Assembly: GCF_000739695.1 (NCBI RefSeq)
Contig: NZ_BBIO01000007.1
Coordinates: forward strand, 62,001-126,000
Reading direction: 5' to 3'
Origin: Tepidicaulis marinus
GTDB taxonomy: Bacteria; Pseudomonadota; Alphaproteobacteria; Parvibaculales; Parvibaculaceae
DNA length: 64,000 nucleotides
Below, one piece after another: positions 1 to 64,000 of the stretch. Position numbers and translations under genes: made by a program. Numbering within the stretch: position 1 is the first letter of the stretch; every line of letters starts with the position of its first letter. Under the pieces are notes generated by a model that did no database searches, was not told where the DNA came from, and saw only the letters and a list, made by a program, of their open reading frames with translations.

Positions 1-805
1 CTTCCACCTGGCGGCGCATTTCTTCTTCGCCGATCGTGTGGACGAGGATTTTGATGCGCGACTTGAAGAGATGGTCGCGCCGGCCATGCATGTTGTAAAC
101 GCGCATGATGGCTTCGAGATAGGTCAAGAGGTTTTCCTGCGAAATCGCCTTGCCGATCAGCTTGCCGATCATGGGCGTGCGGCCCTGGCCGCCGCCGACA
201 TAAATGTCGAACGCGGTGCGCCCGTCTTTGCCCTTCACAAGTTCGATGCCGATATCGTGCACGCGGATGGCGGCGCGGTCTTCCGGCGCGCCGGTGACGG
301 CGAACTTGAACTTACGCGGCAGGAACGAGAATTCCGGATGCAGCGTCGACCATTGGCGGATGATCTCGGACCAGATGCGCGGGTCTTCCACTTCATTGGC
401 GGCGACGCCCGCATATTGGTCGGAGGTCACGTTGCGGATGCAGTTGCCGCTCGTCTGCAGCGCGTGCATTTCAACGGAAGCCAAATCTTCCAGAATGGCG
501 GGAATGTCTTTCAGCGCCGGCCAATTGTACTGAATGTTCTGGCGCGTCGTGAAATGGCCGTAGCCTTTGTCGTATTTGCGCGCGATATGGGCGAGCATCC
601 GCATCTGGCGCGAAGAAAGCGTGCCGTAAGGCACCGCAACGCGCAGCATATAGGCGTGAAGCTGCAAATAGACGCCGTTCATCAGGCGCAGCGGCTTGAA
701 CTCGTCCTCGGTAATTTCACCGGCCAGGCGGCGCTGCACCTGTCCGCTGAACTGTTTCACCCGGTCCTGGACCAGAGCGTGGTCGAATTCGTCATAACGA
801 TACAT
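1..805 (-). CDS. cysI: Sulfite/nitrite reductase haemoprotein (beta component), N-terminal part
   Basis: The minus-strand frame opens with MYRYDEFDHALVQDRV at 805 and runs off the left edge, so only the first 268 residues are present. It has the ferredoxin-like half-domain of sirohaem reductases, including FTTRQNIQYNW and TSGNCIRNVT, which contribute to sirohaem and anion binding in this family. The family reduces sulfite to sulfide in cysteine synthesis. The catalytic iron-sulfur cysteines would lie in the missing C-terminal half. An AGGA about nine bases upstream supports the start. A DUF2849 gene ends 74 bases before it, the usual alphaproteobacterial cys arrangement. Confidence 0.9.
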   Translation of the reverse strand, partial: MYRYDEFDHALVQDRVKQFSGQVQRRLAGEITEDEFKPLRLMNGVYLQLHAYMLRVAVPYGTLSSRQMRMLAHIARKYDKGYGHFTTRQNIQYNWPALKDIPAILEDLASVEMHALQTSGNCIRNVTSDQYAGVAANEVEDPRIWSEIIRQWSTLHPEFSFLPRKFKFAVTGAPEDRAAIRVHDIGIELVKGKDGRTAFDIYVGGGQGRTPMIGKLIGKAISQENLLTYLEAIMRVYNMHGRRDHLFKSRIKILVHTIGEEEMRRQVE

Positions 806-879
806 CGGACTTGTCCTGCAGCTTTAAAACATTCACGCGGGGCGGGGCTTCGGCCCTTATCCCTTGCCTCTCAGGCCCC

Positions 880-1209
880 TCAAGCGGTTTTGCCTTCCGC
901 CTGTTTGCCGAGATCGAGGCGGACCGTCGGCCCGGCCATGCGGATGCGCTCGCGCACGGAAGCGGGCACGAGCGTGCCGTCTTCCTCGGCGATTTCGAAG
1001 AGATAGGGCTCCACGATCTCTTGTTGCTCGAGCGCGGGATTGGCTTTTGCAAGCAGCGCCTCGGCCGCTTCCTTGCCTTCGGCAATGGCGGCATCGGCCA
1101 GCTTTTCCGACCACGCGCCCTTGGCCGTCAGATAAACCACCACCCCGTCGATCAGCCGGTTGGCGGTGACGGCCTGAACCTGGGCCATTTTGTTAGAGTG
1201 CTGGGCCAA
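880..1209 (-). CDS. DUF2849 domain protein of the cysteine/sulfite reduction operon
   Basis: This is a small soluble protein of 109 residues. The TANRLIDGVVVYLT segment near the N-terminus is typical of DUF2849, a family of unknown role found next to cysI in alphaproteobacteria. I chose the TTG at 1209 because GGAG lies seven bases upstream; an ATG at 1188 (102 residues) lacks a clear ribosome site. It precedes cysI in the same direction, so the two are probably co-transcribed. A cysG gene, often found just upstream in related operons, is absent here; an ABC importer occupies that place. Confidence 0.8.
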   Translation of the reverse strand: MAQHSNKMAQVQAVTANRLIDGVVVYLTAKGAWSEKLADAAIAEGKEAAEALLAKANPALEQQEIVEPYLFEIAEEDGTLVPASVRERIRMAGPTVRLDLGKQAEGKTA

Positions 1210-1276
1210 AACCTATCTCCGGTAAAATTCCGCGGGCCTTCACACGCGCGCGGGGAATATGCCTCATTTGGGCGTA

Positions 1277-1305
1277 AACATGGTCATTTTCATAATCTGC
1301 GTCAA
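1277..1305 (-). promoter_or_regulatory. Weak candidate promoter for the DUF2849-cysI operon
   Basis: The 151-base gap between the ABC permease and DUF2849 is AT-richer than its surroundings. On the minus strand TTGACG (1305-1300) is followed after 17 bases by CATGTT (1282-1277), which matches the -10 consensus poorly. No other element is clear in the gap. Confidence 0.22.
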
Positions 1306-1360
1306 TAGAGGTGTAGAAATATATTATCCACATGACGTGCATGTGAATATGGCGCGGGAC

Positions 1361-2167
1361 TCAGCTCTCCCGTTTGACGGCACTTTCGTGCCAGCGGCGC
1401 AAAAGGGCGTATTCCAAAAGGCTGAGCGCGAAGAAAATCGCGATGCCGAGGAGGGAGAGCAGCACTAAAGCCGCAAACATTTTAGGGATTTGCAGCCTGT
1501 TGCCTGCCTCGATGATGCGCCAGGCAAGGCCGGTGGAGGCGCCGGAGCCGGCGACGAACTCCGCCACCACGGCCCCGATAAGCGCGAGCCCGCCCGACAC
1601 TTTCATGCCGCTGAGGATATGGGGCAGGGCGGCGGGAAGCTGCAGGCCGGTCAGCGTCTGCCAGCGGCTGGCCCCGTAAAGGCGGAAGAGATCGCGCAGA
1701 TTGTGATCGACCGAGCGCAAGCCGAGCACACTGTTGGAGAGAATGGGAAAGAAGGCGACGATCCAGGCGAGAATGAGAAGCGCGAGTTCCACATTGTCGA
1801 GCCCGACCCAGATGAGAATGAGCGGGGCGATGGCGACGACGGGCGTGACCTGCAAAATCACCGCATAAGGAAAGAAGGCGGTTTCCACCACCCGGCTCTG
1901 GGAAAAGAGCACGGCAAGGCCGACGCCGCTGACCGTGGCCAGAAGAAAAGCGGCGAGCGTCACCTTTAGCGTTACCCAGGCGGAAAGGAAAAGCGATCCG
2001 GCATTAGTGACAAGCGCTTCGCCGATGCGGCTCGGGGCGGGGAGAATGAATTCGGGCAGGCCTTGCGCGCGCACCGCCCATTCCCAGGCCCCGAGAAAGA
2101 GGAGGCCGACAAGGAGCGGCAATGCCCAGCCCAAAAGGCGCGCGGAGGAAGAGGAGGAAAAGCTCAT
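1361..2167 (-). CDS. ABC transporter permease, SsuC/TauC/ThiX type
   Basis: A 268-residue inner-membrane permease with about six hydrophobic segments and a binding-protein-dependent transport loop (EAA-like region around GASRWQTLTGLQLPAALPHI). It starts with an ATG that overlaps the end of the ATPase gene by four bases, so the two are translationally coupled. Together with the ATPase and the NMT1-like binding protein it forms a complete importer for a small organic solute. Family members carry sulfonates, nitrate or thiamine pyrimidine precursors; the sequence alone does not fix the substrate. Confidence 0.88.
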   Translation of the reverse strand: MSFSSSSSARLLGWALPLLVGLLFLGAWEWAVRAQGLPEFILPAPSRIGEALVTNAGSLFLSAWVTLKVTLAAFLLATVSGVGLAVLFSQSRVVETAFFPYAVILQVTPVVAIAPLILIWVGLDNVELALLILAWIVAFFPILSNSVLGLRSVDHNLRDLFRLYGASRWQTLTGLQLPAALPHILSGMKVSGGLALIGAVVAEFVAGSGASTGLAWRIIEAGNRLQIPKMFAALVLLSLLGIAIFFALSLLEYALLRRWHESAVKRES

Positions 2168-2913
2168 GGCGCGCTCCTGCCGCGCAAGGCGGCACTGACT
2201 TTTTTGACCTGCTCGAAAAAGAGCTGGCTGTCGCGGAAAGCCTGACCGCGCGGAAAGCCGCCTTCGATGGGCATATCGGCTTCAAGGCGCCCGGTCTCGT
2301 TCATGATGAGGACGCGCTCGGAAAGATAGACCGCTTCATAAACCGAATGGGTGACGAAGATGACGGTCCAGCCCTGCTCGTTCCAGAGCGTGAGGAGATC
2401 GTCATCGAGCTTTTCCCGCGTCAGCTCGTCAAGCGCGGCGAAAGGCTCGTCCATGAAAAGCACGGTGGGTTCCATGACAAGGGCGCGGGTGATGGAAACG
2501 CGCATCCGCATACCCCCCGATAGCGCGCGCGGCATGGCATGGGCCGCCTCGCCGAGCCCGACGCGGGAAAGCGCTGCCATGATGCGGGCGCGCGCGTCTT
2601 CGGCGGAAATGCCTTTCAGCTTAAGCGGCAGATGCACGTTGGAAAAGACATCCGCCCAGGGCATGAGCGTTGCGTCCTGAAAAACGAAACCGGCTTCGGG
2701 CCGCGCGCCGCCTGCCCAGGAAAGCGTGCCCGCGCTGGGGCTGAGGAGCCCGGCCATGAGGCGGAGCAGCGTGCTCTTGCCGCAGCCCGAGGGGCCGACC
2801 AGGGAGACGAACTCGCCCCGGCCGATTTCAAGGTCGATGCCGGAAAGAGCCTGCGTTCCGCCCCGGTAGGTTTTCCCCGCCCCCTCGATCTGCAAAAGCC
2901 CGGCTTTCGTCAT
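2164..2913 (-). CDS. ABC transporter ATP-binding protein, SsuB/TauB type
   Basis: A 249-residue cytoplasmic ATPase with Walker A GPSGCGKST near residue 40, the signature LSGGMRMRVSITRAL, Walker B VLFMDEPFAALD and a switch histidine in VIFVTHSVYEA. The signature has GGM where GGQ or GGM are both common in this subfamily. It is the middle gene of the importer operon and overlaps both neighbours by four bases. It powers uptake by the permease at 1361-2167 of ligand delivered by the binding protein at 2910-3959. Confidence 0.9.
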   Translation of the reverse strand: MTKAGLLQIEGAGKTYRGGTQALSGIDLEIGRGEFVSLVGPSGCGKSTLLRLMAGLLSPSAGTLSWAGGARPEAGFVFQDATLMPWADVFSNVHLPLKLKGISAEDARARIMAALSRVGLGEAAHAMPRALSGGMRMRVSITRALVMEPTVLFMDEPFAALDELTREKLDDDLLTLWNEQGWTVIFVTHSVYEAVYLSERVLIMNETGRLEADMPIEGGFPRGQAFRDSQLFFEQVKKVSAALRGRSAP

Positions 2914-3959
2914 TCGCCAAGCCCGCGCTGATAATCGCGCCCGTAGCCATTATTGATGAAGTGCAGCGTGTAAGCCTTTTTGTAATCGAGGGCGGGGTCG
3001 TAAATGCCTTCGCGCGCCATCAGTTCAAAAAATTCTTTCCAGCGTTCATCGCTCATCGCGCCGATGCCGAGCTCCGCCGTCTCGCCTGAATCGACGATGC
3101 CGTAGGCCAGCAGTTTTTCCACGGCCTGGGCGAGCACGTCCTCGCTCATTTCCGGATTGTCTTCGAGGATCAGCGCATTGCCGGGGGCGGGGTCATCGTA
3201 AAGATAGCTGATCCAGCCTTTGATCGTCGCATCGACAAAGGCTTGCACCACCTCCGGCTCTTCCTCGATCAAACTGTCGGGCGCAAGCACGAAGGCCCCG
3301 TAGCCCGGATAGCCGTAATCGGAAAGCAGGAAGACTTGCGGCTTGAAACCGCCTTGCCTTTCGATGAGATAGGGCTCGGAGGAAAGGTAGCCCTGCTGAA
3401 TGGCCTCTGGGTCGGAAAGGAAGGGCGCAAGGTTGAACGTGTATTTGCGGATCTGCGTATCCTCGAAGCCGTATTTCGCGCGCAGCCACACCCAGAACGC
3501 GCTGATCGTCGCATCGGCGATCATGATGGGCTTGCCTTTCATGTCGGCGATGGACTGGATGTCTTCGCGCGGATGGGTGATGAGCACTTGCGGGTCTTTT
3601 TGAAAGCTCGCCATCACCGCTTTTATTTCAGCGCCCGCCGCGATCGTGTTGAGCGGAATGAAACTGTTCGAGCCCATGCCCATATCGACCGCGCCCGCGG
3701 CAATGAGCTGGGGCACGTTGACGCCCGGCCCGCCCTGGCGGATCGTGACATCGAGCCCGGCTTCCTCGTAAAAGCCCATGGCTTTCGCCTGATAGAAACC
3801 GCCTTGCTCTGCCTGCGCCTTCCAGTCCGTCACGAAAGTAATCGCGCGCAGCCCGTGCCCCGCGCTAGGGGCGGGCGCATCCTCGCGCGCGAAGAGAAAA
3901 GCAAGCAGCGCGGCGGCGGCAACAACAATTCCGGCACCGACAAGAACGGATCGGTTCAT
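2910..3959 (-). CDS. ABC transporter substrate-binding protein, NMT1/THI5-like
   Basis: A 349-residue periplasmic binding protein. Residues 1-25 form one hydrophobic segment (signal peptide or anchor), followed by TFVTDWKAQAEQGGFYQA, the hallmark start of NMT1/THI5/ThiY proteins that bind thiamine pyrimidine precursors or related compounds. The yeast CCCFC motif is absent, as in bacterial ThiY. I chose the ATG at 3959 because GGGGGA lies just upstream; the ATG at 3971 is itself part of that site. It is first in the three-gene importer operon. I looked for a TPP riboswitch in the upstream gap and saw none, so a thiamine role is only a possibility. Confidence 0.85.
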   Translation of the reverse strand: MNRSVLVGAGIVVAAAALLAFLFAREDAPAPSAGHGLRAITFVTDWKAQAEQGGFYQAKAMGFYEEAGLDVTIRQGGPGVNVPQLIAAGAVDMGMGSNSFIPLNTIAAGAEIKAVMASFQKDPQVLITHPREDIQSIADMKGKPIMIADATISAFWVWLRAKYGFEDTQIRKYTFNLAPFLSDPEAIQQGYLSSEPYLIERQGGFKPQVFLLSDYGYPGYGAFVLAPDSLIEEEPEVVQAFVDATIKGWISYLYDDPAPGNALILEDNPEMSEDVLAQAVEKLLAYGIVDSGETAELGIGAMSDERWKEFFELMAREGIYDPALDYKKAYTLHFINNGYGRDYQRGLGE

Positions 3960-4035
3960 GACATCCCCCATGACCAGATGAGCGGCCAGTTTAGCAGTTT
4001 CTTATGTGCAGAAGATAGAGCGCGCGGGGCGGACG

Positions 4036-4878
4036 TCAGGAGGCGCGTTTGAGCGCGGGGCGGGCGGCGGGCTTTTGTGACGCGGCGGCGCGGGCATGAA
4101 CGCGCGCTTCCACGTCCCTGATCAGCGTTTCGACGTCCTCAGGGCTGACATCCAGAAAATCGCCGTAATCGCCGAGCACCGCCTCGATATCCTCATGGGT
4201 GAAGGCAAGAGGCTCCTGGCCCGCCGGTTTGCCGTGCGGCGCGGGGGCGGCATGGGGATAGGAATGGCGCGTGGCATTGTTGAAGGCGAGCGCGGTCAAA
4301 AGCAAAAGCGCGGAATTGGCCGCCACCGGAAAAAGCGCGAACGTGAAGCCCGCACCGAAAATGTCCGGCCCGCCGAGCGTGGCCGTCAGCGCCACCGCGC
4401 CGCCCGGCGGGTGCAGGCAGCGGCAGGCAGCCATGAGGCCAATGGCGCCCGCAACCCCGAAGGCCGCGCTTAAAACCGGATCGCCGAAAATCTTCACCGC
4501 GCAAATGCCGACCAGCGCCGAGAGCACATTGCCGCCCATGATGGACCAGGGCTGGGCCAGGGGGCTCGCGGGCACGGCGAATAAAAGCACGGCGGAAGCG
4601 CCCATCGGCGCGATAAGATAGGCGCTGCCCGCGCTGGAAACGCCGAGCCAATATTGGGACAGCAGGCCGGTCACGAAAATGCCGGTCAGCGCGCCTGCAA
4701 CCGCGCGCCATTTTTCCGCGCCGGGCAATTGCGGCGCGTCGGGCACGGCATGACGGAGAAACCGGGCAAACGCCCCGGCAGTGATACGGCGCACGGAAAT
4801 GTCCATGAATGCGGGCCCGCCACCACGAAGGGCCTTCATCAGGCGGGCAGGACTAACCGATGGCGCGCCCCGCCGCAA
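4036..4878 (-). CDS. HPP family integral membrane protein
   Basis: The motif LHPPGGAVAL and four hydrophobic segments (about residues 60-190) identify the HPP family (PF04982), linked in some bacteria and plants to nitrite transport. A soluble tail of about 80 residues follows. The start is uncertain: TTG at 4878 lies 22 bases after the upstream gene, while ATGs at 4839 and 4806 are also in frame and none has a strong ribosome site. It follows the DUF1214/DUF1254 pair in the same direction. A link to the nearby sulfite/nitrite reductase gene is possible but not shown. Confidence 0.82.
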   Translation of the reverse strand: MRRGAPSVSPARLMKALRGGGPAFMDISVRRITAGAFARFLRHAVPDAPQLPGAEKWRAVAGALTGIFVTGLLSQYWLGVSSAGSAYLIAPMGASAVLLFAVPASPLAQPWSIMGGNVLSALVGICAVKIFGDPVLSAAFGVAGAIGLMAACRCLHPPGGAVALTATLGGPDIFGAGFTFALFPVAANSALLLLTALAFNNATRHSYPHAAPAPHGKPAGQEPLAFTHEDIEAVLGDYGDFLDVSPEDVETLIRDVEARVHARAAASQKPAARPALKRAS

Positions 4879-4900
4879 GTCCTGCTCACGCCTTCCCGCT

Positions 4901-5422
4901 TTACATCGTGGCGCAGCGGGCCGCTTTCACGGCCTCTTGAAGGGCGGGAAGCTTGTCTTCGGAGGAAATCAGCGTGCGCACCAGCGCGGCGCCCTTGGCC
5001 GAAGGCGCAACGACGATGGGAATGCCTTTGGGATCCGGCACGATCTGATCTTCGGTGACGAGAATAACTTCCACCTCGTCGCGGGCGGCCTGGGTATCGT
5101 TCACCGTGAAGAAATTATCCGTATTGGCCGCGAACATGGAAAGCGACCAGTAGGTGTCCGGCACGGGCGCGGAAAATTTCACCGGGCCGGAGGTCAGATC
5201 ATAAGCGCAGATCGCATAAAGAAGATCGGGGCTCGGGCGCACCACGCCGCGCGCCTCGGCGCTGGCGCGGGGACCGGCGATCATTTTATTCGCGCCTTCG
5301 CTTTCAACCACGCGGCTGTGCAGCACACCCGTGACGGCATAAGGGTAGGCAAGGATCGCGGAAATATGAAAGAGCACGGCCAGCACCAGCGTGCCGGCAA
5401 TCCAGAAAGGCCAGCTTTTCAT
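4901..5422 (-). CDS. Membrane-anchored DUF1254 protein (short form)
   Basis: This protein has 173 residues, with an N-terminal hydrophobic segment (residues 4-27) and a periplasmic domain containing RPSPDLLYAICAYDLTSGP and PDTYWSLSMFAANTDNFF, typical of DUF1254. It is far shorter than the roughly 450-residue proteins in which DUF1254 and DUF1214 are fused. It overlaps the DUF1214 gene by four bases, so the two are likely made together and may form a complex. The molecular function is unknown. Confidence 0.8.
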   Translation of the reverse strand: MKSWPFWIAGTLVLAVLFHISAILAYPYAVTGVLHSRVVESEGANKMIAGPRASAEARGVVRPSPDLLYAICAYDLTSGPVKFSAPVPDTYWSLSMFAANTDNFFTVNDTQAARDEVEVILVTEDQIVPDPKGIPIVVAPSAKGAALVRTLISSEDKLPALQEAVKAARCATM

Positions 5423-6027
5423 CGGCAGCGCTCCTTCGTGATGGTCGGCAGGGTAAGGTTTTGCGGGGCGGCGGCAACTTCGGGCTCCGGATTATAAAGC
5501 CGCAAGGTCAGCGAGAAGGAAGCGCCGCTTCCGCCTTCATATCCCGTCGGCACAAAGTCGCCCTGCGCGCTTTCAGATTCTTCCTCGGGGCCGACGGTGA
5601 AAAGAAAGCGCTCATTCGTCCAGGTGACGGTGTTCATCGCGGCGGAATATTTATCCGCCCTGTTGGGGATGAGGTAATGGTCCGCGCCGTAAGCGGTGAT
5701 GGACCACCAGCGCGCGGGCAGCTTGCCGCCGGAGATGACATAGGCGCAATTGGTTTTCAGCGCCGCGCCGGAATCATCGCTAAAGGCGGTGAAGTAAACC
5801 GTTTCGGATTTTGAAAGCGCGAGCAACCCCTGCCGGGCCACGGCGGCGCGGGTGTAAGGGTCGGCGGCGGGGGAGCCGATGGCAAGATTGGTGTGCCAGG
5901 CGCCATTTTGCGCCGCCGCCCCGAAGCCGAGGCGCCCGAGCCCGCCATCGACGATCCACCAGGCGGAACCCACGCCCAGCGCCAGCGCCACGAGCAAGGC
6001 GGCGATCAGTTTTCCTGCGAGTTTCAC
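5419..6027 (-). CDS. Membrane-anchored DUF1214 protein (short form)
   Basis: A 202-residue protein with one N-terminal membrane segment (residues 7-26) and a periplasmic domain with LPARWWSITAYGADHYLIPN and SFSLTLRLYNPEPEV, characteristic of DUF1214. It sits directly upstream of the DUF1254 gene with a four-base overlap and 15 bases after the PBP1A gene. Its start follows an AGGGGAGATGGGGAG-like purine run. The pair seems a split version of the DUF1254-DUF1214 architecture. Function unknown. Confidence 0.8.
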   Translation of the reverse strand: MKLAGKLIAALLVALALGVGSAWWIVDGGLGRLGFGAAAQNGAWHTNLAIGSPAADPYTRAAVARQGLLALSKSETVYFTAFSDDSGAALKTNCAYVISGGKLPARWWSITAYGADHYLIPNRADKYSAAMNTVTWTNERFLFTVGPEEESESAQGDFVPTGYEGGSGASFSLTLRLYNPEPEVAAAPQNLTLPTITKERCR

Positions 6028-6042
6028 TCCCCATCTCCCCTT

Positions 6043-8052
6043 TTATCTTACCCTAATCGTTTCCCCGCCCTGGCGAAAGCGCGTCGTCCGGCCCGCGCTG
6101 ACGGGCGGGACAGAGCGGAAGAGGGCGGAAAGCTGGCGGAAATATTCCTGCTCCTTGCCCTGGCGGGCCACCACAGGCTCGCGCCGGACGCCGGGAAGGG
6201 CGATGCGCGGCAGGCCGCGGTGAATGTCGTTCATATAAGCGCTCCAGGTGCTGGCCGCGATGCCGCCGCCGCTCGCCCCCGCGCTCGGCGAGTTGTCATC
6301 ATTGCCGAACCAGATGCCGGTTACATATTGATGGGTGTAGCCGATGAACCAGGCATCGCGGTTGTTCTGGCTGGTGCCGGTTTTGCCCGCCGCCATGCGC
6401 CGCCCGAGGCTGGCGCGCGTGCCCGTGCCTTCCGCGATCACCTGATGGAGCATATGGGTCATGTCCCGCGCGCGCCGGGGGGAAATGATCTGGCGCGGTT
6501 CTTCCTTGCGCTCGTAAAGCACGATGCCGGACGGCGTCGAAATTTCCGTAATGCCCCAGGGCTCCGTGCCCTTACCGTCGGCGGCGAAGGGAAGATAAGC
6601 GCCGGTCAGTTCCACAAGCGTCACTTCCGAAGCGCCGAGCGCAAGGGAGGGGAGCGCTGCGATGGGGCTTTTGATGCCGAGCTGGCGTGCCGTCCCGATC
6701 ACCTTGCCGCGGCCGACCTGCTCGGTCAGCCGCACGGCGACGGTGTTCAGCGAATGTTTGAACGCGGTGAGAAGCGTGACGGGACCCCAATAACGCCCGG
6801 CGCTGTTTTCCGGCTGCCAGCCGTGAATGTCCACCGGCTCGTCGATCATGATGGACGAAGGGCCGAAACCGTTTTTAAGGGCGGTGAGATAAATCACCGG
6901 CTTGAAGGCGGAGCCCGGCTGGCGCTTGGCTTGAGCGGCGCGGTTGAACTGGCTGTCGAGATAAGAGCGCCCGCCCACCATGGCTTTGACCGCGCCGTCC
7001 CGCGCGAGCGTGAGCAGCGCGCCTTGCTCGATATTCACCGCGGGGCCTTGATCCGCCAGCGCCTTTTCCATCGCCGCTTCCGCTTTGCGCTGCATCGCGC
7101 CGTCGAGCGTCGTGCGGATGATGATCGTGCCGTCGGCAGGCGGGATGAGGGCGCGGGCTTCTTCCAGAACCCAGTCGACGAAATAATGCGTGCCGAGCCT
7201 TTCCTCGCGCACGACGATTTCGGCAGGCTCGGCGCGGGCGGCGAAAACCTCGCCGTTCGTCAGCGCGCCGGTTTCCACCAGAAGCTGCAGCACATAATCG
7301 GCCCGCGCCTGGGCGCGTTTGAGATTGTTGGTGGGGGCAAAACGGCTCGGCGCTTTGGGCAGGCCCGCAAGAAGGGCGGCTTCGGCGAGCGTGACCTGCG
7401 ACACCGACTTGTTGAAATAAAAGCGCGAGGCGGCTTCCACGCCGTAGGTTCCGGCGCCGAGATATATGCGGTTCAGATAGACGGAGAGAATTTCGTCTTT
7501 CGTGTAATGGGATTCCAGCCAAAGCGTGATCAGCGCTTCCTGGAATTTGCGCGCCACCGTGCGCTCGGAGGAAAGATAAAGGTTCTTGGCGAGCTGCTGA
7601 GTGATGGTCGAGCCGCCTTCGACAAAGGCGCCGGCCTGCAGATTGCGCCAGGCGGCGCGCAGGATGCCGCGAATGTCGAAACCGCTATGGGAATAAAAGC
7701 GCTGATCCTCGGCGGCGAGAAAAGCCTGAATGAGATAAGGCGGCATTTCTTCCAGCGGCACGATGTCGGCATAGCGCCCGCCGCGCGTGGCAAGCTCTTT
7801 ACCATCCGCATCGAGCACCATGGCCGCGCGCTGCTCAAGAAGCTGGGGATTGTCGATCTGCTTTTGCAGATGCGGCACAAGCGAGAAGACGAGAAGGCCG
7901 AGCGCGACGGTGAGCGCCATGAAAGAGAAAGACAGAAGCGAGACCCAGCGGCGCAGACGCGCGCGGACCCGCCCGCCCTCATGCCCGGGCGGGGACAGTC
8001 TGTCTCTTTCCGGCCCGCTTTCGGGCCAGCCATCTTGCGGTTTCTCCGCCAT
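6043..8052 (-). CDS. Class A penicillin-binding protein (PBP1A-like glycosyltransferase/transpeptidase)
   Basis: A 669-residue bifunctional enzyme that polymerises and cross-links peptidoglycan at the outer face of the inner membrane. After a basic cytoplasmic tail, a membrane helix covers about residues 36-60. The GT51 domain has EDQRFYSHSGFD with catalytic Glu115 and GGSTITQQLAKN near 146. The transpeptidase has SAFK (Ser381, Lys384), SLN (434-436) and KTGTS (Lys557). All key residues are present. It reads away from the YcgN-like gene and shares a short divergent region with it. Confidence 0.95.
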   Translation of the reverse strand: MAEKPQDGWPESGPERDRLSPPGHEGGRVRARLRRWVSLLSFSFMALTVALGLLVFSLVPHLQKQIDNPQLLEQRAAMVLDADGKELATRGGRYADIVPLEEMPPYLIQAFLAAEDQRFYSHSGFDIRGILRAAWRNLQAGAFVEGGSTITQQLAKNLYLSSERTVARKFQEALITLWLESHYTKDEILSVYLNRIYLGAGTYGVEAASRFYFNKSVSQVTLAEAALLAGLPKAPSRFAPTNNLKRAQARADYVLQLLVETGALTNGEVFAARAEPAEIVVREERLGTHYFVDWVLEEARALIPPADGTIIIRTTLDGAMQRKAEAAMEKALADQGPAVNIEQGALLTLARDGAVKAMVGGRSYLDSQFNRAAQAKRQPGSAFKPVIYLTALKNGFGPSSIMIDEPVDIHGWQPENSAGRYWGPVTLLTAFKHSLNTVAVRLTEQVGRGKVIGTARQLGIKSPIAALPSLALGASEVTLVELTGAYLPFAADGKGTEPWGITEISTPSGIVLYERKEEPRQIISPRRARDMTHMLHQVIAEGTGTRASLGRRMAAGKTGTSQNNRDAWFIGYTHQYVTGIWFGNDDNSPSAGASGGGIAASTWSAYMNDIHRGLPRIALPGVRREPVVARQGKEQEYFRQLSALFRSVPPVSAGRTTRFRQGGETIRVR

Positions 8053-8174
8053 TTCCCCTCGCTAATAGGCCGCCCTGTGCCATTCTGACACGAAAGGCGG
8101 GCTGGACATGCGCCCATGAAGGGAATTAAGCAATCGCCATGCCCCCGAAACGGGCGGCGGAGACGGGACCTGAG

Positions 8175-8657
8175 ATGAGTAAAGACGCGGGCGCGCCGTT
8201 CTGGCAGCGCAAAGCCTTGGACGAGATGAGCCGGGCGGAGTGGGAATCGCTCTGCGATGGCTGCGCGAAATGCTGCCTCGTCAAACTGGAAGACGAGGAC
8301 ACGGCCGAAATCCTTTATACGGATGTGGTCTGCCATCTTCTCGACTGCGAGGCGTGCGCCTGCACCGATTACAAAAACCGCTCGGTACGCGTGCCGACCT
8401 GCGTGACGCTGACGCCGGACAATCTGAAAGACCTCGATTGGATGCCGGACACTTGCGCCTATAAATTGCTGCGCGACGGCAAGGACCTGCCCTGGTGGCA
8501 TCCGCTCGTCTCGGGCGAGCGGGAAAGCGTGCATCTTGCCGGTATATCCGTGCGCGGCAAGGTCGTCTCGGAAGAAGAAGTGACGGATGACGAACTCGAC
8601 GGGCGCATCGTTTCCTGGCCGCATTATGACGGGCTAAGCGGCGACGGTGATGAGTGA
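8175..8657 (+). CDS. YcgN/UPF0260 cysteine-cluster protein
   Basis: A protein of 160 residues with [18 protein letters not shown] followed by [13 protein letters not shown] and VPTC, a pattern of conserved cysteines that could bind an iron-sulfur cluster or zinc. It belongs to the YcgN-like family (UPF0260), of unknown biochemical role. I prefer the ATG at 8175 because relatives begin shortly before [10 protein letters not shown]; an in-frame ATG at 8139 would add 12 residues. It is monocistronic, ending before the terminator at 8762. Confidence 0.88.
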
Positions 8658-8761
8658 GCCGCATTTATTTTCGCGCGCCTCTTGAAAGTGAAACGCTGCG
8701 TTCTTATCTCCAACCCATCTGGAAAATTGCATCCAGCGGCAGCGCGAAACGCGCAGCGATG

Positions 8762-8786
8762 AGGCAGCTTTAAGGCTGCCTTTTTT
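8762..8786 (+). terminator. Rho-independent terminator
   Basis: A seven-base-pair stem AGGCAGC/GCTGCCT with a six-base loop is followed by five Ts (8782-8786). It lies about 105 bases after the YcgN-like gene. The stretch 8658-8761 holds no gene that I can support. Confidence 0.85.
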
Positions 8787-8828
8787 ATTGCTTGGTGCAC
8801 GGCATTCTTCGGGATCAGCAAACGGATT

Positions 8829-9173
8829 ATGAGCGGCACGCCGGAACAGGATTGGGCGGCGATCAAACGCGCCTGGGCGGAAGATAAACTCACGCCCAAG
8901 GAAATCGCGGCAGCTTATGGGCTGAGCTATCAAAAGCTCTCCGCGAGGGCCCGTGCCGAAGGCTGGCGCAAGGGGGAGAGCGGGCGCGAAGGGAACGCGG
9001 AAAAGCAGCGCCGCCGCCCGCCCCGGAGGAAGGCGCGCGTTATCTCGTCGGCCAAGGGGCGAGCGGAGAATGGGCGGGCGAGGAAGGAAAGCTCGCCTGG
9101 TTCGACGCCGGGGTCTGGCGGTTTCTTGAGCCGCAGGAAGGCTGGCGCGCCTTTGTTGCGGATGAAGGCGTGA
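8829..9173 (+). CDS. Short HTH-like open frame, probably the 5' part of a broken phage-type gene
   Basis: The first 50 residues (DWAAIKRAWAEDKLTPKEIA onward to RAEGWRKG) look like a helix-turn-helix segment of the kind found at the start of phage terminase small subunits and transposase-like proteins. After that the frame turns into arginine- and proline-rich low-complexity residues with no family character, while the -1 frame takes up a convincing DUF2793 sequence. I read this as one end of a gene broken or shifted between about 8960 and 9030. A five-G run at 8972-8976 is a plausible slip point. The ribosome site is weak. Confidence 0.4.
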   Translation: MSGTPEQDWAAIKRAWAEDKLTPKEIAAAYGLSYQKLSARARAEGWRKGESGREGNAEKQRRRPPRRKARVISSAKGRAENGRARKESSPGSTPGSGGFLSRRKAGAPLLRMKA

Positions 9174-9592
9174 GCCTTGTCTTCAGTGCGGGCGCCTGGC
9201 GGCGGGAGGCGGCGGAGCTTTTGGGGATAAGCGCAAACGGGGCGGCGTTTCAGGCGAAGGTGATCGAGGCCGATCATGTGATCGCGGCGGGCGCCTTCAA
9301 CGACACGGGGTTCGCCATTCCCGACCGCGCCGTCGTTCTCGCCGTGACGGGCCGGGTGCTCGAAACGCTGACGGGGGCCGCGAGCTGGGCGCTCGGCGTT
9401 GCCGCCGATCCGCAGCGCTATGGCAATGGCATCGGCTCTGTGGCGGACAGCACGGTGGTGGGGGTGAGCGGTGTACCGACCGCTTATTACGGCGCAACGC
9501 CTTTGAGAATAAGCGCGCAAGGGGCGGATTTCACCGGCGGGCGGCTGCGCCTTGCCATTCACTGCCTGGAAATGAGCGTCCCGCAGATGTGA
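8888..9592 (+). pseudogene. DUF2793 phage/GTA-type protein without a proper start
   Basis: From about 9005 this frame gives EEGARYLVGQGASGEWAGE, WFDAGVWRFLEPQEGWRAF, then the C-terminal half with IPDRAVVLAVTGRVLE and TAYYGATPLRISAQGADFTGG, which is characteristic of DUF2793 proteins in alphaproteobacterial phages and gene transfer agents. The frame is open from 8888, but the first standard start codon is a GTG at 9164-9172 inside the domain, so a short product from 9170 would lack the front half. The LGLP...QAQKE N-terminus usual for the family is missing. The HTH frame at 8829 reads into it by a -1 shift. Confidence 0.6.
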
Positions 9593-9608
9593 TGCAGGGT
9601 GGCAGATA

Positions 9609-9623
9609 GTTCTTGTTTTGTTC
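9609..9623 (+). promoter_or_regulatory. LexA (SOS) box of alphaproteobacterial type
   Basis: GTTC (9609-9612), seven bases, GTTC (9620-9623) is an exact match to the direct-repeat LexA site known for alphaproteobacteria. It lies 57 bases before the start of the wall hydrolase gene and covers its likely -35 region. Confidence 0.7.
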
Positions 9624-9641
9624 TTATTTGTGGAATAAATT
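9613..9641 (+). promoter_or_regulatory. Candidate promoter of the lysis cassette
   Basis: TTGTTT (9613-9618) and TAAATT (9636-9641) are separated by 17 bases in an AT-rich stretch that stands out from its GC-rich surroundings. The -35 lies inside the LexA box, a layout expected for repression by LexA. Confidence 0.4.
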
Positions 9642-9679
9642 CCTAGACAGCGAATTTCAGAACAGCAGCAGGAGGTGTC

Positions 9680-10222
9680 ATGCCGCCCCATCATCATATG
9701 GCGGGCGATCCGGACCCGCGTGATTTGCGCCATTTAAGGCTCTTTGCGGCGGCGCTGGCCTTTTGGGCCGCAGACGAGGGCGCGCAAGGCGAGGCGAGCG
9801 AGGCCAGCATCCGGGCGCTGGCGGCGCTGATCCGCAACCGGCTTTTATGGGCGCGGGCCTATAAGCGGGCCATGGGCCGGGCGCATCCGCTTTATGGGGA
9901 CGGCTCGCTTTATGCCGTGCTGGCAAGCCTTGCCGTACGGCAGCCCGAGACGGGGGAGGCGGGGCGGTTTCTCGAAATTTCCCGGGCCGCGCTTTCGGGC
10001 GCGCTGCCGGATGAGACCGGCGGGGCGACGCAGTTTCACCGCCATGAGGAGGCCCCGGCCTGGGCGGCGCGGGCGCTGCCGCGCGCGCTCATTGGCCGGC
10101 ACTGGTTCTATGTCCGCCCGGAAGAAGCGGCGGCGCTTTATCCCTTTTTGGACCCCGTTTCGGGGATGGCATTTGAGGAGAGGACCTGCGGCGGGCCGCA
10201 GGAGAAAAGGAGGCGCGAATGA
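9680..10222 (+). CDS. SleB-like cell wall hydrolase (phage endolysin type)
   Basis: A 180-residue protein with the two signatures of the SleB/Hydrolase_2 family: ADEGAQGEASEASIRALAAL with Glu33 and Glu38, then IRNRL, and near the C-terminus GGATQFHRHEEAPAWA followed by IGRHWFYV. Members cut peptidoglycan as lytic transglycosylases or related muramidases. No signal peptide is visible, so release would need a holin, and a holin-like gene overlaps its stop by four bases. AGGAGG lies directly upstream of the ATG. A LexA box controls the promoter. Probably the endolysin of a prophage or GTA remnant. Confidence 0.75.
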   Translation: MPPHHHMAGDPDPRDLRHLRLFAAALAFWAADEGAQGEASEASIRALAALIRNRLLWARAYKRAMGRAHPLYGDGSLYAVLASLAVRQPETGEAGRFLEISRAALSGALPDETGGATQFHRHEEAPAWAARALPRALIGRHWFYVRPEEAAALYPFLDPVSGMAFEERTCGGPQEKRRRE

Positions 10223-10437
10223 ACGATCTGCTCGCCGGTATTCCGGCAATTCTGGCAAGTGTGCCCGACTGGCTCTCGGCGCTCTTGTCGCTGGTGGGGG
10301 CGGCCTCGGCCGTAACCGCGCTCACCCCGACGCCGAAAGACGATAAATGGATCGGCAAAACCTACCGGATCCTGGAGATTCTGGCTCTGAATATCGGCTA
10401 TGCGCGGCCGGGCCAGGCGGGGCCCTGGGAAAAGTAG
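10219..10437 (+). CDS. Small holin-like membrane protein
   Basis: It is a 72-residue protein. A hydrophobic stretch (about residues 8-35) leads into LTPTPKDDKWIGKTYRILEI, a tail seen in small proteins that accompany phage endolysins. Its ATG overlaps the stop of the wall hydrolase gene. Size, membrane segment and position suggest a holin or accessory lysis protein; the family is not proven. The 231 bases after it hold an inverted repeat at 10618-10647 and no gene. Confidence 0.55.
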   Translation: MNDLLAGIPAILASVPDWLSALLSLVGAASAVTALTPTPKDDKWIGKTYRILEILALNIGYARPGQAGPWEK

Positions 10438-10617
10438 TTGGGGAAAAGTAGCCGGGGAAGAAATAACGGGCGGGAAGAAGGTTGATCCGGGCGCCCGCCC
10501 TGGAGACTTCCGGTCAATAGTGTGCCGGGCACAGTATTTTAAGTTACTTTTTTATTGTTCCGTTCAGATTTGCTTAAAACGTCAATGTTAGTCTGTTTCA
10601 TGGTGTCCGGTATCTAT

Positions 10618-10647
10618 CGGCCGGGCACTCACTCAAACGCCCGGCCG
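10618..10647 (+). repeat. Inverted repeat in the leader of the 63-residue protein gene
   Basis: CGGCCGGGC and GCCCGGCCG (nine base pairs) enclose a 12-base loop, ending 21 bases before the start codon at 10669. There is no T-run, so it looks more like a leader hairpin or operator than a terminator. Confidence 0.5.
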
Positions 10648-10668
10648 GAAGGCCGGTGGAGAGGCACC

Positions 10669-10860
10669 ATGACGCAGCGAATGATTTTCTTTCCGCAACG
10701 CCGGCGCATCAATGTGAAAGCGCTTGCCGTGTCGCTGTTTCTGCTTACCTTGAGTGCGGCCTCCTTCGTCGCGGGTTTGCAGGTCGGGGTCGAATATTCG
10801 GCTTCGCTGAGCGGCAACGTTCCGTTCCTGTCCGTTCAAACGGCATCGGCGGACCTTTAA
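10669..10860 (+). CDS. Unknown small single-span membrane protein
   Basis: A 63-residue protein: a basic N-terminus (residues 1-17), one hydrophobic segment (about 18-40) and a short polar tail. I do not recognise a family. The ATG at 10669 has GGAGAGG seven bases upstream; a longer frame from 10555 would run through the inverted repeat and is unlikely. It stands alone between the lysis cassette and the SDR gene. Confidence 0.5.
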   Translation: MTQRMIFFPQRRRINVKALAVSLFLLTLSAASFVAGLQVGVEYSASLSGNVPFLSVQTASADL

Positions 10861-10883
10861 GCGCGGTCCATTCCCGTCTTTCC

Positions 10884-10910
10884 GCTCCGTGGCCTGAGGC
10901 CGCGTGGAGC
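10884..10910 (+). terminator. Possible hairpin terminator
   Basis: The arms GTGGCC/GGCCGC around TGA, flanked by CTCC/GGAG with a bulge, form a GC-rich hairpin after the 63-residue gene. Only a pyrimidine-rich tract follows, not a clean T-run. Confidence 0.3.
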
Positions 10911-11020
10911 CTCCGCGTCCCTATTCCTTCCCTTTATTTCTTTTCTGTTTGAGCCGCGCTTGTGATTGCGCGCTGCCGCCTGCATCATCACCGCCGTTTT
11001 GAGCGCGAGATGAGGGCATC

Positions 11021-11824
11021 ATGGATTTGCAGCTAAGCGGCAAGCGGGTTTTGATCAGCGGCGCAGAGCGCGGTACGGGCGCGGTGATTGCCGCAACGCT
11101 GGCGCGCGAAGGCGCGGCGGTGGCGCTGCACGGCTTCTCCCGCGAAAAGGCGGAAGGGGAAGCGGCGCGGCTGAGGGAAGAAGCGCTGACCGCCCATGGC
11201 GTGAGCGGCGATCTTTTGACCGATGAAGGCGCGCGTCAGGCTTACGATGAAGCCGTGGCGGTGCTGGGCGGTCTCGATATTCTCATCAACAATTACGGTA
11301 TTGCCGACGGCAAGAAATGGGCAAGCGCCGAAACGAGTGATTGGGAAACCTCCTACAATCACAACGTCTTGACGGCGCAGCGCCTCTCCCGCCTTGCCAT
11401 GGGCCCTATGAAAGAGCTTGGCTGGGGCCGTATTCTCAATCTCGGCACGATCGGCTCCACTCAGCCTGCTGCCGAGCGCCCGCATTATTACGCGGCAAAG
11501 GGCGCGATGGCGGCGATGACGGTTTCCCTTGCCAAGGAACTTGGCGGGACCGGCGTGACGGTCAATCTGCTCAGCCCTGGTCTTATCCGCACGGCGGAAG
11601 TGGAAGAATGGATCGCGCGCCTTGCCGCCAAAAGAGGCTGGGGCGAGAGCTGGGAGGAACGCGAGCGCGAGGCGGTGAAACTTTTCGGCGGGAATCTTAC
11701 CGGGCGAATCGCAACGCGCGAGGAAGTGGCGGATGCCGCTGCGTTTTTATGCTCACCGCGCGCAGGCGCCATCAACGCGGTCAATCTGCGCATCGATGGG
11801 GGCAGCGTCGCGCTGGTGACATGA
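11021..11824 (+). CDS. Short-chain dehydrogenase/reductase
   Basis: A 267-residue classical SDR. The nucleotide-binding motif is SGAERGTG (13-20), the structural motif is NNYG (90-93) rather than NNAG, and the active-site pair is Tyr156 and Lys160 in HYYAAKGA. The position of the catalytic serine, 13 residues before the tyrosine, is Thr143. The C-terminus RIDGGS is usual. It precedes the acyl-CoA dehydrogenase pair in the same direction with a gap of 125 bases, so a role in oxidation of a hydroxy-acyl or alcohol intermediate is possible. Substrate unknown. Confidence 0.85.
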   Translation: MDLQLSGKRVLISGAERGTGAVIAATLAREGAAVALHGFSREKAEGEAARLREEALTAHGVSGDLLTDEGARQAYDEAVAVLGGLDILINNYGIADGKKWASAETSDWETSYNHNVLTAQRLSRLAMGPMKELGWGRILNLGTIGSTQPAAERPHYYAAKGAMAAMTVSLAKELGGTGVTVNLLSPGLIRTAEVEEWIARLAAKRGWGESWEEREREAVKLFGGNLTGRIATREEVADAAAFLCSPRAGAINAVNLRIDGGSVALVT

Positions 11825-11949
11825 GGCGCGCGCAGTCTGCCTGCCCCTACGGCAACTTGCGGGGAGCGGGCCGTTGCGCCAGATTGCTCACCGCCTCATG
11901 ACACCCTATATGAGCGATAACAAGAACACCGCTGAGGGAGGCGGACGCC

Positions 11950-13098
11950 ATGCAGGAATTCCGGTTCGATCTATGCACGCTGCCGCCGGAGGCCGAAGCG
12001 CTGCGCAAAGAAGTGCGCGCCTTTCTGGCCGACGAGCTGAAAGACATGCCGGCGGTGACGCGCGCGCAGACCTGGATGGGCTTCGATGCTGAGTTCAGCC
12101 GCAAGGTTGGCGAGAAAGGCTGGATCGGGCTTACCTGGCCGAAGAAATATGGCGGCCATGAGCGCAGCGCCTTCGAGCGCTATGTGGTGCTGGAAGAAAT
12201 GCTTGCCGCCGGAGCGCCGGTGGGCGCGCATTGGATCGCCGACCGGCAAAGCGGGCCGCTGCTTCTCAATTTCGGCACCGAAGAACAGCGCCAGATGCTG
12301 CTGCCGGAAATCGCCAAGGGCACCTGCTTTTTCTGCATCGGCATGAGCGAGCCGGATTCAGGCTCCGACCTTGCCGCAACGCGCACCCGTGCGGAAAAAG
12401 TGGAGGGCGGCTACAAGGTCAACGGCACGAAGCTGTGGACCTCAAACGCCCATAAAGCCCATTACATGATCGCGCTCTTCCGCACGCATTTCGATCCCGA
12501 CAATAAACATGCCGGGCTCACGCAGTTTCTCGTCGATCTGAAAACGCCGGGCATCACGATCCGTCCGATCACGGATCTTGCGGGCAATGCGCATTTCAAT
12601 GAGGTCGTTTTCGAAGATGCTTTCGTCCCGGACAATATGCTGGTCGGCAGCGAGGGCAGCGGCTGGGGCCAGGTGACGGCGGAACTGGCCTATGAGCGCT
12701 CGGGACCGGAACGCTATCTTTCAAGTTATCTCCTGCTGCAGGAAATGGTGGGCGAGCTGAAAGCGCGCGGCGACAGCTCCGCCGATGCGGAGATCGGCCG
12801 TCTCATTGCCGAGCTCGTGACCTTGCGGCAAATGTCGCTCTCCGTCGCCGGGATGCTGGAAGCGGGCGAGAACCCGGCGCTCGAAGCCTCGGTGGTCAAA
12901 GACCTCGGCGCGATTTACGAGCAAGGCCTGCCGGTGAAAGCCCATGAACTTCTGGGCGGCGAGCCGCGCCTTGCGGGCGGCAGCGATTATGAAGAAGTGC
13001 TGGGCTATCTTGCACAGGTCGCGCCTTCTTTCTCGCTGCGCGGCGGCACACGGGAAATCCTGCGCGGGATCATCGCGCGCGGGCTTGGTTTGCGCTAA
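11950..13098 (+). CDS. Acyl-CoA dehydrogenase, larger subunit of a likely heteromeric pair
   Basis: A 382-residue FAD enzyme with GMSEPDSGSDLAATRT (131-146) and NGTKLWTSNAH, typical acyl-CoA dehydrogenase flavin and substrate segments. At the usual catalytic Glu position of MCAD-type enzymes (IYEGT) it has LRGGT; Glu249 in AYERSG instead matches the base position used by isovaleryl-CoA dehydrogenase and by FadE26-type subunits. The next gene, only 15 bases on, is a second, shorter family member, which suggests an alpha2beta2 enzyme like the actinobacterial steroid-side-chain dehydrogenases. Substrate unknown. Confidence 0.9.
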   Translation: MQEFRFDLCTLPPEAEALRKEVRAFLADELKDMPAVTRAQTWMGFDAEFSRKVGEKGWIGLTWPKKYGGHERSAFERYVVLEEMLAAGAPVGAHWIADRQSGPLLLNFGTEEQRQMLLPEIAKGTCFFCIGMSEPDSGSDLAATRTRAEKVEGGYKVNGTKLWTSNAHKAHYMIALFRTHFDPDNKHAGLTQFLVDLKTPGITIRPITDLAGNAHFNEVVFEDAFVPDNMLVGSEGSGWGQVTAELAYERSGPERYLSSYLLLQEMVGELKARGDSSADAEIGRLIAELVTLRQMSLSVAGMLEAGENPALEASVVKDLGAIYEQGLPVKAHELLGGEPRLAGGSDYEEVLGYLAQVAPSFSLRGGTREILRGIIARGLGLR

Positions 13099-13113
13099 GG
13101 GCAGGGGACGGAC

Positions 13114-14157
13114 ATGAACGAGTTGCAGACCATACTTTCCGATACCGCGAACCGTTTGCTTGCAGGCCGCATCACCCGCAAGGTGCTGGAAGCGGCGGAA
13201 GCGGGCGAGTGGCAAGCAGGGCTCTGGCAGGCGCTGGAAGAAAACGGCCTGCCGCGCGTTCTCGTGCCCGAAAGCGACGGCGGGGCCGGCGGCGGCTGGG
13301 CGGAAGCGAGCATCGTTTTGAAGGCGGCCGGACGGCACGCCGCGCCCGTGCCGCTCGGCGAGACGATCCTGGCGGGCTGGCTGCTTGCCAAAGCCGGGAT
13401 CGGGATGCCGGACGGGCCGGTGACGCTTGTCGGCGCGGGGGCAATGATTGAGAAAGGAAAAATCAGCGGCAAGGCGCCGGGCGTGCCTTATGCCCGCCAT
13501 GCAAGCCATGCCGTTATCCTTCACGCCAAGCCCGATGCGCAATCGACAAAGATCGCGCTGGTGGCGCTTAAAGACGCGGCCATCGAGGAGGACGTCAACC
13601 TGGCGCGCCAGCCGCGCGACACGGTGGTGTTTAGCGGCGAGGAAGCTGCCGAGAGCGGGGAGATTCCCGGCCTTGTGGATGTGAAACTTTGGGGCGCGCT
13701 GCTGCGGGCCTGTGAAATGAGCGGCGCGCTTTCCAGCCTTTTGGAGCAGACCGTGCAATATGCGGGCGAGCGCAAACAGTTCGGCAAGCCCATCGGCAAG
13801 TTTCAGGCGATTCAGCAACAGCTTGCGGTTTTAAGCACCCATGTAGCTGCCGCGAATGTGGCCGCCGCCCATGCTTGCGCTGCTGCCGACAAATACAGTG
13901 AAAAGGGAAGCGCGCGCTTTGAAATCGCGGTCGCGAAAATCCGCGCCGATGAAGCGGCGAACCTTGCCACCGGCATTGCTCATCAGGTGCATGGCGCCAT
14001 CGGCTTTACCTACGAACACAGCCTGCATTTCGCAACGCGCCGGCTCTGGAGTTGGCGGGCGGAATTCGGCAGCGGGCGGGACTGGGCAAAAGAGCTTGGC
14101 CATGCGGCCATCGAGCGCGGCGGCGCGGCGCTCTGGCCCTTCGTGACGGCCCGCTAG
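13114..14157 (+). CDS. Acyl-CoA dehydrogenase, second subunit
   Basis: A 347-residue acyl-CoA dehydrogenase-like protein, shorter and more diverged than its partner upstream. The C-terminal domain is recognisable from YAGERKQFGKPIGKFQAIQQ and HQVHGAIGFTYEHSLHF. The central beta domain is poorly conserved and I cannot point to a catalytic glutamate, consistent with a non-catalytic or FAD-sharing subunit. It lies 15 bases after the partner gene with GGGGACGG as ribosome site. Likely forms one enzyme with the 382-residue subunit. Confidence 0.87.
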   Translation: MNELQTILSDTANRLLAGRITRKVLEAAEAGEWQAGLWQALEENGLPRVLVPESDGGAGGGWAEASIVLKAAGRHAAPVPLGETILAGWLLAKAGIGMPDGPVTLVGAGAMIEKGKISGKAPGVPYARHASHAVILHAKPDAQSTKIALVALKDAAIEEDVNLARQPRDTVVFSGEEAAESGEIPGLVDVKLWGALLRACEMSGALSSLLEQTVQYAGERKQFGKPIGKFQAIQQQLAVLSTHVAAANVAAAHACAAADKYSEKGSARFEIAVAKIRADEAANLATGIAHQVHGAIGFTYEHSLHFATRRLWSWRAEFGSGRDWAKELGHAAIERGGAALWPFVTAR

Positions 14158-14206
14158 GCGGAAATTTTCGGCACTCACAACCACCATTACCGATTGGGGA
14201 TTTGAC

Positions 14207-14878
14207 ATGAATGTTTCCGAAGCGCTTGCGACGCGCATTACCTGCCGCGACTTTCTCGACACGCCCGTGCCGCCCGAAACCGTGCGCAAGATTTTGGAAA
14301 ACGCCAAACGCGCACCCTCCGGCGGTAATCTGCAACCCTGGAACGTCTGGGTGCTGGGCGGCGACCGGCTGAAGGAATTCAAGAAACTGATCGCCGAAAA
14401 ACTGCCGCAGAACCCGGCGGGCGAGGGCACCGAATACGACATCTACCCTAAAGGGCTGAAAGAACCTTACCGCAGCCGCCGCACTCAGTGCGGAGAAGAC
14501 ATGTACGGCACGATCGGCGTGGCGCGGGAAGACAAGACCGGACGCATGATGCAGTTCGCGCGCAATTTCGATCTCTTCGGCGCGCCGGTGGCGCTCTTCT
14601 TTGCGATGGACCGGCAGATGGGCTATGGCCAATGGGCCGATCTTGGCATGTTCATGCAGTCGATCATGCTGAGCGCGCGCGAAGAAGGCCTGCACACCGC
14701 CCCGCAGGAGGCCTGGGCGATCTGGTACAAGACGCTGGGCGAGTTCCTGAACATCCCGGAAGAAATGATGCTCTTCTGCGGTATGGGGCTCGGCTATATG
14801 AACGAAGAAGCGCCCATCAACACGCTGCGCACGGCCCGCGCGCCGCTCGAGGAATTCGTCGTTTTCGACGGAATTTGA
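14207..14878 (+). CDS. Nitroreductase family FMN protein
   Basis: A 223-residue protein with the FMN-binding start TRITCRDFLDTPVP and APSGGNLQPWNVWV, and a C-terminal GMGLGYMNEEAPIN. These match nitroreductase-family oxidoreductases that use NAD(P)H to reduce nitroaromatics, quinones or enoates. It sits 49 bases after the acyl-CoA dehydrogenase pair and before a hairpin, so it may be the last gene of that transcript. Physiological substrate unknown. Confidence 0.9.
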   Translation: MNVSEALATRITCRDFLDTPVPPETVRKILENAKRAPSGGNLQPWNVWVLGGDRLKEFKKLIAEKLPQNPAGEGTEYDIYPKGLKEPYRSRRTQCGEDMYGTIGVAREDKTGRMMQFARNFDLFGAPVALFFAMDRQMGYGQWADLGMFMQSIMLSAREEGLHTAPQEAWAIWYKTLGEFLNIPEEMMLFCGMGLGYMNEEAPINTLRTARAPLEEFVVFDGI

Positions 14879-14892
14879 TCGCGGGAAAGACC

Positions 14893-14926
14893 GGCGGCGG
14901 GTGATCTTTCCTTGCACCCGCCCGCC
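14893..14926 (+). terminator. GC-rich hairpin after the nitroreductase gene
   Basis: GGCGGGTG (14896-14903) pairs with CACCCGCC (14915-14922) and the stem extends by GGC/GCC across a one-base bulge. It lacks a T-run. It probably ends the SDR to nitroreductase transcript. Confidence 0.45.
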
Positions 14927-15001
14927 GTCTCCTGAAAACTGAATGCCATGAAACGAGGGTATTCATCGCCGGTTCACGCGCGCCGGGCTAGAACTGGCGC
15001 C

Positions 15002-15352
15002 ATGATGACACGGGCTCCCATATCGCTTCTGGCACTGGCCGCGCTCCTGACAGCGCTGGCGGGGCCTTTTGCGGCGGGCAGCGCGGCGGCGGACCCCTTC
15101 CGCTCGAATTGGGCCAACCCCCATGCAAGCCAGGACGATGCGCGCGAGGGCGTGCAGTCGGGCCGGCTTGTCTCACTCGATAAGGTGCTGGGGCGTGTGC
15201 GCGCGCAGGTGCCGGGCCGGGTGCTCGATGCGGAGCTGACGCAAGGCCGCTCGCCGATTTACCGGATCAAGATTCTCTCGCCGAGCGGCGGGGTCGTTCA
15301 TGTCATCGCGGATGCGCGCACGGGTGATATCCTGCGCGTGCAGGGACGGTAA
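15002..15352 (+). CDS. Secreted PepSY domain protein
   Basis: A 116-residue protein with a signal peptide (hydrophobic residues 8-30, likely cut after GSAAA) and a small PepSY domain ending VHVIADARTGDILRVQG. PepSY proteins are periplasmic and often inhibit proteases or tune sensors. The gene is 24 bases before a response regulator and kinase, a common arrangement, so it probably modulates that two-component system. I set the start at the tandem ATGs 15002/15005; an upstream ATG at 14948 would spoil the signal peptide. Confidence 0.82.
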   Translation: MMTRAPISLLALAALLTALAGPFAAGSAAADPFRSNWANPHASQDDAREGVQSGRLVSLDKVLGRVRAQVPGRVLDAELTQGRSPIYRIKILSPSGGVVHVIADARTGDILRVQGR

Positions 15353-15376
15353 GCCGCGGGCTGAAGGAGACGGCAT

Positions 15377-16048
15377 ATGAGACTGCTTGTTGTGGAAGAC
15401 GATGAAACGCTGTGCCGGCAATTGAAAGAAGCGCTGGAGGATTCCGGCTATGTGGTCGATACCGCCCATGACGGCGAGGAAGGCCATTTTCTGGGCGATA
15501 CCGAGCCTTACGATGCGGTGATTCTCGATCTCGGCCTGCCGGAAATGGACGGCGTGACGGTGCTGGAAAAATGGCGCCGCAACAGCCGCAATTTCCCTGT
15601 CCTGATCCTGACCGCCCGCGAGCGCTGGTCGGACAAGGTGGAAGGCTTCGATGCAGGCGCGGACGATTATGTCACCAAGCCTTTTTATACCGAAGAAGTG
15701 CTGGCCCGCATCCGCGCGCTTTTGCGCCGCGCGGCGGGCCATGCGACAAGCGAGCTTGAATGCGGCGAGCTGCGCGTCGATACGCGCGCGGCCCGCGTGA
15801 CCTTGAGCGGGGAGCCGGTGAAACTCACCTCGCTTGAATACCGATTGCTGGCTTATCTCATGCATCACCAGGGCCGGGTCGTCTCGCGCACCGAACTTGT
15901 CGAGCATCTTTACGATCAGGATTTCGACCGGGACTCGAACACGATCGAGGTTTTTATCGGGCGCCTGCGCCGCAAGCTCGGCAAGGATGCGATCGAAACC
16001 GTGCGCGGGCTCGGCTACCGCCTTTCCATGTCGCAAGATGCGGCTTGA
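15377..16048 (+). CDS. OmpR/PhoP-family response regulator
   Basis: A 223-residue regulator. The receiver domain has VVEDDE (5-10), phosphoacceptor Asp51 in ILDLGLPEMDG, and the conserved lysine in DDYVTKPF. The C-terminal winged helix has LTSLEYRLLAYL and VIETVRGLGYRL-like end residues. GAAGGAGA precedes the ATG. It overlaps the kinase gene by 11 bases and follows the PepSY gene, giving a three-gene operon similar to PhoP/PhoQ systems with a PepSY partner. Target genes are not evident; the lipoprotein downstream is one candidate. Confidence 0.93.
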   Translation: MRLLVVEDDETLCRQLKEALEDSGYVVDTAHDGEEGHFLGDTEPYDAVILDLGLPEMDGVTVLEKWRRNSRNFPVLILTARERWSDKVEGFDAGADDYVTKPFYTEEVLARIRALLRRAAGHATSELECGELRVDTRAARVTLSGEPVKLTSLEYRLLAYLMHHQGRVVSRTELVEHLYDQDFDRDSNTIEVFIGRLRRKLGKDAIETVRGLGYRLSMSQDAA

Positions 16049-17459
16049 TCTGAACAGTCTTTCCTTTCGCCTGATCGCCGCTGCGACGGTGTGGATCGGG
16101 CTTTTTCTGCTGCTGGCGGGCATTGGCCTCACCTCGCTGTTCCGCCAATCGGTGGAGCGCAGCTTCGACAGCAATCTGGAAGTCATGCTGGACGGGCTTG
16201 TCGCCGTCGCCGAAATTTCGCCCGAAGGACGCATCTCGCTTCAGCGCACCCCTGCCGAAACCCGCTTCGACCGGGCTTATTCGGGCTGGTACTGGCAGAT
16301 CACGCCGCTCGATAGCGCCGCCGTCATCGAGGCGGTGGAAGAAAATGAAGGCCCGGACAGCGAAGTGATGCGCTCGCGCTCGCTCTGGGACATTACGCTG
16401 CCGCTCAAACGCCTCGCTGCGCTTGAAGAAGACGATGAAGGCGGGCTCCGGCGCGGTTACATGGCCGGGCCGCAGGATCAGCGTCTGCGGGTGCTGGAGC
16501 GCCGGCTGGCGTTGCCGGAAAATCCGCGCGTCATTTCTTTTGCGCTGGCCGCCGATACCTCAAGCATCGACGCGGAAGTGGCGCAGTTCAACGGCTTTGT
16601 CATTGGCGGGCTTTTCATGCTGGGCGGCGGGCTTGTCATTGCGCTGGTGATCCAGGTGCGTTTCGGCCTGCGCCCCTTGGAAAATGTGCGCACCGCCTTG
16701 CGCGATATCCGCACCGGGCGGCAAACACGGCTGCATGGGGATTTTCCCGCCGAGATCAAACCGCTGGCGGACGAGCTGAACAGCTTGCTCGATTACACGA
16801 CGGACGTGCTGGAGCGCTCGCGCACCCATGTGGGTAATCTCGCTCATGCGCTCAAAACACCGCTCAGCGTGCTGACGAACGAAAGCCGGCGCTCGCAGGG
16901 CGCGCTGGCCGGGCTCGTTGAGCGGGAAGCGGCCGCCATGCGCGAGCAGATCGACCATCATCTCTCCCGCGCGCGGGCCGCCGCCTCCGTGAGGGTGCTT
17001 GGCGCTTTCACCCCGCTCGAACCCTTGATCGAGCGCATGGAGCGCACGCTTGCCCGCATCTATCTCGATAAGAACCTCTTGATCGAGGCGGAGTGCGAGG
17101 CAGGGCTCGCCTTTCGCGGGGAAGCGCAGGACATGGAGGAGCTGATCGGCAACCTGCTCGACAATGCTTGCAAATGGGCGGCGCGGCGGGTGCGTATTCA
17201 TGCCAGCGGGGCGGCGGGGGACGGGGACACATTAACGCTTTGCGTCGATGACGACGGGCCGGGCCTGAGCGGGGAAGAGCGGGAAAAAGCGCTGGGGCGC
17301 GGACAGCGCCTGGATGAGCGAAAGCCGGGGTCGGGGCTCGGTCTTTCCATCGTCAAGGACATCGCGGCGCTTTATAACGGTGCCTTTACGCTGGAAGAAA
17401 GCCCGCTCGGGGGGCTGCGCGCCCGGCTCGTTCTGCCGCGCGCCAAGGCGGAGAGCTGA
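16038..17459 (+). CDS. Sensor histidine kinase, PhoQ-like
   Basis: A 473-residue membrane kinase. Transmembrane helices at about 10-36 and 186-207 enclose a periplasmic sensor region of 150 residues rich in acidic patches (EDDEGG near 130). A HAMP-like linker leads to the atypical H-box NLAHALKTPLSVL with His270, as in PhoQ, then the N-box LIGNLLDNACKWA, and G-boxes DDGPGL and GSGLGLSIV. The ATG lies inside the end of the regulator gene, so the pair is coupled. The acidic patch could bind divalent cations by analogy with PhoQ; that is inference. Confidence 0.92.
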   Translation: MRLDLNSLSFRLIAAATVWIGLFLLLAGIGLTSLFRQSVERSFDSNLEVMLDGLVAVAEISPEGRISLQRTPAETRFDRAYSGWYWQITPLDSAAVIEAVEENEGPDSEVMRSRSLWDITLPLKRLAALEEDDEGGLRRGYMAGPQDQRLRVLERRLALPENPRVISFALAADTSSIDAEVAQFNGFVIGGLFMLGGGLVIALVIQVRFGLRPLENVRTALRDIRTGRQTRLHGDFPAEIKPLADELNSLLDYTTDVLERSRTHVGNLAHALKTPLSVLTNESRRSQGALAGLVEREAAAMREQIDHHLSRARAAASVRVLGAFTPLEPLIERMERTLARIYLDKNLLIEAECEAGLAFRGEAQDMEELIGNLLDNACKWAARRVRIHASGAAGDGDTLTLCVDDDGPGLSGEEREKALGRGQRLDERKPGSGLGLSIVKDIAALYNGAFTLEESPLGGLRARLVLPRAKAES

Positions 17460-17568
17460 GGGCGGGAACCTGAACCGGGTATGAACGTTCTATTCACACC
17501 AGACATAGGTCGAAGCGTCTAGTCTTATGTTCGAAGTGCACGGACGCACGGAAAGGACAAGGTGTGAA

Positions 17569-18033
17569 ATGCGCATTCTGAAATATTTCGCGGTCGGCCT
17601 CATCGCCATCTCCTTGGGCGCTTGCGCGAACTCGGGGATGGGACCGAAACAGACAGGCGGTACGGTGCTCGGCGCCATTGCCGGCGGGGTGGCCGGCTCG
17701 CAGTTCGGCTCCGGCAGCGGGCGGCTGATTGCCACGGGCATCGGGACGCTTCTGGGCGCGGCCCTCGGTAACAATATCGGCCAGAGCCTCGACCGGGCCG
17801 ACCGGCAATATCTGCACAATGCCTCCTATCAGGCATTCGAAACCGGCAATACCCAGCGCTGGAGCAATCCGCAAAGCGGCCATTACGGCGTGGTGGAGCC
17901 GGCTCCGGTTTACCAGTCCGGCAACAATTACTGCCGCGAATATAAGCAGACCATCTATATCGACGGTGAGCCGCAGACCGGCACCGGCACGGCCTGCCGC
18001 CAGCCGGACGGTACCTGGCGCATCGCCGGGTAA
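17569..18033 (+). CDS. Glycine-zipper outer-membrane lipoprotein (17 kDa antigen/SlyB-like)
   Basis: A 154-residue protein with a lipoprotein signal ending in the lipobox LGAC (acylated cysteine about residue 20). A glycine-zipper follows, GGTVLGAIAGGVAG and GIGTLLGAALGNNIG, the hallmark of the rickettsial 17 kDa antigen family. The C-terminal part has CREYKQTIYIDGEPQTGTGT and a conserved second cysteine. It stabilises the envelope in related bacteria. AAGGACAAGG precedes the ATG at 17569. It follows the PhoQ-like kinase by 109 bases and ends at a strong terminator. Confidence 0.88.
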   Translation: MRILKYFAVGLIAISLGACANSGMGPKQTGGTVLGAIAGGVAGSQFGSGSGRLIATGIGTLLGAALGNNIGQSLDRADRQYLHNASYQAFETGNTQRWSNPQSGHYGVVEPAPVYQSGNNYCREYKQTIYIDGEPQTGTGTACRQPDGTWRIAG

Positions 18034-18057
18034 CATCACCGCCAATGAGGCAAGCAG

Positions 18058-18084
18058 GGCCGCCCGGTTAAACGGGCGGCCTTT
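18058..18084 (+). terminator. Terminator between converging genes
   Basis: A nine-base-pair perfect stem GGCCGCCCG/CGGGCGGCC with loop GTTAAA is followed by TTT. It separates the lipoprotein gene from the converging BrkB-family gene ending at 18098. Confidence 0.75.
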
Positions 18085-18097
18085 GGCTATTCTTTGG

Positions 18098-19462
18098 CTA
18101 TTCGGCGGCTTCTTTTTTCAGGGTCTCGGCTTCGGCCAACAGATCGGCCACGGTTGCGGTGCGTTTGAGAATGCTCTGCCGGGCCTCATCGAGGCGGGTG
18201 AACAGCCCGTCCACGGCAGGGTCGCTATTGATGTCCATGCTGGAAAGGGCGCCGGCCTGCACGCCCCGGCGCACCGTCTCGATCGCCTCGCCAATATCCG
18301 ATTGCGCGGCATCGCGGCCCGGCATGATCCGCCCGCCCTGTTCGCTGACGGCAATGAAGCCGGCCTGGTGCAGCGGGTAAATAATCTCCTCCAGCACCCC
18401 GAGCGGCACATTGAGCCGGCGGGCAAGCACGGCGGCGGGCCAAAGCCTTCCGCCCTTTTTGAAAGCCCGATGAATGATGACGAGAACCGCAAGCGTGATG
18501 CGGTCCGTATCGCGCATGGTCAGACGCGCAACGCCAAGCTCGGGTGAGAGGTGGCGCCGGTTCTGGTAATAGTAAGAGACCGAGCAGCCCGTCAGCAAAA
18601 TGAGCCAGGCGGCATAAAGCCAGATCATGAAAAAGACGAGGCTGGCGAAAGCCGAATAGATGGCCGCATAGCGCGCCGAAGTGACGACGAAAGTGGCAAA
18701 GGCCCAGCCCGTCGCCACCCAGATCAGCCCGGCCGTGAGCCCCCCCAGCAACGCGGCGCCCGGCTGCACATGGGTGTGCGGGATCACCTTATAAAGCAGC
18801 GAGAACATGCCCACCATGACGAGATAGGGCATGATGAGGCCGACATATTGCAGCGCCTCCTTGATCGGCAGCACGGTGGCCGCGTCTTCCACGATTTCGG
18901 AGGAAACCGCGGTCGCCATGATCCCGAAGGCAAGAAAGAGGGCAAGAGGACCGAGCAGGCCGACGCTGACGAATTCCGTCAATTGCCGGGCAAGCGAGCG
19001 GCCCGAGCGTACGTGCCAGATCTCGTTGAAGGCCTTCTCGATCTTCTGCATGGTCGAAACGAGCGTGTAGATCAAAAAGACAAGGCCGACGGAACCGAGC
19101 ACGGAGATATTGACCTGCTCGACGAAGGCGAGGGTACGGTCGGTGATTTCAGCCCCTTGCGCGCCGAGCGGGGCGAGGAATTCGCGCATCAGGTCGGCGA
19201 CATGGTTTTGCACGCCGAATGCCTTAAGCACTGCAAAGACGATGGCCAGAACCGGCACGAGGGCGAGCAGCGTCGTATAGACAAGGCTCATGGCCTGCTG
19301 GTTCGCCCGGCCCGCCATCAGGTCATGGAGGATCACCCAGGTGATACGCCCGGCAAAGATCGCGGCCCGGAGGGGCCGGTTCTCCTTGGGAAGCTGGCTT
19401 TCCCAGATGAGCGTGTGAAGGCGCGAAACAGGGTTGATTTCCGCCAGATCGGGGATGCGCAT
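18098..19462 (-). CDS. YihY/BrkB family inner-membrane protein
   Basis: A 454-residue protein with about six hydrophobic segments between residues 55 and 305 and the family stretch QAMSLVYTTLLALVPVLA plus AFNEIWHVRSGRS. Old annotations call the family ribonuclease BN, but that activity is not its own; some members affect serum resistance. A cytoplasmic tail of about 130 residues contains a winged-helix-like region (VLARRLNVPLGVLEEIIYPL). It diverges from the unknown 479-residue gene across a 137-base gap. Confidence 0.88.
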   Translation of the reverse strand: MRIPDLAEINPVSRLHTLIWESQLPKENRPLRAAIFAGRITWVILHDLMAGRANQQAMSLVYTTLLALVPVLAIVFAVLKAFGVQNHVADLMREFLAPLGAQGAEITDRTLAFVEQVNISVLGSVGLVFLIYTLVSTMQKIEKAFNEIWHVRSGRSLARQLTEFVSVGLLGPLALFLAFGIMATAVSSEIVEDAATVLPIKEALQYVGLIMPYLVMVGMFSLLYKVIPHTHVQPGAALLGGLTAGLIWVATGWAFATFVVTSARYAAIYSAFASLVFFMIWLYAAWLILLTGCSVSYYYQNRRHLSPELGVARLTMRDTDRITLAVLVIIHRAFKKGGRLWPAAVLARRLNVPLGVLEEIIYPLHQAGFIAVSEQGGRIMPGRDAAQSDIGEAIETVRRGVQAGALSSMDINSDPAVDGLFTRLDEARQSILKRTATVADLLAEAETLKKEAAE

Positions 19463-19599
19463 GGGCGGTCAGCCCTCCATAAGCTCGCCTAACTGTGATT
19501 TGGCCGTCATCTTGGCGTCAAGGGCTCGTTAAGTCTAATGATGCTAATCTGCCTAACGGTAGATTAACCAAATTCTGACCGATCGGAAACAGGCTGCGG

Positions 19600-21039
19600 A
19601 TGCTGGACGAAATATCGGATGCGGAAAAAGCTTCACGCCTCGGCAGCTATTTGACATCGCTGCCGGCAGGCATGGCGCTCAAATTGCTTTCGGGTGTCGA
19701 GCGCGCCGTCGTGGCGGGCGAGGAAGCAGGACTGCCGATCGAGTTTATCCGGCAAGCGGTGCGTCCCATCGCCCGTTCATTGGAAGGGCGCCGCCCCGGT
19801 TACGCAACCGCGCAGCGCCGGTTTTGTTTGCCGTTTGAGGGGCTGCTGGTCAACCTGCGCACCGGGCGCAAGATACCGGGGCTGGTGCCGCGCGCGTCCA
19901 TCAATCCCGTTTGGGAAGTGCTGCGCGCCGATCTTTTGCCCGATACTTTCCCCAGCCTCGTTGAAAACGTCTCCCGCCATATTCTGCACGGCGATCCGGA
20001 AGCGCTCGGCGCTTCGCTCAGCGTCATGCGCCAGAGCGCGGCCCGCGCGCTTTTGGAAGCTGAGGCACGGGCCGGCAGCGATCCCGGTTACCGGGAAGTT
20101 TTGGACAGACGGCTCGGCGGCGCGCAGGTGAGGGCCGATGCTGTAGATATCGCCCATGCGCTGGCGATCGGCGACGATATTCTAGCACTTAGCGAGAAGT
20201 TGCCCGAAACGATCGAGGAATTCGACGAAAGCTGCCTGCGGCTGGTGCGCGAAACCTATGACCGTGTTTACAAAGAGGCCCCCGACCACTCGCTTTACAT
20301 TGCCTTTGCCGTAATGGGCCGTATGGAGCAACCCTGGCAGATCATGCGCCTTGCCCGTTCGATCGCCCGGCAAAATTCGGACCTCTTGATTGCGCGCACG
20401 GATCTTGCCGCGCTTGGCGAGCGGCTGCTCATTCAAAGCGAAGACATCTGCGCGCAGGTTTGCGCCTTGCGGCCCGGCGTCACCTCGCTCGAGCCGATGG
20501 CCGAAGAGGTGTTGCGGCTTGCCAATATCTCCAAGGGATTTCGGGAGGAAATCGACCTCGTGCGTTATGGCGCGTGGGAGAAACGGGTTTTCGCGGTGCG
20601 CCAAAAAATGAGCACGGCGATCGGCGACCATTTGGCGCGCTTCGAGCGCGATCTGCACGGCGCGCTGCCGTTGCAGCAGGCCGGCGCTTTCGGCAAGGCC
20701 GCCATTTCCCGCGCCGACCTTTCCAAACGCATGTCGCTGGAAAAGGCCGAGAAGGTCAGAGCCTCGTTCCGCTTCATGCTGGCGACATGGGCGCGCGCCG
20801 ATGTGCTGGGCGTTTCGCAGATATACCGCGACCTGCGCCATATTCTGGATACCTATCTGGCGCTCTACACCGAAGCGCTGATCACCGAATTGCGCTTGGC
20901 GGCAACGAAGCCGGAGATGGAGCCGCCTGCCGCCGCTTTTGCTGCCGAGCTTTTGGAGCTTCTGGAGGGCGAGGAAGCTGCCGCGCTTTTCCGCCGCCGC
21001 GTGCAAGTGGCGCTGCGGGAGACGGTGGGCGCGGCGTAA
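19600..21039 (+). CDS. Conserved hypothetical protein, mostly helical
   Basis: A soluble 479-residue protein without signal peptide or membrane segments. I recognise no domain. It is rich in Ala, Leu and Arg with long predicted helices, and contains a single cysteine-containing stretch EDICAQVCALRPG. Codon use matches its neighbours, so it looks like a resident gene. Alphaproteobacteria carry similar proteins of unknown function. Upstream, TTAAGTCTAAT and GATTAACC give the gap some resemblance to CtrA half-sites but no exact pair. It converges with the desulfhydrase gene 21 bases on. Confidence 0.72.
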   Translation: MLDEISDAEKASRLGSYLTSLPAGMALKLLSGVERAVVAGEEAGLPIEFIRQAVRPIARSLEGRRPGYATAQRRFCLPFEGLLVNLRTGRKIPGLVPRASINPVWEVLRADLLPDTFPSLVENVSRHILHGDPEALGASLSVMRQSAARALLEAEARAGSDPGYREVLDRRLGGAQVRADAVDIAHALAIGDDILALSEKLPETIEEFDESCLRLVRETYDRVYKEAPDHSLYIAFAVMGRMEQPWQIMRLARSIARQNSDLLIARTDLAALGERLLIQSEDICAQVCALRPGVTSLEPMAEEVLRLANISKGFREEIDLVRYGAWEKRVFAVRQKMSTAIGDHLARFERDLHGALPLQQAGAFGKAAISRADLSKRMSLEKAEKVRASFRFMLATWARADVLGVSQIYRDLRHILDTYLALYTEALITELRLAATKPEMEPPAAAFAAELLELLEGEEAAALFRRRVQVALRETVGAA

Positions 21040-21060
21040 GCAGAGCGGTTCGAAGGCGGC

Positions 21061-22080
21061 TCAGCCTGCAAATTCTTCTTCATAAGCAAAAAGACCGGGC
21101 ATGCCGCCGGTGTGCAGAAAGACGACGGTCTCCTCCGGCCCGATCTCACCTCTGAAGATCATCGCGATCATCGCCGCCATGGCCTTGCCGCTATAAACGG
21201 GATCGAGCAGGATGCCTTCGGTCTGCGCCAGAGTGGAAACGGCGGCCTTCATCTCATCAGTCGGCACGCCGTAAGCCTCGCCTAAAAACCCGTCTACGAT
21301 CTCAAAACGCTCCGCCCCCACCCGGCGCACACCAAGCCGGTCCGCCGTGCGCTCGGTAAGGTCGGTGAGGTCCTCGCGCATTTTCTCCGTGTCGTGCCGG
21401 TAGACATTGATGCCGGTGACGCGCACATCGCTTGCCCGCCCGGCAAGACCGGTCAAAAGGCCGGCCTGCGTGCCGAGGCTGCTTGAGGCATGGACAATGC
21501 GGGTGAGGCCGATTTGTTTTGCGGCGGCCTGATCGAGAATTTCACCGGCCGCGCGCGCATAGCCGATGGCACCGACCGAGTTCGAGCCGCCAACGGGAAT
21601 GAGATAGGGCGTACCGTCTGCTTTGCTGATGTTACCCATCACCCGCTCGAAAACCTCCGCCGCATCTGCCGTGCCGTCTTCGATGACAAGATCGGCGCCG
21701 AGCACTTTGTCGAGCAGCAAATTGCCCGAGCGCCGGTAAAGCGCGCCCTGATAGGGCACGGTATCGAAAAGGATGAGCGTGCAGGCAAACCCCGCCTTGG
21801 AGGCCGCGGCCGCCGTCTGGCGGGCATGGTTGGATTGCAGCGCGCCGGCGGTGATCAGCGTGTCGGCATTTTGCTTGCGCGCCTCGCCCAGAAGATATTC
21901 GAGCTTGCGTGTTTTGTTGCCGCCGCCTGCAAGGCCCGTCATGTCGTCGCGTTTGATATAGAGCTGCGGACACGAGCCATTTTCGGCGGCGATGACGGCG
22001 CGCAGGTTCATCAGTTCTTGCAGCGGGGTCGGCGCTTCGAACAGCTCGACATGAGGCAGCAGGGAAAAGGGACCGGGCAT
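21061..22080 (-). CDS. D-cysteine desulfhydrase / ACC deaminase family PLP enzyme
   Basis: A 339-residue pyridoxal-phosphate enzyme of fold type II. Lys56 in GGGNKTRKLEYLL is the Schiff-base lysine, QSNHARQTAAAASKAG is the substrate loop and LHTGGMPGLFAYE closes the cofactor site. These fit D-cysteine desulfhydrases, which make pyruvate, sulfide and ammonia, and the related ACC deaminases; I favour the former on the QSNHARQ motif. The ATG is 14 bases after the CoA transferase stop, so the two are co-transcribed. Confidence 0.88.
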   Translation of the reverse strand: MPGPFSLLPHVELFEAPTPLQELMNLRAVIAAENGSCPQLYIKRDDMTGLAGGGNKTRKLEYLLGEARKQNADTLITAGALQSNHARQTAAAASKAGFACTLILFDTVPYQGALYRRSGNLLLDKVLGADLVIEDGTADAAEVFERVMGNISKADGTPYLIPVGGSNSVGAIGYARAAGEILDQAAAKQIGLTRIVHASSSLGTQAGLLTGLAGRASDVRVTGINVYRHDTEKMREDLTDLTERTADRLGVRRVGAERFEIVDGFLGEAYGVPTDEMKAAVSTLAQTEGILLDPVYSGKAMAAMIAMIFRGEIGPEETVVFLHTGGMPGLFAYEEEFAG

Positions 22081-22094
22081 GAATGCTCCAATGC

Positions 22095-23297
22095 TTAGAT
22101 GATGTTTTGCGCGCGTAAGGAGCGGATGTCCTCGTCGCTATAGCCGTATTCGGACAAAATATCGGCGGTATGTTCGCCGAGCAGCGGGGCGCGGTGACGG
22201 ATTTCACCGGGGCTGCCTGAAAGGCGCACCGGTGTTTCCATGAGCGGCGCCTCGCCGTCGATCCCCGGAAAACCCATGGGGTGCAGATAGCCCATGGCCT
22301 TGATATGCGGATCATCGAGCGCCTGTTGCGGGGTATAGACCGGACCGGCGGGAATGCGCGCGGCATCCAGTTCATCGAGCGCGGCGGCAACCGTACGCTC
22401 GGCGCACCATTTGCCCATGCGCTCACTCAGCACCTCGCCATTATCCCCGCGCGCCAGATCGTCCTTGAAGCGCGGATCGGTGAGCCAGTGGTCTTCGCCC
22501 ATGAGTTTTGCCCAGCGTTTGAAAAGCGGCTGACCGATACATTGCACCATAATCCAGCCGTCCTTGGCCTTGAAGATATCGACCGGCCCGGCATAGGGAC
22601 TGCGGTTGCCGATCCCCTCACGGTTCGTCTGGCGCAGCGACTGCTCGATCAGGTGGAAGTTGAAAAAATTGAGCGCTGTGGCGAGCAGCGCGCCTTCCAC
22701 GACCTGGCCCTTGCCGGTTTTCTGCCGCTCGAAAAGCGCCGCCATGGTGCCGAACGCGGCAAGCGAGGCGGTGCCGAAATCCACCCAGGGCGCATAGCTT
22801 TTCATCGGCTCGTCCGCATGACCCGTAAGATGTGCCGCGCCGCACATGGCCTGCGCAACGCCGTCGAAGCCGACGCGGTTCGAGTAAGGTCCGCCATGGC
22901 CGAAAGCGGAGACGGTGGTCAGGATGATGCCGGGATTGATGGCGCTCAAGGTCTCATAGTCGAGCCCCATGGCTTTAAGCGTCTGAGGCGGCAGATTGGC
23001 CACCACGACATCGGCCTTGGCCACCATCGCGCGCACGACCTTGCGCCCCTCTTCGCTCATCGGGTCGAGGGTCATGCCGCGCTTGTTCCGGTTGAGCTGC
23101 AGGAACATCGTGCCTTCGCCGCCTTCTCCCGCGCCCGCGCCAGGGCGGAAGGGCTGCACGAAACGGTCCTCGCTCCCCTCGCGCTTTTCGACACGGATCA
23201 CCTCCGCGCCCATATCCCCCAACAGCGTCGCGCAATAGGGCCCGGCAATGTAACGGCCGAAATCCAGCACCTTGATTCCCGATAAAATACCGCTCAT
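22095..23297 (-). CDS. Family III (CaiB/BaiF) CoA transferase
   Basis: A 400-residue enzyme that moves CoA between carboxylic acids. It starts with SGIKVLDFGRYIAGPY and has GDMGAEVIRVEKREG, with the likely catalytic Asp145 in RVGFDGVAQAMCG. The C-terminal EHTADILSEYGY is typical. I place the start at 23297, where GGGAGACGG precedes the ATG; a longer frame to 23375 would run through the promoter region. It leads an operon with the desulfhydrase-like gene. Substrate unknown. Confidence 0.9.
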   Translation of the reverse strand: MSGILSGIKVLDFGRYIAGPYCATLLGDMGAEVIRVEKREGSEDRFVQPFRPGAGAGEGGEGTMFLQLNRNKRGMTLDPMSEEGRKVVRAMVAKADVVVANLPPQTLKAMGLDYETLSAINPGIILTTVSAFGHGGPYSNRVGFDGVAQAMCGAAHLTGHADEPMKSYAPWVDFGTASLAAFGTMAALFERQKTGKGQVVEGALLATALNFFNFHLIEQSLRQTNREGIGNRSPYAGPVDIFKAKDGWIMVQCIGQPLFKRWAKLMGEDHWLTDPRFKDDLARGDNGEVLSERMGKWCAERTVAAALDELDAARIPAGPVYTPQQALDDPHIKAMGYLHPMGFPGIDGEAPLMETPVRLSGSPGEIRHRAPLLGEHTADILSEYGYSDEDIRSLRAQNII

Positions 23298-23351
23298 TTC
23301 CGTCTCCCGGTGCGCTTGTTTCTGAAAACTCAAGTCTTTGGCCGCACTATG

Positions 23352-23393
23352 CCTGCCAAAAGGAAATATTTCCATTTTCTTTACCTGCCAAAA
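23352..23393 (-). promoter_or_regulatory. Direct repeats and palindrome upstream of the CoA transferase
   Basis: CCTGCCAAAA occurs exactly at 23352-23361 and 23384-23393, 32 bases apart (three helical turns), with the palindrome GGAAATATTTCC (23362-23373) between. On the minus strand the outer copy gives TTGGCA, and 17 bases on TATTTC lies in the palindrome, so it may be both promoter and operator. Confidence 0.4.
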
Positions 23394-23512
23394 CTAGGCT
23401 CGTGCCCGGGTAACCTTGAGTGAGCCCAAAAGGGGGAGGGGAACACTCCGTGAAGGCAAGGCCGACCGCGCCCGCGCCGTCCGCCAAGTCCGAGGGAAAC
23501 AGGAAACGTCCC

Positions 23513-25309
23513 ATGAATATTTACCGGTGGGACGGTGAGTTTTCGGACAGGCAGGAGGAAGCGGCTTTTTTAATGGCGACATGGAATGTCGTCCTGTCCC
23601 GCACGCGCGTCGCCATCGCCGCGGCTGTGATTTTTCTGCTCGCCAGCAGTTCCGATTTTCTACATCACGGTTTTTCGCTCGTTTATTTCGAGCTTTTGGC
23701 CGCGCGTCTTGCCGCTTTCACGGTTTGTCTTGCGCCGATCGTGCTTTTCCGCCGCAGCCCGGATTCGCAGGTCTTCTTTTTCGGCCTGACGCTGGGTGAG
23801 TTTCTCGTCTTTCTCGTGGCAATGACCGCTCATGCGGTGAACGGGGATGAGCTGGCGCTTGTCAGCATCAGTGCTTTTGCGATCGTCGCGGTGATTTATT
23901 TCGGGGTGCCGAACCGGCTGATCTACACAGCGCCCGTCGCCATTCTCTCCAGTCTCATTCATGTGGCGATGAGCTACGGCATATTGGGCGCCAGTACGCC
24001 GGAGACCGCGCAATTGATGCTCTCCTGGACGGCGCTCCATATTATCGGTATTCAAACGATCCGCATTTCATCTCAATTGCGCCGTTCCGAACACCGCACC
24101 ATTCACCAGTACCGTGCCCTGACGACCCGGCTGCGCCGGGAAATGAGCGACCGCTGGCAGGCCGAAGGCGTGGCGCAGCTCAATGAGGAAAATTTCCGCA
24201 CGGTCTTCCGCGCTGCGCCCATTCCGCTGGCCTTGGTGCGCCCGCAGAACAGCCGGATCATCCAGGCGAACAAGGCCGCGCTCGATCTTTTCCGGATTCC
24301 GGAAGACAAGGCGGGCACGATCAGTCTTGCCAGTTTCTTCGGCGACGATTTCAAGCAGCTTGCCGCCATTGGCCGCAATTTGAGCGAGCAGGGCGAGATC
24401 GAGCTGAAGCTGAGTTCCTATGAGGGTGATGAAATTTGGGCGCAAGTGGCGGGCGCCGCGATCCGATACCGGGGCGGGCCGGCCATTCTTCTGGGCTTGC
24501 ATGATGTGACCGAGCGGCGCAAGGAAGCCGAAGATCTGCGTCTTGCCCGCGACCAGGCGACGGCGGCGAACAAATCCAAGAGCGAGTTTCTCGCCAACAT
24601 GAGTCACGAGCTCAGAACCCCGCTCAACGCAATTATCGGTTTTTCCGAATCGATCGAGCGGGAGATTTTCGGACCGCTCGGTTCGCCGCGTTATCAGGAA
24701 TATGCCGCCGACATCTACGAGAGCGGCATTCATCTGCTCAACGTCATCAACGACATTCTCGATCTTTCAAAAATCGAGGCCGGACGTTTCGATCTCAGCG
24801 AGCATGAAATGGATGTGCGCGCGGTCTTGAACAGTGCCGCGGTCATCGTCAAACCGCGCGCGCAGCAGGCCGGCGTGCGGGTTGAAATCGATACGCCCGA
24901 TGAAGACCTCTTCCTTTACGCCGATGAGCGCGCGCTGAAACAGGTGCTGATCAATCTGCTCGCCAATGCAGTGAAATTCTCGCTACGCGGCGGGACGGTG
25001 CATCTTAGTGTGGAGACGGACGAAACGCATATGCACCTGAAAGTGCGCGATGAAGGCGTGGGCATGAGGCCGGAAGATATTCCCCGCGCGCTTCAACCCT
25101 TCACGCAGGTCGATGGTTCGCTCTCGCGTTCCCATGAAGGAACGGGGCTCGGCTTGCCGCTCGCCAAACGGCTGGTGGAGCTGCATGACGGCACGCTCTC
25201 CATCGAAAGCGCGCTCGGCGAGGGTACGTCTGTAACCGTCAGCTTGCCGATTTCCCGCCTGGTGAATCAGCCGCTTGCCAGCGACGAAAGTTCGATCGTG
25301 ATGATCTAG
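23513..25309 (+). CDS. DivJ-like membrane histidine kinase with PAS domain
   Basis: A 598-residue kinase from the ATG at 23513 (AGGAAAC upstream; an earlier GTG at 23420 is possible). The N-terminus has about six membrane segments (residues 27-190), then a PAS domain (about 245-355), the H-box FLANMSHELRTPLNAIIGF, DILDLSKIEAGRF, the N-box LINLLANAVKF and GTGLGLPLAKRL. Length, multi-span N-terminus and the PdhS-type dimerisation region resemble Caulobacter DivJ (597 residues), a kinase for the cell-cycle regulator DivK. No response regulator is adjacent. The DivJ assignment is inference. Confidence 0.8.
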   Translation: MNIYRWDGEFSDRQEEAAFLMATWNVVLSRTRVAIAAAVIFLLASSSDFLHHGFSLVYFELLAARLAAFTVCLAPIVLFRRSPDSQVFFFGLTLGEFLVFLVAMTAHAVNGDELALVSISAFAIVAVIYFGVPNRLIYTAPVAILSSLIHVAMSYGILGASTPETAQLMLSWTALHIIGIQTIRISSQLRRSEHRTIHQYRALTTRLRREMSDRWQAEGVAQLNEENFRTVFRAAPIPLALVRPQNSRIIQANKAALDLFRIPEDKAGTISLASFFGDDFKQLAAIGRNLSEQGEIELKLSSYEGDEIWAQVAGAAIRYRGGPAILLGLHDVTERRKEAEDLRLARDQATAANKSKSEFLANMSHELRTPLNAIIGFSESIEREIFGPLGSPRYQEYAADIYESGIHLLNVINDILDLSKIEAGRFDLSEHEMDVRAVLNSAAVIVKPRAQQAGVRVEIDTPDEDLFLYADERALKQVLINLLANAVKFSLRGGTVHLSVETDETHMHLKVRDEGVGMRPEDIPRALQPFTQVDGSLSRSHEGTGLGLPLAKRLVELHDGTLSIESALGEGTSVTVSLPISRLVNQPLASDESSIVMI

Positions 25310-27501
25310 TCTGCGGCAGGGGCGGGTGTGGGCGCAGGGCCGGGCAGAAGGCCAGGCCGGTAACGGGCCTTGATATGCGGCTCAAGCGCTGCTTCCTCGA
25401 AGAGCACCGGCTTCATTTCCATCTCGGCAAAGAGCGGAGCCTGATCGGCAAAATGGGGCGAGGCTTCATCGAGCGTTGCCGAGCCGAACTGGTGAATGCT
25501 CCGGGAGCTCAAAGCCCCGTCTTCGTCCCATTCGACGAACATGATGTAGGTGTCGCCGGCGCGCGCGGTGAGCGTGCCGTCATCGTTTGGCTCGCCGCCA
25601 TAAACGGCCCGCAGAATATCCGGCCCGCCATCGAGCGGCAGATCGACCTCCCCGCGCCGCAAACGGTTTAGCTTGCTCCATTCCGGGTCGAGCTTGCCGA
25701 AATTCTCCATCAGAACCTCTACGGCATCGGCAAGCGCCTGGCGCAGCGGCGGGGCCTCGGTGCCGCGCAGTTCCGCCATGATGAGCGGCTGCAGGGTGAG
25801 GACGCCGAGGGCTGCATGGCGGTTTTCCCGGTCCGTGCCAAGGTCCCAATCGGCTAGATGTTTTTGCGCGGCGACCAGTTCTTCATCGTCGCTGAGATCC
25901 ATCGTTAAAATGGCGGCGCGGGTGAGCCCCACTTTGGAGGCTGGGCTGTAATAAAGGTCGTATTTATAGGCCGCGAATTCCTCCGCGCTGATTGCCTCGT
26001 CGCGGGAAAGGAGTTCCTCTGCCCGGAACGCGCGGTTCGTCATTTCCGTTTCGATGCCCATAAAGGCGGGAAATTGCGCGGGCGAGAGATTGTCCGCCGC
26101 CGCCGTGGCGCGGAAAGGCGTGTTGTTGGCGTTGAAGACATAGCCCGATTTCGGGTTGATCAGTTTCGGCACTTCCTCGAAGGGCAGGTAAGTCTGCCAG
26201 ATGAGGTCCGAGCGGTCGCCGGGCAGATAGGCCTGCCAGTCCCAGCCTTCCGCGCGGTCCGGGAACTGCGCGTTATAGATATAGGCGATATTGCCGTCCT
26301 TATCGCCATAGACGTAGTTGATGCTGGGCAGGGCCTGCATCTTCATCGCCGCGATCCATTCATCGAAATTGCGCGCCTTGTTGAGGCGGAAATATTGCTC
26401 GGCCTGGCGCAGCTCGTTCATGCCCGCATAGCGGATGGCATAGGCGCCATGGTCGGTTTTCAGCACCGGCCCGTGCTCGGAAAAGAACACATCGCGCGTC
26501 ACGGTCCAGTAGAAGGGGCCGAAAAGTTTGACCTTGATCTCCGCTTCCTCGCGCTCCAGCTCCTTCCATTCCCCGTCGAGGAGATACTGGTTCTCGTTCT
26601 CCGGGTTGAGTGTGAGCACATAGACATCGGCGAGATCGGGCTTGTTGACCGTATTCGCCCAGCCAAGATAGCGGTTATGACCATGCAGCATGAAGGGCGA
26701 GCCGGGAAAGGCGCCGCCTGCCACATCCCAGCCTTCTTCGCTTTTCAGCCGCACCTCATACCAGGCAACCGGTCCCTTGTAAGGCTGGTGGGAATTGACG
26801 AGAAGGCGCGTGTGCCCGTCATCCGAGCGGGAAGGGGCAATGGCAAAGCCGTTCGAGCCGGTGGGATAGACAGGTTCATCGACAGGCAGAAACGCGGTCT
26901 CCGGATTTTTGGAGATCGAGCGTTTGCGCTCCGGCTCAAAGAGTTCCATGAGCTGTTTGTCGAGGCCGTAAAAGAACGGCGTCTTGAAAACGAAGCCGGC
27001 GGCAATGTCTTTGCCGGTCATGGGCGCAAGGCCGGGCTCGACTTTTTCGGGGTGCAGAGCGGCGAAAAGATTGATGCCATGGGCATAGGCTTCCAGTACC
27101 GCGCGGGTTTCCTCGCTCAGTGCCGTTTCATATTGCGCCTCCACCGTCTCCCAGACCTGGAGAAGGTGAACGATATAATCGGTAACGGCGGCATCAGGGC
27201 CCTTCACCGCGCCGAGTTTGCCGCGCGTGGCAATGGCGACTTCCTGAATGGTAGCGAAATCATCTTCGGCATGGGCATAGCCGAGGCCGTAGGCAACGTC
27301 GGCATCGCGGGGGCCGTAAATATGCGGTACGCCCCAATTGTCGCGGCGGATTTCAACATCATATTGCCGGGCGATTTCCAGAAACGGGGCCGGGTCCCAG
27401 GGCGCCGGGCGGGTTACATGCGCGTGGATCGTAAAAATGGCGCCCGCGCCAAAAACCGTTGCGATCAGCCCCAAGAGGCCGGTCAGTAAAACCCGCTTCA
27501 T
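25306..27501 (-). CDS. Penicillin acylase family N-terminal nucleophile hydrolase
   Basis: A 731-residue precursor that would cut itself into two chains. A hydrophobic N-terminus (residues 2-24) directs export. The chain start of the beta subunit is at GSNGFAIAPSRS, where serine becomes the N-terminal nucleophile; the beta-chain has HGHNRYLGWANTVN. The family includes penicillin, cephalosporin, aculeacin and acyl-homoserine lactone acylases. GAGGGTGAGGGA precedes the ATG at 27501. It converges on the DivJ-like gene, the two stop codons overlapping in CTAG at 25306-25309. Substrate unknown. Confidence 0.88.
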   Translation of the reverse strand: MKRVLLTGLLGLIATVFGAGAIFTIHAHVTRPAPWDPAPFLEIARQYDVEIRRDNWGVPHIYGPRDADVAYGLGYAHAEDDFATIQEVAIATRGKLGAVKGPDAAVTDYIVHLLQVWETVEAQYETALSEETRAVLEAYAHGINLFAALHPEKVEPGLAPMTGKDIAAGFVFKTPFFYGLDKQLMELFEPERKRSISKNPETAFLPVDEPVYPTGSNGFAIAPSRSDDGHTRLLVNSHQPYKGPVAWYEVRLKSEEGWDVAGGAFPGSPFMLHGHNRYLGWANTVNKPDLADVYVLTLNPENENQYLLDGEWKELEREEAEIKVKLFGPFYWTVTRDVFFSEHGPVLKTDHGAYAIRYAGMNELRQAEQYFRLNKARNFDEWIAAMKMQALPSINYVYGDKDGNIAYIYNAQFPDRAEGWDWQAYLPGDRSDLIWQTYLPFEEVPKLINPKSGYVFNANNTPFRATAAADNLSPAQFPAFMGIETEMTNRAFRAEELLSRDEAISAEEFAAYKYDLYYSPASKVGLTRAAILTMDLSDDEELVAAQKHLADWDLGTDRENRHAALGVLTLQPLIMAELRGTEAPPLRQALADAVEVLMENFGKLDPEWSKLNRLRRGEVDLPLDGGPDILRAVYGGEPNDDGTLTARAGDTYIMFVEWDEDGALSSRSIHQFGSATLDEASPHFADQAPLFAEMEMKPVLFEEAALEPHIKARYRPGLLPGPAPTPAPAAD

Positions 27502-27659
27502 TCCCTCACCCTCGTCCCAAGTTGCAGCGGCCAGCCTCACGCAGACGTGCGCGGGCGGCGAATGGCCGCAGCCTTATCGTTTCTGTTCTTATGCGGGCCT
27601 ACTATGATGGCCTGCGGACGACCCGTCCAGCAGCAAGGAAAATTGAAAGGACGCATCAA

Positions 27660-28544
27660 ATGCAACTTGCCGCGATCGGCAGTTGGCTGCTTTGGCCTCT
27701 TCTGGCGCTGCTCACCGGAGCGGTGCTGCTGTTCGTGCTGCGCCCGCTGCGCCGCTCGCCGCCCGGGCGCGAGCGGAGCGGGGAAACGCTGATTTATGAA
27801 GAGCAATTGCGCGAGCTGGAAGCAGACGTAGAACGCGGCACGCTGAGCGCCAAGGACGCCGACCCCTTGCGCCGGGAAATTTCGCGCCGCCTTTTGGCTG
27901 CCGCCGACAAAGCGGGCGAGGAGCGGCAGAGCCGGTTCGTCTCGCTGCGCATGCTGAAAGTCATCGGCTTTGCCGCCGTCATCGGGGTGACGGGCGTGAC
28001 GCTTACCCTTTATCTCGCCCTTGGCCAGCCGGGTCTGCCCGATCAGCCGCAAAAGGCGCGGCTCGAAAAACCGTTGGATGAGCTTTCTGTGCCCGAGCTG
28101 GTGGCCCGCCTCGAGCGGCGCTTGCGGGAGAACCCGGAAGATCTGCGCGGCTGGAAGATCATCGCACCCATCTATCTGCAGCTTGGCCGCTACGATGCGG
28201 CGATCGAAGCCTATGGCCGCTCCATGCAGCTGGAAGGGCGCACGGCTTTCGGTCTCGCCGGGCTTGCCGAAGCGCTGACCCTTTCCTCCGACGGCGTGGT
28301 GGTGCCGCCCGCGCGCCAGGCTTTTGCCGCTGCCCTTGAGCTTGAGCCGGAGCAGGCCAAGGCCCGCTTCTATCTGGCGCTCGGCCAGGCCCAGGACGGG
28401 GATGTCGCAGGCGCGCTGCGCGAATGGGAAGCGATCCGCGCCGATGCACCCGAAGATGCGCCCTGGACGGGCATGCTCGATGCCGCCATTACCTCGGCGC
28501 GGCGCCAGCTTGACGCGCCCAAGGAAGAGCCGCAGGCCGAATAG
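27660..28544 (+). CDS. ccmI: Cytochrome c maturation protein CcmI (CycH)
   Basis: It is a 294-residue protein. It starts with a membrane helix (residues 8-28), a short cytoplasmic loop with EEQLRELEADVERGTLS (typical of CcmI), a second helix (about 98-120) and a periplasmic part with TPR-like repeats (AAIEAYGRSMQL, LALGQAQDGDVAGAL). It holds apocytochrome c for haem attachment. The ATG at 27660 has GAAAGGA upstream. It is the first ccm gene here and is followed by a chitosanase-like gene rather than directly by ccmE. Confidence 0.88.
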   Translation: MQLAAIGSWLLWPLLALLTGAVLLFVLRPLRRSPPGRERSGETLIYEEQLRELEADVERGTLSAKDADPLRREISRRLLAAADKAGEERQSRFVSLRMLKVIGFAAVIGVTGVTLTLYLALGQPGLPDQPQKARLEKPLDELSVPELVARLERRLRENPEDLRGWKIIAPIYLQLGRYDAAIEAYGRSMQLEGRTAFGLAGLAEALTLSSDGVVVPPARQAFAAALELEPEQAKARFYLALGQAQDGDVAGALREWEAIRADAPEDAPWTGMLDAAITSARRQLDAPKEEPQAE

Positions 28545-28631
28545 CGCCATTTATCCCCGCCCGCCGGTTAAGGCATAGTCTTGCCTGATGCTGAACGAAT
28601 CGGTGTCAGGCCGGTGTGTAGGGGAGGCTAA

Positions 28632-29561
28632 ATGGGCGAACTGGAAAAACGGACCGCGCAGGCGATCGTCAATATTTTCGAATCCGGCAAGGCGGCAGGC
28701 GATTATGGCGCGGTGACGGTGCTGGCAGGCGATAGCGGGCATCTGACCTATGGCAAGGCGCAGACGACGCTGGCAAGCGGCAATCTCTATCTCCTGATCA
28801 AGGCCTATGTGGAAAGCGCCGGCGCGCTCTACGCCTCCGCATTGAAGGAATACCTGCCCGCGCTGAAGCGCTGCGAGGCGAGCCTCGACAATGATGCCCG
28901 TCTGCGCTGGGTCTTGCAGGAGGCGGGCGCGGACCCGGCCATGCAGGACGTGCAGGACGGGTTTTTCGACCGGGTTTTCTGGAAACCCTCGGCGGACGCG
29001 GCCCGCGCCCTTGGCATCAAGACCCCGCTCGGCCTTGCCATTGTCTATGACAGCCATATCCACGGGTCCTGGCGCTATTTGAAAGGCCGGGTGGAAGAAA
29101 AGGCGGGCAAAGCGGCGGCCATCGGTGAGAAGCGCTGGATCACCGCTTATGTGGGCGAGCGCAAGGCCTGGCTCGCCGGCCATGACAACCGGCTGCTGCG
29201 CCGCACGATTTACCGCATGGAAGCCTTCGAGGAACTGATTGCCTCGGGAAACTGGAGCCTGGCCCTGCCGCTCACCGTGCGCGGGGTGCGCATCGATTCG
29301 GATATTATCGATTACCATCCTCCCGTCAGGGTTTCTGCGGAAGGGGCCGAAGAGCGGCTTTTGTTGCTCAAATCGCCGCCCATGACGGGCGAAGATGTGC
29401 GGGCGCTGGAAGAGGCGCTGAAAAGGCACGGATATGTGATCAATACGGACGGTGTTTTCGATGAAAATCTGGAACGGATCGTCAAGGACTTCCAGCAGCT
29501 CGAAAGACTGACCGCGGACGGGATCGTGGGGGCCTCGACCCGCGCGGCCCTGGGGATATAA
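28632..29561 (+). CDS. GH46 chitosanase-like protein with C-terminal peptidoglycan-binding domain, no signal peptide
   Basis: A 309-residue protein. Residues 10-50 carry VNIFESGK with Glu17 and LAGDSGHLTYGKAQTTL with Asp34, matching the two catalytic acids of GH46 chitosanases (Glu22 and Asp40 of the Streptomyces N174 enzyme). Residues about 245-309 form a peptidoglycan-binding type 1 repeat (LEEALKRHGYVINTDGVFDE, ADGIVGASTRAALG). No export signal is visible. It sits between ccmI and ccmE in the same direction, 87 and 132 bases away, so it may be transcribed with them. It might act on peptidoglycan glycan rather than chitosan. Confidence 0.8.
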   Translation: MGELEKRTAQAIVNIFESGKAAGDYGAVTVLAGDSGHLTYGKAQTTLASGNLYLLIKAYVESAGALYASALKEYLPALKRCEASLDNDARLRWVLQEAGADPAMQDVQDGFFDRVFWKPSADAARALGIKTPLGLAIVYDSHIHGSWRYLKGRVEEKAGKAAAIGEKRWITAYVGERKAWLAGHDNRLLRRTIYRMEAFEELIASGNWSLALPLTVRGVRIDSDIIDYHPPVRVSAEGAEERLLLLKSPPMTGEDVRALEEALKRHGYVINTDGVFDENLERIVKDFQQLERLTADGIVGASTRAALGI

Positions 29562-29693
29562 CAAGGAGGGAGCTTTAAAGGCGGTAAAGCGCAGTTTTCC
29601 GCGCCGTGCCGCGTCGATTTGGCTCTTTGCCATGAAATGGCGCGCGCTTTATATCAGGTAGGCTGAAGGCAGAGCAGGAACGGGACCGGATTT

Positions 29694-30176
29694 ATGACAC
29701 GCAAACAGCGCCGCGCCAGTTTGATCGGGGCAGGGTTGGTTATTCTCGCGGCGGCGGTGGGCCTGGTGCTGACCGCACTGCAGGACAATATCGTTTTCTT
29801 CTATAGCCCGAGCGACATTGCCGAGCGCGGCACGGAGCCGGGCGAGCGCTTGCGCCTCGGCGGGCTGGTGGCGGAAGAAAGCGTGACGCGCGGCGAGGGC
29901 ACGGATGTGCGCTTCGATGTGACCGATTTCGCCGCAACCGTGACCGTGACCTATAGCGGCACGCTGCCCGATCTTTTCCGCGAAGGCCAGGGCGTCGTTA
30001 CCGAAGGCGTGCTCGGCGCGGACGGCGTTTTCGTTGCCGACACGGTGCTCGCCAAGCACGATGAAAATTACATGCCCCCGGAAGTCGCCGACGCGCTGAA
30101 GCGCAGCGGCAATTGGCAAGGGGAAGGGGCGGAGAAAAGCCATTCGGAAACTTATGGACAGGGAACCTATCCGTGA
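29694..30176 (+). CDS. ccmE: Cytochrome c maturation haem chaperone CcmE (CycJ)
   Basis: A 160-residue protein with one membrane anchor (residues 8-30) and a periplasmic OB-fold. The histidine in [13 protein letters not shown] binds haem covalently in this family, followed by the conserved tyrosine. It carries haem to CcmF/CcmH. The stop overlaps the GTG start of ccmF by four bases. All key residues are present. Confidence 0.95.
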
Positions 30177-32161
30177 TCGCTGAAACAGGCCATTTCGCCC
30201 TCGTTCTTGCCTTCGCGGTGGCGCTTCTGCAAACCGTTCTGCCGCAGATCGGCGCTTACCGGCAGGATGCGCGGCTGATGGCGGTGGGGGTGCCTGCGGC
30301 GCAGGCGCAGTTCTTGCTCGTCCTTCTTTCCTTTGCCGCGCTGACGGCGGCGTTCGTCACCTCCGACTTTTCCGTCTATGCGGTGGCGCAGCATTCTCAT
30401 TCCGCCAAGCCGCTGCTTTATAAGATCACCGGCGTTTGGGGGAACCATGAAGGCTCGATGCTGCTCTGGATCCTCATTCTCTCGGTCTTCGGCGCGGCGG
30501 TGGCGACCTTCGGGCGCGATCTGCCCGACAGTTTGCGTGCCCGCGTGCTTTCCGTTCAGGCGCTGATCGGCGTCGCCTTTCTTGCTTTCTTGCTTTTCAC
30601 CTCGAACCCCTTCACGCGGCTCGATCCTGCGCCCATCGATGGCGGCGGCCTCAACCCGCTTTTGCAGGACCCCGCGCTCGCCTTCCATCCGCCCTTTCTT
30701 TACATGGGCTATGTCGGCTTCTCGATGGCGTTTTCTTTTGCCGTTGCCGCGCTTCTCGAAGGCAAGGTCGATCCGGGCTGGGCGCGCTGGGTGCGCCCCT
30801 GGACGCTGGCCGCCTGGATGGCGCTGACGCTGGGCATCGCCATGGGCTCCTGGTGGGCCTATTACGAGCTTGGCTGGGGCGGCTGGTGGTTCTGGGATCC
30901 GGTGGAAAATGCCTCCCTCATGCCTTGGCTTGTGGGCACAGCGCTTTTGCATTCGGCCATCGTGGTGGAAAAACGCGGCGCGCTGAAAAGCTGGACGATC
31001 CTGCTTGCGATCTTCGCTTTTTCACTCAGCCTCATCGGCACCTTCCTGGTGCGCTCGGGCGTGCTCACCTCCGTTCATGCCTTTGCGACGGACCCGGAAC
31101 GCGGACTCGTCATTCTCTTTATCCTTGCCTTCTTCATCGGCGGGGCGCTGACGCTCTATGCCTGGCGGGCGCCGCAGCTGAAAGGCGGCGGGCTTTTTGC
31201 GCCCGTCAGCCGCGAGAGCGCGCTGGTGCTCAACAATCTTTTCCTGGCGGCGGCAACGGTCGCGGTCTTTGTCGGCACGCTTTATCCGCTGGGGCTCGAT
31301 GCGCTGACGGGTGAGAAGATTTCCGTCGGCCCGCCTTTCTTCAACATGACTTTCGTGCCCATCGTGCTGCCGCTTCTTTTGCTGGTGCCGCTCGGCCCGC
31401 TGCTCGCCTGGAAGCGGTCGGATATCTATCCCGTGCTGCAACGGCTTTTCGTAGCGGCGGGGCTTGCCATTCTCACCATCATCGCGGTGGCGGCCTTCTA
31501 CAGTGAGGGGCCGTGGCTTGCACCTATCGGCCTTGGGCTCGCCGCCTGGCTCGTCTTCGGCGCCTTTTCCGACATTGCTTACCGGGTGAAAGCCTTCAAA
31601 GCGCCTGCGCGTGAGAGCCTGCGCCGGATGCGGCATCTGCCCCGTGCGGTCTGGGGCTCGACCCTTGCTCATGCCGGCGTCGGCATCATGGTGGCGGGTA
31701 TTGTCGGCATTTCGGCCTGGCGCGTTGAAAGCGTGGCCGCCATGACGACCGGTGAGGTGCTGGAAGTGGGCGGTTATGAAATCATGCTGGCGACTGTCGG
31801 GGCCTATGAAGGACCGAATTTCCGCGCTGAGAAAGCCGAGTTCATCGCCATGAAAAATGGCCGGGAAATCGCCCGGCTGCGGCCTGAAAAGCGCGTCTAT
31901 CCGGTGCAGAACATGCCGACCACGGAAGCGGCGATCTATACCGCCTGGGTCTCCGATCTTTACGTCGTGCTGGGCGACCGGCGCGGGGAGAACGAATGGA
32001 CCGTGCGCGCCTATGTGAACCCGCTCGTCCCCTGGATATGGATCGGCTCGGTGATCATGGTACTGGGCGGGGCGGTTTCGCTTTCCGATAGGCGCTACAG
32101 GCTCGGCATTCCCTTTGCCCGGCGCAAAGCACCCGTGGCGGCGGAAGGAACGGCATCTTGA
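30173..32161 (+). CDS. ccmF: Cytochrome c haem lyase subunit CcmF (CycK)
   Basis: A 662-residue membrane protein with about 14 hydrophobic segments. The tryptophan-rich motif [19 protein letters not shown], the haem-handling loop of CcmF/CcmC proteins, lies near residue 236. It joins haem from CcmE to apocytochrome c with CcmH and CcmI. I chose the GTG at 30173, which gives the usual [10 protein letters not shown] start and overlaps the ccmE stop. The downstream ccmH start overlaps its own stop. Confidence 0.95.
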
Positions 32162-32661
32162 CGCGCGGGCCCTTCCATAAAGGCGCGGTGCTGTTGCTCG
32201 CGGCGGCACTATGGACGGGCCTTGCCTTCCCGGCTGGGGCGATCGAGCCCGGCGAGAAGCTGGACAATCCGAAGCTGGAGGAACGCGCGCGGGAACTCTC
32301 GCGGGAACTGCGCTGCCTTGTTTGCCAGAACCAGTCTATCGATGATTCCGATGCGCCGCTGGCCCGGGATCTGCGCCTTCTGGTGCGCGAACGCCTGAAG
32401 GAAGGCGACAGCAACGAGGAAGTGCTGGACTATATCGTGGCGCGCTACGGCGACTTCGTGCTTCTGCGCCCGCCCGTGCGCCCGGAAACCTGGGCGCTTT
32501 GGGCCGCGCCTTTCATAGCGCTTTTTATCGGCGGCGTGGTGGTGCTTATGCTCTTCCGGCGCAAAAAGGAAACGGCGGCGGAAGCCGAACCGCTTTCCGA
32601 CGAAGAAGCCGCCCGCCTCGATGAATTGATGGAAAAGGCAGACGCGAAAATGCGTGAATAG
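32158..32661 (+). CDS. ccmH: Cytochrome c maturation thiol protein CcmH (CycL)
   Basis: A 167-residue protein with a signal peptide (about residues 1-28), the redox motif [11 protein letters not shown] used to reduce apocytochrome c thiols, and a C-terminal membrane helix (about 110-133). The TTG start at 32158 overlaps the ccmF stop by four bases. It ends the ccm run; the next gene begins 77 bases on. Confidence 0.93.
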
Positions 32662-32738
32662 GGAAGCGTTTGCCGTCACACTTCCTCTTTAGATTGGCTG
32701 CCGGGCGGAGGGTTTGGCACAAACGATCGGAGAGAAAG

Positions 32739-33974
32739 ATGGCTGTTCGATCCGAAAAGGTCACGTTCAAAGGCGCGCTCGGAGAAGAGCTGGCCGCCCG
32801 GCTCGACAGGCCGGAGGGGCCCCCGCGCGCCTATGCGCTGTTTGCGCATTGCTTTACCTGCTCGAAGGATATTTTCGCCGCCTCGCGTATTGCCTCGGCG
32901 CTGGCCGAGAGGGGCATCGCCGTGCTGCGGTTCGATTTCACCGGGCTCGGGATGAGCGGCGGCGATTTTTCCAACACGAATTTCTCCTCCAATGTCGCCG
33001 ATCTCGTCGCGGCGGCGGACTTTCTGCGCGAGACTTATGAAGCGCCCGATATTCTCGTCGGCCATAGCCTGGGCGGGGCGGCAGTGCTGGCGGCGGCGGA
33101 GAAAATTCCCGAGGCCGCGGCCATCGCCACGATCGGCGCGCCGGCGGATGCAGCTCATGTCGCGCATAATTTCGGCGAGAAGATTTGCGAGATCAATGAA
33201 AACGGTGAAGCGGAAGTCATGCTGGCCGGGCGCAGCTTCACCATCAAACAGCAATTTCTCGACGATATCGAAACCTCGCGGCAGCGCGATCATATCGGCA
33301 GGCTGAAAAAAGCGCTGCTCATCTTCCATGCCCCGCTCGACGAGCAGGTGGGGATCGACAATGCCTCGGAAATTTTTCTTGCCGCCAAGCATCCGAAAAG
33401 TTTCGTCTCGCTCGACAATGCCGATCATCTTTTAACGCGCAAGGAAGATGCAGTTTATGTCGCCGGTGTGCTGACCGCCTGGGCGCAGCGCTATATCGAG
33501 GCCCCTGCGCCCGTGGAAAAACCCAAAGGCCAGGAAGGCAGCGTGAGCGTGGCCGAGACGGGCGCGGGCAAGTTTCAACAAAAGGTGCAGATCGGCCCGC
33601 ATAGTTTTCTCGCCGACGAGCCGGAAAGCGTGGGGGGCATGAATTCCGGCCCCGCGCCTTATGACTGGGTGCTGGCCGGGCTCGGCGCCTGCACTTCCAT
33701 GACCTTGCGCATGTATGCGGACGCCAAGAAATGGCCACTTAAGGGGGTTAGCGTGCGCCTTGAACATAACAAGGTGCATGCGGAAGATTGCGAAGACTGC
33801 GAGGAAAAGCCGGGCGCCAAGATCGATCTCATGACCCGCGAGATTGCGCTTTTGGGTGATTTGAGCGGTGAGCAGCGCGCCAGGCTGATGGAAATTGCCG
33901 ACAAATGCCCGGTGCACCGGACGCTGGAATCGAAAGTGCGTGTCGAAACCCGCCTTGCGGATGAGGACAAATAA
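32739..33974 (+). CDS. Alpha/beta hydrolase-OsmC fusion protein
   Basis: A 411-residue fusion. Residues 1-260 form an alpha/beta hydrolase with nucleophile motif VGHSLGGAA and the late histidine in [10 protein letters not shown]. Residues about 275-411 form an OsmC domain with the two redox cysteines in [11 protein letters not shown] and [11 protein letters not shown], typical of thiol-dependent peroxidases of organic hydroperoxides. A cysteine-rich insert [11 protein letters not shown] lies within the OsmC part. GGAGAGAAAG precedes the ATG. Such fusions occur in many proteobacteria. It may deal with acyl peroxides, but the substrate is unknown. Confidence 0.9.
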
Positions 33975-33995
33975 GGCAATTTCTGGGCGGATCAA

Positions 33996-34011
33996 ATTAA
34001 AGAAATTTAAT
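33996..34011. promoter_or_regulatory. AT-rich palindrome upstream of degP
   Basis: ATTAAA and TTTAAT flank GAAA in a GC-rich setting, 78 bases before the degP start. It could be an operator or part of an AT-rich promoter; no clear -35/-10 pair is visible. Confidence 0.35.
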
Positions 34012-34088
34012 CGCGCGGACAGCGTGCCGTAAGCTCGCACCTCTTATGTTCATACTCAAGGATGTCCTTCATCACAGGGGTAGCGAAC

Positions 34089-35597
34089 ATGACGGATCAT
34101 GTGAAAAACGCAGAAAACATGTCGGCAAAAAGCAAAGCGGTGCGGCCCATTGCGCTCGCCGCCGCTTTGGTGGCAGCCGGCATCATCGGCTATGGCGCGG
34201 GCAGCACGAGCCCGGATATCGCCCGTGCGGCCTCCAATCCTTTTGCGGAAAACCGCCAGGAAAGCACGGAGATCGAACCCGTCGCTCCCTCCAATGCGCC
34301 GGCAAGCTTTGCCGATGTGGTGGAACGTGTGGGCCCGGCCGTGGTGAGTGTGCGCGTGACGCAAAAGGCGGAAGCGGGCCCTGCGGCGGGTATGGACCTG
34401 CCCCCCGGCCATCCGCTGGAACGCTTCTTCAAGGAGTTCGGCGCGCCGAATGGCGGGGGCAACCAGCCTGCGCCCAAGCGTCAGGCCCAAGGGTCCGGTT
34501 TTTTCATTTCCTCTGACGGCTATGTGGTAACGAACAACCACGTCGTGGAAGGCGGCGAGGAAATCGTGATCGCGCTGAGCAGCGGCGAGGAACTGAAAGC
34601 CAAGATCGTCGGCACCGACCCGAAGACCGACCTCGCGCTTTTGAAAACCGAACCTGAAAAAGCCATGCCCTATGTGGCCTTTGCGCCGGAAGACAATCTG
34701 CGCATCGGGGACTGGGTGGTGGCCGTGGGCAATCCCTTCGGCCTTGGCGGCACGGTAACCTCCGGCATCGTTTCGGCGCGCGGGCGCGACATCGGCGCAG
34801 GGCCCTATGACGATTTCATTCAGATCGATGCCTCGATCAACCGGGGTAACTCCGGCGGGCCGACTTTCGATCTTTCCGGCAATGTCGTGGGCGTGAACAC
34901 CGCGATCTTCTCGCCGTCGGGCGGCAGCGTCGGCATCGGCTTTGCGATTCCGGCGGCTGTGGCTCAGGACGTGATTGCCGATCTGAAAGAACATGGCAGC
35001 GTGACGCGCGGCTGGCTCGGCGTTTCCATTCAGCCGGTCACGCCCGAAATTGCCGAAAGCCTCGGCCTTGAAGAAGGTGAAGGCGCGCTTGTCGCCGATG
35101 TCATGAAAGCCAGCCCGGCGGACAAGGCCGGCCTTGAGACGGGCGACGTGATCCTTGCCATTGACGGCAAGAAGATGAAGGACGCGCGGGATGTGAGCCG
35201 GGCGGTGGCCGGTTACGACCCGGGAACGGAAGTGAATTTCGAGCTGCTGCGCGACGGAGATGAGGAAGAGGTCGATGTGGTGCTCGGCGAATTCCCCGAA
35301 GAGCCGCGCCAGGTGGCCGCGCTTGAAAGCGGGGCTGCCGGAAAAACCGGCGAGCTCGGCCTGGCGCTGACCTCCGGCCCTGAGGGCGTGGTGGTGCAAG
35401 GGGTCGACCCGCAAAGCGAGGCGGCGGCCAAGGGTGTGCGCCCCGGCGATGTGATCGTCAAGGTCAACGGCCGCTCCGTTTCCAATCCCGGCGAGTTTGA
35501 AACGCGAATCGAAGAATCGGGCAAAAGCTCGGTGCTGCTTCTCCTGCGCAATGAAAGCGGGCAACACTTTGTCGCCCTTTCGCTAAAAGATGCGTGA
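34089..35597 (+). CDS. degP: DegP/HtrA-type periplasmic serine protease
   Basis: A 502-residue envelope protease/chaperone. An N-terminal hydrophobic segment (about residues 20-40) exports it. The catalytic triad lies in TNNHVVEGG (His), DPKTDLALLK (Asp) and NRGNSGGPTF (Ser). Two PDZ domains follow (about 270-365 and 400-500), with GWLGVSIQPVTPE opening the first. I prefer the ATG at 34089 over one at 34062. Its position after ccm genes and before a two-component pair is common in alphaproteobacteria, and that pair may regulate it under envelope stress. Confidence 0.95.
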   Translation: MTDHVKNAENMSAKSKAVRPIALAAALVAAGIIGYGAGSTSPDIARAASNPFAENRQESTEIEPVAPSNAPASFADVVERVGPAVVSVRVTQKAEAGPAAGMDLPPGHPLERFFKEFGAPNGGGNQPAPKRQAQGSGFFISSDGYVVTNNHVVEGGEEIVIALSSGEELKAKIVGTDPKTDLALLKTEPEKAMPYVAFAPEDNLRIGDWVVAVGNPFGLGGTVTSGIVSARGRDIGAGPYDDFIQIDASINRGNSGGPTFDLSGNVVGVNTAIFSPSGGSVGIGFAIPAAVAQDVIADLKEHGSVTRGWLGVSIQPVTPEIAESLGLEEGEGALVADVMKASPADKAGLETGDVILAIDGKKMKDARDVSRAVAGYDPGTEVNFELLRDGDEEEVDVVLGEFPEEPRQVAALESGAAGKTGELGLALTSGPEGVVVQGVDPQSEAAAKGVRPGDVIVKVNGRSVSNPGEFETRIEESGKSSVLLLLRNESGQHFVALSLKDA

Positions 35598-35676
35598 GGT
35601 GTGATGGCGGGCCGGCGTCTGCCGGGCCCGCCGTCATCGCAGCAATTATGGGCCTGTTATGCGTTTTGGCCCTCAA

Positions 35677-35724
35677 GGCCGCACCGGTGATCCGTCCCCC
35701 TAACCGGTGCGGCCGCCCCTTTTT
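35677..35724 (+). terminator. Terminator after degP
   Basis: A perfect 12-base-pair stem GGCCGCACCGGT/ACCGGTGCGGCC encloses a 14-base loop and is followed within six bases by five Ts. A second, bulged GC-rich hairpin lies just before it (about 35606-35632). Confidence 0.7.
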
Positions 35725-35831
35725 CACCCCAGCATTGTGAGGCAAGGATGACAGCCCAGCAGCTTTTGACGCATGATGTGTGCGCGCTCGAACCGGAAAC
35801 GGATAAGAGGCAAGGGGAGGAACGAGGTAAG

Positions 35832-36508
35832 GTGCGTATCCTTGTAATCGAGGACGATATCGAAGCGGCGACCTATGTGGTCAAAGGCCTGCGGGAGAGC
35901 GGCCACATTGTCGATCATGCAAGCGATGGGGAAGAGGGGGTCACGCTGGCGCTCTCCGGCACCTATGACGTGATGGTCGTGGACCGCATGTTGCCGAAGC
36001 GCGATGGCCTTTCCGTCGTCGAGGCGCTGCGCGAAAATGCCGATGCAACCCCCGTTCTCTTTCTCAGCGCTTTGGGCGAGGTGGATGACCGGGTCAAAGG
36101 CTTGCGGGCGGGGGGGACGATTATCTCACCAAGCCTTTCGCCTTTGCCGAGCTTTTGGCGCGTATAGAGGTGCTGGCGCGCCGGGCGAACCCCGACAGCG
36201 TGCAGACCAAGCTTTCCGTCGGCGATCTGGAGCTCGATCTTCTTACCCGCAAAGTGCAGCGCGCGGGTCAGGATATCGACCTGCAGCCGCGCGAGTTCCG
36301 TCTGCTCGAATATCTCATGAAACATAGCGGGCAGGTGGTGACGCGCACCATGCTCCTGGAAAATGTCTGGGAATATCATTTCGATCCCCAGACCAACGTG
36401 ATCGACGTGCATATTTCCCGGCTCAGATCGAAAATCGACAAGAATTTCGAGGAACCGCTTTTGCACACGATCCGCGGCGCGGGGTATTCGCTTCGTGCTG
36501 CTGACTAA
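35832..36508 (+). pseudogene. OmpR-family response regulator broken by a frameshift in a G7 run
   Basis: The receiver domain is intact to residue 95 (VRILVIEDD start, Asp51 in VVDRMLPKRDG, then GLRAGG). At seven Gs (36110-36116) the frame goes to TIISPSLSP and stops at 36167. Adding one G restores DDYLTKPFAFAELL and continues into a complete winged-helix domain ending RGAGYSLRAAD at 36508. So one base is missing from a homopolymer: a sequencing error, a recent mutation, or a slippage switch. GTG at 35832 has GGAGG upstream; an ATG at 35748 is in frame. The kinase gene overlaps the end by 14 bases. Confidence 0.85.
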
Positions 36509-37868
36509 TCTCCTCAAGACATCGACGTTCCGTCTGGCGGTTATCTATCTCGCCTTGTTCGTGACGTCGGTAATCGCGCTTTTGGGGTATATTTACTGGA
36601 ACACAGCCGGTTTTCTCGCCCGCCAGACGGACCAGGCGGTGGAAGCGGAAATACAGGGTCTTGCCGAGCAATATGCGCAAGGCGGGCTGCCGCTTCTCGT
36701 TCACACGGTCATTCAGCGCTCGCGCGATCCGCGCCAGAGTCTTTATCTCGTGCTCGATCCGCGCGGCAATGTGCTGGCGGGCAATCTCGACGCGAAGCCC
36801 GCCGCCTTGCAAGGGCCGGACGGTTATGTGGAATTCAATTATCAGCGCCGCACCATGGAAGGGGTGGAGCGCCATGCCGCCCGCGCCCGCTATATCGAGT
36901 TGCCGGAAGGGTTTTTTCTTCTCGTCGGGCGCGACGTGGAGGAGCGGCGCAATATCGAAAGCCTGATCACGGCCTCGCTCATCTGGGCCGTGGCGCTGAC
37001 ACTGGGGCTCGGGCTCATTGGCGGGCTGATCATGAGCCGCAACATGCTGGCGCGTCTCGACGACATCAACCGCACGAGCCGGGAGATCATGCGCGGGGAT
37101 CTTGCCCGGCGCATCCCCGTTTCCGGCACCGGCGATGAGCTCGATCAGCTTGCCGGCAATCTCAACAATATGCTCGAGCAGATCGAGGCCTTGATGATGG
37201 GCATGCGCGAGGTGACGGACAATGTCGCCCATGATCTGCGCAGCCCGCTCAATAGGCTGCGCAACCGGCTGGAAGTGACGCTGATGAAGCCGGCAAGTGA
37301 GGCCGATTACAAGGAAGTGCTGGAAAAGACGATCAGCGAGGCGGATCATCTGCTCACCACCTTCAACGCGCTCTTGTCCATTGCCCGCGCCGAAGCGCGC
37401 AGCTCACGGGAGTCCATGGTGGATGTGGATGTTTCGGCCCTGGTGCTGGACGCGGTGGAGCTTTACGAGCCTGTTGCGGAGGAGGCGAACCTGACCTTGA
37501 AAGCGGAAGTGCCGTCGGGCCTGAAGCTTTTCGCCAACCGCGAAATTCTCTCCCAGGCGATCGCAAACCTTATCGACAATGCCATCAAGCACGGACGCAA
37601 GGGGGAAGATGGCGGTGAAATTACGGTCACGGCTGCGCTGTCTCAGGGGCGCGTGGTGCTGAGCGTGGCCGATAACGGCCCCGGCATTCCCGAGGCGGAC
37701 CGGGCGCGCGTGCTGGAGCGGTTCGTGCGTCTGGAGGCAAGCCGCAACACGCCGGGTAGCGGGCTCGGGCTTTCGCTCGCTGCTGCCGCCGCGCGTTTGC
37801 ACAATGGACAGATCGAACTTTCAGATGCCGGGCCTGGGCTGCGCGTGACACTATCTCTGCCGGTCTGA
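36495..37868 (+). CDS. Sensor histidine kinase paired with the frameshifted regulator
   Basis: A 457-residue membrane kinase starting with GTG inside the regulator gene. Membrane helices at about 13-35 and 157-180 flank a periplasmic sensor domain, then a HAMP domain (about 180-232), the H-box DNVAHDLRSPLNRLRNRL, N-box IANLIDNAIKHG and G-boxes ADNGPGIP and GSGLGLSLAAA. All motifs are intact, so the kinase should be active even if its partner is broken. The adjacent degP gene hints at envelope-stress sensing. Signal unknown. Confidence 0.92.
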   Translation: MLLTNLLKTSTFRLAVIYLALFVTSVIALLGYIYWNTAGFLARQTDQAVEAEIQGLAEQYAQGGLPLLVHTVIQRSRDPRQSLYLVLDPRGNVLAGNLDAKPAALQGPDGYVEFNYQRRTMEGVERHAARARYIELPEGFFLLVGRDVEERRNIESLITASLIWAVALTLGLGLIGGLIMSRNMLARLDDINRTSREIMRGDLARRIPVSGTGDELDQLAGNLNNMLEQIEALMMGMREVTDNVAHDLRSPLNRLRNRLEVTLMKPASEADYKEVLEKTISEADHLLTTFNALLSIARAEARSSRESMVDVDVSALVLDAVELYEPVAEEANLTLKAEVPSGLKLFANREILSQAIANLIDNAIKHGRKGEDGGEITVTAALSQGRVVLSVADNGPGIPEADRARVLERFVRLEASRNTPGSGLGLSLAAAAARLHNGQIELSDAGPGLRVTLSLPV

Positions 37869-38135
37869 TCTTTCTTTCGAAGATGCGGGCAGGCGAATCA
37901 TGAAACAGACCGCGCGAATCGGATTTTCAGATCGCAGGAATCCGCGTCAGGACGGGCGATTCCGGCCCCTGCATTTGGGGCTAAACCCGCTTTTATGTGC
38001 GTTTATCGCACTGAAAACGCAGAAAATGGCGTCCTGATGCGGGATTTTGTCCGTTTTTCATTGGCGCGAATCTCTTGGCTTGTTATGGCTTTTACATAAG
38101 GCGCCAACCGAGGAGGCCATTCTAGGAGAGACAAG

Positions 38136-38420
38136 ATGAGCAAGGCGGAGTTTATCGAAAACGTTGCAGCAGCTGGCGACATGTCCAAAGCGGAAGCCAA
38201 GCGCGCTGTGGAACTGGTGTTCGGCGAAATCGAAGCCGGGCTGAAGCGGGCGAAGAAGGACGGCAAGTTCACTGTCGGCACCTTCGGCACCTTCACGATC
38301 ACCAAGCGTGCCGCCCGTAAGGGCCGCAACCCGCAGACGGGTGAAGAAATCAAGATCAAGGCGAAGAAGTCTCTGCGCTTCAAGCCGTCCGCTCAGTTGA
38401 AAGCGGCTGCCGGCTGCTAA
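38136..38420 (+). CDS. HU-family DNA-binding protein
   Basis: A 94-residue histone-like protein. MSKAEFIENVAAAGDMSK forms the start of the helical dimer region; GTFGTFTITKRAARKGRNP carries the flexible DNA-binding arm with the conserved RNPQTGEEI turn and KKSLRFKPS end. HU bends DNA and compacts the nucleoid. GGAGAGACAAG precedes the ATG. The 267 bases upstream contain no gene; TTGGCG and TATGGC 17 bases apart near 38075-38100 are a weak promoter candidate. A strong terminator follows. Confidence 0.93.
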   Translation: MSKAEFIENVAAAGDMSKAEAKRAVELVFGEIEAGLKRAKKDGKFTVGTFGTFTITKRAARKGRNPQTGEEIKIKAKKSLRFKPSAQLKAAAGC

Positions 38421-38444
38421 GACAGCACGATCTGACGTTTTGGA

Positions 38445-38475
38445 AGGCCCGCCCTTGGCGGGCCTTTTCTTTTTG
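38445..38475 (+). terminator. Rho-independent terminator after the HU gene
   Basis: A ten-base-pair stem AAGGCCCGCC/GGCGGGCCTT with a three-base loop is followed by TTCTTTTT. Confidence 0.9.
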
Positions 38476-38545
38476 CGGCGGATAAGTAGCCTCGGAAGGT
38501 CCAGAGGCCCCGGAAACTGCATAGAAGATGCAAGGTGGCGCAAGA

Positions 38546-41503
38546 ATGAATGAAGTTGGCTCCATGCCCTATCTCGGCGCGCTTGTGCCGCCCCGGCCCT
38601 TCGATGCGGCGCGGGCGGCAGGCTTTCTTTCCCAGCTTGAAGAAGAGCTTCAGAAGATACCGCAAGGTGCCGCCCTGCGCGTATTGCTCCAAGAGCAAAA
38701 GCCGCTGCTTGCCGGTATCCTCGGTAATTCCCCCTATCTGACCCGGCTGATTACCCGCGAGCCGGCGCGCCTTGGCGTGCTCGACGGCGCGCCGGACGCG
38801 GCGTTCGAAAAGCTGCTTGCCAGGTTGAAGGACGAAGCGACAGAGGCAAAGAACGAGGCCGCGCTCATGGCGGTGCTGCGCCGCGCCAAGGCCGAAGCTG
38901 CGCTCCTTATCGGCGCGGCGGATATTGCCGGTAAATGGACGCTGGAGGAGGTGACGGGCGCACTCACCCGATTTGCCGATATGGCGGTGAGCCAGGCGAC
39001 CGGCTGGCTCTTGCGCGATGCCCAGAGAAATAAGTTCATTGCGGAGCTCGACGCGGAAGAACCTGCCAAAGGCACGGGTTTTCTCGTTCTTGCCATGGGC
39101 AAATACGGGGCGGGCGAGCTCAATTATTCCAGTGATATCGACCTTGTGGTGTTTTTCGAGCCGGGCCGCGTGTCGCTGTGCCAGGGGCGCGAAGAACAGG
39201 ACCTTTGGGTGCGCATCGCCAAGAGCCTCGTAAAACTCATGCAAGAACGTACGCCGGACGGCTATGTCTTCCGCACGGATTTGCGCTTGCGCCCGGACCC
39301 CGGCAGCACACCCCTTGCCGTCTCGCTGCCCGCCGCCGAGCAATATTACGAAAGCCGCGGCCAGAACTGGGAGCGTGCCGCTTTCATCAAGGCGCGCCAG
39401 GTCGCCGGTGACAAAGAAATCGGGGAAATGTTCTTGAAAAACATCCGCCCCTATATCTGGCGCAAGAATCTCGACTTTGCCGCCATCGAAGACATCCATT
39501 CCATGAAGCGGCAAATCCATGCGGTGCAGGGCCACGGCAAAATTGCCATTGCCGGGCACAACATCAAGCTGGGGCGCGGCGGCATCCGCGAGATCGAGTT
39601 CTTCGTCCAGACCCAGCAATTGATCGCAGGCGGGCGCGACGCGGATTTGCGCGGCAAGCGCACGGTGGACATGCTGCGCGCGCTGGCGGAGAAAGAATGG
39701 ATCACGCCGCAGGCCGCCGAAGAGCTTGTCGAGTCCTATAGGTTTTTGCGCACGCTCGAACACCGTTTGCAAATGGTCGAAGACGAGCAGACCCATTCGC
39801 TGCCCAAGGGGGAAGAGGACCTGGAACGTATTGCGGTTTTCTCCGGCTATGAAGATCGCGCCGCGTTCGATGAGGCGCTGCGCGCGCATCTCTCGCGCGT
39901 GCAAGGCCATTATGCGGCGCTCTTCGAAAAAGCTCCGCCGCTCGCCGAAGAAGGCGGCAGCCTCGTGTTCACCGGCACGGATGATGACCCGGAAACGGTG
40001 CAGACCTTGAGCGATATGGGGTTCAAACGCCCGGCGGAAATGATGGAAATGATCCGCGGCTGGCATACTGGCCGCTTTGCCGCGACCCGCTCGCCCCGCT
40101 CGCGCGAGCGCCTGACCGCGCTGATGCCCGCGCTTTTAAAAGCGCTCTCGCAAACCGCCGACCCCGATGTTGCTTTCACCCGCTTTCACAAATTCATCGA
40201 AGGCTTGCCGGCAGGCGTGCAGCTTTTCTCTCTCATCTATGCCAATCCGAGTCTTCTTGGGCTGATTGCGGATATTTGCGGCACGGCGCCCCGCCTTGCC
40301 AATCATCTAAGCCGCAACCCGGCGGTGCTCGATGTGGTGCTCGATCCGGAATTTTTTCAGGTGCTGCCGCGCGGGGCGGAGCTCGGGGAAGGTCTGCGTC
40401 AGGCGCTTTCCACGGCAAATAGCTATGAAGGCGCGCTCGATGTAACGCGCGTCTGGGCCCGCGAGCAGCGTTTCCGTGTCGGCGTTCGGGTGCTATCGGG
40501 CAGTGCCGATGCGGAAGAGGCAGGCAGTGCTTACTCGGCAATCGCGAGCGAAGTGATCCGGGCGCTCAAGCCCGTCGCCCTCGGGGAAATAGAGCGGCGC
40601 TACGGCAAGGTGCCGGGCGCGGACATGGCAGTCGTTGCCATGGGCAAACTGGGCAGCGGCGAGATGAGCGCGGAATCCGATCTCGATCTCATCGTGATTT
40701 ACGATGTGGGTGACGGGGAGGCGGTCTCGAACGGACCGAAAGAGCTTGGCGTCACGCAGTACTACGCCAAGGCCTGCCAGCAACTCGTCAACGCGCTGAC
40801 CGCGCCGACGGCCGAGGGCAAGCTCTATGAAGTGGATATGCGCCTGCGCCCGTCCGGCAATGCTGGGCCCATCGCAACGCGTTATGACAGTTTTGCCCAA
40901 TATCAGGAGACCGAAGCCTGGACCTGGGAACATATGGCGCTGACCCGGGCGCGGGTGGCGGCGGGCCCGGCGCATTTGAAGGAAAAGATCGAAACGGAGA
41001 TTTCCCGTGTGCTTTGCAAGCCACGGGACCCGGTAAAATTGGCGGCGGATGTGGCCGATATGCGCGCGCGCATCGCCAAGGAATTTCCCGCTTCCGACCC
41101 TTGGGAGCTCAAACATGTGCGCGGGGGGCTCATCGATCTTGAGTTTATCGCCCAGTATCTCCAGCTTCGTTACGCCGCCGAAATGCCGCAGATCCTCTCC
41201 ACCCATACGCGCGGGGTTTTCGAGGCTGCCGGACGGCTCGGCATCCTGCCCCCCGCCGAGGCCGATTTGCTCTTGCATGCCATCGATCTGGTGTTGAACC
41301 TTACCCAGGTCGTGCGCATTTGCGTGACAGGCACGCTCAACCGCGAGGAAACCAATACCGGTTTGAAGAACCTGCTTGCAAGAGTGGGGGACGCGCCCGA
41401 CTTTGAGGCCTTGGAGGCCGATTTGAGGGAAAGCCAGAAAGCGGTGCTGAGCTTGTTTGAAAGCTTGATTGGGGGGCTTTCCAAGACCGACAGCTCTGGC
41501 TAG
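38546..41503 (+). CDS. glnE: Bifunctional glutamine synthetase adenylyltransferase/deadenylase
   Basis: A 985-residue enzyme that attaches AMP to, or removes it from, glutamine synthetase according to nitrogen status signalled by PII. It has the expected duplicated layout: an N-terminal nucleotidyltransferase with GAGELNYSSDIDLVVFFEP (deadenylylating half) and a C-terminal one with GSGEMSAESDLDLIVIYD (adenylylating half), each with the acidic DxD pair, and a helical linker. Length is normal for the family. AAGGTGG seven bases upstream favours the ATG at 38546 over 38528. It follows HU behind a terminator. Confidence 0.95.
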   Translation: MNEVGSMPYLGALVPPRPFDAARAAGFLSQLEEELQKIPQGAALRVLLQEQKPLLAGILGNSPYLTRLITREPARLGVLDGAPDAAFEKLLARLKDEATEAKNEAALMAVLRRAKAEAALLIGAADIAGKWTLEEVTGALTRFADMAVSQATGWLLRDAQRNKFIAELDAEEPAKGTGFLVLAMGKYGAGELNYSSDIDLVVFFEPGRVSLCQGREEQDLWVRIAKSLVKLMQERTPDGYVFRTDLRLRPDPGSTPLAVSLPAAEQYYESRGQNWERAAFIKARQVAGDKEIGEMFLKNIRPYIWRKNLDFAAIEDIHSMKRQIHAVQGHGKIAIAGHNIKLGRGGIREIEFFVQTQQLIAGGRDADLRGKRTVDMLRALAEKEWITPQAAEELVESYRFLRTLEHRLQMVEDEQTHSLPKGEEDLERIAVFSGYEDRAAFDEALRAHLSRVQGHYAALFEKAPPLAEEGGSLVFTGTDDDPETVQTLSDMGFKRPAEMMEMIRGWHTGRFAATRSPRSRERLTALMPALLKALSQTADPDVAFTRFHKFIEGLPAGVQLFSLIYANPSLLGLIADICGTAPRLANHLSRNPAVLDVVLDPEFFQVLPRGAELGEGLRQALSTANSYEGALDVTRVWAREQRFRVGVRVLSGSADAEEAGSAYSAIASEVIRALKPVALGEIERRYGKVPGADMAVVAMGKLGSGEMSAESDLDLIVIYDVGDGEAVSNGPKELGVTQYYAKACQQLVNALTAPTAEGKLYEVDMRLRPSGNAGPIATRYDSFAQYQETEAWTWEHMALTRARVAAGPAHLKEKIETEISRVLCKPRDPVKLAADVADMRARIAKEFPASDPWELKHVRGGLIDLEFIAQYLQLRYAAEMPQILSTHTRGVFEAAGRLGILPPAEADLLLHAIDLVLNLTQVVRICVTGTLNREETNTGLKNLLARVGDAPDFEALEADLRESQKAVLSLFESLIGGLSKTDSSG

Positions 41504-41557
41504 GGAATTGCAACTGCCAGCCAGAACGGATCCGGCCCTTTGCGCCGGAAGCGGGCA

Positions 41558-41613
41558 CCTGACCCTTTAGGTCAGGGTTGAACTGGCCTTTTGTGGTTAA
41601 CCCCCCAAAAGGC
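41558..41613 (+). repeat. Two hairpins in the glnE to oxidoreductase gap
   Basis: CCTGACC/GGTCAGG (41558-41576, five-base loop) is followed by GCCTTTTG/CAAAAGGC (41586-41613, loop containing GGTTAACC). Neither has a T-run. They may terminate glnE or structure the leader of the gene at 41699. The remaining gap to 41698 has only the ribosome site. Confidence 0.45.
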
Positions 41614-41698
41614 AGCATGCGGGCCGCTTCTGTGCCGAAAAGGGACGTGCCATCTCTGCACAAGGGTGCAGGGGCTGTCTGTTTTGGAGCTAGGCTTG

Positions 41699-43321
41699 AT
41701 GGAACGGTATGATGTTGTCGTGATTGGGGGAGGGGTGAACGGCCTTGCAGCCGCCGCCCGTCTTGCGCAATCCGGCTTTGCCGTTCTGGTTCTCGAGCGC
41801 GGCGAGCAGCCGGAAGCCGCCGCCCTTGCCGGTGAAATCGTTCCCGGCTTCAAGGCGCCGCCTTTTTCGCTGCCGGGCGGCTATCTCGATCCCAATTTCG
41901 TTTGCGCCCTTGGTCTTGGCCGCCATGGGCTGCGCGCCTTGCGTCTGGATGGCGGTATCTCGCTTTTCGATGACGGGCGCTATGTCGCTTCCTACACGGA
42001 TGCAGGCGTCATGACGCGCGAAATTCAGCGTCATAACAAGCGCGATGCGAGCGCCTGGACGCGGTTTGCGCGCGATATGCAGCGCCAGGCCCGGAGGCTT
42101 GAAAAACGCATTCTCGAAGAACAGCAGGACCCGGCACGGCGCAGCCCCGCTGCCATCCGCAAGCTGGTGCAGGATGTGCGCGCGCTGATGCTGAAACCCG
42201 CTCACGAGCTTCATGATGAAGCCCGTGTCTGGCTGCAATCCATGGAAACCTTCCTCGATGGCTATTTCCGCAGCGATCATTTGAAAGCGCATATCGCCTC
42301 TGCCGCGCTGCCCGGTCATGCGCAAGGGCCTTGCGGCCAGACGACGGCGGCGCTTCTCCCGCTTTTGTGGATCGGGGAGCGCAGCGGCGGTATGCCGGCC
42401 CGCCTCCTGCCGCAAGGGGGCTTGCCTGCGCTTACCAAAGCCATCGCCAATGCGCTGAAAGCGGCAGGCGGCGATATTCGCTTTGGGGCGGAGGTTGTGG
42501 ACGTGCGTATGGAAGGGCGCAAGGCGGCAGGGGTGGTTCTTTCCGATGATACGGAAATCGCTGCGCGCTGTGTGCTGTCCGATCTCGATGTGAAGCACAG
42601 CTATCTCGGCCTTTTCAACTGGTCCTCCCTGCCCAAGCGGTATGTGGAAGAGATCGGCCATTTCCGCACCGAAGGCGTGACGGCGCAGCTCGATCTCGCC
42701 CTTTCCAGCTTCCCGGACTTTCCGGACCTGCCGCGCGGTTGCCCGGCGCTGGCGGGCGGGTTGCGCCTGCCCGGTTTCCTGGATGACATGGAATGGGGCT
42801 TTGACGATTGGCAGGACCACACACCGCCGCGCCGTCCGCTGATCGATATGACTTTCCCGAGCCTTGCCGATCCGTCCCTTGCGCCGGCCGGCAAACATCT
42901 GGCGAGCATCACGCTTCACTATGTGCCTTACGAATTGCATGACGGGTCCTGGAGCGGCGCGCGCCGGGCCGAGCTTGTGCAGCTTGTGCTGAAGAAACTT
43001 GAAACGGTGAGCCCCGGCTTCATTGAGCGGATCGAAGGGTATCGCCTTGCCTTGCCGCGCGATATCGAAGAAGAGACCGGCCACACGCATGGCGATCCTT
43101 TTGCAGGGCAAATGAATCTCGATCAGCTTTTCTTCAACCGCCCGGTGCCCGGCTTTGCGGCTTATGAAGGGCCGGTGGAGAATTTCTATCTTTGCTCGGC
43201 AAGCGCTCATCCGGGCGGCGCCGGGCTCGGCATTGCAGGCTACAACGTCGCCGAAAAACTGCTCGGCTCACTGAACGGCGGCAGCGGTCTCTTCCGCCGC
43301 GGCAAGGGAGCGGCGGCATGA
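41699..43321 (+). CDS. FAD-dependent oxidoreductase, phytoene-desaturase/PYROXD2-like (1)
   Basis: A 540-residue flavoprotein. The dinucleotide-binding motif VVIGGGVNGLAAAARLAQSG lies at residues 7-26 and a C-terminal CSASAHPGGAGLGIAGYNVA closes the FAD site, as in phytoene-desaturase-like proteins. GGAGCTAGG precedes the ATG at 41699. Its end overlaps the start of a second family member by four bases, and a GcvT-like gene overlaps that one, so the three are one transcriptional unit. The pair likely oxidises one substrate together. Substrate unknown. Confidence 0.87.
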   Translation: MERYDVVVIGGGVNGLAAAARLAQSGFAVLVLERGEQPEAAALAGEIVPGFKAPPFSLPGGYLDPNFVCALGLGRHGLRALRLDGGISLFDDGRYVASYTDAGVMTREIQRHNKRDASAWTRFARDMQRQARRLEKRILEEQQDPARRSPAAIRKLVQDVRALMLKPAHELHDEARVWLQSMETFLDGYFRSDHLKAHIASAALPGHAQGPCGQTTAALLPLLWIGERSGGMPARLLPQGGLPALTKAIANALKAAGGDIRFGAEVVDVRMEGRKAAGVVLSDDTEIAARCVLSDLDVKHSYLGLFNWSSLPKRYVEEIGHFRTEGVTAQLDLALSSFPDFPDLPRGCPALAGGLRLPGFLDDMEWGFDDWQDHTPPRRPLIDMTFPSLADPSLAPAGKHLASITLHYVPYELHDGSWSGARRAELVQLVLKKLETVSPGFIERIEGYRLALPRDIEEETGHTHGDPFAGQMNLDQLFFNRPVPGFAAYEGPVENFYLCSASAHPGGAGLGIAGYNVAEKLLGSLNGGSGLFRRGKGAAA

Positions 43322-44910
43322 TGGAACATGATCTAGCCTATGATGCGATCGTGATCGGGGCAGGCCATAACGGCCTGGTCGCTGCCGCCTATCTTGCCGA
43401 GGCGGGCAAACGCGTTCTCGTTCTTGAAGCGGAAAGCGAGGTGGGCGGCGCGGCGGTGACGGCGGAAATCGCCCCGGATTATATGTCTTCAGCCGGCGCG
43501 CATTTGCTCTACGCCTGGCCGCAGCGCATCGAAAAAGATTTAAAGCTCGCCAAGCACGGCTTTGAAATGGCAAGCCGCGACATGGTGACCGTTGCGCTCG
43601 ACAAGGACGGCAAGCATCTCGTGCTGCCTGCGTCCTCGCGCGCCGATATTGCCCGGCTGAAAGACCGATCGCCCCGCGATGCGGAAGCCTACGGCCCTTT
43701 CATGAAGCGCGTTCAGCGCTATGCAGGGCTTTTGCAGCCGTTGCTCGAAAAAGGCCTGCCGGTGCCGGGTGAGGGGGCGAAGCAAGCGGCAACGGACGCG
43801 CTTTCCTTCATCTGGCGGTTCGAAAAAATGGGCGAGGAAGACCGTCAGGAGCTGGGCCGCTTTCTGCCCGCCAGCATGGCGCAGGTGCTCGACCGCACGT
43901 TCGAGGACCCGCTGCTCAAAGCCGCCCTGGCGATGGATGCAACGCTCGGCCATCACATGGGGCCGAAATCGCCGGGCTCTGCTTATCAATATATTTACCG
44001 CCTGGCGCAGCAGAACATTGCCGGCGGCAAGATGGGCTATCCGGCAGGCGGCATCGGCGCGCTGCCCCAGGCGCTTGCCCGGCTGATCGGGGAAAGCGAA
44101 GGCCGTGTGCGCACGAACAGCCAAGTGCGCCACATTCTCGTTTCCGATAGCGGCGAGACGGAAGGCGTGGTGCTTACCGACGGCACGAAGTTTCATGCGC
44201 CTATCGTTCTTTCCAGCCTCGATCCGCGCCGGACTTATCTCGATCTTTTGGGGGCCGCTCACCTTGCGCCCGAACAGACCCGCCGTCTCGGCGGCTGGCG
44301 GATGCAGGGCGCCTGCGCAAAGATCAATCTTGCCCTTGAAGGCCTGCCGATCATCGAGGGGCTGGAAGAGCGCGAATATGGCGGGCGCTGGCTCATTGCA
44401 CCCGACATGACGGCGATGGAACGCGCTTTCGTGGCTGCCAAACGCCATGAGCTGGCGGTGGAGCCGATTATGGAAATCGTGCTGCCATCCTATCACGATC
44501 CGCGCGCCGCCCCGCCCGGTCACCACACCATGTCCATTCTGCTGCCGCATGTGCCTTATGATCTGAACGGCGGCTGGGATGCGCGGCGCGATGAGTTCAC
44601 CAAACGCGTCGTCGATGCCGTGGCCGTCTATGCGCCGGATATCAAGCTCAAGCTGATCGCGGGGGAAATTCTAACCCCGCCGGAAATCGAGCGGCGCTTC
44701 GGCGTGCCGGGTGCCGGGTGGCATCAGGGCGATATGAGCCTCGACCAGACCTTGCTCTTCCGTCCGGGCTATGGGCTCTCCCATGATGACGGACCCGTCC
44801 GGGGACTGTATTTGTGCGGCAGTGGCACGCATCCGGGCGGCGGCCTGACGGGTGAGCCTGGGCGGCTTGCCGCCGCGCATGTGTTGGAGGGGGGACGCAC
44901 TCATGTCTAA
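43318..44910 (+). CDS. FAD-dependent oxidoreductase, phytoene-desaturase/PYROXD2-like (2)
   Basis: A 530-residue flavoprotein related to the one upstream. Residues 9-30 carry IVIGAGHNGLVAAAYLAEAG and the C-terminus CGSGTHPGGGLTGEPGRLAA. The PGGGL end is closer to PYROXD2-type proteins than that of gene 1. It overlaps gene 1 by four bases (ATGA) and the GcvT-like gene by eight. Two adjacent paralogues overlapping in this way suggest a heterodimer or consecutive oxidation steps. Confidence 0.88.
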   Translation: MMEHDLAYDAIVIGAGHNGLVAAAYLAEAGKRVLVLEAESEVGGAAVTAEIAPDYMSSAGAHLLYAWPQRIEKDLKLAKHGFEMASRDMVTVALDKDGKHLVLPASSRADIARLKDRSPRDAEAYGPFMKRVQRYAGLLQPLLEKGLPVPGEGAKQAATDALSFIWRFEKMGEEDRQELGRFLPASMAQVLDRTFEDPLLKAALAMDATLGHHMGPKSPGSAYQYIYRLAQQNIAGGKMGYPAGGIGALPQALARLIGESEGRVRTNSQVRHILVSDSGETEGVVLTDGTKFHAPIVLSSLDPRRTYLDLLGAAHLAPEQTRRLGGWRMQGACAKINLALEGLPIIEGLEEREYGGRWLIAPDMTAMERAFVAAKRHELAVEPIMEIVLPSYHDPRAAPPGHHTMSILLPHVPYDLNGGWDARRDEFTKRVVDAVAVYAPDIKLKLIAGEILTPPEIERRFGVPGAGWHQGDMSLDQTLLFRPGYGLSHDDGPVRGLYLCGSGTHPGGGLTGEPGRLAAAHVLEGGRTHV

Positions 44911-46144
44911 CATTCTCGTGCGTCCGGACTTTGAAAACGAACACCGCAACGAGGCGCTGGAAAAATATGACGCGCCGCGCGCCGATCTTTTCGAAGCCGG
45001 GCGCGATGTCCTGCCCTTCGAGATGCAGGCCGAGCCGACCTGCCTGCACAGTTTTGCCGCCATGTCCTGCCGGACCAATGAGTGGGCAAGCTGGAACGGC
45101 TATACGACGCCGCAGACCTATGTCTCGCTCGCCAGCGAGTATGAAGCATTGCACGCGCAGGCAGCGCTTGCCGACATGTCCTGGCTGACGAAATACCGCA
45201 TCAGCGGCCCGCAGGCTGAAGAGTTCCTGCAAAAGCTCGTCACCCGCAATGTCACCGCCTTGCCGGTGCATGGGGCCGCGCGGGTCTTCTTCTGTGACAT
45301 GGGCGGCAAGATTGTGGGCGAGGGCGTGCTCTTCCGCCTCGAGGAAGAAGACTACCGGCTGACGGTGGAAGGCAACCATCTGGACTGGCTTGACGCCACA
45401 GCGGAGGGTTTTAATTGCGCCGTGGAAGATATTTCCGGCACGCTCGGCTGCATCGCTCTTTCAGGCCCGCAAGCAGCTTCCATCGCCCGTCAGCGCTTCG
45501 GCGATGCGGTTGCCGGTCTTCCGGCAGGCCGCGCGCTTTGGGCCGAGCTCCACGCCGCGCCCGTCTATATTTCCCGCACCGGTTCGCTCGGGCAGGAAGG
45601 GTTTGAAATTTGGGTGGACGCGGAAGATGCGCCGGTCATATGGGGCTCGCTCCTGCGTCATCACAAAGAAATGCTGCGCCCGGCCGGTCTTGCCGCTTGC
45701 GAGCTGCGCCGGCTGGAGCGGGGCATTGCCCGTTTCGGACGCGATTATTTCGGCGCAGAATGCGCAGTCGATCCGGACGCTGCCCGCACGCCTTATGAAT
45801 TGGGGGCAGGGGCCTGCGTCGATCTCGAGAAAGGCCCCTTCAACGGCCGCGCCGCGCTGGCCAAAGCCAAAGAGAAGGGCGCGCAATGGTCCCTCGTCGC
45901 GCTTGAGGTTTCGGGCGGCGAGCCGGCCCGTTTTGCCGCCGTTTATTGCGGCGATGACCGGGCGGGCAGCGCTACCTCTATCGGTTGGTCGCCGGTCTTG
46001 TGCGCCAATATCGCGCTTGCCACCATCCGCACCGAGACGCTGGCCGCCGATGAAGGGTTCAACGTCCATGCCGAAATTCCCGGCGAAGTGACGGTGCGCC
46101 GTGCCCGGTTGCCGGCGAAAATTGCCCGCCGGCCGCTGTTTTGA
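44903..46144 (+). CDS. GcvT-like aminomethyltransferase family protein
   Basis: A 413-residue protein of the T-protein/DmdA/sarcosine-oxidase-C-terminus family, which moves one-carbon units to tetrahydrofolate. It has ALADMSWLTKYRISGPQAE, then SRTGSLGQEGFEIWV (the family's folate-contacting Glu is kept), ACELRRLERGIARFGRDYF and a C-terminal barrel. GGGGGG lies upstream of the ATG. No glycine-cleavage partners are nearby; instead it follows two FAD oxidoreductases, which would fit oxidative demethylation of a methylated amine with formaldehyde capture on folate. That is inference. Confidence 0.87.
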   Translation: MSNILVRPDFENEHRNEALEKYDAPRADLFEAGRDVLPFEMQAEPTCLHSFAAMSCRTNEWASWNGYTTPQTYVSLASEYEALHAQAALADMSWLTKYRISGPQAEEFLQKLVTRNVTALPVHGAARVFFCDMGGKIVGEGVLFRLEEEDYRLTVEGNHLDWLDATAEGFNCAVEDISGTLGCIALSGPQAASIARQRFGDAVAGLPAGRALWAELHAAPVYISRTGSLGQEGFEIWVDAEDAPVIWGSLLRHHKEMLRPAGLAACELRRLERGIARFGRDYFGAECAVDPDAARTPYELGAGACVDLEKGPFNGRAALAKAKEKGAQWSLVALEVSGGEPARFAAVYCGDDRAGSATSIGWSPVLCANIALATIRTETLAADEGFNVHAEIPGEVTVRRARLPAKIARRPLF

Positions 46145-46316
46145 GCCGTTTTGAGGCCTGATCCGGCGCGTCTTTCAAAAAATCAAATTTTTCCGGTTTC
46201 CGGCGACGGAATCCTCTTTGCGCTCCGTTTATAGGAGAAGCGCACGGGACGGGTATGCATTCTCATTGAATCTGCATCCCTCAGCCTCCTCGATCGATCC
46301 CCTGCGCATAGTGGGC

Positions 46317-46354
46317 CGGCCGGCAAGCGCCTCCCCCCCTCGGCTTGCCGGCCG
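46317..46354 (+). repeat. Long GC-rich hairpin in the EF-hand gene leader
   Basis: CGGCCGGCAAGC and GCTTGCCGGCCG (12 perfect base pairs) enclose a 14-base loop with seven Cs, ending 44 bases before the start codon at 46399. There is no T-run. The rest of the 254-base gap holds an AAAAAT/ATTTTT repeat near 46175-46190 and a possible promoter region near 46210-46235. Confidence 0.55.
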
Positions 46355-46398
46355 CGTCCTTGACGAAACGGATTGGGGTCAATGAATTGGAGAGACAA

Positions 46399-46860
46399 AT
46401 GAAGTCTTGGATAAAAATTACCGGCGGCGCTGTGTTGAGCCTTGGTCTTGCGGCGGGCATTGCCATGGCGGACAGTCATGGCAAGCGCGGCGGTAAAATG
46501 TTCGACAAGCTCGATGCGAACAGCGATGGCAAGATCACGCAGGAAGAAGTGGCGGCTGCCAAAGAAGCGCGTTTTGCCAAGGTGGATGCGGATGGCGACG
46601 GGTTCGTCACCCAGGAGGAAATGACCGCGCATATGATGGCGCGCCATGAAGAACGCATGAAGAAGATGTTCGAACGTCAGGACGGGGATGGCGACGGCAA
46701 GCTTGCCGTCAGTGAATTCGGCGGTCACGGCGAAAAGATGTTCGAAATGATGGATGCTGATGGTGACGGCGCGGTGACGAAGGAAGAAGCCAAGGCCGCG
46801 CGCGAGAAAATGCGCGCCCATCACGGCAAGGGCCCGCATGGCCCGGGCGCTGGCGAGTAA
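46399..46860 (+). CDS. Secreted four-EF-hand calcium-binding protein
   Basis: A 153-residue protein with a signal peptide (cleavage likely after IAMA, about residue 24) and four EF-hand loops: Asp39-Glu50, Asp63-Glu74, Asp95-Glu106 and Asp119-Glu130, each with D-x-[DN]-x-DG spacing. The tail is rich in His, Gly and Pro and may bind transition metals. GGAGAGACAA precedes the ATG. It is followed by an ECF sigma factor, anti-sigma and periplasmic sensor genes, so it may be a target or input of that system. Confidence 0.9.
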   Translation: MKSWIKITGGAVLSLGLAAGIAMADSHGKRGGKMFDKLDANSDGKITQEEVAAAKEARFAKVDADGDGFVTQEEMTAHMMARHEERMKKMFERQDGDGDGKLAVSEFGGHGEKMFEMMDADGDGAVTKEEAKAAREKMRAHHGKGPHGPGAGE

Positions 46861-46878
46861 CAGCGTTTCCAAGCTAAG

Positions 46879-46905
46879 CTCTGCGGCGGAATATCTGCCG
46901 CAGAG
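46879..46905 (+). terminator. Hairpin between the EF-hand gene and the sigma factor gene
   Basis: CTCTGCGGC/GCCGCAGAG form nine perfect base pairs around a nine-base loop. No T-run follows, so it may only attenuate read-through into the sigma factor gene. Confidence 0.45.
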
Positions 46906-46960
46906 TGCAGATCCCGCGCCAAGGTGAAGACCGGGACATGCCCGCTGGAGTGAGACGCGC

Positions 46961-47542
46961 GTGAGCGAGGAAAGCGACGAGACGCTTTTGAAACGGCTTG
47001 CCGCGGGGGAGGAACGGGCCGCTAGATTTTTGCTGGCCCGCTATCTCCCCCGTGTGCTTGCGCTTGCCCAGCGTATGCTCGGCTCGCGCAGTGAAGCGGA
47101 AGATGTGGCGCAGGAAGTGTTTTTGCGCATCTGGAAACAGGCGGCGCGTTGGCAGCCTGGCGGCGCAAGATTTTCGACTTGGGTGCACCGGGTGACGAGC
47201 AATTTATGCATCGACAGGCTGCGGGTGCGGAAGAGTGCGCCGCTGGAAGATGCCGCCCTCATTGCAGATCCGGCGCCGGGGGCGGAAAGCCGGGTGGCGG
47301 AGGCAGAGCAATCGGCAAGGGTGGCGGCCGCATTGCAATCCTTACCCGAGCGCCAGCGTCTCGCTCTCATCCTGGTGCATTATCAGGAACTGGGAAACCG
47401 GGAGACGGCGGAAATCATGGACTGCACCGTCGAGGCGGTGGAAGCGCTTTTGACCCGGGCACGCAAGGGGCTGAAGGATTTATTGCTGAAGGACGCGGCT
47501 TTCGATGCGCCGGTGAAAGCAGTAAGCGGAGAGAGACAATGA
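46961..47542 (+). CDS. ECF-type RNA polymerase sigma factor
   Basis: A 193-residue sigma factor starting at GTG. Region 2 has SRSEAEDVAQEVFLRIWKQA and region 4 has LPERQRLALILVHYQELGNR with the helix-turn-helix ETAEIMDCTVEAVEALLTRA. It directs polymerase to a small set of promoters. Its stop overlaps the start of a membrane protein gene by four bases, the usual position of its anti-sigma factor, and a periplasmic metal-sensor-like gene follows. No consensus-like promoter is obvious upstream. Confidence 0.92.
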   Translation: MSEESDETLLKRLAAGEERAARFLLARYLPRVLALAQRMLGSRSEAEDVAQEVFLRIWKQAARWQPGGARFSTWVHRVTSNLCIDRLRVRKSAPLEDAALIADPAPGAESRVAEAEQSARVAAALQSLPERQRLALILVHYQELGNRETAEIMDCTVEAVEALLTRARKGLKDLLLKDAAFDAPVKAVSGERQ

Positions 47543-47991
47543 GTGCAGCGGGCTTGGATGAACAACGCTTGTCAGAGCTTCTGGCAGCTTATGGCGCAGA
47601 TGCGGCGCGCTGGCCGGAAGAAGAGGCCGGGGCGCTGGCGGGACACCCGGACCTTAAGTCAAAGATCGCCAAAGAACGCGCGCTCGATGAGATGCTGAAC
47701 GCGTTCAAGGTGGAGGCGCCGGATGCGGCATTGAGCGCGCGGATTTTGGCGGCCCGTCCTGGGCGGGAAATGCGGCACGGCACGGGGGTCTGGCGCGCGC
47801 TTATGAGCGCGCTCTGGCCGGAAGGGCCGGTATGGGTGCCGATGGGCACATGCGCCGCCGCGCTGCTTTTCGGTCTTTACATCGGCGCGTCGGGCGCGCT
47901 GACGGCCATGTCGTCGGACCCGCAGACGGAAACCGCGCTTTTGTCGCTCGCCATGGCCGATAGTGTTTTGGAGGAGAACTGGGATGAGTGA
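47539..47991 (+). CDS. Probable membrane-bound anti-sigma factor
   Basis: A 150-residue protein with a cytoplasmic N-terminal helical part (LSELLAAYGADAARWPEEE), one membrane segment (about residues 103-125) and a short periplasmic tail. The order sigma factor, single-span protein with coupled start, periplasmic sensor matches the CnrH-CnrY-CnrX arrangement, so I call it the anti-sigma factor from position and topology, not from a recognised domain. Its stop overlaps the sensor gene by eight bases. Confidence 0.72.
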   Translation: MSAAGLDEQRLSELLAAYGADAARWPEEEAGALAGHPDLKSKIAKERALDEMLNAFKVEAPDAALSARILAARPGREMRHGTGVWRALMSALWPEGPVWVPMGTCAAALLFGLYIGASGALTAMSSDPQTETALLSLAMADSVLEENWDE

Positions 47992-48565
47992 CCCGCAGGA
48001 AAATGGTGCCAGGAAAAAGAGCGGCGGGCCGCGCACGCTGCTGCTTGTGTCATTGGCGCTCAACCTGTTTCTGGCCGGCGCCATTGCCGCGAGCCTTCTC
48101 ACCGGTGCGGCCTGGCGCCATTTCCGCCCGGGCGAGCCGCCCGCCTTTCACGGGCCTTTGGGCGGTCTGATCGCAAGCGCGGGTACGCAGGAAGATAAAG
48201 CTGCGTTCCGGGAAATGCGGCGCATCATGCGCGAGAATTTCCGCGATGCCCGGCCAATGATCAAGGAGCTGCGCGCCGCGCGCAAGGAAGCGGCACGCCA
48301 GATCAAGGCCGAGCCTTATGACGCCGAGGCGGTGGAAGCGGCAATGATGAAGATTCATGAGGTGATGGGCCGTTTGTCCCTGACGACCCAGAAAGGCATT
48401 GCCGCCGCGCTTGCCGATGCCTCGCCGCAGGTGCGCGAGAAATTCGCCGAGCATTTGATGCGGCCCCGCCACGGCCGCCGCCATCATGGCCCCCCATCTG
48501 CAAAGCCGGAGCGCGCCGGAAATGTTGAAGAGCCAGAAGAAACCGCGCCGGATATGATCCCCTGA
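47984..48565 (+). CDS. Periplasmic heavy-metal-sensor-like protein (CnrX/Spy-type)
   Basis: A 193-residue protein with an N-terminal membrane anchor (about residues 22-45) and a helical periplasmic domain (EMRRIMRENFRDARPMIKEL, AAMMKIHEVMGRLS) like the four-helix PF13801 heavy-metal-resistance family that includes CnrX. The C-terminus has RPRHGRRHHGPP, a histidine-rich patch. GGAGGAG precedes the ATG. It probably senses a metal or envelope signal and relieves the anti-sigma factor. The actual ligand is unknown. Confidence 0.8.
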   Translation: MSDPQENGARKKSGGPRTLLLVSLALNLFLAGAIAASLLTGAAWRHFRPGEPPAFHGPLGGLIASAGTQEDKAAFREMRRIMRENFRDARPMIKELRAARKEAARQIKAEPYDAEAVEAAMMKIHEVMGRLSLTTQKGIAAALADASPQVREKFAEHLMRPRHGRRHHGPPSAKPERAGNVEEPEETAPDMIP

Positions 48566-48589
48566 TCGCACATTAAACCGGGGGGACGG

Positions 48590-49939
48590 ATGAGGTTCGG
48601 CGCCGCTTCGCTTTATCATGAGGATATGTATGACCCGGCCGTGCCGGTAGGCAGCCTTTGGGAAGAAACCGCGGAACCCTTCGAGGGCGGCGCGCCTTTC
48701 GAGGGGCCGCAGAGCTGCGACACGGCGATTATCGGCGGCGGCTATACCGGTCTTTCGGCGGCTTATCACCTTGCCAAGGATTACGGGGTCGATGTTTGTC
48801 TCCTGGAAGCGGGGCCGCTGGGCTGGGGCGCATCGGGGCGCAATGGCGGGTTCTGCGCGCCTTACCCAAGCAGCCTCGGTCTTGAGACATTGCTCTCCCG
48901 TTATGGTGCCGAAGAAGCGCGCCGCTTTATGAAGACGCAGGAAGAAGCGATCGACCTTGTCCGCGCGCTGGCGAAAGACGAGGCCTTCGATATCGAGGCG
49001 CAAGGAGAGGGCGTCTGGCACATCGCCCATGATGCCCGCCGCTTTGCCGGTCTTCAAAAAGAAGCAGACCTGCTGCGCGAGGCGTTCGGCCAGAAGGCGG
49101 AGGTAGCGGGCCGGGAGGAAGTTGCCGAGCGCGTTTATGACTCCACCGAACAATTTGGCGGCATGTGGTGGGGGACGGGCTTCGGCCTCCACCCCATGCG
49201 CTTTGCCCGCGGTCTTGGCCGTGCGGCGGCGCGCGCGGGCGCCCGTCTTCACGGCCAGTCCAAAGTGCTTTCCTGGGCAAAGCGGGAAGGCTGGCATGAG
49301 CTTGAAACGGCGGGGGGCATCTTGCGCGCGAAAAACGTCATCGTGGCAACGAACGGGTTTACGCGTGAGACGTTCGACCGGCGTTTTGCCGGGCGGGTTT
49401 TGCCCATCATTTCCAACATCATCGCAACGCGCCCTTTGACCGCCGCCGAGCGCGCCGCTCAAAACTGGCTGACCGAAGACCCATGCACGAATACGCGCCG
49501 CCTGCTTTTCTATTACCGTCTGCTCCCCGACGGACGCTTCATTTTCGGCGGGCGGGGCGATATGAGCGGCACGGCGGAAGACGGCGCGCGCATGAAAGCC
49601 TTTCTTACCCGCCGTCTCGGTGAGGTGTTTCCCGCCTGGGCCGAGGTGCCGGTGACACATTTCTGGCGCGGCCTCGTCTGCATGACCCGCGATCAGACCC
49701 CCGCCATCGGGCGGTTGAAGGACGATCCGAGTGTGTTTTACGGGCTCGGTTATCACGGCGACGGCGTTGCCGCGGCCCCCTGGACGGGCCGCTTTTTGGC
49801 CCGGCTTCTTACGGGCGCGGCAAGTGAGAACGATCTGCCCGCCCCCATGCGTGGGCCCCTTTCCCCCTTTCCGCTGCCCGGGCTCCGGCGCTGGTATTTG
49901 CGCGGGGCCCTTGTTTATTATTTTATGACAGATATATAG
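48590..49939 (+). CDS. FAD-dependent amine/amino-acid oxidase, DadA/PuuB-like
   Basis: A 449-residue flavoprotein. AIIGGGYTGLSAAYHLA binds the ADP part of FAD and LGWGASGRNGGFCAP is the flavin loop typical of DAO-family proteins such as gamma-glutamylputrescine oxidase (PuuB). The C-terminal YGLGYHGDGVAAAPWTG is also typical. GGGGGGACGG lies upstream of the ATG at 48590. A glutamine-synthetase-like ligase follows 107 bases on, the classic partner for a gamma-glutamyl-amine route. It probably oxidises a free or gamma-glutamylated amine. Confidence 0.88.
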   Translation: MRFGAASLYHEDMYDPAVPVGSLWEETAEPFEGGAPFEGPQSCDTAIIGGGYTGLSAAYHLAKDYGVDVCLLEAGPLGWGASGRNGGFCAPYPSSLGLETLLSRYGAEEARRFMKTQEEAIDLVRALAKDEAFDIEAQGEGVWHIAHDARRFAGLQKEADLLREAFGQKAEVAGREEVAERVYDSTEQFGGMWWGTGFGLHPMRFARGLGRAAARAGARLHGQSKVLSWAKREGWHELETAGGILRAKNVIVATNGFTRETFDRRFAGRVLPIISNIIATRPLTAAERAAQNWLTEDPCTNTRRLLFYYRLLPDGRFIFGGRGDMSGTAEDGARMKAFLTRRLGEVFPAWAEVPVTHFWRGLVCMTRDQTPAIGRLKDDPSVFYGLGYHGDGVAAAPWTGRFLARLLTGAASENDLPAPMRGPLSPFPLPGLRRWYLRGALVYYFMTDI

Positions 49940-50025
49940 CCGACCGCTCTTTTTTATCGCCGCAGCGCTGGTAGGACAGGGGGCAGGACGGCTAGTATTT
50001 TGTGGCATTTAAATGAAAGCGGAGG

Positions 50026-50038
50026 CCGGAAATTCCGG
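50026..50038. promoter_or_regulatory. Palindrome at the glutamine-synthetase-like start
   Basis: CCGGAA-A-TTCCGG is a perfect inverted repeat ending nine bases before the start codon at 50047, overlapping the ribosome-binding region. It may be an operator or a hairpin that masks translation. Confidence 0.4.
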
Positions 50039-50046
50039 ATCGAAGA

Positions 50047-51432
50047 ATGAGTGGCAGAACCAAACCCGCTGAGAACGGCATTGCAACTCTGGCGGATTGG
50101 AAAGCTTTTCTGGCCGAAAAGGGCCCGGTCGACTATCTGGATGCGGTTTTCGTGGATATTTGCGGGACCATACGCGGCAAGCGCTTTCCCGTCAGCGAGG
50201 CCGAGAAGGTTTTTACCTCCGGCATTCAGATGCCCCGTTCGATCTATTTTCTCGATGTGACGGGCGTGAATGAGGATATTCACGGCATGGGCTTTTCCGA
50301 TGGCGATCCGGACAGTTTAAGCTGGCCGGTCAAGGGAACGCTGCAGCTCGTGCCTTGGGCCGACCAGCCCCATGCCCAGGTTTTCATGACCATGTTCGAG
50401 GAAGACGGCGCGCCTTGCGAGCTTGAACCGCGCAATGTTCTCAAGCGCGTCCTTGCCCGGTTCGAGGAAAAAGGCTGGCAGCCTGTCGTGGCCGCCGAGT
50501 TCGAATTCTATCTGCTGGACCCGCAGCCTGGCGAGGAAGGCGAGCCTCAGGCGCCGATCAACCCGGAAACGGGCGAGCGCGAATATGGCAACGAGCTATA
50601 TGGCATCACCGAGCTCGATGGTTTTTCCGCGCTTTTAAAAGATATCGACGAATTCGCCATCGAGCAGAACGTGCCCGCGACGGCGGCAACCGCCGAATTC
50701 GCGCCCGGTCAATACGAGATCAATCTGCGCCATGAGGCCGATGTGCTGGCGGCTGCCGACCATGCCGTGATGCTGCGCCATCTGATTGCCGCTGCCGCGC
50801 GCAAACATGGCTTCCGCGCCAGTTTCATGGCCAAACCTTTCGCCGATCAAACTGGTAATGGCTGCCATATGCATGTCAGCCTGCTGGATAGGGACGGGCG
50901 CAACATCTTCGACAATGGCGGTCCGGAGGGAAGCCAGGAGCTGCTTCATGCCATTGGCGGATTGCAGACTTTGCTCGATCAGTCCATGGCGATCTTCGCA
51001 CCGAACCTCAATGCTTATCGCCGCTTTGCGCCCAATCTTTTCGTGCCGGTCAACGCGGCCTGGGGCTATAACAACCGCTCCGTCGCCTTCCGTGTGCCGG
51101 CAAGCGAGCCGGAGGCGCGGCGCATCGAGCACCGGGTGGCCGGGGCGGATATCAATCCTTATCTTGCGCTTGCCGCCATTCTGGCCGGTATTTTTCACGG
51201 CATCGAAAATAAGCTCGAACCGGGCGAGCCGGCGGAAGGCAACGCCTGCGAGCTGATGGACGATGACATTCCCTTCTATGTGCCAAGCGCCTTAAAGCGG
51301 ATGCGCAATTCAGCCGTGCTGCGCGACTATTTCTCCGATGCCTATGTCGATGTTTATACGGAAGTGAAGCTGCGCGAATACGAGAAATTCCACAGCCACA
51401 TCTCCACGCTCGAATATGAATGGTATTTGTGA
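50047..51432 (+). CDS. Glutamine-synthetase-like gamma-glutamyl-amine ligase (GlnT/PuuA-type)
   Basis: A 461-residue protein of the glutamine synthetase family. Metal- and substrate-binding motifs are AAEFEFYLLD, TAEFAPGQYEINLRH, GNGCHMHVSL, NRSVAFRVP and RIEHRVAGADINPYLALAA. It lacks the adenylylation loop tyrosine of GlnA and resembles the PuuA/GlnT branch, which joins glutamate to amines other than ammonia. The adjacent FAD oxidase and the GcvT-like group upstream support an amine-catabolic role rather than general nitrogen assimilation. The amine is not identified. Confidence 0.88.
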   Translation: MSGRTKPAENGIATLADWKAFLAEKGPVDYLDAVFVDICGTIRGKRFPVSEAEKVFTSGIQMPRSIYFLDVTGVNEDIHGMGFSDGDPDSLSWPVKGTLQLVPWADQPHAQVFMTMFEEDGAPCELEPRNVLKRVLARFEEKGWQPVVAAEFEFYLLDPQPGEEGEPQAPINPETGEREYGNELYGITELDGFSALLKDIDEFAIEQNVPATAATAEFAPGQYEINLRHEADVLAAADHAVMLRHLIAAAARKHGFRASFMAKPFADQTGNGCHMHVSLLDRDGRNIFDNGGPEGSQELLHAIGGLQTLLDQSMAIFAPNLNAYRRFAPNLFVPVNAAWGYNNRSVAFRVPASEPEARRIEHRVAGADINPYLALAAILAGIFHGIENKLEPGEPAEGNACELMDDDIPFYVPSALKRMRNSAVLRDYFSDAYVDVYTEVKLREYEKFHSHISTLEYEWYL

Positions 51433-51442
51433 GGCGTCCGGC

Positions 51443-52303
51443 CTAGCTTTTTCTGGGTGGCTTGACCGGGGTGCAAAAATCATAGCCGCGAAGTAGCCGC
51501 AGAAGACTGTCATAAACCTTCGTGCGCGGGTCCTGTTTTTTGCCGATCCTTTTGCGTAGAACCATGATGTCCGAGACGACATGGCGGCCGGCCATCGTGA
51601 GTTCCCAGCCCTTTTCCCGGCCGATAAAGGCGGGCAGCACTGTCGTTCCGCCCTGGCTTTCCATGATGTTGACGGCGGCGGTAACGGAATCGCATTGCAG
51701 AACCGGCTTGCCCGTCGGCAAATTTGCATCCGCCCAGCGCCCGACCGGTGTCCCGGCCATCCGCCCCACATAGCGGATGGTTTGCTCCGTTCCCGGGGCC
51801 TTGAAAATCGCAAAGGCAAACCGTCCCGCCGGACGCCCGATCAAGGGCTCCGTTCCCCGCGTGCCCATGCGCACCGCCACATCCGCATCGCCGTAACGCG
51901 GGTCGATCAGTTCGAAATCGGTGCGGATGTCGAGATCGATATCGCCTTCGGGCCCTTGCATCTCTTTCAGGCGCGGCGGCATCCAGAACGTGGCAAGACT
52001 TTCGATCGTGTTGACGCGCACAAGCGCCCGGCGCTTGTCGCCCGTAAAACGCAGCCGCAAAAGGGAATCTTCCAGCGAGGTGGCCGGGCTTTCAAGTTGA
52101 TGAGCGACCTCTTCGCCGAACTCGGTCAGCTTGTAGCCGCCCCGCTCGCGGGTGAAAAGTTCCCGTCCGAGCTGCCTTTCAAGCTCTGCGATTTTACGTG
52201 AAACGGTTGCCGGGCTAACCCCCAGCGCATCCGCCGCCGGACCGAGCTGCGGTCTGGTCGTGACGGCGCGGAAAAAACGAACGAGATCCCAATCCATAGG
52301 CAC
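51443..52303 (-). CDS. LysR-family transcriptional regulator
   Basis: A 286-residue regulator. The N-terminal helix-turn-helix (about residues 17-45) contains PAADALGVSPATVSRKIAEL and ELFTRERGG; the rest is a LysR-type effector domain (about 88-286). It converges on the glutamine-synthetase-like gene, ten bases away, and diverges from the enoyl-CoA hydratase gene, so it may control either. An AACCA/TGGTT repeat lies in the divergent region. The ATG at 52303 or 52297 could be the start. Confidence 0.9.
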   Translation of the reverse strand: MPMDWDLVRFFRAVTTRPQLGPAADALGVSPATVSRKIAELERQLGRELFTRERGGYKLTEFGEEVAHQLESPATSLEDSLLRLRFTGDKRRALVRVNTIESLATFWMPPRLKEMQGPEGDIDLDIRTDFELIDPRYGDADVAVRMGTRGTEPLIGRPAGRFAFAIFKAPGTEQTIRYVGRMAGTPVGRWADANLPTGKPVLQCDSVTAAVNIMESQGGTTVLPAFIGREKGWELTMAGRHVVSDIMVLRKRIGKKQDPRTKVYDSLLRLLRGYDFCTPVKPPRKS

Positions 52304-52360
52304 ACCACTGAATATTGGCCGGAAAACCTAGAACATAGGGAGCGCGTGACCAATGGGAAA

Positions 52361-52374
52361 AACCAAAAATGGTT
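52361..52374. promoter_or_regulatory. Candidate LysR operator
   Basis: AACCA-AAAA-TGGTT is a short inverted repeat in the 159-base divergent region between the LysR gene and the enoyl-CoA hydratase gene, where LysR proteins usually bind. Confidence 0.3.
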
Positions 52375-52462
52375 CGATCGTTGCAATTTTGTTTGATGAC
52401 CCGAACCCCCCGTTCGATAGCATCCGGCAGGAGGAATGAGGAAAAGCGGGGAGGCGCGCGCG

Positions 52463-53257
52463 ATGGGAAATATGGTCACCTTCGAACGGGAAGGCGATGT
52501 CGGGGTGCTGATGCTCAATGACGCCCCGCTCAATTTGTTCGGCGAGGAATTGATGGCGGATTTGGCCCGCGCGGTAGACGAGGCCTTGGCCTCCGGTTGC
52601 CGCGCCGCCGTCGTCTGCGCGGCGGGCCCGCATTTTTCCGGCGGCGCCAATGTCGCGATCTTTCAGGGCCGCAGCGCGCAAAGCGCCAAGGAAATGTTTG
52701 CTGCCTATTTGCCGGTCATCCACAAGATGGAAGAGGCGCCGTTTCCCTTTGTCGCGGCGGTTCAAGGGCTGTGTCTGGCAGCCGGGCTCGAGCTTGCGCT
52801 TGCCTGCGACATGATTTTCGCCGCGCAAAGCGCGCGCTTCTCCCAGGTGGAAGCGTTGATCGGCGCGACGACTTTTCTGGGCGGCGCGCAGCGTCTCGCC
52901 AATCGCTGCGGCGACGCCCGGGCACGGGAAGTCGTTTACACGGCAGACATCTACGATGCGGCGACATTCGAGCGCTGGAACATCGTCAACCGCATCGTGC
53001 CCGACGAAATTCTCTTTGCCGAAACGCTGGCCTTTGCTCGCTCCCTTGCGGAAGGTCCGGCACGGGCCCATGCGGTGACCAAGAAAATGCTGCACCGGTT
53101 CTGCGACGCAGGGCTTCGGGCCGCCGATGAAGTGGTTCTGTCCGACAGCGTTGCCCTGTTCGAGACGGAGGACATGCAAGGCGGCGTCGCCCGCATTCTG
53201 GAAAAGGGTGGGGCGAAGCGGGCCCGGTATGGCAAGAAGCAGTTCGCGGGCCGGTAA
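52463..53257 (+). CDS. Enoyl-CoA hydratase/isomerase family protein
   Basis: A 264-residue crotonase-fold protein. HFSGGANVAIFQGR forms the oxyanion-hole region and CLAAGLELALACDMIFA the second. The second acid is in FSQVEALIGATTFLGGAQR, with Glu and Gly at positions used by hydratases. I chose the ATG at 52463, where GGGGAGG sits eight bases upstream; the ATG at 52436 is too close to its AGGAGGA. It diverges from the LysR gene. Substrate unknown. Confidence 0.87.
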   Translation: MGNMVTFEREGDVGVLMLNDAPLNLFGEELMADLARAVDEALASGCRAAVVCAAGPHFSGGANVAIFQGRSAQSAKEMFAAYLPVIHKMEEAPFPFVAAVQGLCLAAGLELALACDMIFAAQSARFSQVEALIGATTFLGGAQRLANRCGDARAREVVYTADIYDAATFERWNIVNRIVPDEILFAETLAFARSLAEGPARAHAVTKKMLHRFCDAGLRAADEVVLSDSVALFETEDMQGGVARILEKGGAKRARYGKKQFAGR

Positions 53258-53258
53258 G

Positions 53259-53279
53259 GGGGCGCCGGGACGGCGCCTT
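53259..53279 (+). terminator. Hairpin after the enoyl-CoA hydratase gene
   Basis: GGCGCCG/CGGCGCC (seven base pairs, three-base loop) follows the stop codon directly. The next bases are TTGGAAAAAA, so no T-run. The gap from 53280 to 53514 holds no gene that I can support. Confidence 0.5.
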
Positions 53280-53514
53280 GGAAAAAATGATGGATTTCCG
53301 GAAAATATAGATTACCCTTTCATGATGGTTATGGGCGTCTGGGTGGTCCGCTCGCCAATTTCCATGAGCTAGACAAGACGATATGACGGCAGTCTGTGGG
53401 CTGACGTTCCAAATCCGTCCGTTGCCGGCGCATATCCGCCGGTAACGCAGGGCGGTAATCCAGGGTATGTCCGTTTGCATGACGGATGCCGCTCTCTTGG
53501 GGAGGTGAGGTGAA

Positions 53515-54687
53515 TTGCTCTTATCCTCGTTGGATAGCGCGAGCCAATCGGATCTTCTCAAAGCTGTTCTCAACACGGCGGTGGACGGTATTATCGCCAT
53601 CGACCGGCGCGGCCGGATTTGTCTCTTCAACAAGGCAAGCGAATTGCTTTTCGGTTACAAGGCCGAGGAAGTTTTTGGTCAGAACGTTCATATCCTGATG
53701 CCGGAACCGTACCGGACACAGCACGATTCCTATATCGCGAATTATCAGGCCACCGGCGAGGAAAAGATCATCGGTATCGGCCGGGAGGTCGAGGGGCGGC
53801 GGAAAGACGGATCGATCTTTCCCATGTATCTCTCGGTTGGCGAGGTGACGGACAGGGCCGAGCTTGCTTATGTGGGCATCGTGCGGGATATAACGGCGCA
53901 GCGGCAAAACTTCAGGGCGCTGGAAGATGCGTGCGTGCGCGCGGAAATCGCCAATCAAGCCAAATCCGAGTTTCTTTCCCGCATGTCCCATGAATTGCGC
54001 ACACCGCTGAATGCCGTTCTCGGCTTTGCGCAGATATTGGAACTGTCCGAACCTGGCGTGCTTTCTCCCGAAAAGGAAAAAGAATATTTCGAGGCCATCA
54101 TCTCTTCCGGCAATCATCTTCTCGGCTTGATCGAGGATGTTTTGGATCTGGCTAAAATAGAGCACGGGAAGGTGGAAATATCGATCAGGCCAGTGGATTT
54201 GCTGCGTACCGTGCGCCAATCGATCACCATGGTGCAGCCCGCTCTCGCCCGGTACCGCATCTCGGTCGTGGATGACGCGCTTTCCCATGCGCCCATGCCG
54301 CTGGTAAATGCGGACGAGGTGCGGCTGCGGCAATGCGTGATGAACTTGCTCAGCAACGGCGCCAAGTACAACAAGCCCGGCGGGAAAATTTTCATCAAAT
54401 GTGAAGTTACCTCTCAGGGCCGCGCGCGGCTGATCATCGAGGACACCGGAATCGGGATTCCCCGGGAGCGTTTGGGCGAACTTTTCAAACCCTTCACGCG
54501 CGTCAGCCGGCGCGAGGAAGTGGAGGGGAGCGGCATCGGTCTTGCGATCACCCGGCAATTCGTCGAGCAGATGGACGGCAATATCTCTGTGGTGAGCAAG
54601 GAAGGGGTAGGCAGCCGCTTTGCGCTGGAGCTGCCCTTGGCGGCGGGTGTTGAATCCTTTGCCGTCCACAACAACAAGCGCAGATAA
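53515..54687 (+). CDS. FixL-like soluble PAS histidine kinase, candidate haem sensor
   Basis: A 390-residue kinase with no membrane segment, from TTG at 53515 with GGAGGTGAGG upstream. The single PAS domain (about residues 12-128) carries LMPEPYRTQHDSYIANY and IIGIGREVEGRRKDG. His70 and Arg90 are spaced exactly like the haem ligand His200 and distal Arg220 of Bradyrhizobium FixL; FixL Arg206 and His214 are Asn and Lys here. Then H-box SRMSHELRTPLNAVLGF, N-box VMNLLSNGAKYN and GSGIGLAITRQFV. No regulator gene is adjacent. Haem binding is inference; many related PAS domains have not been tested. Confidence 0.82.
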   Translation: MLLSSLDSASQSDLLKAVLNTAVDGIIAIDRRGRICLFNKASELLFGYKAEEVFGQNVHILMPEPYRTQHDSYIANYQATGEEKIIGIGREVEGRRKDGSIFPMYLSVGEVTDRAELAYVGIVRDITAQRQNFRALEDACVRAEIANQAKSEFLSRMSHELRTPLNAVLGFAQILELSEPGVLSPEKEKEYFEAIISSGNHLLGLIEDVLDLAKIEHGKVEISIRPVDLLRTVRQSITMVQPALARYRISVVDDALSHAPMPLVNADEVRLRQCVMNLLSNGAKYNKPGGKIFIKCEVTSQGRARLIIEDTGIGIPRERLGELFKPFTRVSRREEVEGSGIGLAITRQFVEQMDGNISVVSKEGVGSRFALELPLAAGVESFAVHNNKRR

Positions 54688-54691
54688 AGAA

Positions 54692-54722
54692 AGCCGCCCC
54701 CTGCCGGAGCAGGAAGGCGGCT
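54692..54722 (+). terminator. Hairpin between converging kinase genes
   Basis: AGCCGCC/GGCGGCT with inner CTGC/GCAG form a stem of about 11 pairs between the FixL-like gene and the converging PleC-like gene. Only GTTCTC follows. Confidence 0.5.
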
Positions 54723-54750
54723 GTTCTCCGCGCTAAGACTGCCGCTTGAC

Positions 54751-56631
54751 TTAGTGCAGAGCGTCCCTTGGAAGGGTAAAAGACACGGTTGTGCCGATCC
54801 CTTCTTCACTTTCAATGGTCAATGTGCCGCCATGCATTTCCACGAGCGAGCGTGAAAGAGCAAGGCCGAGCCCGGTCCCGTTGTGCTTTTTCGACAGCTG
54901 GTTTTCGACTTGCTCGAAAGGGCGGCCGAGCTTGCTGAGCGCATTGGGAGGAATGCCGATGCCGGTATCCTTTACGCTGACTTGCAAATTGCCCCGTTCG
55001 TCTTCCCCGGCATAAACCGTGACATCGCCGCCGGCGGACGTGAACTTGACGGCGTTGGAGAGCAGGTTGAGCAGAACCTGCTTGATGGCGCGTTTGTCGA
55101 CCCAGACAGGTTTCTGCGCGCCGACGTCATTGTGCAATTTAACATCCGCGATATCCGCCCGGCCCGATACCAAGCGCAAGGATTCCTCGACCAGCTCCTT
55201 GATATCGACATGCTCTTGTTCGAGCGTCATGCGCCCCGCTTCGATCTTCGACATATCCAGAATGTCGTTGATCACATCGAGCAAATGCTGGCCGCTGGCT
55301 TTGATGTCGCTGGCATATTCTTCGTATTTCTTCGCGCCGAGCGGGCCGAAGAGCTGGGCTTCCATCATTTCAGAAAAGCCGATCACGGCATTGAGCGGTG
55401 TTCTAAGCTCGTGGCTCATATTGGCCAGGAATTCGGATTTGGAGCGGTTGGCGCCTTCCGCGCGGGTTTTCTCGACGGCATATTTTTCCGCAAGCTCGAC
55501 GAGTTGGCGTGCCTGATCCTGCAGTTTGTGGCGCGACTGTTCGAGGTCCATCACCGTTTTGCGCAGCTCGGCCTGATTGCGGGTCAGTTCCGCTTCCTGG
55601 TTCTTGATCGCGGTGATGTCCGTGCCGACACTCACTTGCCCGCCATCTTTCGTCTGGTGCTGGCTGATCTGCAGCCAGCGCCCGTCATCCAGGCGGATTT
55701 CCCGGATGCCGTTTTCATCCGAATTGATGATCCAGGAATTGGGCATGCCCGTTGCGTCCAGCACTTCATCGAGCCGGGTACCGGGCGCGACGGCCGTTTC
55801 ATCCAGATTCAAAAGCTCGCGGAACTTGCTGTTGCAGATGACGAGCTGGTCTTGGGCATCCACCAGTACAAAGGCCTCGCCCGTGCTTTCGATCGCATCG
55901 CGCAAGCGCTCGGTCGCCTGGCGCTCGCGCGCTTCGGCGAGTTTCTGTTCGGTAATGTCGATGGTCAGGCCAACAAGCCGCTCGCCCATGGAGCGTCCGT
56001 CGCTCCAGACCTGGCCCTTGGCATTGAGCCATATCCAGGTGCCGTCCACGTGCTGCAGGCGGAAGGTGACATCGTAAGAGCGCGCGGCCCTTTTGGGCGC
56101 GGCCAGCATTTCGTCGAGCGCGGGCATATCGTCCGGATGGATCATCTCGCGGATTTCGGCGACCGACAGGCGCCGGGAGGGCGGGCGGCGGCCCAGCATG
56201 TCGAACATGGCCGAAGACCAGAAAACTCTGTTTTCCTGCAGGTTCCAGTCCCAGATGCCGCAGCGCGCGCCGGCAAAGGCCATATCGAAGCGGCGCTGAT
56301 TTTCAAGAACCTGCGCTTCGGCGGCAACCTTGCGTTCGATGAGGCGCAGCATGGCGAAGCCGAGCACGAGGCAGGCAATGCTGGCGCCTAGCGCGGCGAC
56401 CATGGGCCGCGTCATGCCTTCCTGCCAGATCAGCGCGCCGTTCAACGCCAAAAGCGAGATGCCGGCAAGGGCGAGGGTAAGTTTGTATGTCCAGCGGAAC
56501 AGCTTGCGGCTGCTTTTTCCCGCTTCGGCTTGCGATATCAGCGTCATGTCGGCCGATCCCAGTCTTGCGCCCAATGCCGCTCCCATATTGGTGCGGCCAA
56601 CATTAGACCCCCAATCCACCATGCCAACCAT
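54751..56631 (-). CDS. PleC/PdhS-like histidine kinase with two PAS domains
   Basis: A 626-residue kinase. Two membrane helices at about 48-66 and 73-97 anchor it, with almost no periplasmic loop. PAS 1 (about 105-232, with MIHPDDMPALDEML) and PAS 2 (about 242-350) follow, then a coiled linker, the H-box FLANMSHELRTPLNAVIGF, DILDMSKIEAGRM, N-box LLNLLSNAVKF and GTGLGLALSRSLV. The dimerisation domain is of the PdhS type that acts on DivK-like regulators. A CtrA-like box and clustered GANTC sites lie just upstream, suggesting cell-cycle control. ATG at 56631 or 56622. Confidence 0.85.
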   Translation of the reverse strand: MVGMVDWGSNVGRTNMGAALGARLGSADMTLISQAEAGKSSRKLFRWTYKLTLALAGISLLALNGALIWQEGMTRPMVAALGASIACLVLGFAMLRLIERKVAAEAQVLENQRRFDMAFAGARCGIWDWNLQENRVFWSSAMFDMLGRRPPSRRLSVAEIREMIHPDDMPALDEMLAAPKRAARSYDVTFRLQHVDGTWIWLNAKGQVWSDGRSMGERLVGLTIDITEQKLAEARERQATERLRDAIESTGEAFVLVDAQDQLVICNSKFRELLNLDETAVAPGTRLDEVLDATGMPNSWIINSDENGIREIRLDDGRWLQISQHQTKDGGQVSVGTDITAIKNQEAELTRNQAELRKTVMDLEQSRHKLQDQARQLVELAEKYAVEKTRAEGANRSKSEFLANMSHELRTPLNAVIGFSEMMEAQLFGPLGAKKYEEYASDIKASGQHLLDVINDILDMSKIEAGRMTLEQEHVDIKELVEESLRLVSGRADIADVKLHNDVGAQKPVWVDKRAIKQVLLNLLSNAVKFTSAGGDVTVYAGEDERGNLQVSVKDTGIGIPPNALSKLGRPFEQVENQLSKKHNGTGLGLALSRSLVEMHGGTLTIESEEGIGTTVSFTLPRDALH

Positions 56632-56658
56632 TCCCCATCCTAGGTTTAGCCAGACCTG

Positions 56659-56674
56659 CTAACGTTTCGTTAAC
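56659..56674 (+). promoter_or_regulatory. CtrA-like box upstream of the PleC-like kinase
   Basis: CTAA-N7-TTAAC differs by one base from the CtrA consensus TTAA-N7-TTAAC. It lies 28 bases upstream of the kinase start. Three GANTC methylation sites follow between 56676 and 56707. Confidence 0.4.
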
Positions 56675-56865
56675 CGAATCACTTTGGGATGATTCGGCTT
56701 GGGAGTCGCCGTGTCCAGTAGGCGCGGGGAGTTTGCCTGAATTTACAGGCCGAAAGCGTCAAACCGATGCATTTTTGACTCACTCTCGTGCCGGAAGGGG
56801 ACATTTCCGGCAAGAAGTGGGAATTAAAACCGCCGTTCGGGCTCGGAAAATCAGGCTCTTGCGTC

Positions 56866-59514
56866 TTACCCCAGCGTCTTTGTCGCGATTTCGTAAACGT
56901 CACGGGACAGTTCCGCCTGCGAGACGATGCGCTCCAGCGTCTCGCGCATATGCGCCTGCCGGACGGGCTCGAATTGCCGCCAGGACTTGAAGGCGCCAAG
57001 TAGCCGCGCGGCCACTTGCGGGTTGATCTTGTCGAGCGCCAGCACCTGCTCGGCCACGAAGCGGTAGCCTTCGCCGCCGCTCTCATGAAAGCGCAGCTGG
57101 TTTGCGGTGGCGAAGGAGCCGATCAGCGCGCGCACCTTGTTCGGATTGCGCAGCGAGAAGGCCGGATGCGCCATCAGCTCGCGCACGCGCGAAAGCGTGC
57201 CCGGCAAGGGCGAGGTGGCCTGCAAGGCAAACCACTTGTCCATTACCAGATGGTCGTCCTTCCAGCGGTCATGGAAGGCACGGAGCGCTTCTTCGCGCTC
57301 GGGGCAGTCCGTATGCGCAAGGACGCCGAGCGCGGCCATGCTGTCGGTCATATTGTCCGCCGTATCGAACTGGTTTTTGGCCAGCGCGATGGCATCTGCC
57401 CGGCCCGTCGCTGCCATATAGCCAAGACAGGTATTGCGAAGAGAGCGTTTGCCGGCCGCTTCCGCGTCTGGCGAATAAGTGCCGGGCGTCTCGTTCTCAT
57501 TATAGGCGCGTTCGAATTCGGCATAGAGCTGTTCGGCAAGCGAAGCGCGGAAAGCTTCGCGGGCGCTATGGATCGCTTCCACATCCACGTCCTGACCGAT
57601 GGCCTGCGCCAATGTCTGTTCGGCGGGCAGAACGATCATTTGCGCGACGAATTCCGGCTCGAGCCCCGGATCGTTCAATATCTTCCGGACAATCCCGGCA
57701 AAGCCGGTGCCCGCACGCGGTATTTTGCCGTTGCTGAGCGCTGCAATGTTCCCGGTCAAGATCATTGACGCGTATTTCTGCGCCGCTTCCCAGCGGTTGA
57801 AGGGGTCGCTGTCATGGGCCATGAGGAAGGCCCATTCGCGCTCTCCCAAATTGCTTGAAAGTTTTACCGGCGCCGTAAACCCGCGCAGCAGCGAGGGCAC
57901 GGGTTTGGCGGTCACGTTTTTGAAGCGGAATGTCTGTTCCCGTTTCGTCAAGCTGATGACATGGGCTCCGCTTGCCGCTGCCGTGCCACCTATGGGCGAA
58001 AGCGGCAGGTCCGCGCCATCCTCGCCTAAAAGCCCGATCTCAATGGGAATATGCAGCGGCTCTTTGTGCGGCTGGCCGGGCGTCGGGGGGCAGACTTGCG
58101 AAAGCTGCAGCACGTATTCCTGCTGCGCGCCGTCCCATTTGCCCGATGCCATGACTTCCGGCGTGCCGGCCTGGTGGTACCAGCGTTTGAACTGGGAAAG
58201 ATCGACACCGCTGCCATCCGACAGCGCTTCGAGAAAATCTTCCACCGTCGCCGCGCGTCCGTCATGGCGGGTGAAATAAAGGTCCATGCCTTTGCGGAAT
58301 TTTTCCGCCCCGAGCAGCGTATAGATCATCCGCACGAGCTCGGCGCCTTTTTCATAGACGGTCGCGGTATAGAAATTGTTGATCTCGATGTAAGCATCGG
58401 GCCGCACGGGATGGGCAAGCGGCCCGCCATCTTCCGGGAACTGATGCGTGCGCAGCATGCGCACGTCGGCAATGCGTTTGACGGCGCGTGAGCGCATATC
58501 CGCGGTAAATTCCTGATCGCGAAAAACCGTCAACCCTTCTTTCAGGCACAGCTGAAACCAGTCGCGGCAGGTAATGCGGTTGCCGGTCCAGTTGTGGAAA
58601 TATTCATGGGCGACGATCGCCTCGATATTGGCGAAATCTAAATCCGTCGCCGTGTCGGGCCGGGCGAGAATATATTTGTCGTTAAAGATATTCAGGCCCT
58701 TGTTTTCCATCGCGCCCATATTGAAAGCACTGACGGCGACGATCATGAAAATATCGAGATCGTATTCACGCCCGAAGACTTTCTCGTCCCAGGCCATGGC
58801 GCGCTTCAACGCATCCATCGCATAGGCGCAGCGGTCTTCGTTGCCGGGCTCCACATAGATGCGCAGATCGACTTCGCGCCCCGAGGCGGTGGTGAAAGCA
58901 TCGCGCACGCAGCCAAGATCGCCCGCCACCAGCGCAAAAAGATAGGAAGGTTTGGGGTAGGGATCGTGCCATTCGGCAAAATGCCGCCCGTCTTCCAGCA
59001 CCCCGCTCTCCACGCAATTGCCATTGGCCAGCAGCACGGGAGCCAGCGCCTTTTCGGCGGTGATGCGCGTGCGGTAAACCGCCATGACGTCCGGCCGGTC
59101 GAGCATATAGGTGATGCGCCGAAACCCTTCCGCCTCGCACTGGGTACAGAAGATGCCGCCGGCAAGATAAAGCCCCGTCAATGCGGTATTGGCCGCCGGG
59201 TTGCAGCGCGAGACCGTGGTCAGCGTGAAGGCGCCTGCCGGCACCTCCATAATGGTCAGCCCGCTCTCATCTTCCTGATAGCGGTTGGGGCCCAGCTTTT
59301 CCCCGTTCAGGTGAACTTCCAGCAGCTCCAGCCCTTCCCCGTCGAGCCGCAGACTGTCCTTGCCCGGCCGGCTTGCATTGGGGCGCACGGCAAGCGTCGA
59401 GCGTACCTGCGCCGTCTCAGGCGCAAGGTCTACGTCGAGATGCACCTCATCGATCCAGAAATCGGGTTCGCTATAATCTTTCAGCGCGATGGGGCGGGGG
59501 TCTTCGGTTCTCAT
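56866..59514 (-). CDS. pepN: Aminopeptidase N (M1 family)
   Basis: An 882-residue zinc peptidase that removes N-terminal residues from peptides in the cytoplasm. It has the exopeptidase motif GAMENKGL, the zinc site VAHEYFHNWTGNRIT and the third ligand in CLKEGLTVFRD. The ATG at 59514 (MRTEDPRPIALKDYSEP) matches the usual start of the family, and the longer frame to 59616 adds an unlikely basic stretch. Domain order and length are normal for the PepN group. It reads in the same direction as the efflux genes but 192 bases separate them. Confidence 0.95.
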   Translation of the reverse strand: MRTEDPRPIALKDYSEPDFWIDEVHLDVDLAPETAQVRSTLAVRPNASRPGKDSLRLDGEGLELLEVHLNGEKLGPNRYQEDESGLTIMEVPAGAFTLTTVSRCNPAANTALTGLYLAGGIFCTQCEAEGFRRITYMLDRPDVMAVYRTRITAEKALAPVLLANGNCVESGVLEDGRHFAEWHDPYPKPSYLFALVAGDLGCVRDAFTTASGREVDLRIYVEPGNEDRCAYAMDALKRAMAWDEKVFGREYDLDIFMIVAVSAFNMGAMENKGLNIFNDKYILARPDTATDLDFANIEAIVAHEYFHNWTGNRITCRDWFQLCLKEGLTVFRDQEFTADMRSRAVKRIADVRMLRTHQFPEDGGPLAHPVRPDAYIEINNFYTATVYEKGAELVRMIYTLLGAEKFRKGMDLYFTRHDGRAATVEDFLEALSDGSGVDLSQFKRWYHQAGTPEVMASGKWDGAQQEYVLQLSQVCPPTPGQPHKEPLHIPIEIGLLGEDGADLPLSPIGGTAAASGAHVISLTKREQTFRFKNVTAKPVPSLLRGFTAPVKLSSNLGEREWAFLMAHDSDPFNRWEAAQKYASMILTGNIAALSNGKIPRAGTGFAGIVRKILNDPGLEPEFVAQMIVLPAEQTLAQAIGQDVDVEAIHSAREAFRASLAEQLYAEFERAYNENETPGTYSPDAEAAGKRSLRNTCLGYMAATGRADAIALAKNQFDTADNMTDSMAALGVLAHTDCPEREEALRAFHDRWKDDHLVMDKWFALQATSPLPGTLSRVRELMAHPAFSLRNPNKVRALIGSFATANQLRFHESGGEGYRFVAEQVLALDKINPQVAARLLGAFKSWRQFEPVRQAHMRETLERIVSQAELSRDVYEIATKTLG

Positions 59515-59641
59515 GCGGTACTCGGTGCTTCTGGCGCTGCCGGGGGCGGGCCGGGATGGGGGCCAAACGGCCAAGGCCGATGCTTCTAGCACCGGCCTCT
59601 GGCGAAATTTAGGCAATGTCCGGAATATGTCTAGCCTTGCG

Positions 59642-59655
59642 GGTGAAACTTCACC
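59642..59655. promoter_or_regulatory. Inverted repeat upstream of pepN
   Basis: GGTGAA-AC-TTCACC lies 128 bases before the pepN start and 52 bases after the efflux permease stop. It could be an operator or a weak hairpin; I see nothing else in this 192-base gap. Confidence 0.25.
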
Positions 59656-59706
59656 AGGAAGTGTCGGGCGGACTTGTTGCGGCTGCGAGGCTGCAATCCA
59701 TAAGGG

Positions 59707-62700
59707 TTAGTCCGCCGGTCCCTGGGAGCCGCGCCAAATGCCCGCTTTTCCGCCAAGTGCCGCGGCTTTCCGGCCCAATGATTTGAAGAAGCCGGGCGTG
59801 TCGGCCATCAGCGTGTACGCGACGGGTACAACCACCAATGTTAGGAAGGTGGAAGAAATAAGCCCGCCAATAACGAGAATACCCATGGCGTTCCGGAACT
59901 CCGCCCCCTGGCTGGTGGAAAGGGCGACGGGAATCATCCCGCAAATCGTGGAGAAAGCGGTCATGAGCACGGGGCGCAGGCGCACGGGCCCTGCATGCAG
60001 CATTGCCTCGCGGGCCGGGCGGCCTTCCTCGCGCAAGGTGTTGGCATAATCGACGAGCAAAATGCCGTTCTTCATCACAAGGCCCATCAGCGCCAGCATA
60101 CCGATCTGCGCGAACATCGTCAGCGTCTCGCCGGAAATCGCCAGCGCAAAGAATGCGCCGACGAAAGAGAGCGGGGCGGTGAGCATGATGATCGCCGGCT
60201 GGGCGAAGCTGTTGAACTGGCTCGCCAGGATCATATAGAGCGCGGTGAGCGCCAGAAGGAACGCAAAGCTGATCGCCTGCTGGTTCTCCTTCATGCGTTT
60301 GGCTTTGCCTTCGGCCGACCAGACATAACCTGGCCCAAGTTCGGCCTCACGCAAAATCTGTTCAAGGCGTGCGGTTGCCTCGCCCAGCGCCACGCCTTCC
60401 GGCGTGTTGGCCAGAAGCGCAATGCGGCGGGAGCGGTTCTGCCGGTCGATCTGCGCTGGGCCGCTATCGATGCGGAACTTCGCCATATTGGCGATATCGA
60501 CAAGTTTCCCGTCCGAGCCGCGCACTTGAATAAGCTCCAGCCGGTCGAGATCGTTGCGCTGATCTTCTTCGAGCCGCACCCGCACATCATAACGTGAGCC
60601 ATATTCTTCATAGGTCACGACATCCGTGCCGCCGACGAGCGAGCGCACCGTCTCGGCCAGGTTGCGCACCGAAACGCCAAGATCCGCCGCCCGGCGCCGG
60701 TCGACGGAAACCTGCACTTCCGGTTTGCCTGTCTCGAAGGAGGTTTTGATATCGGTAAAGAGGCCCGTCTCCTCCATCCGCGCGGTGATCACATCTGTCT
60801 TTGCTTCAAGCACGGCAAGGTCCGGTCCGCGCAAAGAATAAGTGAGCTCGAAGGAAGAAAAACCGCCGCCGGAAATCCAGGGCACATCCGAAACGCTCAC
60901 ATGCTTCGCCTCGGGCGCTGCCTGCAGCATGGCCGCGCGGGCCGCACCCATAACGGCGATCGCGCCCTCGTCGCGGTCGGCTTTCGGGGTGAGGCCGATA
61001 TAGAATTCGGCTTCGTTGACGCGCTGCTGCGTGCCCGAGCCGATCGTATAGAAGACGGTCGTGACATGCTCGGTGCCCGACAGAGCCTGGGCAACGCGGC
61101 TCGCCACTTGCCGGGTTTGCTCGATCCCGGCGCCGAAGGGAAGCTCCACTTTCGCAAGGAACTCGCTTCTGTCGGCTTTCGTATCGAAAGCGGTGGGAAT
61201 GGTGCTTGCCGCCATCTGCCCCAGAATGACAGCGCCGAAGGCCAGCAGCATGACCAGCCAGCGAAAACGCAGCGCCAGATGCAGGAGGTTTTCATAGGCC
61301 CGCTCCAGCGAGCGGTAGGCATCTTCGAAAATCCGTGCAAGCCAACTCATCTCATCGCGGTCCACCGTCCCTTTATTGAGGAAGCGGGCGCAGAGCGTCG
61401 GTGTGAGCGTCAGCGAGACAAGGAGCGAAACCATGACCGAGAAGGTGATCGCCAGCCCGTATTGAAAGAAGAACCGGCCCACCACACCGCTCATGAAGGC
61501 GATGGGCACGAAGACCGCGCAGATCGACAAAGTGCCTGCCAGCACCGCCGCGCCCACTTCCCGCACGCCCAGCGAGGCGGCTTCCATAGGCCCGTAGCCT
61601 TCATCGAGCTTGCGGTAAATTGCCTCCAGCACGACGATCGCATCATCCACCAGAAGACCGACAGCGACCGAAAGCGCCATCAATGTCATGAGGTTGATCG
61701 TGAAATCCATGACGTAGAAGGCGAAGAAAGTGGAGATCAGCGCCGTCGGCATGGCAATGGCGACGATAATCGTGGCGCGCAGATTGAGCAGAAAGGCGAG
61801 CGTCACCAGCACCACGAGAATAATACCGAGAATGATGTCGTCGAAAACGTCATTGGCGGCGCTTTCGATGAAGAGCGAGGTATCGCGCGCCGCGATGATG
61901 CGCATGCCGGGCGGGGCAAGCTCTTCCAGATGGGTCAGCTCGGCGCGGATCGCGCGGGCAACTTCCACGGCATTGCGGCCCGACTGGCGGCGGATTTCGA
62001 GCGAGACACCGGGCTTGCCGTCGAGCTCGGCATAGGAGCGGAAATCTTCCATCCCGTCCTCCACCCGCGCCACATCGCGGATGCGGGTGGGCGCGCCGTC
62101 CTGGCGGAAGGCAATGACGATATCGCCGAACTCCTTCACGCTGCCGACTTCGCCCTTGGTCTTGACCGAAAATTCGGTTTGCAGGCCCGCTGTCTCCAGC
62201 CGCCCGCCGGGAATTTCCGCATGTTCGCGCCGCAGCGCGGTGATGAGGTCATCCGCCGTCACGCCGAAAGCGCGCAGCTTCACCGCATCGAGCCAGATGC
62301 GCACTTCCCGGTCGCGCCCGCCGACAAGTTTGATGGAGCCGACGCCGGGCACGCGCTGCAGCTGCTCCTTCACCGTCTTATCGGCAAACTGGGTAAGCTG
62401 ACGGATCGGCATATCGCCCGCGATCATCACGGACATGATGGGCTGCGCGTCGGGGTCGATTTTCTGGACGATGGACTGGCGGGTATCGACCGGCATGTCG
62501 GGGCGGGCGAGCGCCACTTTGTCGCGCACATCTTGCGCTTTCACGTCGACATCTTCATCGAGCCCGAATTCGATCACCACCTGGCTTTGGCCTTCGGAGC
62601 TCGTGGAAGAAAGATTCTCGATGCCCGAAATCGTGTTGACCTGTTCCTCGACCGGGTCGCTCACTTCCGATTCGATCGTGTCGGGGCTTGCGCCCTCAAG

Positions 62701-62850
62701 CTCCGTATTGATCGAGACAACGGGAAACTCGACACGCGGAAAAAGATCGACACCGAGCCGCCCGAGGGAAATCCAGCCCAAGGTGACAAGCGCGGCAATG
62801 ATCATGACCGCGAAAACCGGGCGGCGGATGGAAAGATCGGAAATCCACAT
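59707..62850 (-). CDS. RND efflux transporter permease (AcrB/HAE1-type)
   Basis: A 1047-residue inner-membrane pump. It begins MWISDLSIRRPVFAVMIIA, has about 12 membrane helices in two halves with large periplasmic loops, and keeps the paired acids of helix 4 in VGLLVDDAIVVLE that carry protons in AcrB. Length is normal. AGGAAC lies upstream of the ATG, 17 bases after the adaptor gene stop, so pump and adaptor are one operon. No outer-membrane channel gene is in view. Substrates unknown; hydrophobic drugs or solvents are typical. Confidence 0.93.
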   Translation of the reverse strand: MWISDLSIRRPVFAVMIIAALVTLGWISLGRLGVDLFPRVEFPVVSINTELEGASPDTIESEVSDPVEEQVNTISGIENLSSTSSEGQSQVVIEFGLDEDVDVKAQDVRDKVALARPDMPVDTRQSIVQKIDPDAQPIMSVMIAGDMPIRQLTQFADKTVKEQLQRVPGVGSIKLVGGRDREVRIWLDAVKLRAFGVTADDLITALRREHAEIPGGRLETAGLQTEFSVKTKGEVGSVKEFGDIVIAFRQDGAPTRIRDVARVEDGMEDFRSYAELDGKPGVSLEIRRQSGRNAVEVARAIRAELTHLEELAPPGMRIIAARDTSLFIESAANDVFDDIILGIILVVLVTLAFLLNLRATIIVAIAMPTALISTFFAFYVMDFTINLMTLMALSVAVGLLVDDAIVVLEAIYRKLDEGYGPMEAASLGVREVGAAVLAGTLSICAVFVPIAFMSGVVGRFFFQYGLAITFSVMVSLLVSLTLTPTLCARFLNKGTVDRDEMSWLARIFEDAYRSLERAYENLLHLALRFRWLVMLLAFGAVILGQMAASTIPTAFDTKADRSEFLAKVELPFGAGIEQTRQVASRVAQALSGTEHVTTVFYTIGSGTQQRVNEAEFYIGLTPKADRDEGAIAVMGAARAAMLQAAPEAKHVSVSDVPWISGGGFSSFELTYSLRGPDLAVLEAKTDVITARMEETGLFTDIKTSFETGKPEVQVSVDRRRAADLGVSVRNLAETVRSLVGGTDVVTYEEYGSRYDVRVRLEEDQRNDLDRLELIQVRGSDGKLVDIANMAKFRIDSGPAQIDRQNRSRRIALLANTPEGVALGEATARLEQILREAELGPGYVWSAEGKAKRMKENQQAISFAFLLALTALYMILASQFNSFAQPAIIMLTAPLSFVGAFFALAISGETLTMFAQIGMLALMGLVMKNGILLVDYANTLREEGRPAREAMLHAGPVRLRPVLMTAFSTICGMIPVALSTSQGAEFRNAMGILVIGGLISSTFLTLVVVPVAYTLMADTPGFFKSLGRKAAALGGKAGIWRGSQGPAD

Positions 62851-62867
62851 GGCTTGTTCCTATCCGC

Positions 62868-64000
62868 TTAGCGCGTGCCGGTTTGGGTAGGGGTGAGCAT
62901 GGCCGCCGTTTCCGGTGCCGTCTCGCCCGAATTGCTTTCTTCGATGCGGATGGCGAGCCCGTCGATCAGCGTGCCGAGCATGGGGCCGGTCAGCACCTTG
63001 TCGCCGGCTTCCAGCCCGCGCAGAATTTCGACGCTGGCCGCATCGAGCTGCACCGCCTCGACAGGCTGGCGCCGCGCGCGCCCTTGATCGGGCACGAAGA
63101 CATAGCGCGCGCCTTCAATGCCCAGCAGCGCGGAGCGGTCCATCACCAGTGCCTTGCGCGGGGGAGGATAAAATTCAGCCCGGGTGAAAAGCCCCGTCTT
63201 GATCTTGTAATCCTCGTTCTTCAGGCCGACGCGTACTTCGATGGAACGGGTGGTGTGGTCCACCTTGTCGTTGAGGATGTGAATCTCACTGTCGTAAACC
63301 TCGTCCACCCCGTCGATATAGACTTTGGCGGGCGTGCCGAGCGCGAGTTTTGAAAGATGGACGGCGGGCACATTGACGATGGCGCCGACAATATCGATTT
63401 TCTGAATTTGCACGACACCCGATGGGCCGCCCATGCCGCCCCCGCGCGTCGCCATGAATTTGCCTTCGTAAATATCCTGCTGTGTGATCACCCCGTCGAA
63501 GGGCGCGCGCACGGTCGCGTCTTTCAGGCGCTGGCGGGCTTGCTCCAATTGCGCATTGGCGACGCCATATTGCGCGCTGGCCACATCATAAGCGGCCTGT
63601 ACCTTGTCGAGCTGGCCGATCGACACAACGCCCTTGCTGCGCAGCTCCTTGATGCGTTTGAACTCGCGTTCGGCATTGCGCATTTCAGCGCGCGCCAGCT
63701 TGACGCGGCTTTCCAGCTCTTTCACCTGCAATTCGAAATCGATGGCGCGGGTCTTGAAGAGCGCATCGCCTTCCTTCACCCGGTCGCCGACCCGGACATA
63801 AACCTCGTCGATAATGCCATCGACCTGCGGGCCCATATCCGTGGTTTTTTGCGCGGCGATCGTGCCCGTCCCGGTGATGGGCTGGACGAGTTCGCGTTCC
63901 TCGATTTGCGTTGTGAAAACTGGCACGGCGGCCCGTTCCGCTTTCGGCGCTTCTTCGGCCTCTCCGCAGGCGGCGGTAAACGCCAGCGCCAGAAGAGCGG
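62868..64000 (-). CDS. RND efflux periplasmic adaptor lipoprotein (5' end outside the window)
   Basis: The visible 377 residues belong to the membrane fusion protein of the pump. The frame continues upstream of a GTG at 63926 into ALLALAFTAACGEAEEAP, a lipoprotein signal with lipobox TAAC, so the true start lies beyond 64000. Then come a barrel-sandwich half (MGPQVDGIIDEVYVRVGDRV), a coiled-coil hairpin (about QVKELESRVKLARAEMRNAE and AQYGVANAQLEQARQRL) and a second lipoyl half (APFDGVITQQDIYEGKF). It links the permease to an outer-membrane channel. Confidence 0.92.
   Translation of the reverse strand, partial: ALLALAFTAACGEAEEAPKAERAAVPVFTTQIEERELVQPITGTGTIAAQKTTDMGPQVDGIIDEVYVRVGDRVKEGDALFKTRAIDFELQVKELESRVKLARAEMRNAEREFKRIKELRSKGVVSIGQLDKVQAAYDVASAQYGVANAQLEQARQRLKDATVRAPFDGVITQQDIYEGKFMATRGGGMGGPSGVVQIQKIDIVGAIVNVPAVHLSKLALGTPAKVYIDGVDEVYDSEIHILNDKVDHTTRSIEVRVGLKNEDYKIKTGLFTRAEFYPPPRKALVMDRSALLGIEGARYVFVPDQGRARRQPVEAVQLDAASVEILRGLEAGDKVLTGPMLGTLIDGLAIRIEESNSGETAPETAAMLTPTQTGTR

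Follow-up and report, generated by a model that had tools for sequence, protein, structure and literature searches.

The window analysed here (64,000 nucleotides of Tepidicaulis marinus, NZ_BBIO01000007.1, positions 62,001 to 126,000) carries a cell wall hydrolase gene and a coupled small membrane protein gene behind a LexA-like box, and the question that this locus raises is where such a lysis cassette comes from and whether DNA damage could switch it on. The initial annotation had described a box GTTC-N7-GTTC at 9609-9623, then AGGAGG, a SleB-like hydrolase and a coupled holin-like gene, an arrangement that we confirmed in the sequence and its ORFs. In our reading, which we hold with good confidence, the cassette is the endolysin and holin release module of an RcGTA-type gene transfer agent (GTA, a domesticated phage that carries host DNA between cells), with its own promoter under a predicted SOS operator. 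The locus is composed of the following features, where L049 denotes the corresponding region of a congener:

8829 to 9004, forward strand: what is left of the 5' part of the first GTA gene (small terminase-like HTH), 95% DNA identity to L049:2942-3308; PHROG terminase small subunit, E 3e-5
9005 to 9018, no strand: deletion joint with short microhomology, to which both congener flanks align (L049:3295-3308 and L049:17740-17753)
9019 to 9592, forward strand: 3' remnant of the GTA DUF2793 tail-fibre gene, N-terminal part gone; PF10983, E 1.3e-16; 93% DNA identity to L049:17740-18296
9609 to 9623, forward strand: LexA box GTTC-N7-GTTC, GTTCTTGTTTTGTTC, kept in the congener and in Parvibaculum
9632 to 9643, no strand: conserved dyad GGAATAAATTCC, directly downstream of the LexA box; a similar element, AGGA..TCCT, recurs at the lysis promoters in three genera and also at a single gafYZ promoter
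9670 to 9675, forward strand: ribosome-binding site AGGAGG, read from the sequence
9680 to 10222, forward strand: SleB-like cell wall hydrolase (endolysin) with its ATG at 9680, 180 aa, no evident signal peptide (Pfam, profile, structure model, hydropathy)
10219 to 10437, forward strand: holin-like small membrane protein of 72 aa with one hydrophobic segment; phrog_9685 (function unknown); same position in most Parvibaculum GTAs
10521 to 10533, forward strand: possible terminator hairpin, not above chance
10669 to 10860, forward strand: small single-TM gene, 63 aa; protein identical in the congener, similar ORF after the lysis gene of a third genus
11021 to 11824, forward strand: SDR dehydrogenase (adh_short_C2), a host gene and the right border of the GTA site, family-wide at the same position

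The hydrolase scores 22.1 bits against Pfam Hydrolase_2, below the cut-off of 27, and DUF7742 is above its cut-off. Its SleB catalytic fold and motif were recognised by profile matches to the SleB proteins of B. cereus (7.5e-7) and B. anthracis (2.3e-6; 4f55, 4fet) and by an AlphaFold2 model (pLDDT 80) in which SleB was the only confident structural match (probability 1.0, Foldseek E about 0.01). PHROG placed it with endolysins. The start of the 72-aa ORF overlaps the hydrolase stop (ATGA), an arrangement that points to translational coupling, and the pairing of the two genes is conserved. The small membrane protein gave no Pfam match and no match to a known holin family, only PHROG 9685; from its size, its one hydrophobic segment and its position we infer a putative holin, and the cassette as a whole is predicted to be lytic.

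The sequence directly upstream of the cassette reveals its origin. The initial annotation had seen no tail genes nearby, which is wrong, since the DUF2793 tail-fibre remnant and the small-terminase-like remnant lie immediately ahead of the lysis promoter. These remnants are in different reading frames, and the ORF that begins at 8829 continues out of frame beyond the joint. In Rhodobiaceae bacterium UBA4490 (G001), a congener that keeps a whole GTA at the same site, the two sequences are separated by 14.4 kb that contain a complete RcGTA-type cluster, in the order terminase, protease, capsid, connector, NlpC-like protein, GTA_TIM/Rcc01698_C protein and DUF2793, followed by the box, the hydrolase, the membrane protein and the SDR gene. 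Pfam identifies this cluster as RcGTA-type (PF13547 GTA_TIM, 1.4e-149; PF23666 Rcc01698_C; Phage_capsid; Terminase_6N). About 14.4 kb of the GTA cluster, from the small-terminase gene to the middle of DUF2793, have thus been deleted in the window, where the GTA locus holds no terminase, capsid or tail genes beyond its two fused end remnants. Searches of the window's own genome (99.98% complete), which was read in stretches around matches, found neither GTA capsid nor terminase in it. The terminase search had positive controls: it detected the gene in 46 of the 61 genomes searched and in all 28 other family members that are at least 90% complete, so the window's genome stands alone among 29 such genomes in having none. 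On this sequence comparison, the window is a GTA deletion scar with the release cassette intact.

The same gene order was found in more than 20 family genomes, and most of those that bear the hydrolase show DUF2793 (or the TIM protein), hydrolase, small membrane protein and SDR in succession; the small membrane protein is in this series in the window's genus and in most of Parvibaculum. Judged by this synteny, the hydrolase and membrane protein genes are the 3' lysis cassette of an RcGTA-type GTA and not of a prophage. An ordinary SOS-induced prophage, unrelated to the host GTA, could have left lysis genes and a box behind on decaying, and the PHROG endolysin match and the phage-like match of the small membrane protein, whose relative in Azospirillum phage Cd is encoded shortly downstream of a lysozyme gene, fit such an origin. 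However, this is contradicted by the cluster with GTA_TIM, DUF2793 and lysis genes in order beside the SDR gene in the congener and across the family; moreover, no phage record matched the hydrolase, and the IMG/VR relatives that have the upstream box are fragments of such GTA clusters, one of them identical to that of P. lavamentivorans DS-1. We therefore regard a prophage origin as highly improbable. The initial annotation had left the choice between a prophage and a GTA; of its alternatives, a decayed GTA whose last working part survives is the right one, given the GTA at the same site in the congener, the joint and the loss of capsid and terminase.

Several further observations concern these clusters. 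IMG/VR lists the GTA cluster of P. lavamentivorans DS-1 as a virus (L144, IMGVR_UViG_640753040_000001), and the listed sequence does not differ from the chromosome over the 3,760 bp compared. Four genomes, G022 (L097), G002 (L099), G019 (L096) and G004 (L100), have a GTA with no SleB-type gene behind it; two of them keep the holin-like gene only, and release must differ in these four because the SleB-type gene is missing. In the congener, a 447-aa ORF with no Pfam match (L049:18390-19733) lies between DUF2793 and the lysis promoter, and inserts near this promoter also occur in G031 and G032, so the place looks like an insertion hotspot.

The deletion looks recent when the window is compared with its congener. 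The hydrolase has a Ka/Ks of 0.21 and the membrane protein one of 0.16, and the dead DUF2793 remnant gives 0.20. Both cassette ORFs, the ribosome-binding site and the box are intact, as are gafYZ and the XRE gene described below, and these facts together with the low ratios could suggest that selection keeps the orphan cassette for suicide or public-goods lysis in the SOS response (altruistic lysis, release of eDNA or vesicles), with no GTA particles involved. But because the dead remnant shows the same ratio and the deletion looks recent, the survival of the cassette gives no evidence of selection; the deletion is too recent to tell. In addition, lexA is truncated in this genome (see below) and the orphan state was found in one genome only. 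We consider a selected module unlikely.

Whether the lysis promoter is a LexA target was judged by pattern and by conservation. The bare pattern GTTC-N7-GTTC occurs twice in the window against 1.5 expected, which is not significant, and 63 times in the genome, fewer than its backward control (113), so that genome-wide counting of the bare pattern is uninformative. AT-rich spacers are rarer: at least six of the seven spacer positions are A or T in 7 of the 63 genomic boxes. The 15-mer of the window's box is present once more in the genome, ahead of a radical-SAM gene, and the AT-rich boxes include sites at imuA, uvrA/ssb, lexA and this radical-SAM gene; for this reason the lysis box looks like the genome's own SOS operators. 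The initial annotation also had the box covering a likely -35, which a sigma-70 scan of the window's lysis promoter did not bear out, as it returned no sigma-70-like pair, although the Parvibaculum box follows TTGACA.

The initial annotation had named loss of the box in close relatives that keep the two genes as its own refutation; instead, the box is conserved with them in both congeners and in 16 of 17 Parvibaculum genomes. In UBA4490 the box reads GTTCTTGCTTTGTTC and lies at the same distance as in the window; the alignable sequence of the two congeners starts about at this box, because each has unrelated DNA upstream. Fifteen of the 17 Parvibaculum genomes have the box within 420 bp upstream, a sixteenth (G032) has it ahead of a 2.2-kb insert, and it is missing in one. 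It stands directly 3' of TTGACA, with spacers that differ between genomes, and is inverted in G015. Across the two genera, 17 of 19 SleB-bearing genomes have a box at most 420 bp upstream against about 0.01 expected per stretch of this length, a contrast whose binomial values overstate significance since the genomes share ancestry and are not independent; elsewhere in the fetched regions the background is one box per 38.8 kb. The window's promoter thus has the GTTC-N7-GTTC element, conserved in relatives, that is expected of the alphaproteobacterial LexA regulon, and it is conservation, not the bare pattern, that lifts the predicted operator above chance.

In the third genus compared, none of the six genomes with a GTA and a lysis gene has a LexA box at that gene, and none of seven has one at gafYZ. 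Its lexA bears the same box as that of the window's genome, so the absence of boxes at its GTA genes is not due to an altered LexA specificity. A GAACCTGACCCGAAC match inside the small-terminase coding stretch of three genomes of this genus was taken as chance.

Directly after the box, the dyad at 9632-9643 is a likely second operator. It follows the box in two genera and occurs without it in the third genus and in one box-less gafYZ promoter, and because of this occurrence without the box a second regulator is likely to act there. Its form, AGGAAT..ATTCCT beside the lysis box, replaces the LexA box at the gafYZ promoter of L089.

A second candidate LexA control point was found at the GTA activators. 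At 24 kb to the left of the cassette, beyond the window, an XRE repressor-like gene faces tandem Bac_DnaA_C (7.7e-17) and DUF6456 (2.9e-51) genes. This layout is that of gafYZ, the direct GTA activators (PMC9632790, PMC11150451, PMC9638019), and an arrangement of this type has been described for Hyphomicrobiales (PMC9638019); the genome accordingly retains a direct activator of the gafA or gafYZ kind. Ahead of gafY there are two LexA boxes in each of the two congeners; in Parvibaculum, 6 of 10 genomes have one there and the other four none. In P. lavamentivorans DS-1 (G011), there are just six boxes of the form GTTCNNNNTTNGTTC, and two of them are the lysis and gafYZ sites. No LexA box was found at the GTA structural operon in the window's genus or in Parvibaculum. 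Additionally, a strongly conserved palindrome-like stretch, TTATCCCC...TACGNAANANGTAA, lies between the XRE gene and gafY in the window's genus and Parvibaculum (L034:2843-3075 and relatives) and is probably the operator of a RogA-like repressor.

The boxes could still be chance or inherited sequence with no LexA function at these promoters. The pattern is indeed common (63 per genome), the genomes are related and the boxes are predicted from sequence. Against this, the half-sites are kept while the spacer varies, although this invariance is partly due to the choice of exact matches; the box keeps its place after TTGACA; it is retained when inverted in G015 and when separated by the insert in G032; and boxes recur at gafYZ. 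Taken together, these points make non-functional boxes improbable, and predicted SOS operators remain our preferred reading.

The lexA gene of this genome (G000:C43:46186-46695; L040:3060-3569, L137) complicates the picture. It has a premature in-frame TGA at codon 171 of 232, which follows the GDSM serine and precedes the protein's last quarter, while its own LexA box is intact; lexA is full length in three relatives (G001, G010, G011). The genome thus appears to have no intact LexA repressor, with the reservation that a single-base sequencing error could produce this stop, and regulated induction in the window's genome is doubtful because of it. If the stop is real, this genome no longer has SOS control, and the deletion of the GTA may be linked to that; if it is a sequencing error, the cassette would be a damage-inducible orphan. 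Accordingly, the cassette could now be inert or constitutively on, the nonsense mutation having ended SOS control and the GTA deletion having been tolerated or selected in consequence. The TGA in a gene that is intact in three relatives speaks for this, as does the fact that this is the only GTA loss among the family genomes at least 90% complete. However, the change is a single base, free expression of holin and endolysin should be damaging to a cell that has no second lock, and the lexA and GTA events could have occurred in either order. We give this alternative some weight, as a lesser possibility beside the GTA release module under a predicted SOS operator.

A candidate second full-length LexA at C46 (L141) was rejected, as the match is a 149-aa protein of a Mu-like region. 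This prophage region, at about 98.7 kb of G000:C46, has a GemA/DUF1018-like gene (identified by eye), and its 149-aa protein bears a LexA-type DNA-binding domain. At G000:C24:3475 (L031:3001-3342), a T-rich LexA box, GTTCCTGTTTTGTTC, lies about 10 bp before the gene of a 106-aa cysteine-containing protein of unknown function.

The ancestral state, still present in UBA4490 and Parvibaculum, would be one with LexA as the repressor of the lysis genes and, in most cases, of gafYZ too. DNA damage would lead to RecA-triggered LexA cleavage and free both, GafYZ would turn on the structural operon so that particles are produced, and the holin would give the hydrolase access to the wall, so that the particles are released. 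In the window's genome the orphan cassette, if transcribed, could lyse cells but would release no particles. We lean towards the view that in Parvibaculum and the window's genus damage itself triggers the making and release of GTA through gafYZ and the lysis genes, that particles with host DNA could serve as repair templates for neighbours, and that the window's lineage lost the particle and kept the trigger and the lysis genes. Counted against this general reading are the lexA stop, the structural operon with no LexA box, the four gafYZ promoters and one lysis promoter of Parvibaculum that are box-less, and the role of LexA in R. capsulatus, where it is needed for GTA production and so acts in the opposite direction (PMC9638019, PMC6363796).

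Beyond Rhodobacter and Caulobacter, little is known of the signals that set off GTA production. If the activator and the lysis genes are both under direct LexA control, the GTA trigger in Parvibaculum would be DNA damage, and the proposed role of GTA in DNA repair (PMC9632790) could be put to a direct test in P. lavamentivorans DS-1, a type strain in culture. We found no description of direct LexA boxes at GTA lysis genes and gafYZ in the open-licence literature searched.

Lastly, these features can be compared with known systems. The hydrolase shares with the catalytic domain of SleB (B. cereus, B. anthracis) the fold and the C-terminal DPTxGATxFH...PxWA region; unlike SleB, it has no evident signal peptide or binding domain, stays below the Pfam cut-off when taken alone and is divergent in its N-terminal half. 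RcGTA of R. capsulatus (lysis genes rcc00555/rcc00556) resembles the family's GTA in its homologous structural cluster (GTA_TIM, Rcc01698_C, capsid, terminase), in release by endolysin and holin and in a direct activator of the GafA kind. There, GafA, which binds the lysis promoter, is described as switching on lysis jointly with CtrA, and LexA as acting indirectly through cckA and as necessary for production (PMC6363796, PMC9638019). Here, in contrast, a LexA box is found within the lysis promoter and frequently at gafYZ too, which implies repression, and the lysis genes are adjacent to the structural cluster. In Dinoroseobacter shibae, a LexA site was predicted in silico near the GTA cluster (Dshi_2167/2168; PMC6473078); the portion of that report consulted does not mention the lysis pair Dshi_1756/1757 or gafA as LexA targets and makes no cross-species comparison. 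The Caulobacter crescentus GTA (rogA, gafYZ, cdxB, lypABC) also has separate gafY and gafZ genes, and one repressor, CdxB, couples activation and lysis, as LexA would by analogy here. Lysis in Caulobacter involves no holin or endolysin and is brought about by LypABC under CdxB (PMC9632790, PMC13236601); RogA is LexA-like in shape, although LexA itself has not been reported at the Caulobacter promoters. Because boxes stand at both the lysis genes and gafYZ in part of the family, GTA activation and release there look directly SOS-repressed, unlike in R. capsulatus or Caulobacter. This suggests that the control of GTA release has been rewired repeatedly, with CtrA and GafA in Rhodobacter, CdxB with LypABC in Caulobacter and, as predicted here, LexA in these relatives of Tepidicaulis.
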